From the IMG/VR virus record IMGVR_UViG_3300029893_000059, positions 1 to 27,448 of that record: DNA of 27,448 nt. One strand, 5' to 3'. The first letter of the stretch is position 1; the number at the start of each line of letters is the position of its first letter. The notes beneath the pieces were generated by a model. It made no database searches. It was not told the origin of the DNA and was given only the letters and a program-made list of their open reading frames with translations. This stretch comes from a virus. Shown in pieces: positions 1 to 27,448 of the stretch. The position numbers and the translations under genes were made by a program.

Positions 1-380
1 TGGAAGTTGGTCATGGTTCTGAGGGCTTCATCCCTGATGTTCTGAGCGGCGTTCAGATCTCTGTCATGGGTCTGGCCGCAGTGCGGGCAGGACCACTCGC
101 GCTCGGATAGCTTGAGTTTACGGTCCAGGCGCTGCTTGGTATGGTTGCAGATATGGAGTCGCTTATATCCACGCCCTGAAGGACGTGGTTTTACGCTCAT
201 TGTGATAACTCTCAGGTGCAATACATTCGCCAAATACTTCTCCATTGCTCTCTGGCTGATCAATTCCAGAAAGCAACAGGCAAGTATTTCACTCACTTCC
301 TGTAGTGTCATCCAGGCGATCTTCACAAAGGCCGAATTAACACGATTCGTTGTGGTCTTAACATAGAATACCACACCTTT
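1..380 (-). pseudogene. TnpB/OrfB C-terminal remnant, runs off left edge
   Basis: The minus strand is open from about 380 to the window edge. Its last third reads as the end of an IS200/IS605 TnpB nuclease: a zinc-knuckle half ([10 protein letters not shown]) followed directly by [11 protein letters not shown], the RuvC-III block with its catalytic aspartate. The first zinc knuckle, normally CxxCG, appears only as ICNHTKQ, as if one CG-containing segment had been deleted. Residues upstream ([18 protein letters not shown]) only loosely recall the TnpB bridge region, and a TAA at 381-383 ends the frame, so the RuvC-I and RuvC-II parts are missing. A GTG at 374 could start translation but has no convincing ribosome site. 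The frame continues at 27448 if the window is circular. I infer a decayed, probably inactive transposon nuclease; a domesticated short protein is the alternative. Confidence 0.72.
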
Positions 381-788
381 TTATAGGGTTCGACGATTGC
401 CTTTTCTAGTAAAAGCAGGGGTCGCCTATCTCACATAAAATCAGCCGAAGCTGTCGTCAACTATGAGAAGATCAACGATACTTTAATCAAGGTAGTATAA
501 CCACCTCATTAGAGGTTACTTGTTTCCTCTAGCTCACTTTATATAACTCTATAAGTGTTTGTCTTTTGCCAAGATAACAAAAGCTACAGTTCCTTATAGC
601 TGAGCAGGTTTAGACTTAACTTAAGTCTCTCATATTACCTACCGGTTAGTTGGACCGGATTATGTCTACATGAGACATGCGGTAAAGATAACTATTGCTA
701 GTTGTCTCACTTAATATATATGTGATCATATTTTTTTCAGATAAGGTCTCCGATGTCATTCATGTCGTATGTATATATACGAAATCTC
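381..788. other. Non-coding stretch between TnpB remnant and polymerase gene
   Basis: I see no credible gene here. It is AT-rich and holds several short inverted repeats: TAGAGG/CCTCTA near 513-531, AGACTTAA/TTAAGTCT at 612-628 with a one-base loop, CCGGT/ACCGG near 643-658 and TGTCT/AGACA near 663-677. One copy of the dispersed repeat lies at 705-743. The lost part of the TnpB element may once have occupied this place. No tRNA cloverleaf could be drawn. Confidence 0.5.
705..743 (-). repeat. Dispersed repeat copy A (promoter-like)
   Basis: This 39-bp stretch matches 13276-13314 at about 31 positions without gaps. The shared core on the plus strand is TATATATGTGA followed by YCAT and, after a spacer, TCAGATA. 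On the minus strand the core reads CACATATATATTAAG, close to the TATATTAC box described for phiKZ early promoters, so leftward promoter activity is an inference. It would fire towards the TnpB remnant. Confidence 0.5.
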
Positions 789-2909
789 TCATGTATAATT
801 AGATACCAAACTACCAGATTTAACAAAGAATCCAAGTGACTCAAGAATGATGCGATATACCAATGTAAGGTCTATGGCTATTTTCTCAATATCCATGATG
901 GATCTGATTTCCTGAGGAACACCATGTGATTGAACATACTCGGATGGTAGGTATATGGTATTCAGATCATTCTTTTTCTTTCTTACTAACCACTCAACCA
1001 TGGCTTCTCTCATCTTTACATTAGGAAGAGAATCCACCCATTCTTTCAGAACTGTTCTGTTCCTGAGTTTGGTTGGTATGATGAGAGTTCCAAATGGTGG
1101 TGGGTTAATAGGACCATATGCATGTTGATATACTTCTAACCAGAGTTTGTAGTGCTGATATGGTGATTCGTCTTCTGGTAGTGAGTATGCGCTAGCATCT
1201 TTGATCTTGGATTGTTTTAGGTATTTCGACTCACCAGACCTAAGCGATTCCATGACACTGCGCTCAATGTCTTGAACTCGCTTGATATATTTCAGTAACT
1301 CTAGCGGTTGGTTCTGACTTACTGTTGTAAGTATCTCAGTAATCATCGCATGAGCTCCTTTGATTAAGTCAGGAGGAGCTGCTGAGTTCTTGAGATGAAC
1401 ACCTTTGATCTCAAGACTGGGATTAGCAAAGACGTTACCTTCTTGCACCACAGTCCATGCTGCATAGTGTTTAGCAACGTTAGTTGGCATGTGAACTGTC
1501 CAGAGAAACTCATTCTTCATAGCTAGATCATGAAGCATTTCTCTTGGAACATTGATGTTAGCTGAAAGAATAGCTAATAGATGAGATACTGCTTGTGTTG
1601 CTATGAAAGCCACAGCACCACAGACGGCAAAGGTTTCTTCACTGAAATTGATCTTACCAAAATACCATAACATCCAGTCATCGGTAGAGAAACAGGTAGA
1701 ATCCGTATCGGATAATACCACCGACCTACGCATCATGGAACGGATGAACGCATGACTGGCTGGAACCATCTTGGTTAGGAAAAACGCTTTGATGAATAAG
1801 TCATAGTCCTTGAGAACTTGTGCTATGTTCTCAGATGTAAGTACCAGCATACAGACTGTCTCATAAGGCATCTTGGCATAATCTTTACCTTTACCTCTGA
1901 GATCATTATAACCAATTTGATGAGCGTAGTTTAAGATTTGTTCATCGATGGACCAGATCTTATCTAGAGCATTTTCAACATGCCCGGTGCACTTCTTACT
2001 GAGTCTATTAATGAACTCCAACATGAAGTCATTATTAAGTACACGTATGCGATATAGGTCACCTATGTAGCAGAAGGCTGCTCTTTCTATATCGTCCATC
2101 TTTTCCACATAAGCTTGGATGCGCTCCATAGCTAGTGGGTTCTGGAAATAGAACCTAGTGGAGTATTCTATACAATCCATAACTTCCTGTACTGTAGGAA
2201 TATGGAGTTTATAATGCTCTATGGCTTGTTTGATTTCATCTCTATCTATCTCTGTGCAATAACAATTGAGATTATAGAGAACGATATCCTCGTTATAGTA
2301 ATGACGATTACCCATCACTACACGTTCATTGGAGGCGTTGCCAAAAGAACTCACAGATCTAATCGTAGAGGTAAGTGAACTATGAGCAGTTGGGTTATAA
2401 AATACCGAACCCTTACTACCAAATGCTCCAGACATACTGTTGTTATAGTTCTTCATGTTCTTCTGTTCATTGTCCTTCATGATGAACAGATCATTATTAC
2501 CGGCTGCTTTAGCTTTGAATCCTTCTTTTTTAGCTTGGCTTCTGCGTTTCTTATTACCTTCTACGAATCCAACTAGCTTAGATGGTATCTGGGTTGGGTT
2601 CTTATAGCAAGTAAAGGTTGGAGCCAGGATAAGATCTCTCTTAACCAAGGTATCTATATATCTAGATAGAGAGATATGATCAACTAATCTATCGCCATTA
2701 TCACCACGATGAAAGAACTTCACAACTGGGTTTTTGATACCAGATTGCTTACTAGTGATCACATGCCTTACGAATTCTTTACATTGGTCGATGGGATCAC
2801 CGGACATCTTACTGATATACATAGCAGCCTGTTCAAGATAATGATTGATAGGCTGTATGTCTCTTTGGTAGTATTCTTTTTCCCTAAGAAATAGCTGTTG
2901 CTCTGACAT
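789..2909 (-). CDS. Family B DNA polymerase, C-terminal part of a split enzyme
   Basis: This 706-aa protein carries polymerase motif B around residues 148-165 (KNMKNYNNSMSGAFG) and motif C at 398-404 (VLSDTDS), where the two aspartates bind the catalytic metals. A later KGVHLKNSAAP resembles the conserved KG(V/I)xxxxS thumb-side motif of B-family enzymes. Motif A and the 3'-5' exonuclease motifs are absent, so this is only the distal half of a palm domain; phiKZ-like phages are known to split their polymerase over separate genes, and the N-terminal part must lie outside the window. Start is ATG at 2909, overlapping the preceding stop by one base (TAATG), which implies translational coupling to the 85-aa gene. 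The match rests on motifs, so exact subfamily is uncertain. Confidence 0.8.
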   Translation of the reverse strand: MSEQQLFLREKEYYQRDIQPINHYLEQAAMYISKMSGDPIDQCKEFVRHVITSKQSGIKNPVVKFFHRGDNGDRLVDHISLSRYIDTLVKRDLILAPTFTCYKNPTQIPSKLVGFVEGNKKRRSQAKKEGFKAKAAGNNDLFIMKDNEQKNMKNYNNSMSGAFGSKGSVFYNPTAHSSLTSTIRSVSSFGNASNERVVMGNRHYYNEDIVLYNLNCYCTEIDRDEIKQAIEHYKLHIPTVQEVMDCIEYSTRFYFQNPLAMERIQAYVEKMDDIERAAFCYIGDLYRIRVLNNDFMLEFINRLSKKCTGHVENALDKIWSIDEQILNYAHQIGYNDLRGKGKDYAKMPYETVCMLVLTSENIAQVLKDYDLFIKAFFLTKMVPASHAFIRSMMRRSVVLSDTDSTCFSTDDWMLWYFGKINFSEETFAVCGAVAFIATQAVSHLLAILSANINVPREMLHDLAMKNEFLWTVHMPTNVAKHYAAWTVVQEGNVFANPSLEIKGVHLKNSAAPPDLIKGAHAMITEILTTVSQNQPLELLKYIKRVQDIERSVMESLRSGESKYLKQSKIKDASAYSLPEDESPYQHYKLWLEVYQHAYGPINPPPFGTLIIPTKLRNRTVLKEWVDSLPNVKMREAMVEWLVRKKKNDLNTIYLPSEYVQSHGVPQEIRSIMDIEKIAIDLTLVYRIILESLGFFVKSGSLVSNYT

Positions 2910-3166
2910 TATCTATCCATCCCAGCCATGAACTTTCTCAATATATCCTCAACAGTAGAAACAGGAGCAGGTCTAAATTCAGCTACATCTGTATGCTCTA
3001 CATCAACCAAACCAACATCCTTGTATAGACACAAACAATCACCTAGATCGTTACGCTCAAGTACTGGTAGTTCTTTGCCGGCTATATCTTCTATTTTACC
3101 GTGGTGAAATATAGTTTCAGTTGGTTTGTCGACTATTCTACACCAGCCAATTATTCTACCGATCAT
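2909..3166 (-). CDS. Small protein upstream of and coupled to the polymerase fragment
   Basis: This 85-aa protein begins MIGRIIGWCRIVDK and ends KFMAGMDR. I chose ATG 3166 because AAAGGA sits about eight bases upstream; the longer frame upstream reads through a terminator and is low-complexity. The stop overlaps the polymerase ATG by one base. The N-terminal half looks beta-rich, the middle is acidic and the last 15 residues are probably helical. I do not recognise a family. Its tight coupling to the polymerase fragment suggests a role in the replication complex, but that is inference from position alone. Confidence 0.7.
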   Translation of the reverse strand: MIGRIIGWCRIVDKPTETIFHHGKIEDIAGKELPVLERNDLGDCLCLYKDVGLVDVEHTDVAEFRPAPVSTVEDILRKFMAGMDR

Positions 3167-3206
3167 TTTCTTGTCCTTTCTTCTTAACCAATCGATGTGA
3201 TTAGTG

Positions 3207-3243
3207 GCAAAAAAAGAACCCACCCCGCTTTTGCGAGGTGGGT
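3207..3243 (-). terminator. Intrinsic terminator, minus strand
   Basis: Read on the minus strand, ACCCACCTCGC pairs with GCGGGGTGGGT around an AAAA loop, with one T-G wobble, and is followed by TTCTTTTTTT. The wobble becomes a C-A mismatch on the plus strand and no U-tract follows there, so it works leftward. It can end the 7.6-3.5 kb operon transcript after that has run antisense through the 83-aa plus-strand gene. Confidence 0.85.
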
Positions 3244-3264
3244 CTAAGCCTAACAAGGGAGACG

Positions 3265-3516
3265 ATGAAACAGAAAGACTTCCTGGTTTATGGCCAGGAA
3301 GTAAAATCGGATGCAATCGCGAGATACATCCGGAGGAGAAGCCGGTTAGGGAGGGGAAGGAGCAAAGCGAAGGATGCGATGTATATCGACCTGACTGTCG
3401 ATGATTGTCCTCAACACACACAGGAGACGATAGTGGTGAGGTATCGGTTGCTTGATGGGCCGCAGTACCCAAAGCTAATCGCTTCGATCGCCAGATGGAG
3501 GGCTTGCCTCAGATAG
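3265..3516 (+). CDS. Small basic protein, lone plus-strand gene
   Basis: This 83-aa protein starts at ATG 3265 behind AAGGGAG (3255-3261). Residues 18-40 are strongly basic (ARYIRRRSRLGRGRSKAK), followed by a stretch that looks beta-rich (MYIDLTVDD, ETIVVRYRLL) and a basic C-terminal helix. DNA or RNA binding is a fair guess from charge only; I do not recognise the family. It stands alone, convergent with the minus-strand gene ending at 3546, and its leader overlaps a minus-strand terminator, so it is crossed by antisense transcription. The local sequence is more GC-rich than its neighbours, which could mean a different origin or a need for strong expression. An earlier in-frame start at 3238 lacks a ribosome site. 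Confidence 0.6.
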   Translation: MKQKDFLVYGQEVKSDAIARYIRRRSRLGRGRSKAKDAMYIDLTVDDCPQHTQETIVVRYRLLDGPQYPKLIASIARWRACLR

Positions 3517-3545
3517 CTCCTTCCCCAAACCAATCATACAACAGA

Positions 3546-3941
3546 CTAAGGATTCATCTGCTGCATGGTAAATTTATATCCCATAGAATTCAGTACATCG
3601 CGAATTTTATTCATGTCGGTATCATCAATATCAAAAACCGAAACAGACAGGTTGATAGACTCAACTTCGACTATGGAATTCTCAATGATCCATGGGTATG
3701 CTAAAACGGACTTGATTCCAGCTGACGACTCAAAAAGTAAGTATGTATAATCAGCTGTTCTATCAGGAGTTCCTGCTGGTAGTAATGGGAAGATTTGCCG
3801 TTGCAGAACATCCACATTACTATGCTGTTTGGCAGTGTTATAACCAACTATACCTATTACCCGCATTTGTTTAAATGCATCGCTAAACAATGCAGGTGCA
3901 TAGGTTGTGAAGTTATATAACCGGTTCAGATTGAAGAGCAT
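3546..3941 (-). CDS. Small phage protein, possibly SH3-like beta-barrel
   Basis: This 131-aa protein starts at ATG 3941 with GGGAGTGG upstream and overlaps the end of the preceding gene by 29 bases. The sequence alternates short strands (RVIGIVGYN, YTYLLFES, SINLSVSVFDI) with a conserved-looking core, KSVLAYPWIIE, and ends in a short helix. The pattern recalls small SH3-like barrel proteins common in large phages, but I cannot confirm this without a profile search. It does not share the strand-helix-helix-hairpin plan of the other small proteins of this operon. It is the last gene of the operon; no hairpin follows until 3243. Confidence 0.7.
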   Translation of the reverse strand: MLFNLNRLYNFTTYAPALFSDAFKQMRVIGIVGYNTAKQHSNVDVLQRQIFPLLPAGTPDRTADYTYLLFESSAGIKSVLAYPWIIENSIVEVESINLSVSVFDIDDTDMNKIRDVLNSMGYKFTMQQMNP

Positions 3942-4389
3942 GTTGTGCCACTCCCAGGATTAAGAAATCAACAGCTATACGTTCAGGATAAACCTGACGT
4001 CCATCCAGGAGATTATACTCCCTTAGTCGCTGCCAGATGTTATATGCCAATTCACTCATGACCGATTTCAAAACCTGGTATAATGGATCCCTAAGATTGT
4101 CTGTAAGTAAACCAAGCTCAGGGTTTCCACATTTCCACATTCTGTTTACATCAGGATAATTAGTCATGTTAGTCCAAAAGATGTTCAGATCAGCATCTAT
4201 TATCTCAAATATCTGATACAACATTTCTTGATATATCAGACCAACACCATGTCCAAGCTCACTGGGAGTGAAGCGAGCTTGGACTTCTGGACTATTCGTT
4301 AGTTTATTGAAAAGGTACGGTGCAAAATCAGCTATAGAGATGACTACAGCTTTTCTCTCATAGCTTTGATTATGAGATTGGTACTGCAT
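3913..4389 (-). CDS. Unknown protein, paralogue-like cluster member 1
   Basis: This 158-aa protein starts at ATG 4389 behind GGAGGA with six bases of spacing; a TTG three bases further up is less likely. It overlaps both neighbours. After a polar N-terminus comes a hydrophobic strand (AVVISIADF), a helix (LIYQEMLYQIFEII), a loop, a long helix (YQVLKSVMSELAYNIWQRL) and a C-terminal strand (AVDFLILGVAQHA). The same order recurs in the products of 4370-4810, 4823-5212, 5193-5876 and 6810-7202, so I infer a divergent tandem family. No catalytic motif is visible. Function unknown. Confidence 0.75.
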   Translation of the reverse strand: MQYQSHNQSYERKAVVISIADFAPYLFNKLTNSPEVQARFTPSELGHGVGLIYQEMLYQIFEIIDADLNIFWTNMTNYPDVNRMWKCGNPELGLLTDNLRDPLYQVLKSVMSELAYNIWQRLREYNLLDGRQVYPERIAVDFLILGVAQHALQSEPVI

Positions 4390-4810
4390 CAAGATCCTCC
4401 GGACATCTGATATGCATCAGAACCAACCCATGGTTAACTATCGTGGCATGGTTATAGAACTGGAGTTCGTCTGGATTCGATTTGAACATATCGCAAATAT
4501 GGTCAATGATGTCAGACATTTCCTTACCTGCTTTTCTAAGGATAAATCTTTCATCGATCTCAGACTCATCACCGGAGTCTGGTTTCAAAAGACCCATTTT
4601 GCTATAACTGTGTAGTTCATCAAATATGCTAGCCAATGCCAGGATTGGATCTTTCAACATATCCAAAAGGATACTAGCAAACGCGTCAGTAGAACCAGGC
4701 TCAATACAAACACCATTGGTAGTGATGCTGTAATAGATAGTATCCCTGATGTCAAATGGAAGTCTTATGATAACCACGCGATAGAACTCTGGTTTAAAAG
4801 TTGGTTCCAT
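4370..4810 (-). CDS. Unknown protein, paralogue-like cluster member 2
   Basis: This 146-aa protein starts at ATG 4810 with AAGGAG eight bases upstream, and overlaps the next gene by 20 bases. It has an opening strand (RVVIIRLPF), a helix (FASILLDMLKDPILALASIF), an acidic loop (DSGDESEIDE), a second helix (EMSDIIDHICDMF) and a closing hairpin (ATIVNHGLVLMHIR). This is the plan shared by its neighbours although sequence identity is low. It is acidic overall. I do not recognise the family; the operon context beside a DHH phosphoesterase is the only clue. Confidence 0.75.
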   Translation of the reverse strand: MEPTFKPEFYRVVIIRLPFDIRDTIYYSITTNGVCIEPGSTDAFASILLDMLKDPILALASIFDELHSYSKMGLLKPDSGDESEIDERFILRKAGKEMSDIIDHICDMFKSNPDELQFYNHATIVNHGLVLMHIRCPEDLDAVPIS

Positions 4811-4822
4811 GTTCTTGTCTCC

Positions 4823-5212
4823 TTAATATTCTTGCTGTCTCTCTACTAGGTCTCCAGTGTAATAGAACGCTACTATCCATGGGCCTAGGAATTTACTGAA
4901 TACATACAATTCTTGATGACGGTATACTTTACCAAAAAACTTATCCATGTAGTGATCTAAAACAGACCTTACATCCTCAATGGTTATCTCAAGGGCCTGA
5001 AGATCGTATTCCGAAAGATTACTCAACTCCATGACTTTCTCAAGCCTTTCCCATACTTCTGTATCGTAAGGACCATAGGGATAGGTCATGACGATGGTAT
5101 CAACAACCGTCTTATATGCTTCATTTGTAAACCTGGTGGCTGGTTGGTATTCTTTCAGTGGACTATAATCAATAACAACCAGTTTAGGGAAATTAGTCGT
5201 CGTATGATTCAC
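4823..5212 (-). CDS. Unknown protein, paralogue-like cluster member 3
   Basis: This 129-aa protein starts at GTG 5212, preceded by GAGGGAAGG, and overlaps the end of the preceding gene by 20 bases. An opening strand (KLVVIDYSPL), a helix (AYKTVVDTIVMTY), a long helix (LQALEITIEDVRSVLDHYMD) and a closing beta hairpin (LYVFSKFLGPWIVAFYYTG) follow the order seen in the other cluster members. It is the clearest compact example of that plan. No active-site signature is visible. Twelve bases with an AAGGAG separate it from the next gene, so all are co-translated from one transcript. Confidence 0.75.
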   Translation of the reverse strand: MNHTTTNFPKLVVIDYSPLKEYQPATRFTNEAYKTVVDTIVMTYPYGPYDTEVWERLEKVMELSNLSEYDLQALEITIEDVRSVLDHYMDKFFGKVYRHQELYVFSKFLGPWIVAFYYTGDLVERQQEY

Positions 5213-5876
5213 ATCCTTCCCTCTGAATTCTATACCAGTCGAATACTCTATAGTCTATCAATTTCTCAATAACTATAGATGTACCGACTAGTTTCATATC
5301 GTAAAGATGCCATGTATCTCTGCCAACAAATTCACGGAGAGCCAGATATAAACTATCTAGCGCACACTCAATAGTATCAGACACCTCTACTGTGTGATAC
5401 TGTTCATCTAAACAATCTTCTATCGTTGGAAATCTACCAACGTGATAACTGTTTACTGGAGCCAATCCGCGAATAGTAGCAACCACAAAAGCAAATATAA
5501 GCTTAACGGCAGAGATGTTGTATGGCGGTTGTTTTCTTAGAAGCTTCTTGTACTTCTTGATGACAGTATGCTGGATAATCCTCTTAGGATATTTTTCATG
5601 AACGACCGGGTGATCTATATCCAAAAGAGCATCTAGGCTAGTTATGGCCAGTAACTCATCACCATATCTACCAGCAGGATAATAAACACCAGCTGGTAAG
5701 AATGGCTTAACAGACCATGGAAGATAAAGTCCTTCTTCAGGAGTTACGACCTTATTGAGCAGACCATCCCCCATGAGAAAATCAGCATATTTATCTGCAT
5801 CTAGAACCAAAACTCCAGTTGGTGTTAAGAGTTCATTCTCAGGAACTGGTTCGTAATATGGACTGTTATCTTTCAC
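5193..5876 (-). CDS. Unknown protein, larger paralogue-like cluster member 4
   Basis: I place the start at GTG 5876, one base after the DHH gene's TAG, because AGAGGTG precedes it at a normal distance; a TTG at 5918 would overlap the DHH gene by 41 bases and lacks such a site. The 227-aa product opens with a strand (GVLVLDADKYADF), then has an insert of about 80 residues rich in proline and tyrosine. The second half repeats the cluster plan: helix (VKLIFAFVVATIRGL), loop, helix (TIECALDSLYLALREFV) and closing strand (LVGTSIVIEKL). It could be a fusion of the common unit with an extra domain. Function unknown. Confidence 0.72.
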   Translation of the reverse strand: MKDNSPYYEPVPENELLTPTGVLVLDADKYADFLMGDGLLNKVVTPEEGLYLPWSVKPFLPAGVYYPAGRYGDELLAITSLDALLDIDHPVVHEKYPKRIIQHTVIKKYKKLLRKQPPYNISAVKLIFAFVVATIRGLAPVNSYHVGRFPTIEDCLDEQYHTVEVSDTIECALDSLYLALREFVGRDTWHLYDMKLVGTSIVIEKLIDYRVFDWYRIQREGCESYDD

Positions 5877-5877
5877 T

Positions 5878-6810
5878 CTACACCTCTTCTTGAGAAAGGG
5901 CCTTGATGATCTTTTCAATAGGTACTACGCAACTTGCTGCTGTTTTATGGCCACCACCACCAAAAGCTTTAGCTATAGAAGAAACATCATATTCATTACT
6001 TCTAAAAGCAAGCTTGGCACTACCATTTTTCTTTAAATGCCAAATGACGCCAAATGTCCCTGACTTTTTAGCCAAAGCTTCACCAATTTCGTTTGGATAG
6101 CAATTAGAATTAACCATCAGACCGACATGAGGATAGATTTTATCGCCATCAGTAACTACAAACGTCACTTCTTTAGCGCTAGCACAAGCTTTTTCAACAA
6201 TGGCTTTTTGAGCACGAAGTATATGCACTCCTTGTTCTATCAACCCGTCTACCTTGCTATCACTAAACCCACCATCAGCATCACAAAGCAATAGATCAAG
6301 ATATTCAAAAGACCACGGTTGATAGCTTCTCATCACTGCATTAAAGCTATCTGTACCTGGATATTTCTTTATCCATCGATCGTAGTCATCTACCAGTTTA
6401 ACAAACAAATGCTGTTCTTCACCATGGAAAAAATATTCCCATGTAAGCATGGCTCCTGATTTATTGTCGTTTAGCCTAATAGTGACTGGATCAAGAATGC
6501 TACCATTTTGCTCTAAAACCATGCCTTGAGTATATCCACCACAATAATCTTCAAAGCATGTTTTGTGATGATCTAGCCAGACCACACTTTCGGCTAGACA
6601 GAATAGTTCCTTCATCACCTTGACTGGAAAACTAAAATCCAGGATATAAACCTGTCTTCCAGGAGCTTTATCAAGAACTTCTCTAGCAAAATTTGGTTTA
6701 TAGTAGTCACCTGGAAGATATTCAGCATCATCGCCCAATACCTTCCAAGCTAAGAACCCACTAATGATACCGTCAACACAATTGTCGTGATAGATTACAA
6801 GAGGTTTCAT
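5878..6810 (-). CDS. DHH/DHHA1-family phosphoesterase
   Basis: This 310-aa protein has the two-domain layout of DHH phosphoesterases. The N-terminal domain shows the substrate-side signature HDNCVDGIISGF (residues 8-19), a mid-domain metal aspartate (YILDFSFP) and the naming motif LDHHKT. The C-terminal DHHA1 domain ends with FGGGGHKTAASC, the glycine-rich loop that grips the nucleotide. Enzymes of this fold use two manganese ions to cut phosphodiester bonds: nanoRNases, pAp phosphatases, cyclic dinucleotide phosphodiesterases or RecJ nucleases. The short length without extra domains fits NrnA-like enzymes best. Degrading oligonucleotides from host RNA or DNA is likely; attack on cyclic-nucleotide defence signals is speculation. 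ATG 6810 overlaps the previous stop by one base. Confidence 0.88.
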   Translation of the reverse strand: MKPLVIYHDNCVDGIISGFLAWKVLGDDAEYLPGDYYKPNFAREVLDKAPGRQVYILDFSFPVKVMKELFCLAESVVWLDHHKTCFEDYCGGYTQGMVLEQNGSILDPVTIRLNDNKSGAMLTWEYFFHGEEQHLFVKLVDDYDRWIKKYPGTDSFNAVMRSYQPWSFEYLDLLLCDADGGFSDSKVDGLIEQGVHILRAQKAIVEKACASAKEVTFVVTDGDKIYPHVGLMVNSNCYPNEIGEALAKKSGTFGVIWHLKKNGSAKLAFRSNEYDVSSIAKAFGGGGHKTAASCVVPIEKIIKALSQEEV

Positions 6811-7202
6811 TAAAATCTCCTTGAATGCTGTTTGTGATGGTATCTAGCTACACAGACTATCATACCAGATCTAGTAGCCATATAGTCGATCCTGTCTATC
6901 CTACTTACATCGACACCAGACCCTTTGAAGATCCTAATCATCAACGGAAGAAGTTGATATTTTAAATCATCATAGAACGCATATAGGGTCTCTTCGAAGA
7001 GTGGTTTAATTGGTGGACGGATATAACGACCAGTTAGTTCATATAACACATCTGAGAACAACTGAGTAATGATCATAGCTGTATAGTCTTCGATCATGTT
7101 TGGACGAAAGTAATGCACGTCCAATAATAAAGGCAACCTCTCGTCGAGATACGCCCATACTTCATTGATGTTGACTATGTAGAGCGTCTCTACTGGTTTC
7201 AC
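6810..7202 (-). CDS. Unknown protein, paralogue-like cluster member 5
   Basis: This 130-aa protein starts at GTG 7202 behind GAGGGG. It opens with a strand (TLYIVNINEVWAYL), has a helix (YTAMIITQLFSDVLYEL), a second long helix (ETLYAFYDDLKYQLLPLMIRIF) interrupted by charged residues, and ends with the hairpin strand GMIVCVARYHHK and a basic tail. This matches the plan of the four small proteins downstream of the DHH gene, so the family brackets the enzyme on both sides. The GTG overlaps the stop of a possible 23-codon ORF. No known motif is present. Confidence 0.72.
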   Translation of the reverse strand: MKPVETLYIVNINEVWAYLDERLPLLLDVHYFRPNMIEDYTAMIITQLFSDVLYELTGRYIRPPIKPLFEETLYAFYDDLKYQLLPLMIRIFKGSGVDVSRIDRIDYMATRSGMIVCVARYHHKQHSRRF

Positions 7203-7270
7203 GGCAAATCCCCTCTAGGCCACCTTATAGCCTTATCCTTGAGTTTTTTTAAGAAAAACGATACAGGCAT
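7199..7270 (-). CDS. Possible 23-aa basic leader peptide
   Basis: An ATG at 7268-7270 opens a 23-codon frame (begins MPVSFFLKKLKDK, ends PRGDLP) that stops at TGA 7199-7201, overlapping the GTG start of the next gene (GTGA). The peptide is strongly basic. AGGA lies only two to three bases from the ATG, which is tight, so translation is doubtful. If real it would couple translation into the following gene. Confidence 0.3.
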   Translation of the reverse strand: MPVSFFLKKLKDKAIRWPRGDLP

Positions 7271-7324
7271 CGTCCTAAGGAAAGATCGTTTGATACGGGT
7301 CGTTTTGGTGGGGTTTACGATACA

Positions 7325-7588
7325 TTATGTCTTCCTTTGATACCAGTGTTCATTAGGGATTTCTCCAACATAAACATTCGTGATATACCAGTTTGGAGGA
7401 TTAATGTTCTTTATGCTAATGTCTCCAATTACAATATGGTCACCACCATAGGTCTTTAATAGAGCAATCTTTAAAGGACCGTGTGAGCGCGCATTTGTCT
7501 TCGACATATATGTGTTATTATGAGCATGTGTTGCTATTGGTAAATTTGGAAGTTTTAGTAGAATTTTCGCTAAATCGTGGCTATTCAT
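7325..7588 (-). CDS. Small conserved-looking phage protein
   Basis: This 87-aa protein starts at ATG 7588 with GGAG seven bases upstream. Its opening, MNSHDLAKILLKLPNLPIAT, and the later GDHIVIGDISI resemble a family of short proteins I have seen annotated as hypothetical in many tailed phages; the function there is unknown. The N-terminus is probably a helix followed by a small beta sheet. It is the first gene after the PhuZ terminator, so it likely begins the 7.6-3.5 kb operon, with about 50 to 120 bases to the next coding frames. Confidence 0.7.
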   Translation of the reverse strand: MNSHDLAKILLKLPNLPIATHAHNNTYMSKTNARSHGPLKIALLKTYGGDHIVIGDISIKNINPPNWYITNVYVGEIPNEHWYQRKT

Positions 7589-7611
7589 AATAACTCCATT
7601 AAGTTAAATAG

Positions 7612-7645
7612 ATCATCCATGGTCCGTAAATGGACCATGGATGAT
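7612..7645 (-). terminator. Inverted repeat after PhuZ gene
   Basis: A perfect 14-bp stem (ATCATCCATGGTCC and its complement) with a GTAAAT plus-strand loop lies 10 bases past the PhuZ stop. Reading leftward it is followed by TCTATTT, a weak U-tract. It probably ends the PhuZ transcript or trims its 3' end. The same stem also separates PhuZ from the next minus-strand operon. Confidence 0.7.
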
Positions 7646-7655
7646 GTTATTGAAA

Positions 7656-8621
7656 TTAAAGCACAAGACCTTCTTTAGTAGTTTGAATGGAGTTATCGAC
7701 GATGGAACGATGAACGAACGCAGAGCGCGTGTCATCGGCTTCACGCAGACGAGCATCCAAACGGTGAGCGATCTCAGCAAAAGCATTAGCCACCAAGACC
7801 ATGTGAATCGGCATGTTAAAGGTAGTGTTCTGCTTAACAACACTAGGCAAAAATCCAACTGCCTGATATTCGATCGGATGTTTGATATCAGCAGACTTAT
7901 CCTCATCGGTAAGAGTAACTACACCAATGATAGCCTCGTCCTTATTGAGAGTGATTTCATGACCGTCAAAGAAATCAAGCTTAACCATGGACGGTTTATA
8001 AGACGTGACCTTGGGATAGTTCAAGAAATGTTGAAGGTCAGCAGTATCAAGCTCGCGATGCTTACCAGAGAAGAACAGCGAGGTCATGATGACATGCATG
8101 CGAACTTGCTGATCAACACTACCACGAGGGTTACTTGCTGAGTTTTCGAAATACGTAACAGCGATCGGCACACCAGTTGAATCACTGATAGCTGCATAAG
8201 ACTTGAGAGTCTTAAGAGTGTTTTCGATCTCGATACGAGAACCAGTCGAACCGATCAGAGTAACGGTAAGAGGACGACCCTTCTTAACCAACTCACTAAC
8301 AAGAACGGGTGCGATCACAGAACCAGATCCACCAGAAGCAGAGTGAATAACGTTGATGATATCAGGGGTCCCGATCTTTTGTACGAGTTCCTTAGCCCGC
8401 TCAGAAATTTGTTCGTAGTTGACAGCACGGAGTTTACCAGAACCATCCATGCCATCAAAGAGATAAACCTTACTTGGATCGAGTTTATCTGTAAGATTGC
8501 TACGAGAAGTATCAACAGTGAAGACATCGATTTCTGCGTAACCGGCTTCACCAGTGTTGACAAAATGCTGGGCCAGGTTGATGCCTGCTCCACCACAGCC
8601 AACTACACACATAGTGCTCAT
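7656..8621 (-). CDS. phuZ: PhuZ-type phage tubulin
   Basis: This 321-aa protein has the tubulin/FtsZ GTP-binding layout. Near the N-terminus VVGCGGAGINLA forms the first nucleotide loop, and about residue 93 SASGGSGSV is the tubulin signature loop that holds the GTP phosphates. The later FLNYPKVTSYKP region corresponds in place to the loop that completes the active site of the next subunit. Length and sequence style fit PhuZ of phiKZ-like phages (phiKZ gp39, 201phi2-1) rather than bacterial FtsZ or plasmid TubZ. In those phages PhuZ filaments centre the phage nucleus and carry capsids. ATG 8621 follows AAAGGG by eight bases. Codons are more GC-ending than in neighbouring genes, which suggests high expression. 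Confidence 0.9.
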   Translation of the reverse strand: MSTMCVVGCGGAGINLAQHFVNTGEAGYAEIDVFTVDTSRSNLTDKLDPSKVYLFDGMDGSGKLRAVNYEQISERAKELVQKIGTPDIINVIHSASGGSGSVIAPVLVSELVKKGRPLTVTLIGSTGSRIEIENTLKTLKSYAAISDSTGVPIAVTYFENSASNPRGSVDQQVRMHVIMTSLFFSGKHRELDTADLQHFLNYPKVTSYKPSMVKLDFFDGHEITLNKDEAIIGVVTLTDEDKSADIKHPIEYQAVGFLPSVVKQNTTFNMPIHMVLVANAFAEIAHRLDARLREADDTRSAFVHRSIVDNSIQTTKEGLVL

Positions 8622-8636
8622 ATTTTCTACCCTTTC

Positions 8637-9116
8637 CTAAGTTAGACTCACTAATTTTTGAAGCTGTTTCCAGCGACTTACTACCTTCTCGCTGTATCCT
8701 TTCGTCCCTCCGCCATTATAGCAAGTTAGAGCTTTGGTGATATTACGCTTCTTCTTGAAGCATTCAAAATATACCATAGCTCCAACTTCTGCATTGACGT
8801 GAGGATCCATTACATTTCGCCCTTTGATTTTAGCTCTGTGCCAGTATGGTACTACTTGCATAAGACCAACTGAACCAGATTTGTTTTTAAGGTTAGGGCG
8901 ATAACGCGTCTCCTGTTCCATGATGGCTAACAACAAGTAAGGATCGATGAGAGTTGTTGGTATGTTTTTTACCACATCTACTATCACCATAGCCTGGTCT
9001 TGTGTTAACTTCATGTAATTTTGAAGATATTCATCCAGAGACATTTTATTTCCTGAGTATGTCAATGGAGAGAGCGTCAGTAATATGACGAAGATAAGCT
9101 TGTGGATAAAGTGCAT
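8637..9116 (-). CDS. Secreted lytic transglycosylase (SLT domain)
   Basis: I start this 159-aa protein at ATG 9116, where AGGAAA lies just upstream and the product begins with a signal peptide: MHFIHK, a hydrophobic stretch IFVILLTLSPL, then polar residues. The mature part is a lysozyme-fold SLT domain. The catalytic glutamate is E69 in AIMEQETRYRPN, followed by the diagnostic SGSVGLMQV (79-88) and the C-terminal ALTCYNGGGTKGY. It cleaves the glycan strands of peptidoglycan without water. The signal peptide points to action in the periplasm at lysis, unless it is carried in virions. It lies 15 bases upstream of phuZ in the same orientation, so the two may share a transcript. A longer frame to 9200 lacks a start signal. 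Confidence 0.87.
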   Translation of the reverse strand: MHFIHKLIFVILLTLSPLTYSGNKMSLDEYLQNYMKLTQDQAMVIVDVVKNIPTTLIDPYLLLAIMEQETRYRPNLKNKSGSVGLMQVVPYWHRAKIKGRNVMDPHVNAEVGAMVYFECFKKKRNITKALTCYNGGGTKGYSEKVVSRWKQLQKLVSLT

Positions 9117-9192
9117 TGGATTTCCTATTCCCAAGTTGAAGAAAAGGTTGTTGCTATAGAGAACTCCTTTTAAGGAAGGTTTGGATATTCTT

Positions 9193-9234
9193 GATACCAC
9201 CAGCGTTTCCTGTTAGGGAAGCGTTGGTGATATC
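9193..9234 (+). ncRNA. Long imperfect hairpin, better paired as plus-strand RNA
   Basis: GATACCACCAGCGTTTCC pairs with GGAAGCGTTGGTGATATC across a TGTTAG loop. As plus-strand RNA it has two G-U wobbles and one C-A mismatch in 18 pairs; as minus-strand RNA it would have two C-A mismatches and one wobble. That asymmetry suggests selection on a plus-strand RNA, although no plus-strand gene lies nearby. It could also be a terminator. Confidence 0.35.
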
Positions 9235-9429
9235 TCCACAGAATGCCAATCGGTAAGTTTTTTCTAAATACCAATTAGCCAGATACTACACGTATTAAAT
9301 ATATACCCATATAGGTTTCTATTAAGCAAGAAAAAACATCTAATCATATATAGCGAATGAACACTGCCGAAACCGCATGGTATATGTACTAAAGGCTATA
9401 CTCGATCTTTTATTGCTATTGGTTAGGAT

Positions 9430-9460
9430 ACTTAAGATAGTCTTCTTGACTATCTTAAGT
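9430..9460. repeat. Perfect 13-bp inverted repeat
   Basis: ACTTAAGATAGTC and its exact complement flank a five-base loop TTCTT. There is no U-tract on either side, so a classical intrinsic terminator is unlikely. It lies in the middle of the gene-free divergent region. Confidence 0.6.
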
Positions 9461-9508
9461 TCATCCTTAGCCTATTAGGTATATATTAACTCGCTCATTC
9501 CTAGGTTA

Positions 9509-9540
9509 GACTATATGTTAGCTCAAACTAACATATAGTC
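9509..9540. repeat. Perfect 13-bp inverted repeat
   Basis: GACTATATGTTAG and its complement flank the loop CTCAAA. It is followed directly by the 15-bp word TGACCATGGTTATGT (9543-9557) shared with the dispersed repeat at 13294-13308. No U-tract follows. Confidence 0.6.
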
Positions 9541-9650
9541 TATGACCATGGTTATGTACGACATATCATCATTGACATACCCGTGTAGGTAAAATATTTC
9601 CAAACCCTTATCATATTTTGGAACTAGTAGATTATCGAGCGCAGGAAGGA

Positions 9651-9686
9651 ACGGAGTCGAAGACGGAGTGGATGACGGAGTGAGCT
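9651..9686 (+). repeat. Three 12-bp tandem repeats, purine-rich
   Basis: Units ACGGAGTCGAAG, ACGGAGTGGATG and ACGGAGTGAGCT follow each other without spacing, preceded by a related GCAGGAAGGA. The block is GC- and purine-rich inside an AT-rich region. It may be an iteron-like protein-binding site; the unit count is small. Confidence 0.55.
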
Positions 9687-9855
9687 AGCTTATCTTTATC
9701 TTTAGATCTAGCCAATGTTAAGCCTAATAGGAAGCCATGGATATGGTGCCTTGGCACCATGGTTATAATAATATGGTGTGTACGTCATTTCTATAAATAC
9801 AATAATATCCGTGGTTATACAAGAAGAATAGCAGTAACCAGTACTACCAAATAGT

Positions 9856-9892
9856 CCATCGATGCCGGCTCTTGGTGAGCTAGCATCGATGG
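9856..9892 (+). promoter_or_regulatory. Leader hairpin upstream of Mrp operon
   Basis: CCATCGATGC pairs with GCATCGATGG, and an inner GCTC/GAGC stem closes a small loop. It ends 52 bases before the ATG at 9945, so it would sit in the 5' leader of the plus-strand operon or just upstream of its promoter. No U-tract follows. It may stabilise or regulate the leader. Confidence 0.45.
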
Positions 9893-9944
9893 TTAAATAC
9901 CTGAGTGTGTCGAGATCATCTGGACACTATAGATGGAGGCTAAC

Positions 9945-10484
9945 ATGCCTGTTTTTGATCTGAATAAATACCAAGACGACGATAAGCTTAAGGACAATGC
10001 CGTTGCTGCTACTAATGACCAGTTGCAACAACAATCCCAACAAGAAACAAACACTAATGCTAATAATGACATTGAGGAGGCTGGTGTGATCATATCTGGT
10101 CCGTTGTCTAAGGTTTATGCTGAAGCTCTTCATAAGGTATTTGAAGGTAGCAAAGTAGCTGCTATTGAATCTACCAGTCAAATGGCTGGTATGATCTTGT
10201 ACATGGGAGGTAAGTTAGCTGGTGGTGAAATTGAAAGCCAGCCTGCTGTTGTCTATGTTGATGATGGTAAGAACATGGATGAAAATACCAACCAGTCGTT
10301 TGATGGATTGAGACTGGCGTTGGATCAAAAAGGTAGGAAGTATGTTGTATTTGAAAACCTTGATGGTAGTTTGAATAATAAGACGGGTTTAGTTGTAGAA
10401 CATGCCATTAAGTATGCTGATAAGGTTTTCTATAGCAGGGAAGCTTTCATGAACTTTATTAAACCAAATGAGGATAAAGAGTAA
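9945..10484 (+). CDS. Unknown protein, first gene of the Mrp operon
   Basis: This 179-aa protein is started at ATG 9945, five bases after GGAGG; an ATG at 9933 would leave no ribosome site. Residues 1-45 are polar and glutamine/asparagine-rich (QLQQQSQQETNTNANND), so disordered. From about residue 47 a compact alpha/beta domain follows: AGVIISGPLSKVYAEALHKVF, QPAVVYVDDGK, KYVVFENLDG and a final helix pair around KYADKVFYSREAFMNFI. The strand-turn-helix opening ISGPLSKVYAEAL looks like a small nucleotide- or ligand-binding fold, but I cannot name it. It is 43 bases upstream of the Mrp-like gene and probably co-transcribed. Confidence 0.75.
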   Translation: MPVFDLNKYQDDDKLKDNAVAATNDQLQQQSQQETNTNANNDIEEAGVIISGPLSKVYAEALHKVFEGSKVAAIESTSQMAGMILYMGGKLAGGEIESQPAVVYVDDGKNMDENTNQSFDGLRLALDQKGRKYVVFENLDGSLNNKTGLVVEHAIKYADKVFYSREAFMNFIKPNEDKE

Positions 10485-10527
10485 CCACCGCAGTGGTTGT
10501 TTTGTTTAAAACAGGAGATAGTTGGTC

Positions 10528-11445
10528 ATGGATGAAATAAGTAAAAAGAAGTTTATCCAGGAACATAAGTTTGAACGTGGGATGGCTTTGATACCTGGTA
10601 TCGAAAATATCATTGCTGTAAGTAGTGGTAAGGGCGGGGTTGGTAAGAGCACTGTAGCTGTTAATCTAGCTTTGGCTTTGAGCAAGATGGGTAAGAGAGT
10701 TGGGATATTGGATGCCGACATCTATGGCCCGTCTGTTCCTAAGATGTTGAAGCTAGATGGAGCTCATCCTACTAGTAGTGATGGTATGCGATTAGACCCT
10801 CTTGAGTCATATGGACTGCAGGTGATGTCCATGGGACTGATGGTTGATGAGACTACTAGTATGAGCTGGCGTGGTCCTATGGTCACTATGGTCCTTAAAC
10901 AATTACTAACAGAAACCAATTGGAAAGATATAGATTTTCTAGTTGTAGATATGCCTCCCGGTACTGGTGATATCCCTATCACTATGGCTAAACAAATGCC
11001 ATTGACTGGTGTGGTGTTAGTTACCACACCTCAAGATATCGCTCTGATCGATGTTCTCAAAGGTATGAAAATGTATGAGAACATGGGTGTGCCTATTTAT
11101 GGTGTTGTTGAAAACATGAGTGTTCATGTTTGTACTGACTGTGGTAAGGTTGAGCATATCTTTGGTCAAGGAGCTAGTAAACGGCTCAAAGAAGAACATG
11201 GTGTTGAACTATTGAGCTCATTACCTTTACATATAAGTATATGTGAACAGACTGATAAAGGCAACCCTACTATGGTTGCTGAACCAGATGGTGTTCATGC
11301 TCAGATGTATACGCTCATAGCCGAGCAAGTAGTGGATAAGACACCAGAAAAGGTTTTATCTCCTTTCTATCAGGATATGCTTGATAGGATGTGTGCTGGT
11401 GTTGAGGATCAGGGATGTCAGGATATGAGTTCTGATGTTAGTTAA
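10528..11445 (+). CDS. mrp: Mrp/NBP35-family P-loop ATPase (Fe-S carrier type)
   Basis: This 305-aa protein is a full-length Mrp/ApbC-type ATPase. The deviant Walker A is SSGKGGVGKST (32-42), then GILDADIYGPSVPKML (59-73), SWRGPMV (113-119), the Mrp signature VVDMPPGTGD (139-148) and IENMS-like VVENMSVHVCTDCG. The CTDC cysteines at 202 and 205, which in the family bridge an iron-sulfur cluster between two subunits, are intact. There is no N-terminal DUF59 domain. Known members hold and transfer Fe-S clusters; related ParA/MinD ATPases position DNA, but the CxxC argues for Fe-S work. ATG 10528 follows AGGAG; the TTG two codons earlier is unlikely. Its phage client is unknown. Confidence 0.93.
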   Translation: MDEISKKKFIQEHKFERGMALIPGIENIIAVSSGKGGVGKSTVAVNLALALSKMGKRVGILDADIYGPSVPKMLKLDGAHPTSSDGMRLDPLESYGLQVMSMGLMVDETTSMSWRGPMVTMVLKQLLTETNWKDIDFLVVDMPPGTGDIPITMAKQMPLTGVVLVTTPQDIALIDVLKGMKMYENMGVPIYGVVENMSVHVCTDCGKVEHIFGQGASKRLKEEHGVELLSSLPLHISICEQTDKGNPTMVAEPDGVHAQMYTLIAEQVVDKTPEKVLSPFYQDMLDRMCAGVEDQGCQDMSSDVS

Positions 11446-11462
11446 TACAAAAGGACGTTATC

Positions 11463-12695
11463 ATGGATGAGTTAACACTTAAGGAAGCTTTCGATGAATT
11501 GATGGGTAGCCAGAAATTCGATAGCCGTATGGCTAAAAAAGCTAAGCTGTTCCAGGTTCAGTTCGTTCATGATAACCATGACCATCGTGCTTTCTTTGGT
11601 GGTAACTTGATCGGTGTACATCGCATCAGGTTTGTTTATAACGATTACACTCGTTATTTTAACGATGTGGTTGATGTAGATGAAGATGTGGTATTGAATC
11701 AAGTTAGAAGAGTTACCACTATCAACCATAACTTTAAGATCTCTGGCGATCCGATGAACTTGACTGTGATGTATCAAGTTCATAGGTTCATGACGAGTCC
11801 TTATTTGAATGAAAAAGCTAGGATAGATGCTTGTAGGGATGTAGTATTAGTATTCCTATATCGTAGTATAGCGGCTTTACTGGCTCATTATTTCAAATAC
11901 CCTATCGATACTGAAACCGCTCAGGCTGTCTATGAACGATTAAGTGGTAGGTATTTGATTAAGAAACTTGGTACATGGCAGGCTGTGTTTAACTATAGGG
12001 CTGATGAGTTCATAGGTAAGGAATCAGTACACATCCAGGCAGTGATTAAATTCAATGACGATACTGCTATAGTAAATGCTATCAATGATCTACAAGGCCG
12101 TATCAAGGATATGCTTAAGAACATTTATGCTGAGTTCATCCATGTACATGAACATGGTGGTAAGATAGGTAGTGGATCTGCTACCATGATCGATGCAGAT
12201 GGTGAAGAGATCGTTAAGGATAAAGTTCATGGACTGGAGTCATATCAGCACTACATCCTGAGTGTGGTTGGTGATAGGAATTCTTTTTATAAACAAGAGC
12301 TGGTTGATGTTGTGGCTAAAGTTATACCAACTGTCCATGGTAAAGCTTTTCCTCTAATACTTGACTGGATGACTAGTGAGTTGAATTCAGACCATAGAGA
12401 ACAGATCAGTAAGTTCATCGAACATGTTCTTAGTATGGCTTACAATTATCTCTTGGAGAATGAATATGTTCTTCATAGATCAAGGGATATCTTACTACTG
12501 ACTAGTAAATTAAAGGGATTCATTCTGAGTTCTCGTAGTAATTCAGAGGAACTTGAGATATTCCGTAAGGAAGGTGATGCTATAGTTAAAGCATCATCCA
12601 AACAAAGTAATAACCAAACAGTGGCTGCTCTTAGGAATGGATTATTCTTATACATTTCCCTAAGAGCATTTACAAAACACGCATATGGTGGATAA
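11463..12695 (+). CDS. Unknown 410-aa protein, last gene of the Mrp operon
   Basis: ATG 11463 follows AAAGGA and lies 17 bases after the Mrp stop, so the two are co-transcribed. The 410-aa product has a beta-rich first part (FQVQFVHDN, HRIRFVYNDYTRYF), then mostly helices, including DVVLVFLYRSIAALLAHYF near residue 130, too interrupted to be a clear membrane segment, and a long helical C-terminus. Histidines are frequent (HDNHDHR, HVHEHGG). I see no catalytic motif and do not recognise the family. A virion or phage-nucleus function is possible but unsupported. A terminator-like hairpin begins eight bases after the stop. Confidence 0.75.
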   Translation: MDELTLKEAFDELMGSQKFDSRMAKKAKLFQVQFVHDNHDHRAFFGGNLIGVHRIRFVYNDYTRYFNDVVDVDEDVVLNQVRRVTTINHNFKISGDPMNLTVMYQVHRFMTSPYLNEKARIDACRDVVLVFLYRSIAALLAHYFKYPIDTETAQAVYERLSGRYLIKKLGTWQAVFNYRADEFIGKESVHIQAVIKFNDDTAIVNAINDLQGRIKDMLKNIYAEFIHVHEHGGKIGSGSATMIDADGEEIVKDKVHGLESYQHYILSVVGDRNSFYKQELVDVVAKVIPTVHGKAFPLILDWMTSELNSDHREQISKFIEHVLSMAYNYLLENEYVLHRSRDILLLTSKLKGFILSSRSNSEELEIFRKEGDAIVKASSKQSNNQTVAALRNGLFLYISLRAFTKHAYGG

Positions 12696-12702
12696 AAAAA
12701 AT

Positions 12703-12739
12703 AACATCCCCGGAGCCTATGGTGGCTTCCGGGGATGTT
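12703..12739 (-). terminator. Intrinsic terminator between convergent genes
   Basis: AACATCCCCGGA pairs with TCCGGGGATGTT over a 13-base loop. On the minus strand the stem is followed by TTATTTTTTTTAT, a full U-tract, so it is a strong terminator for the 115-aa gene. For the plus strand the stem lacks U's and is probably a weaker end for the Mrp operon. Confidence 0.85.
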
Positions 12740-12740
12740 G

Positions 12741-13088
12741 TCAGTTGATCGAGACCGACTGTTGCTGTCGGCCAAGTTCACCGTACTTCAGGTACTTGGT
12801 GGCTCGGCCGTTCTCAATCGCAACGAAGCGTTGCATCATGGCCTTCTTGGAAACCTCTTCGAATGAGAGATTGCAATCATCCAGCGAAGGTACCACAGAG
12901 AATACGTATCCAGCCAGTAAAGCACCAGTGAAATCGCGGACATCCTTCACTTCAACGACACTGATGCCGCACGACGGTATGATCGTCAGTGTGTCGAGGA
13001 ATGCTACCAACGACCCTTTGATGAGGTCGTCCGAGTTGGCAATAATACTCCCAACGACCTGCTGGAACACCAATTCTTTTGTTTCCAT
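12741..13088 (-). CDS. Unknown 115-aa protein with strong codon bias
   Basis: This 115-aa protein starts at ATG 13088 behind AAGGAG. It opens with a helix (LVFQQVVGSIIANSDDLIKG), then strands (TLTIIPSCGISVVEVKDV, LAGYVFSVVPS) and ends in a basic, polar tail (KYLKYGELGRQQQS). I do not recognise the family. Its codons favour GTC, ATC, CTC and GAC, unlike the AU-ending codons of the Mrp operon next door, and resemble the sheath gene. With its own terminator, a long leader and a dispersed repeat upstream, it looks like an independently expressed, abundant protein, possibly early. That is inference from codon use and layout. Confidence 0.75.
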   Translation of the reverse strand: METKELVFQQVVGSIIANSDDLIKGSLVAFLDTLTIIPSCGISVVEVKDVRDFTGALLAGYVFSVVPSLDDCNLSFEEVSKKAMMQRFVAIENGRATKYLKYGELGRQQQSVSIN

Positions 13089-13270
13089 TTACATCTCCTT
13101 GTAGTTGATTTAATCTAACACGCTACTCGCCGTGTGTTATGGCGGCATTATTTTACTCCCGCTTGCCAGCGCTATCCGTCATCCGAGCTTTTGAAGTCCC
13201 TTAGCAAGGAATAATTCGAATCTCACCATAGCGTAAAGAACAAGATATTTCCTCCTAAACAAATCGAGCT

Positions 13271-13314
13271 GGCTATCTCAAGTAGTATATATGTGACCAT
13301 GGTTATGTCAGATA
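13271..13314 (-). repeat. Dispersed repeat copy B (promoter-like)
   Basis: These 44 bp match 24937-24980 at 39 positions without gaps: GGCTATCTCAAGTAG, then TATATAT, TGACCATGGT and TCAGATA. On the minus strand it contains TATATACTAC, like the phiKZ early TATATTAC box, and points towards the 115-aa gene about 190 bases away. The remaining leader (13089-13270) holds a TAACACG/CGTGTGTTA hairpin near 13115-13139 and no gene. Confidence 0.6.
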
Positions 13315-13356
13315 AAACATCTCCTGGAAGCCTGTGATTGCTTCCAGGAGATGTTT
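13315..13356 (-). terminator. Perfect 17-bp inverted repeat after terminase gene
   Basis: AAACATCTCCTGGAAGC and its complement flank an eight-base loop, five bases past the terminase stop. Leftward it is followed by TATC, so only a weak U-tract. It directly abuts dispersed repeat copy B. It probably ends the long minus-strand structural transcript. Confidence 0.75.
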
Positions 13357-13361
13357 AATGA

Positions 13362-15530
13362 TCATCGATACATACGGGATCTTTGACGAAGACTACGTTC
13401 TTTTTGTACTTGACGGATCATATCGTCGACAGACATCGCTGAATTACCATATGACGTCATTTCATTGAATAGATTCTTGAGACGATTTTCTAGTTTATAA
13501 GCTATGAAATCATCACGTTCTTTTTTGATCTCTTCTGAGATTCTATCTATCTCAGCTTGGATGTATTGCTGGTATTGATTGTCATAGGCATTACCAGATG
13601 AAACTTCATGAGCTCTGGTAGTTGACATGGATAGTATAACAGCTGAATTGATACCATAGTGGTCTAATTTACGACCATGGATCATTAGCCAGTAAGATAA
13701 GAGCCATGAGATCGCCATGTCATCATGCCCTCCCTGAGGATGATCGACACGACCGTTCTTTATCATTAAGCTGAGTATTTGGTCGATGGTCTTTTTGTCA
13801 TGGATGGTATCGCCAGTATATTTAACAGCACTTGTTAGTGTTGTGCTGTATAACTCGCTACGACTAGTTAGACCACTACCAGAGGTGACAAAACCAAAAG
13901 ACTTCTTATACTCAACGTATAGACTATCACCACGCACATGCATGGGTTTAGCTATGCGGTTATAAGCATCTTTATCTTCATGTGAGTTTTGGACTATGGT
14001 ATTGTAGATCCGTTTAAATGGATCCATACCAACAGCCGGCATCTTAATCAATAGATAGTCTATGATAGTAATGGCTGATGATTTACGTTCTGGTATGAGT
14101 GTAACGTTTTGGTATGTATGAAGGAAGTTAACCAACCAATCAGCAAACAAGATTAGATTGGTTTCGTTATACGTACCAGCAGCTACAACAGCACCAGTTT
14201 CGATATCCCTTATCAACATACCAATATCATCACCACCAGCTGCATCAGATGTATCAAGAGCCATGATGAACTTACCATGATTCATCCTAGCTTCTAGATG
14301 TTGTTCCGGTATATACCATCTGACGATATATGCACCAGGTTTCATGATGACTTGATGGTAAGTAGACTGTTCTGAGGCTCTCATCCTAGCAGCTTCTTGT
14401 GCTGTGAATGGTGACAAGATAGAACCAGATGTCCATACACCAAAGAAGTCTCTATCAGCATCTTCACCTTTAACGTTAGCATCTTCGATGGATCTAGCCA
14501 ACCATTCATCGGTTTTACCTAGCTGCTTGTGTGTAAATGAGGCATATACTCGCAACACACCTTTACCACGATGTTCGGATAAATTAGCACGAGCGTTAGC
14601 TGATGAGTTTTTTCTGATGATGTCTTCTAACTCTTCATGGTTCTCAGCATCTAACATATGTTCTGTCCAGATAGCTGATTCTTGGATCATGTTATAAACA
14701 TAACCGCCTTCCGGATCATCTTTCTTACCAGCAGTTGTGGTTAGGATGGTGCCGTATGGTTGATGGTTTTGTTTGGCTAGCTCTCTTGCAGCAGTACCAG
14801 CAGCTAGTGCAGATGGAAGGATGATAGCGATGTTATCAATAAATGCAGCTTCGTCTATCTGGAAGATAGGAGATGTTAGACCACGACCGATCTTGTAAGC
14901 TGCTTTAGGTGATTTATTTGGAACATGTGCACGTATTTCATTGGTGAGTGCTTTAATGGTCATCATTTCAGTGTTTGCAATGTCATTGCGTGTTCTGAAA
15001 TTCAAATACCATGGTAATAAATCCTGCATCTCTTTAAGACGAGCTAGGTTGTTAGTCCTAAGTGTGTCGTCTTTAGTGATGATGTTTACCTGAGTGTTAG
15101 TAGTTCCACCATTCATGTTGTAGATGTGTAGACAATCACAACCGACTGATTTACCAGTCTGACGGATCTGTTCTAGTATAATAAAAATATGGTTGAAGAA
15201 TAGCCAATATAGAGCTATGTTACCGCGATGAGCCTTAAACTCAGAAGGTATGGGAGAACCAACCATCGGTATCCTGATAACTTCTCTAAAGAAATACCAT
15301 GGATTTTCAGATATCTCTATAGCTATCATAGCCATTTGTTTCTCAGTAAGATCTTCAGAGTGAGGATCTATACCTTGTAGTTCTGGGTTATGTAAAGCTA
15401 ATAAGAATGAATTATTGGATATTCCGAGATCTCTGTATAAGGCAGCTAGCCTTAGAAATGTTTGGTTTTTTGTTCTGACATCTATGATGCTACCTGGATA
15501 GGCTGCCCAGTCTTTTTTAAACAAAATCAT
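13362..15530 (-). CDS. terL: Terminase large subunit (phiKZ type)
   Basis: This 722-aa protein has both motors of a large terminase. The ATPase half carries Walker A QIRQTGKSVG (121-130) and Walker B PIFQIDEAAF (221-230, with D226 E227), followed by the coupling segment TILTTTAGKK (261-270). The RNase H-fold nuclease half shows its three acidic sites: D426 in IMALDTSDA, E481 in LIPERKSS and D603-D604 in GGHDDMAISWL. It packages phage DNA into the prohead and cuts it. Length and neighbourhood (large virion genes, then sheath and tube) match the phiKZ gp25-gp30 block. ATG 15530 follows AGGAG. No small terminase subunit is visible nearby, as is usual for the group. Confidence 0.93.
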   Translation of the reverse strand: MILFKKDWAAYPGSIIDVRTKNQTFLRLAALYRDLGISNNSFLLALHNPELQGIDPHSEDLTEKQMAMIAIEISENPWYFFREVIRIPMVGSPIPSEFKAHRGNIALYWLFFNHIFIILEQIRQTGKSVGCDCLHIYNMNGGTTNTQVNIITKDDTLRTNNLARLKEMQDLLPWYLNFRTRNDIANTEMMTIKALTNEIRAHVPNKSPKAAYKIGRGLTSPIFQIDEAAFIDNIAIILPSALAAGTAARELAKQNHQPYGTILTTTAGKKDDPEGGYVYNMIQESAIWTEHMLDAENHEELEDIIRKNSSANARANLSEHRGKGVLRVYASFTHKQLGKTDEWLARSIEDANVKGEDADRDFFGVWTSGSILSPFTAQEAARMRASEQSTYHQVIMKPGAYIVRWYIPEQHLEARMNHGKFIMALDTSDAAGGDDIGMLIRDIETGAVVAAGTYNETNLILFADWLVNFLHTYQNVTLIPERKSSAITIIDYLLIKMPAVGMDPFKRIYNTIVQNSHEDKDAYNRIAKPMHVRGDSLYVEYKKSFGFVTSGSGLTSRSELYSTTLTSAVKYTGDTIHDKKTIDQILSLMIKNGRVDHPQGGHDDMAISWLLSYWLMIHGRKLDHYGINSAVILSMSTTRAHEVSSGNAYDNQYQQYIQAEIDRISEEIKKERDDFIAYKLENRLKNLFNEMTSYGNSAMSVDDMIRQVQKERSLRQRSRMYR

Positions 15531-15622
15531 ACAAATCTCCTGACTAAATACCCACTTGGCATGTAGGTATTCAAGAAAAGTGCCCGAATCCTTTGGAAGC
15601 TAATTTCGGAGGTCTTGCAATT

Positions 15623-15985
15623 ATGGGCATGATTACCCGTTTGTTTAAATGGCTGCTTGTGAAAGCAAAATGCGAGTTCATTCGTAGCGATATGGCAGAT
15701 AATTTTACTCCATTTCGTGTTATGGAGACTCGCATCGATGAAGGTAGGTCTCTTACCTTCAGCATTATGAAAGATCGTCGCAAGAGACCATTGTTAACTT
15801 TCAGCAAGACCTTTCTAGTCAAGGCTGAAATCCATCATGATTTACCAGATAGATTAAAAGAATACAACGACATTCAACTACTGACTGTCGATGTCTTGTT
15901 TGCTTCTGTGTTTACTGACGAAGTAGTATCAGATGTATTGCTTAATCACTATCTGGATAAAATCATTAGTGATCTAAAGGAATAG
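15623..15985 (+). CDS. Unknown 120-aa protein, plus-strand gene inside the structural block
   Basis: ATG 15623 follows GGAGG at nine to ten bases; a TTG at 15593 has no ribosome site. The protein starts with an amphipathic, basic helix (MGMITRLFKWLLVKAK), then alternates strands (SLTFSIMKD, LLTFSKTFLV) and ends with helices (LFASVFTDEVVSDVLLNHYL). It could associate with membrane through its first helix. It is divergent from the terminase gene, with only 92 bases between them, and convergent with the 556-aa gene. I do not recognise the family; a virion accessory role is plausible from position only. Confidence 0.7.
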   Translation: MGMITRLFKWLLVKAKCEFIRSDMADNFTPFRVMETRIDEGRSLTFSIMKDRRKRPLLTFSKTFLVKAEIHHDLPDRLKEYNDIQLLTVDVLFASVFTDEVVSDVLLNHYLDKIISDLKE

Positions 15986-15993
15986 CAGCTTAG

Positions 15994-16029
15994 AGTACTC
16001 TAGACAGGCCTGAGCCTGTCTAGAGTACT
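15994..16029. terminator. Bidirectional inverted repeat between convergent genes
   Basis: AGTACTCTAGACAGG and its complement form a perfect 15-bp stem with a CCTGAG loop. It fills almost the whole gap between the convergent stops at 15985 and 16035. U-tracts are weak on both sides, so its activity as terminator is inferred from position and from similar stems at other convergent junctions. Confidence 0.75.
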
Positions 16030-16034
16030 TGATA

Positions 16035-17705
16035 TTAGCTCTTTACTACCATGGCAGCTAAAGAAAGTATCATATCTCCAGATACGGTTTCTTTAACGAA
16101 CCTAATATACACTGTCTTATTAACAGGAATCTCAGTACCGATGTTCAGAACATCATTCCATTTATCGATACTATATCTAAGAGTGTAGCTACCATAGATA
16201 ATATCGAAGTGAGTCGGTACAACTGGATTAACTTCTCTCTCAGGATTGACCAGAGGATAGGTTCTGTAATAGACCTTCTGCAACCATTCCTCAGGATCAA
16301 CTATGTTCGAGTGTATGGTGAATTGAGATTTGTTATTGAAATCCCTATCAATACGTAATCCTTGTCCATAGAGACCACGGTTAGCTACAACCTCTTGAGC
16401 TATCTCCCATGGAGTTTCATAAGCTTGAGGCTCACCACGTAGGACTATGTCGAGTACTTGTGTATGGATATATCCAAGATAAGCACCAGAAATATCGCTG
16501 AGTGTAATTGATACAGCACGACGTTGGATAACACCATATCCAAGAGGATCAAAAGGACCAGTGTTATCAGCCCATCGAACGAATGGTGTTACATCCTGCA
16601 TCATGTTTCTATCGAGATTGAGCATGAACCAACGCATGCGATAACCTTGATATTGATCTATCCATTCAGGATAACCAAACAATTTAACTGTATATGAGTT
16701 ATTGGCTTCTACAGAGATTAAGTTATAACCAGCAGTAATAAATTTACCATCTCCAGTTACAGCATTGTAGGTAGCCTCACCAGGAGTAAGACGATACGAG
16801 AGGACGATTTCTACCTTTTGTCCAACGATAGTAGATACATATTGATCAAGTCCGATGATGGAGAACTTACTACCATCGATGGGAAGATCCATAGTACTAC
16901 CATCGCTATAGTGAACACGACCAAATAAATTCAGTCCAGTCAACGGGACATTGAGCGGGAACCTCAATACGTTATCTACAGCTGGAGATAGGAAATTACT
17001 CTCAAGTGTAACATGAGTGATATATTTCTCCTCAGCATATGCAGGACGTACAAACGAAGTGTTGACAACCAATAACTGCTGTCTAGCTACTACATGACCA
17101 ACGTCATCATAGAAAACAGCAGTCACGGTTTCACCATCAGGCATCTGTACCATACAGTTACAGGTACGAGGTGCTCTAACAGCATAGTTGTCATGGCTAT
17201 TAAATGCTACGAGCTCAAGCTCTATGGTATTACCAGCAAAGTTACCTTGAGCGTCGTATTTCTGAGAAATGACATTACCGTTATCACTGAGATCATTACC
17301 ACGGAAGATCTTAAACGAGCTAACGGTAGAACCATATACACGACATCTCTTATCTATATCAAGAGTATGAGGTATCACACTGGTATCTAGATAAGCACGA
17401 TAGGTGTCGGTGCTCTTAACATCACCACCAAGGAGTTTATCCATGGTAGAGATAACATAGGAAACACCAGATGGTTTGATTTCCTTAAGAGTAGGAACCA
17501 GTGTAATCGGATCCAATGCTGTTACGATCCAAACTACATATTGATCAGCGTCGATCACCCAATCTCGAATTTTTGGGACATAGCGATTTTGACCCAAATC
17601 ACCAGACCAAACTTCGGACTTTTCCCATATAGTCCATCGACCATTAGGATCGTAAACTGGAACGATATTATCAGTTCCGATGATACCAACAAGGTTATCA
17701 GGCAT
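16035..17705 (-). CDS. Virion structural protein, beta-rich, 556 aa
   Basis: This 556-aa protein starts at ATG 17705 behind AGAGGAA. It is beta-rich throughout, with many short strands and few helices, for example TIELELVAFNSHDNYAVRA and KTVYIRFVKETVSGDMILSL. Such composition fits a baseplate, neck or fibre-like virion part. It lies 13 bases after the 863-aa gene, in the same transcript, within a block arranged like the terminase-to-sheath segment of phiKZ, where the corresponding genes encode virion proteins. No enzymatic motif is seen. Its exact place in the particle cannot be told from sequence alone. Confidence 0.75.
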   Translation of the reverse strand: MPDNLVGIIGTDNIVPVYDPNGRWTIWEKSEVWSGDLGQNRYVPKIRDWVIDADQYVVWIVTALDPITLVPTLKEIKPSGVSYVISTMDKLLGGDVKSTDTYRAYLDTSVIPHTLDIDKRCRVYGSTVSSFKIFRGNDLSDNGNVISQKYDAQGNFAGNTIELELVAFNSHDNYAVRAPRTCNCMVQMPDGETVTAVFYDDVGHVVARQQLLVVNTSFVRPAYAEEKYITHVTLESNFLSPAVDNVLRFPLNVPLTGLNLFGRVHYSDGSTMDLPIDGSKFSIIGLDQYVSTIVGQKVEIVLSYRLTPGEATYNAVTGDGKFITAGYNLISVEANNSYTVKLFGYPEWIDQYQGYRMRWFMLNLDRNMMQDVTPFVRWADNTGPFDPLGYGVIQRRAVSITLSDISGAYLGYIHTQVLDIVLRGEPQAYETPWEIAQEVVANRGLYGQGLRIDRDFNNKSQFTIHSNIVDPEEWLQKVYYRTYPLVNPEREVNPVVPTHFDIIYGSYTLRYSIDKWNDVLNIGTEIPVNKTVYIRFVKETVSGDMILSLAAMVVKS

Positions 17706-17718
17706 ATGCTATTCCTCT

Positions 17719-20310
17719 TTAAGTTTCTATAGCCACGAAGCCAGACAGCTCAACAGGAGCGCTAGCATAAATCTTGATAACTTGCATGAGGAAGCGATAT
17801 GCATGCAAGGTTACCATCATTACATTGTAATGATGGTGCGGATGTATGATTACGAATCTGCTATCAGGAACATTTTCACTAGAGATATTGTCATAAACAA
17901 GCCACGGCTCATAAGGAGCACATATATCCCTAGCTTCATGATCTGACAGGTTACGAGTATATTGTTCAGGACTTATACCGCCACTCTTAATAGCGAACAA
18001 TATAGCAGATATGAACGGACTATAGGTAGCATACCTCTCTGGTATAGCAAATATACCATCACGAGTAGGTTGAGGTAATTTCAATGACATGTAGTCACTA
18101 ACTACCTTATTCATAAGAAGGGATTCTTCCCTGAACTCATAACTATCCTGATCGACTAGTTCTTTCATAGGAACAGCTATATCGCGGATCATATACGGCA
18201 TGCCATTCCTAGCATCCAATATACTTATACCGCTATGTTCCTCAGAGAACTCAACCTCATCTCTGGTTTTCAAAGAACCATTCGTAACGATCCTCAGAAC
18301 TTGGTCTTCTCTTACATCAAACTTGTTATTATTACTTAAGAAACCATGTTCGATGTAACCAATATCTTGAGGATGTTCCCATGTCTTACCGTCGACAGAT
18401 AGGCCTCTGAACCGTATATGGATATCTTGCTCAGTATTAAAAGCAGGTTGGTTAAGAAAGCGTTTGCTATATATCACCAACCTAGGCATATCCAATCTAT
18501 AGTCGATGTTTTCTATTAAACTATAGCCGTTCATGAAGACATCTAACTGTAACCAAGGTATCTCAAGATCAAGAACTTGAGCACTACCAAGCGTGTTAGT
18601 TACTTCCGTTATATCAAAAGCAACAACACCATTACTAGCAGTTACAGTGAAGTCATAAGCCAGGAATGTTCTATCCGTACGAACCATTAACAAAACGTTA
18701 GGTTCATCTGGTATATATGTTAGTACTCCATTTTCAATTGTATATAACTCATCCAAGCCAGTTATATCATCCCATGTAGCATGGGTGCCGTTGAAGAAAT
18801 GAGTAACATAGATACGATAATTGCAATCGCTAGGTATGGAGATAGTCTTAGTGCCAAACAACTGCTCTGGTTGATATGTACCTCTACCTCTAATAACCTC
18901 CAACCTAACAGCACCAGCTGTATTGGCTATATATGCTTGACCATTTTCATGGTGATGCCAGCCTATCATTTTGCCATCAGAATCGTATTCATAGACAGTG
19001 CTGTTATTTTGCAATAAAGCTGGTAAATCGACATAATTACCATTAGGACCAGGTAAACTCTGTGGTGTATTGGCATAGTAAGTACTGATGCTATTATAAC
19101 CAAGAGCATCTATGACATTTTGCTTAGTAAATTGTCCATCCAGAGACGACATTACTTTAGCATAAGCGTCATTCTCAAGCACTTCACAGCGCCAGACATT
19201 GGTAGAGTCACCAGTACCCAATAATGATTCCATCACCCATTCTTCATTGAGTTTATACAACTCATGAAGTCTATGGTGTATATAGACAAGTGACCGATCA
19301 TACCCACTATGTCTGATATACATCCTGAACTCATATTCTCTATAATCAGCCTCACCATTATCAATCAGGATATTTAAACCACCAGCCTGATTAACAACAT
19401 CATCGACCGATACACCATAGTCACGATGAGTAACCATCCTCATAGCGCTAGGTCTGTGATGGTATTGGTAAATACCTTTATACCTATCACCATCCCTCTT
19501 AACGATGAAGCATTCGTTATCATCAAAGAATTCGATAGGTTCATTACTCTCAAATGGATAATGAATCAGAAACTTCCGACTATTATCCAACTCACTTAAA
19601 TATGTCCTGAGTTCATCTATCTTGAACGATACGATCCTCATCACAGATGGATCATACAAAAACTCAACATAGTCACCAGGCTGAGCAGTAATCAAATCAA
19701 TACTCTCAACCAAATAACCATTGACATAACAGAAACAACCACCAGGTAGGTTCTTATACCCATCATAAGTAGTCTGAAAATCAACGATAGCCTGGATAGA
19801 GTTAAGCCTATCACCAATGATAATCAGTTCATTAACCCCATCATACCTATCACTATTGTAATAGGTATTGCGATAAACCCTCAAATAGAAATTACCATTC
19901 CTATAATCAACAGGAACCTTGTTAGTCTGTTTGATAGCAAGAACAAGGTTCCTTTCATCCATGTACATGAAGTAACATGTAAATCCAGGAACCATCAAAC
20001 CCCTGCTATCATAGACCATACAAGTAACGTCATTTACACCAACGCTCTCATATAAGCTCATCCACCTATCAGGTAACCAATCAGGCAAATCACGAGAGAT
20101 ATTGACAGTACTTGTAAGTATTTGACCAATCTGGAAAACGTGATATACCTCATTATTACTAGGTAAATCTATCACCCTGTCCAATAATACCAAACGGTTA
20201 GTAGCCCCATATTCAGGAGTCATCCGTTTTGGTTTGATAGTATATTGACTATCTTGGCGAGGATTACACCAAATCCTCTCCAATGCGAAATTAACCAGGC
20301 TATCGGCCAC
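17719..20310 (-). CDS. Large virion structural protein, 863 aa
   Basis: I start this 863-aa protein at GTG 20310, a few bases past the stop of the previous gene; a TTG at 20316 overlapping that stop (TTGA) is the alternative, and neither has a strong ribosome site, so translation is probably coupled. The protein is beta-rich with repeated aromatic strands (YKGIYQYHHRPSAMRMVTH, RLEVIRGRGTYQPEQ) and a more helical C-terminus ending near LMQVIKIYASAPVELSGFVA. It has no recognised enzyme motif. Size, composition and place between terminase and sheath suggest a tail or baseplate component, as for the phiKZ genes in this position. Confidence 0.77.
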   Translation of the reverse strand: MADSLVNFALERIWCNPRQDSQYTIKPKRMTPEYGATNRLVLLDRVIDLPSNNEVYHVFQIGQILTSTVNISRDLPDWLPDRWMSLYESVGVNDVTCMVYDSRGLMVPGFTCYFMYMDERNLVLAIKQTNKVPVDYRNGNFYLRVYRNTYYNSDRYDGVNELIIIGDRLNSIQAIVDFQTTYDGYKNLPGGCFCYVNGYLVESIDLITAQPGDYVEFLYDPSVMRIVSFKIDELRTYLSELDNSRKFLIHYPFESNEPIEFFDDNECFIVKRDGDRYKGIYQYHHRPSAMRMVTHRDYGVSVDDVVNQAGGLNILIDNGEADYREYEFRMYIRHSGYDRSLVYIHHRLHELYKLNEEWVMESLLGTGDSTNVWRCEVLENDAYAKVMSSLDGQFTKQNVIDALGYNSISTYYANTPQSLPGPNGNYVDLPALLQNNSTVYEYDSDGKMIGWHHHENGQAYIANTAGAVRLEVIRGRGTYQPEQLFGTKTISIPSDCNYRIYVTHFFNGTHATWDDITGLDELYTIENGVLTYIPDEPNVLLMVRTDRTFLAYDFTVTASNGVVAFDITEVTNTLGSAQVLDLEIPWLQLDVFMNGYSLIENIDYRLDMPRLVIYSKRFLNQPAFNTEQDIHIRFRGLSVDGKTWEHPQDIGYIEHGFLSNNNKFDVREDQVLRIVTNGSLKTRDEVEFSEEHSGISILDARNGMPYMIRDIAVPMKELVDQDSYEFREESLLMNKVVSDYMSLKLPQPTRDGIFAIPERYATYSPFISAILFAIKSGGISPEQYTRNLSDHEARDICAPYEPWLVYDNISSENVPDSRFVIIHPHHHYNVMMVTLHAYRFLMQVIKIYASAPVELSGFVAIET

Positions 20311-20312
20311 GA

Positions 20313-21293
20313 TCAATCATCCACAAAGTCACGAATCACCAATTCCTCAACACCAACATGCTGAGTAAATTGCTGAACATAGGAAGCATAGGCCTTAGTG
20401 AACCCATCCCCATTGCCATACTTAGCAATACGTTCACACACACGAGCGATCATGAAGTTCTTATAAGTACGCTCAGTCAACGCCATATAGACGATAGCAC
20501 ACCAAGTAGGAGGATGCTCCAGCCCAACAGGTATGATATCACGGCTATTATGCCCATACCAGCTATTGCTAATGATGGACATCAGCATACCGACATTGAA
20601 GTCATGCAAACGAACATTCTCACTAGCAGAAATAACACCACTACAGAAAGACTTCAGATCACTCAACTTACCAGCACGATCAAACACTTCAAAGATCATA
20701 CTAGTAGGTGCTTTAGTAACCTTGGCTGTCTGAACGGCAAACTTCTGTAACACATGTTCATCAACTTCTTTCTCAAACAGAGATTGATAGAAGTAATGAG
20801 CAACGATGGTGACAACCAGCTGGTCCTTAGGATCAAGTCCATATTTCTTACTAATGACCTCACTCAGCCAGTTAGCATATACCATACCAGCAAAACTCAA
20901 GTCATTTTTAATACCACCAACCATGCCAGCCAGCCAAGCTAAGCTCAACACCATCCTAGATTTGCTAAAAGCAAACTCCGTCACATTTTTAACATCAACT
21001 TCACTAGGACGTTCAGCAGCGCTCTTCTGACGCATAAAAGGCCGGATATCAGCAAACAAAAACTTCTGATCCTTACCACTATCGATCAACAACGGATGGC
21101 TGAAAAACGGAATAACGCTCTCACTACTACCATAGCCAGTGATGAACACAGGAGATATATCCCCAACCTTATTCAGCCCAAAGTTGTTCATATAGGACAG
21201 ATCCTTGATCAAGGCCTCCTTGAGCATCTTTTCCGTGATACGAAGATCCGTCATAGACCCGACGGTAGTATCATAGGCATTCAAAAAAATCAT
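20313..21293 (-). CDS. Virion-associated protein upstream of sheath, 326 aa
   Basis: Three ATG codons stand in a row at 21299, 21296 and 21293; AGGAG touches the first, so the third, six bases away, is the best start and gives 326 aa. The protein is mainly helical (DLRITEKMLKEALIKDLSYM, YFYQSLFEKEVDEHVLQKFA) with a short beta section around SPVFITGYGSSESVIPFF. No known motif is seen. It is the first gene of the minus-strand structural transcript and divergent from the sheath gene. In phiKZ the gene just before the sheath encodes a virion protein; a neck or tail-terminator role is a guess. Confidence 0.75.
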   Translation of the reverse strand: MIFLNAYDTTVGSMTDLRITEKMLKEALIKDLSYMNNFGLNKVGDISPVFITGYGSSESVIPFFSHPLLIDSGKDQKFLFADIRPFMRQKSAAERPSEVDVKNVTEFAFSKSRMVLSLAWLAGMVGGIKNDLSFAGMVYANWLSEVISKKYGLDPKDQLVVTIVAHYFYQSLFEKEVDEHVLQKFAVQTAKVTKAPTSMIFEVFDRAGKLSDLKSFCSGVISASENVRLHDFNVGMLMSIISNSWYGHNSRDIIPVGLEHPPTWCAIVYMALTERTYKNFMIARVCERIAKYGNGDGFTKAYASYVQQFTQHVGVEELVIRDFVDD

Positions 21294-21570
21294 CATCATC
21301 TCCTAGGTTGAAGGATCTGCTCATCAGCAGGCTTTAAAGCAAAAAAAGAAATCATCATACGGGACAACCGCGAGTATCTTGTGAGTGGCCATCCCGCCGC
21401 TCACAAGATCTCTCAAACACTAGTAATAATAGTGTATAGTCAGTGCTGGTTACCACAGTAATCTCACTATCAGTACCATCTATCGTTCATAGAAAAAGGA
21501 CGATAACAAACACTGCCAGGAATGACAGATGTCTCTGGCTTTTCCTAGTCTCATTAGGAGTTTATCAGAA
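21294..21570 (+). promoter_or_regulatory. Divergent leader of the sheath gene
   Basis: This 277-base gap should hold the promoters of the sheath gene and the minus-strand structural operon. ATCTTGTGAG pairs with CTCACAAGAT at 21376-21409 over a GC-rich 14-base loop, and CACTA/TAGTG flank seven bases near 21418-21434. TATAGT-like words follow. No promoter can be fixed with certainty. Confidence 0.4.
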
Positions 21571-23649
21571 ATGGCTGAGTATATCATCAACGCCGCTCCG
21601 ATGGTCATTGAACGTGGTATCCAAGACCTGAGCACGCGTCAGCTTCCGCGCGAACCAGAAGCTATCCCGCAGCACTGCCCGAAGTTCTTTCTCTTCGCAC
21701 AAAAGGGTCCGACTGATCCTCAACTGGTCGTAGGCGCTGAACGTATCAACATGTTCGGTATGGACACGTTTGATCTGCGTTCCAAGTATGCCAACCACCA
21801 AACCGTCTTCGCTAACATCGTTAACGCAGAAGGCAACATATCCATGATCCAGCGCATGATTCCTCATGACGCAGGTCCTCTGGCTAACGTTTCTCTCTGG
21901 CTTGATGTACTCCCCACCGACGTTGACCTCTATGAGCGCAACATCGATGGTTCGATCAAAACCGATGCCAACGGTGCTCCCATCATCACCGGCACTACAA
22001 CTGGCTATAAAGTCAAATGGGTGATGTCGAACCGTCTCACTCACGCAGACGTTGAGAACTTCGGTACAGCCACGATCAAACCCGGTACTCAGACCGATCC
22101 GGTCACTGGAACTCAATCCCAAATGTATCCGATCTATGAGTTCCTCAGTGCTCATATCGGTGAATACTCGAACAACTGCGGTTTCCGTATGTGGCCGCTT
22201 GATCGCCGTACTCAAACTAACTATCCTTCTCGCCTGATGTCAGAGAAGCGTGCATTCCCGTTCTACTTCCAGTCCATCCGTCGTCGTGACGCTATGGCTA
22301 CTCCGAAAATCGTTACCACGATTTTCAATGATCAGAACGTGATGTTCGTTACCAAGCAAGATACCATCGAGCCTTCTACCGACCAAGAAGTCTTCATGGG
22401 CAAGCTTCTGATGTCCAGCTACAACAACACCCAGGATCTGCGTTATCCTGCCGTGTATGGTGACATGGACAAAGTGGCTATCTACCAAGACAACATCGAA
22501 GCCCTGCTGACCATGTTCCATGCAGCAGAAGCTCCGCATATCGATGGGTTCTCTGATTTCACTACCGATCCTGAAGATAAATTCCTCGTCAACTATCTGA
22601 CCTTCAACACCTCTGAAGGTACTCCTTATCACTCGATCCATCTCGTTGATGACGCTGACTCCATTCGTTGGTCGCAATACACCAACATCTTCATGAATGG
22701 CGGATCTGACGGCACAATGAATAACCAAGTCTTTGCAGAACTGGTTATCGAGTATATGGATCGTTATCTGGATAAGAATGACGAGCTCATGGATCTGGCT
22801 TTCCACGTTGAGTCCATCGTCTATGACTCTGGATTCCCGCTCGAAGCCAAATATGCTCTCTGTAACTTCATTGGTGTTCGCCATGACACCTTCGTCATGC
22901 TGGCTACCCATCAAGCTGATGATCGTATCTTCAATTCAGCAGAAGAGCAATCCATCGCCATAGCCCTGCGTTCACGTCTGCAGAACTTCCCTGAGTCTGA
23001 TTACTTCGGTACTCCAGTTACCCGCGGTATGATCATCGGTCGTTCTGGTAAACTCCGTAATTCTCAATATAGCGACTTCCTGCCGCTTTCTGCTGAGATC
23101 GCCATTAAGTCTGCACGCTATATGGGTGCTGGTAATGGTAAATGGAAGAACGGTTATAACTTTGACGGTGCTCCTGGCTCTATCGTCGATTACATGACCG
23201 ACATCTCGATCAAATGGGTTAGCCAGAGTATCAGGAACCGTTACTGGGATGTTGGTTTGAACTGGGTTGGTCGATATGATCGTCGTGCTTGTTTCTTCCC
23301 GGCACTCAAGACGGTTTATAATGACGATACCTCGGTCCTGAACAGCTACTTCACGGCTATGGCCTGCTGCTGGCTGAACAAGATCGCCCATGCTACTTGG
23401 CGTGAGTTCTCTGGTGTGTCTGGTCTTACTGACAGCCAGCTGGAAGAACGCGTCAATGCTTTCGTATCCAATCGCGTTAAAGACGCATTCGATGGACGTT
23501 ATGTCGTTGTCCCGGATGCTCATCATACCGAGATGGATACTCTTCGTGGCTATAGTTGGACCCTCCCCATAAAACTCTATAGTCCTAACCTCAAAACGGT
23601 CATGGTTACCTATGTTCAAGCCTATAGAATCTCCGATCTTGACCAGTAA
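21571..23649 (+). CDS. Contractile tail sheath protein (phiKZ gp29 type)
   Basis: This 692-aa protein begins MAEYIINAAPMVIERG at ATG 21571, behind AGGAG. Its length is close to phiKZ gp29, and like gp29 it stands between the terminase block and the tail tube gene. The C-terminal part (DYMTDISIKWVSQSIRNRYW to WLNKIAHATWREFSG) is the sort of conserved end domain that links neighbouring sheath subunits. The sheath surrounds the tube and contracts to drive it through the envelope. Codons are strongly C-ending (AAC, ATC, CGT, CTG), unlike the flanking genes, which fits the very high copy number of sheath. That bias also creates long open frames on the opposite strand. A perfect palindrome follows the stop. 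Confidence 0.85.
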   Translation: MAEYIINAAPMVIERGIQDLSTRQLPREPEAIPQHCPKFFLFAQKGPTDPQLVVGAERINMFGMDTFDLRSKYANHQTVFANIVNAEGNISMIQRMIPHDAGPLANVSLWLDVLPTDVDLYERNIDGSIKTDANGAPIITGTTTGYKVKWVMSNRLTHADVENFGTATIKPGTQTDPVTGTQSQMYPIYEFLSAHIGEYSNNCGFRMWPLDRRTQTNYPSRLMSEKRAFPFYFQSIRRRDAMATPKIVTTIFNDQNVMFVTKQDTIEPSTDQEVFMGKLLMSSYNNTQDLRYPAVYGDMDKVAIYQDNIEALLTMFHAAEAPHIDGFSDFTTDPEDKFLVNYLTFNTSEGTPYHSIHLVDDADSIRWSQYTNIFMNGGSDGTMNNQVFAELVIEYMDRYLDKNDELMDLAFHVESIVYDSGFPLEAKYALCNFIGVRHDTFVMLATHQADDRIFNSAEEQSIAIALRSRLQNFPESDYFGTPVTRGMIIGRSGKLRNSQYSDFLPLSAEIAIKSARYMGAGNGKWKNGYNFDGAPGSIVDYMTDISIKWVSQSIRNRYWDVGLNWVGRYDRRACFFPALKTVYNDDTSVLNSYFTAMACCWLNKIAHATWREFSGVSGLTDSQLEERVNAFVSNRVKDAFDGRYVVVPDAHHTEMDTLRGYSWTLPIKLYSPNLKTVMVTYVQAYRISDLDQ

Positions 23650-23662
23650 GTAATTATATAAC

Positions 23663-23700
23663 TATATCCACGGTCATGGAATTCCATGACCGTGGATATA
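23663..23700. terminator. Perfect 38-bp palindrome after sheath gene
   Basis: TATATCCACGGTCATGGAA is followed at once by its exact complement, with no spacer, so the RNA hairpin would have a minimal loop. It lies between the convergent sheath stop (23649) and the homing endonuclease stop (23706). The plus strand continues CATGTTTATTTATT, moderately U-rich. A bidirectional terminator is the natural reading. Confidence 0.78.
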
Positions 23701-23705
23701 CATGT

Positions 23706-24503
23706 TTATTTATTACTAGCTATATATCTTTGCAAACCTCTTGGTGTTAATGTTTTAATCTCACCAGTTTCTTTATCTATTACATTGATATATTTTCTTT
23801 TAATTTCAGCTATTGCTTCAGCTGGATCGATTCCTTTATCTAGATATTTACGTAGTACTCTATCTTCTATCTCATGTAAAGAGGCTATTTGTGATATCTT
23901 CATCATCTTTCCTCGGTACATGTATTTTCTACCATGCATTAGTTGGGTATCTACAGCATCTTCAACACTCATGCCTTTAGATATTCTCTTAGCTATGGTA
24001 TTACTATCTAATCCAGATATAAGCGATAATTCGCTGAGAGTTTTTTGTTCACCTTTATAGGTTAAACTAAAAATCCGTTTTGGTACTTCCATTTCTATAT
24101 TTAAACCATTCTTCCATCTTGCTCTTATTGTCGATTCATTTATATTTAATAACTTCGATGCTTCGGTAGCATTCATTACTTGACCTGTACTTGGGATTGT
24201 TACCATGAAATTGCTAGATCTATTATTAGCCTGTTCTTCTTGTGTGGCCCATCTAACATTACCAGGCTCGTAGTTACCATCGTTGTTAATGCGATCGAGC
24301 GTATGTTTTGGAGATGGACGAGGACCTATATAGTCGTAAAAAGCTTGAAAAGAATCACGCCATTCTGGATATACTGTAATACCGCGACCACCATAACGAT
24401 GGTATCTTTTATCATTCTTTCTATAACATCTTTCTTTCATAGCAGCCCAGATTTTATATTCTGGTAAATAACGCTTACCATGCCATTCTCTTTGTTTCTT
24501 CAT
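23706..24503 (-). CDS. HNH homing endonuclease with repeat DNA-binding tail
   Basis: This 265-aa protein starts at ATG 24503 with AAGGAG upstream. Residues 1-95 are a typical phage HNH nuclease: YKIWAAMKERCYRKND, YGGRGITVYPEWRDSF, then the HNH core with HTLDRINNDGNYEPGNVRWAT, whose D and N residues bind the metal. After it come four weakly repeated units of 35 to 45 residues of helix-turn-helix type (ATEASKLLNINESTIRARWK, LSELSLISGLDSNTIAKRIS, ISQIASLHEIEDRVLRKYLD), like the NUMOD modules of homing enzymes. It presumably cuts an intronless or element-free allele to spread itself, here as a free-standing gene between sheath and tube. No intron is evident around it. Confidence 0.88.
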   Translation of the reverse strand: MKKQREWHGKRYLPEYKIWAAMKERCYRKNDKRYHRYGGRGITVYPEWRDSFQAFYDYIGPRPSPKHTLDRINNDGNYEPGNVRWATQEEQANNRSSNFMVTIPSTGQVMNATEASKLLNINESTIRARWKNGLNIEMEVPKRIFSLTYKGEQKTLSELSLISGLDSNTIAKRISKGMSVEDAVDTQLMHGRKYMYRGKMMKISQIASLHEIEDRVLRKYLDKGIDPAEAIAEIKRKYINVIDKETGEIKTLTPRGLQRYIASNK

Positions 24504-24744
24504 CTTCCTGCTCCTTGTTGGTTAACAGAGCCATCTATAGCTCTCATGTACTATATATGTGATCATACCATGCTAGGATATTGAAAAGATAATTTACCAC
24601 CCATAGAGCCTTTTACAGGGCTCTATAGGAGTATTTAATCAATAGGTCGTGAGTGTAAGTAGTAATCATTCATTTCTCACACGAGCCATGGATTAAAAAC
24701 ATGGATTAATGAAATACACTGGAATTATCTACAGGAGACTGAAG
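24504..24744. promoter_or_regulatory. Divergent intergenic region with hairpins
   Basis: It holds AGAGC/GCTCT near 24526-24544, a dispersed-repeat relative at 24543-24567 and an ATAGAGCC/GGCTCTAT hairpin at 24603-24626. The dispersed-repeat core on the minus strand contains TATATAGTAC about 50 bases before the endonuclease start and may be its promoter. No gene is seen. Confidence 0.45.
24543..24567 (-). repeat. Dispersed repeat copy C (partial, promoter-like)
   Basis: TCTCATGTA, then CTATATATGTGATCAT matches the first half of copies A, B and D at about 22 of 25 positions; the TCAGATA end is not preserved. Its minus-strand TATATAGTAC faces the homing endonuclease gene. Confidence 0.45.
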
Positions 24745-24951
24745 ATGGGAAGTTTCACTGATGAAAAACTCACTTATATTGAAGATGCAGGTAGGAAAGG
24801 TAAGGGGTTATTCTCAAACCAACCATTACCAGAAGGAACTATCATAGGTATGTATGATGGGACGGCTAAGAGAATATTTGCTACAGAAGCCATGGGTATG
24901 GATAGATCTCTATGGATTGAAAAATGTATAAAGAATGGCTATCTCAAGTAG
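24745..24951 (+). CDS. Truncated SET-domain-like ORF, 68 aa
   Basis: ATG 24745 follows AGGAG; an in-frame ATG at 24709 lacks one. Residues 14-37 contain GRKGKGLFSNQPLPEGTIIG, which matches the opening of SET domains (G-x-G-[LV]-F-x(5)-[IL]-x-x-G-x-x-I), the first strand pair before the methyl-donor site. The rest of a SET domain, including the NHS/C motif and catalytic tyrosine, is absent. The last five codons (GYLK stop) lie in dispersed repeat copy D, so the gene seems to have been cut off by the repeat or a recombination there. It may be a remnant rather than an active methyltransferase; a small functional protein is possible. Confidence 0.55.
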   Translation: MGSFTDEKLTYIEDAGRKGKGLFSNQPLPEGTIIGMYDGTAKRIFATEAMGMDRSLWIEKCIKNGYLK

Positions 24952-24980
24952 TATATATCTGACCATGGTAGAATCAGATA
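24937..24980 (-). repeat. Dispersed repeat copy D
   Basis: It matches 13271-13314 at 39 of 44 positions. Differences are one base in the TATATAT(G/C)TGA part and four in the spacer before TCAGATA. It overlaps the 3' end of the SET-like ORF. Read leftward it contains TATATACTAC and points to the homing endonuclease region. Confidence 0.6.
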
Positions 24981-25042
24981 CCATCGTATGGTGTAGTAAT
25001 AGATATCTTCTTCTTTGAATAGCTTGGTTGTATATAGGCTAT

Positions 25043-25231
25043 TTAAATGGTTTCAAAGCCGTCATTCTCCTGGGGCTGAAGAGAACCCCCGTCCGGCCTC
25101 ACGAGGGCTGGACGGTTAGGTTCTTCAATATCAGTTGAGGAGAAAATACCTACTAACTGTAAGACAAAAACTCCAGGCAATAGTATGGATATCCACTGAG
25201 AATTTTCTGGTTCTATGTTAAAGAAGAACAT
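25043..25231 (-). CDS. Possible 62-aa membrane protein
   Basis: A minus-strand frame from ATG 25231 encodes MFFFNIEPENSQ, then a hydrophobic segment (WISILLPGVFVLQLVGIF) and a polar, proline-containing tail ending ENDGFETI. The layout would fit a small single-span membrane protein. The ribosome site is poor and the stretch also holds an imperfect inverted repeat (GAACC...GTCC at 25085-25094 against GGAC...GGTTC near 25109-25124) in the leader of the tube gene. I give it low weight. Confidence 0.33.
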   Translation of the reverse strand: MFFFNIEPENSQWISILLPGVFVLQLVGIFSSTDIEEPNRPALVRPDGGSLQPQENDGFETI

Positions 25232-25273
25232 GGGATCGGTTACCGGTAACAACTTTTATCTTCGGAGAAAAAC

Positions 25274-26152
25274 ATGGCACGTTTGACTGATGCAATTCTT
25301 GGAGGGCAAGGTGCTGGTGTTGGTTATGCTGTAAACGCCAATCAACCCATGCTTGATTTGTCCCATGGTGGCCAACAAGGCTGGTCCCCTAACTTGGTAG
25401 AGTGGATCTCTAACCAAGCCTATGTTCGTCGCAACCTCGTATGCATCATGCTGGAAGCTCCGAAGTTGTTTACTCTGCTTCCCAACCCTGAGAAGTGGGT
25501 GCAGTCTCTGAAGTCCCTTATGGAGCTTCATGTTCGTACTATCGAAGGTTTTAACGCTGGTTTGACCGTTGAACTGGATGAGCATCCCGTTGGCGGAGCT
25601 GGTGAGATGCAGCAGGAAGTTATCGATGTCAAGCGTGCTCGCACTGAGCCGGTGTTTGGGTTCGTTGAGAAGTACGGTCGTCCGATCCAGACGCTGCTTG
25701 ATTACTGGATTCGATATGGTCTGATGGATCCTGACACTAAATTCGCTTTGGCTGCTACGCTTGGTCAGGCTCCTTCCGATATGCTGGCTGACTGGTATTC
25801 GATGACTTGTTTGTTCTTCGAACCCGATCCTACGCATTCGAAAATCGTGCAAGCTTGGGTCACCACCAACATGTTCCCGAAGGGTAATGGTGAAGTGATC
25901 GGTAAGCGCGATCTGACTTCTGCTTCTGAGCTTAACAACCTGAGCATCGAGTTCACTGGTGTTAGCCAGTATGGTATCGGTGTTAATGTGTTTGCTCAGA
26001 ACATCTTGAACCAGATCAACATCAAGAATGCTGATCCGTTCATGCGTCCGAGCTTCATTCAGAACCTTGCTGCTGACGTTCAGGCTGCTAACATTGGCTA
26101 CAAGCAAGAAGCCGAGTTGGTTGGTTCTGAAGCAGTATCTAGCCTCGGATAA
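25274..26152 (+). CDS. Tail tube protein (phiKZ gp30 type)
   Basis: This 292-aa protein starts at ATG 25274, six to seven bases after GGAG. The N-terminus MARLTDAILGGQGAG leads into a globular domain; the segment VRTIEGFNAGLTVELDEHPV followed by MQQEVIDVKRARTEPVF has the strand pattern of tube proteins, where a beta sheet lines the channel. It is the next virion gene after the sheath, as gp30 follows gp29 in phiKZ, except that a homing endonuclease and the SET-like fragment lie between. It stacks into the rigid inner tube through which DNA leaves. Codon use is like that of the sheath, in keeping with an abundant product. Sequence from residue 1 to 292 appears intact. Confidence 0.82.
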   Translation: MARLTDAILGGQGAGVGYAVNANQPMLDLSHGGQQGWSPNLVEWISNQAYVRRNLVCIMLEAPKLFTLLPNPEKWVQSLKSLMELHVRTIEGFNAGLTVELDEHPVGGAGEMQQEVIDVKRARTEPVFGFVEKYGRPIQTLLDYWIRYGLMDPDTKFALAATLGQAPSDMLADWYSMTCLFFEPDPTHSKIVQAWVTTNMFPKGNGEVIGKRDLTSASELNNLSIEFTGVSQYGIGVNVFAQNILNQINIKNADPFMRPSFIQNLAADVQAANIGYKQEAELVGSEAVSSLG

Positions 26153-26173
26153 TCAAAAAATCAATGACATACT

Positions 26174-26212
26174 ACTTCCTCCTGGACAGCCATATAGGCT
26201 CCAGGAGGAAGT
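26174..26212. terminator. Inverted repeat between tube and dCTP deaminase genes
   Basis: ACTTCCTCCTGGA pairs with TCCAGGAGGAAGT, and an inner GCC/GGC stem closes over ATATA. It separates convergent stops at 26152 and 26214 and is probably a bidirectional terminator. Confidence 0.75.
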
Positions 26213-26213
26213 A

Positions 26214-26789
26214 TCATACTTTAGGTAGTACGATGGTGCTTTCTTGATTTTGATACTTACCTTTACGATCGGCGTAGCTAACTTCACATGGTATCTTCCC
26301 TTTAAAGAAGAGAACCTGAGCGCATCCCTGGTTGGCATAGAGTTTAGCTGGCAAAGGAGATCCATTACTGAATTCGAGTGTTACATAGCCACACCATTCG
26401 CTTTCCAGCGGGCTAGCCAGGCAATTGATGCCACATCTAGCATAAGTGGATTTATTCAGCACGATCGTCTGTATATCCCTAGGTATATTGAATTTCTCAA
26501 CAGACCTACCAAGCACAAACGAATGCGGTGGGATAATGACATAATCACCAACCCTGTCTACATAACTATCATGATCAAAATCAAGAGGGTCGATGATAGT
26601 TGAAGAGATATTAGAGAAGACCTTAAACTCAGGAGCTAGTCTAATATCATAGCCATATGAACTATTACCATAGCTGATGATCTTCTTACCATCAACTTCT
26701 TTAACCTGTTGAGATACAAAAGGTGAGATCATTGGCTTATCTGTATTTTCACACAACTCCCTGATCTCGATGTCTGACAATATGCTCAC
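26214..26789 (-). CDS. dcd: dCTP deaminase (Dcd family)
   Basis: I place the start at GTG 26789, six bases after AGGAG, giving 191 aa, close to the 193 of the Escherichia coli enzyme; the longer frame to 26843 has no start site. Family landmarks are [13 protein letters not shown] near residue 42-54, [10 protein letters not shown] (the GKSSxAR loop), [13 protein letters not shown] with the catalytic glutamate, QGCAQVLFF, and the C-terminal KGKYQNQ that closes over the nucleotide. It turns dCTP into dUTP, feeding thymidylate supply. Some relatives also split dUTP to dUMP; the motifs do not settle which applies. It belongs with the phage's nucleotide metabolism and lies 78 bases downstream of the 119-aa gene. 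Confidence 0.9.
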
Positions 26790-26828
26790 GAATATCTCCT
26801 GATTTAAAGAAAATTGGCTAAAGTACCA

Positions 26829-26854
26829 CACCTGCCACCACATGTTGGCAGGTG
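26829..26854 (-). terminator. Hairpin after the 119-aa gene
   Basis: CACCTGCCA pairs with TGGCAGGTG across an eight-base loop, 13 bases past the stop at 26868. Leftward it is followed by TGTGGTACTTTAG, with few U's, so termination may be partial before the dCTP deaminase gene. Confidence 0.6.
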
Positions 26855-26867
26855 GGTGGGATTTTAA

Positions 26868-27227
26868 TTAGGCTTTCTTGTTAGCACGGTTCTTGTGCAG
26901 GAACTGGTACATCACTGCAAACCCAAACAACACAAGGCTGTTCGGAATAGTGCAGATAGGGTAACCAGAACGATTCTTCACAATCGTATCCGTATAGGCG
27001 AGATCGATGTAGACGCGAAAATGTTTTTTCACATCGCACCAGACCAACCGGAAATCTGGTACGTATTGAAGATTGTTCTCGATCAGGATGACTCTATTAT
27101 CATCCTTGCTACTGACTTCAGTACCATTCAGAGCAACCAAGCTTTTAAGTTGATTGTATACACGTGAACGAAAACGAGTAGTTTGATCTGATGGTGCTGC
27201 TGTGCTTGATAGGATTGTTACAGACAT
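26868..27227 (-). CDS. Unknown 119-aa protein with C-terminal membrane segment
   Basis: ATG 27227 follows AAGGAG by six to seven bases. The first 35 residues are polar and probably helical (TTRFRSRVYNQLKSLVAL), the middle is beta-rich (RVILIENN, FRLVWCDVKKHFRVYIDLAY), and a hydrophobic stretch near the end (NSLVLFGFAVMYQFL) is followed by KNRANKKA. That is the layout of a tail-anchored membrane protein with a positive end inside, though the segment is short. I do not recognise the family. It may act at the inner membrane, for example during lysis or host takeover, but nothing in the sequence decides this. Confidence 0.7.
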   Translation of the reverse strand: MSVTILSSTAAPSDQTTRFRSRVYNQLKSLVALNGTEVSSKDDNRVILIENNLQYVPDFRLVWCDVKKHFRVYIDLAYTDTIVKNRSGYPICTIPNSLVLFGFAVMYQFLHKNRANKKA

Positions 27228-27318
27228 TGTGATACTCCTTCTTAAAGGCTGGAAAGATTACTACTAAAATAGCCATAGGACATTACCCTATAGCGTTTGG
27301 TGCTACAAAAACAACAAA

Positions 27319-27448
27319 CTACATATGCCCATTGAACTGCTTAGCTAGAAACACAGAACAACAGGACTTGTTTGACTTACTCCTCGCACTGAAGTACGAG
27401 GATTCCTGAGCCTCACGACCCAAGGGTCCCACTTCATCGAGATGCTTA
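27319..27448 (-). pseudogene. TnpB C-terminal tail, runs off right edge
   Basis: The minus strand from 27448 is open for 42 codons to a TAG at 27319-27321. It includes GPLGREAQESSYFSARSK, of the kind often found at TnpB ends where the coding sequence runs into the element's right-end hairpin. Joined to position 1 of the window the reading frame continues without a break: TMTNF, then H made of bases 2, 1 and 27448, then KHLDEVG. I therefore take it as the end of the same gene as 1-380. The 27228-27318 part before it has no gene. Confidence 0.65.
27375..27410 (-). ncRNA. IS200/IS605-type right-end hairpin, putative omega RNA scaffold end
   Basis: On the minus strand CCTCGTAC pairs with GTGCGAGG across a TTCA loop (27382-27401), with one T-G wobble that is a C-A mismatch on the other strand. 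It is followed by AGTAAGTCAAA. This is the usual right-end motif of IS605-group elements (GAATC, stem, TTCA-type loop, stem, AGTAGTCA). In active elements the RNA covering this end is the guide scaffold of TnpB, and the bases just beyond (from about 27371 downward) serve as guide. Whether it is still transcribed is unknown. Confidence 0.55.

Follow-up and report, generated by a model that had tools for sequence, protein, structure and literature searches.

The closest described systems are transposase-free derivatives of IS605-type elements. In Halanaerobium hydrogeniformans, a PATE-like IS605 derivative of approximately 271 nt consists of a left-end hairpin, the last 58 nt of tnpB, and the right end (PMC7290912). 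The PATEs of Haloquadratum walsbyi are likewise transposase-free and possess near-terminal palindromes as in IS605-type elements, and some of them derive from a deletion of the core and retain C-terminal coding remnants (PMC3119063). Here, we describe a comparable remnant, partial copies of which are located at both ends of a virus record. The stretch of DNA analyzed is the whole record of 27,448 bp, referred to as the window throughout. We are confident, short of certainty, that this piece is a linear, repeat-bounded metagenome contig of a phiKZ-like jumbo phage. The features at its two ends are the following, where G002 denotes a second contig introduced below.

1..209, minus strand: left-hand partial copy, a left end (GTTATC... 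plus hairpin) joined to the final portion of tnpB and cut at base 1; assigned by similarity to plasmid elements just upstream of a tnpB start, with the outer boundary probably near 209
169..188, minus strand: left-end hairpin CCACGTCCTTCAGGGCGTGG, read from the sequence
3..374, minus strand: open frame with a remnant of the TnpB C-terminal zinc ribbon (TNB, PF07282), RuvC-I/II parts absent; from the domain match
1..56, minus strand: 56-nt exact match to the end of G002, followed there by 120 bp absent from the window; from the alignment with G002
27372..27448, minus strand: right-hand partial copy, a right-end segment cut at 27448 with the outer end ...GTCAA; resembles the right ends of bacterial IS605-type elements
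27382..27401, minus strand: right-end hairpin CCTCGTACTTCAGTGCGAGG, then AGTAAGTCAA, read from the sequence
27420..27448, minus strand: 29 nt identical to G002, preceded there by the 120-bp segment; from the alignment with G002

The left piece contains the TNB/zinc-ribbon domain of TnpB (PF07282, E 4e-10), and the right-end hairpin reported by the first-pass annotation is present as CCTCGTACTTCAGTGCGAGG on the right. The annotation had placed the junction of the two window ends inside a TnpB gene; there is no intact gene, just its C-terminal end. The last tnpB codons directly follow the left-end hairpin, and further upstream all frames are filled with stops. On a Klebsiella plasmid, DNA similar to this hairpin sits just upstream of a tnpB start, and the hairpin is therefore probably a left end. 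The remnant is an internally deleted IS200/IS605-type element, composed of a left-end hairpin, the zinc-ribbon end of tnpB, and a right-end hairpin, and was presumably moved by TnpA acting in trans. As in PATEs, near-terminal hairpins occur at both ends (169-188 and 27382-27401), with a CTTCAG apex in both and modest z-scores against shuffles (-1.2 and -1.5). No complete transposase is carried, a tnpB remnant at most, the unseen middle amounting to 120 bp if it is like that of G002. TTAT on the left side of the remnant and TCAA on its right side may represent target or cleavage signs, which is suggestive only. Neither the window nor the half copy of G002 matched Rfam at the gathering threshold, a permissive Rfam search returned just two implausible sub-threshold matches, and phage records searched at the nucleotide level, using either the window or the remnant as query, yielded nothing useful.

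With the Halanaerobium hydrogeniformans element (PMC7290912), the remnant shares the fusion of a left-end hairpin to the last part of tnpB and a right end, the lack of tnpA, and a length of a few hundred bp. However, it keeps more of tnpB, is located in a jumbo phage, and would measure approximately 420 bp if the left half from the window and the right half from G002 make up one copy. Absence of a transposase, near-terminal palindromes and, in some members, C-terminal coding remnants are also common to the Haloquadratum walsbyi PATEs (PMC3119063), which, in contrast, reside in an archaeal host genome at high copy number and with defined boundaries, whereas the phage remnant is represented by partial copies only. 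It appears to add one modest further example to an established type of element.

Between the two partial copies, the window encodes a PhuZ tubulin, a phiKZ-type DNA polymerase, TerL, a gp29-type sheath, and a tail tube. Counterparts of the proteins encoded between polymerase and tail tube, these two included, occur in the same order at 48.5-70.5 kb of a relative, G001, a fragment of 164,582 bp from a genome of more than 164 kb, and in mostly preserved order at 0.6-28.5 kb of the complete Burkholderia phage FLC9 (LC667451.1; 321,833 bp). A phiKZ-like phage is thus indicated by its polymerase, PhuZ, gp29PR sheath, tail tube, and conserved gene order, and the search for larger relatives with the same gene order, as recommended by the first-pass annotation, places the window block collinear with both genomes. 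The genes adjoining the two partial copies or close to them are:

789..2909, minus strand: phiKZ-type DNA polymerase, adjoins the left copy; identity of 56% with G001 and 37% with FLC9
26214..26843, minus strand: dCTP deaminase-like gene close to the right copy; in neither G001 nor FLC9 beside the tail tube
26868..27227, minus strand: 119-aa protein adjoining the right copy; shares 37% identity with a G001 ORF (1.7-2.0 kb)

The deaminase-like gene and the 119-aa protein follow the tail tube in the window (26214-27227), while the corresponding positions are approximately 17 kb and 2 kb in G001 and, for the deaminase, 162 kb in FLC9. Since the counterparts lie elsewhere, this block is rearranged in the window. 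No match to the 119-aa protein was found in the phage collection. FLC9, although it shares the polymerase-to-tube block in mostly the same order, differs from the window by its remote dCTP deaminase and by TerL, whose strand is opposite relative to its neighbors. An apparent split of TerL in G001 is due to the edge of the 20-kb sequence pieces at 60,000 and was discarded.

Several further observations concern the gene content. An Mrp/NUBPL-family ATPase (window 10522-11445; PF10609, E 2e-96) is unmatched in G001 and FLC9, and its closest matches in the phage collection are less than 60% identical and belong to unrelated phages. Sheath and tail tube are separated by a 265-aa ORF (23706-24503), which has weak helix-turn-helix matches and a weak similarity of 28% to a stretch at 200 kb of FLC9. 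In G001, PhuZ is split after residue 98 by approximately 1.7 kb holding a 411-aa ORF (~53.4-56.1 kb), possibly an intron or a homing endonuclease, and the dCTP deaminase match is split by approximately 0.4 kb (~16.6-17.5 kb). The motif TATATATGTGACCATG recurs at window positions 699-743, 13270-13314, 24536-24580, and 24936-24980, always on the plus strand, and seven times in G001; it is possibly a phage promoter.

A search of IMG/VR with the peptide obtained by joining the window ends identified a single relative, located on G002 (IMGVR_UViG_3300029893_000058; 27,603 bp). With exception of its final base, the 57-nt suffix of this contig equals the 57-nt prefix of the window. Such a match would be the pattern expected of neighboring or repeat-sharing contigs, and is not proof of either; owing to this near-identical overlap, a continuation of base 1 into G002-like DNA is likelier than one into base 27448. 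Like the window, G002 carries the remnant at its end, the same base composition, and phiKZ-like genes, but it represents another genome block (104-140 kb in G001 and 55-88 kb in FLC9), has 120 bp more in its remnant copy, and possesses a different right-end hairpin. The two contigs have no genes in common except the remnant. Their tetranucleotide correlation is 0.944 (0.925-0.932 for 20-kb pieces), compared to within-genome means of 0.88 and 0.91 and to 0.65-0.79 for the window versus G001. On the basis of composition and gene content, not of a shared sample, both contigs probably originate from one phage or from two very close ones. According to FLC9 synteny, the left end of the window is not the expected neighbor of G002. 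Compared with the right copy in the window, G002 has another right-end hairpin and other DNA past its GTCAA; hence, at least two right ends exist. The opposite end of G002 begins in an internally repeated coding region (1-314), so that G002, too, ends in repeats.

The minus-strand frame that exits at base 1 stays open when bases 1 and 27448 are joined, and neither a terminal overlap nor an inverted terminal repeat was found between the window ends. The open frame and the lack of duplicated end bases had been reported by the first-pass annotation, and both were reproduced by joining the ends. Yet out of three possible minus-strand frames, two run on from base 27448 without a stop, for 42 and 33 codons, and the third stops at once; such continuity is therefore close to chance, its probability being approximately 2/3. 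In the G002 copy, 56 of 56 nt are identical up to window base 1, followed by 120 bp without counterpart in the window; G002 then resumes at window base 27448 with 29 exactly matching nt (46/51 overall). Its tnpB frame ends with FHSEPGVTVLATLH and a stop inside these 120 bp. The claim that the frame "continues exactly" at base 27448 is contradicted by this segment, which separates the window-end nucleotides in G002 and contains stops in the tnpB frame. Missing residues at the join had been named in advance as evidence against a circle, and relative to the only other copy found the join does lack sequence. Relative to this copy, the ends thus do not join without a gap, as those of a circular replicon should, and the parsimonious reading would be that a stretch is missing from the window at this point. 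Among IMG/VR contigs, exact 24-mers of both halves match G002 only, so the seamless join occurs in no further contig of that collection.

Whether the additional segment is native was further assessed by comparison with relatives. In most tnpB relatives, a TGGAG-type motif lies after the zinc ribbon and before the right end; G002 contains it within the 120 bp as CATGGAGAG, whereas it is missing from the joined window, which favors the segment as native. RNA folding does not decide this question, since both the G002 copy (z ~ -1.05) and the joined window (z ~ -1.29) fold no better than shuffles. The spacing between the NAA motif and the right-end hairpin ranges from 46 to approximately 150 nt among relatives, and in some bacterial ones the hairpin lies merely 46-53 nt past the motif; due to this variation, length alone is not decisive either, and a short form, in which the window copies are devoid of the segment, is possible. 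Among 369 class-mates of a Chromatiales genome, tnpB relatives were found, but none had a tail aligning past the join.

Under the reading as a repeat-bounded contig, each end of the window would break off within a partial copy of one short IS200/IS605-type remnant, because copies that are nearly alike would cause a short-read assembler to lose the path inside them. The left end carries a 5' half and the right end a 3' half of equal orientation; under this reading, the halves belong to two different copies, and joining the ends mimics one element minus 120 bp. We infer that the assembly broke at the repeat.

A seamless join could also have emerged if the assembler collapsed two near-identical direct copies devoid of the 120 bp, the contig ends being an indel bubble against a G002-type copy. 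Zero overlap, zero gap, and the open frame would agree with such a closed path, as would the short right ends of some bacteria, and the coincidence of both contig ends with the boundaries of the 120-bp difference is explicable by a graph branch; however, this coincidence is automatic if the 120 bp are simply an assembly gap. Moreover, closed paths from a k-mer assembler usually retain an overlap between their ends, where none is present, and the joined sequence occurs in no other IMG/VR contig, so that we regard a collapsed path as improbable. A real join, i.e., a closed 27-kb circle between two direct miniature IS605 copies in a jumbo phage, with the 120 bp as an indel specific to the G002 copy, is less probable again, and a closed circle is disfavored altogether. 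If a circular derivative had been generated by deletion or excision, through recombination between two direct remnant copies, the equally oriented half copies at the window ends would be accounted for, but the join departs by 120 bp from the one other copy found, neither right-end half can stand in for the other, and there is no sign of an abundant circle; this origin is very unlikely. A circle produced by assembly, deletion, or excision, as envisaged by the first-pass annotation, is thus not supported, given the stretch missing relative to G002.

The annotation had also considered a true small replicon built from jumbo-phage genes, for which the joint presence of polymerase, terminase, and tail genes might speak. 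Yet their order is a plain subset, one collinear block, of the genomes of more than 164 kb and of 321,833 bp, there are no terminal repeats, and no capsid or RNA-polymerase genes were detected among the window protein families searched, although both are present in G001. A complete replicon of this size is therefore extremely unlikely. Scans with the capsid and RNA-polymerase proteins of G001 revealed no further contigs of the window's phage. As a replicon, the 27,448-bp piece is ordinary and looks like a fragment of a much larger jumbo-phage genome. Of the initial alternative, circle or repeat-bounded piece, the latter part holds, as a single IS605-type remnant supplies the partial copies at both window ends and also the end of G002, while the inexact seam speaks against the circle.

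These findings give reason for caution, as a repeat-bounded fragment, too, can have ends that seemingly connect in frame within a transposon gene; here, a single related contig sufficed to expose the seam as inexact. A 27-kb circle that truly existed and carried terminase and tail genes would matter much more, and the evidence opposes it. What is known about the mobile elements of nucleus-forming-type phages gains a small addition from this PATE-like IS605 remnant, carried by a phiKZ-like jumbo phage.
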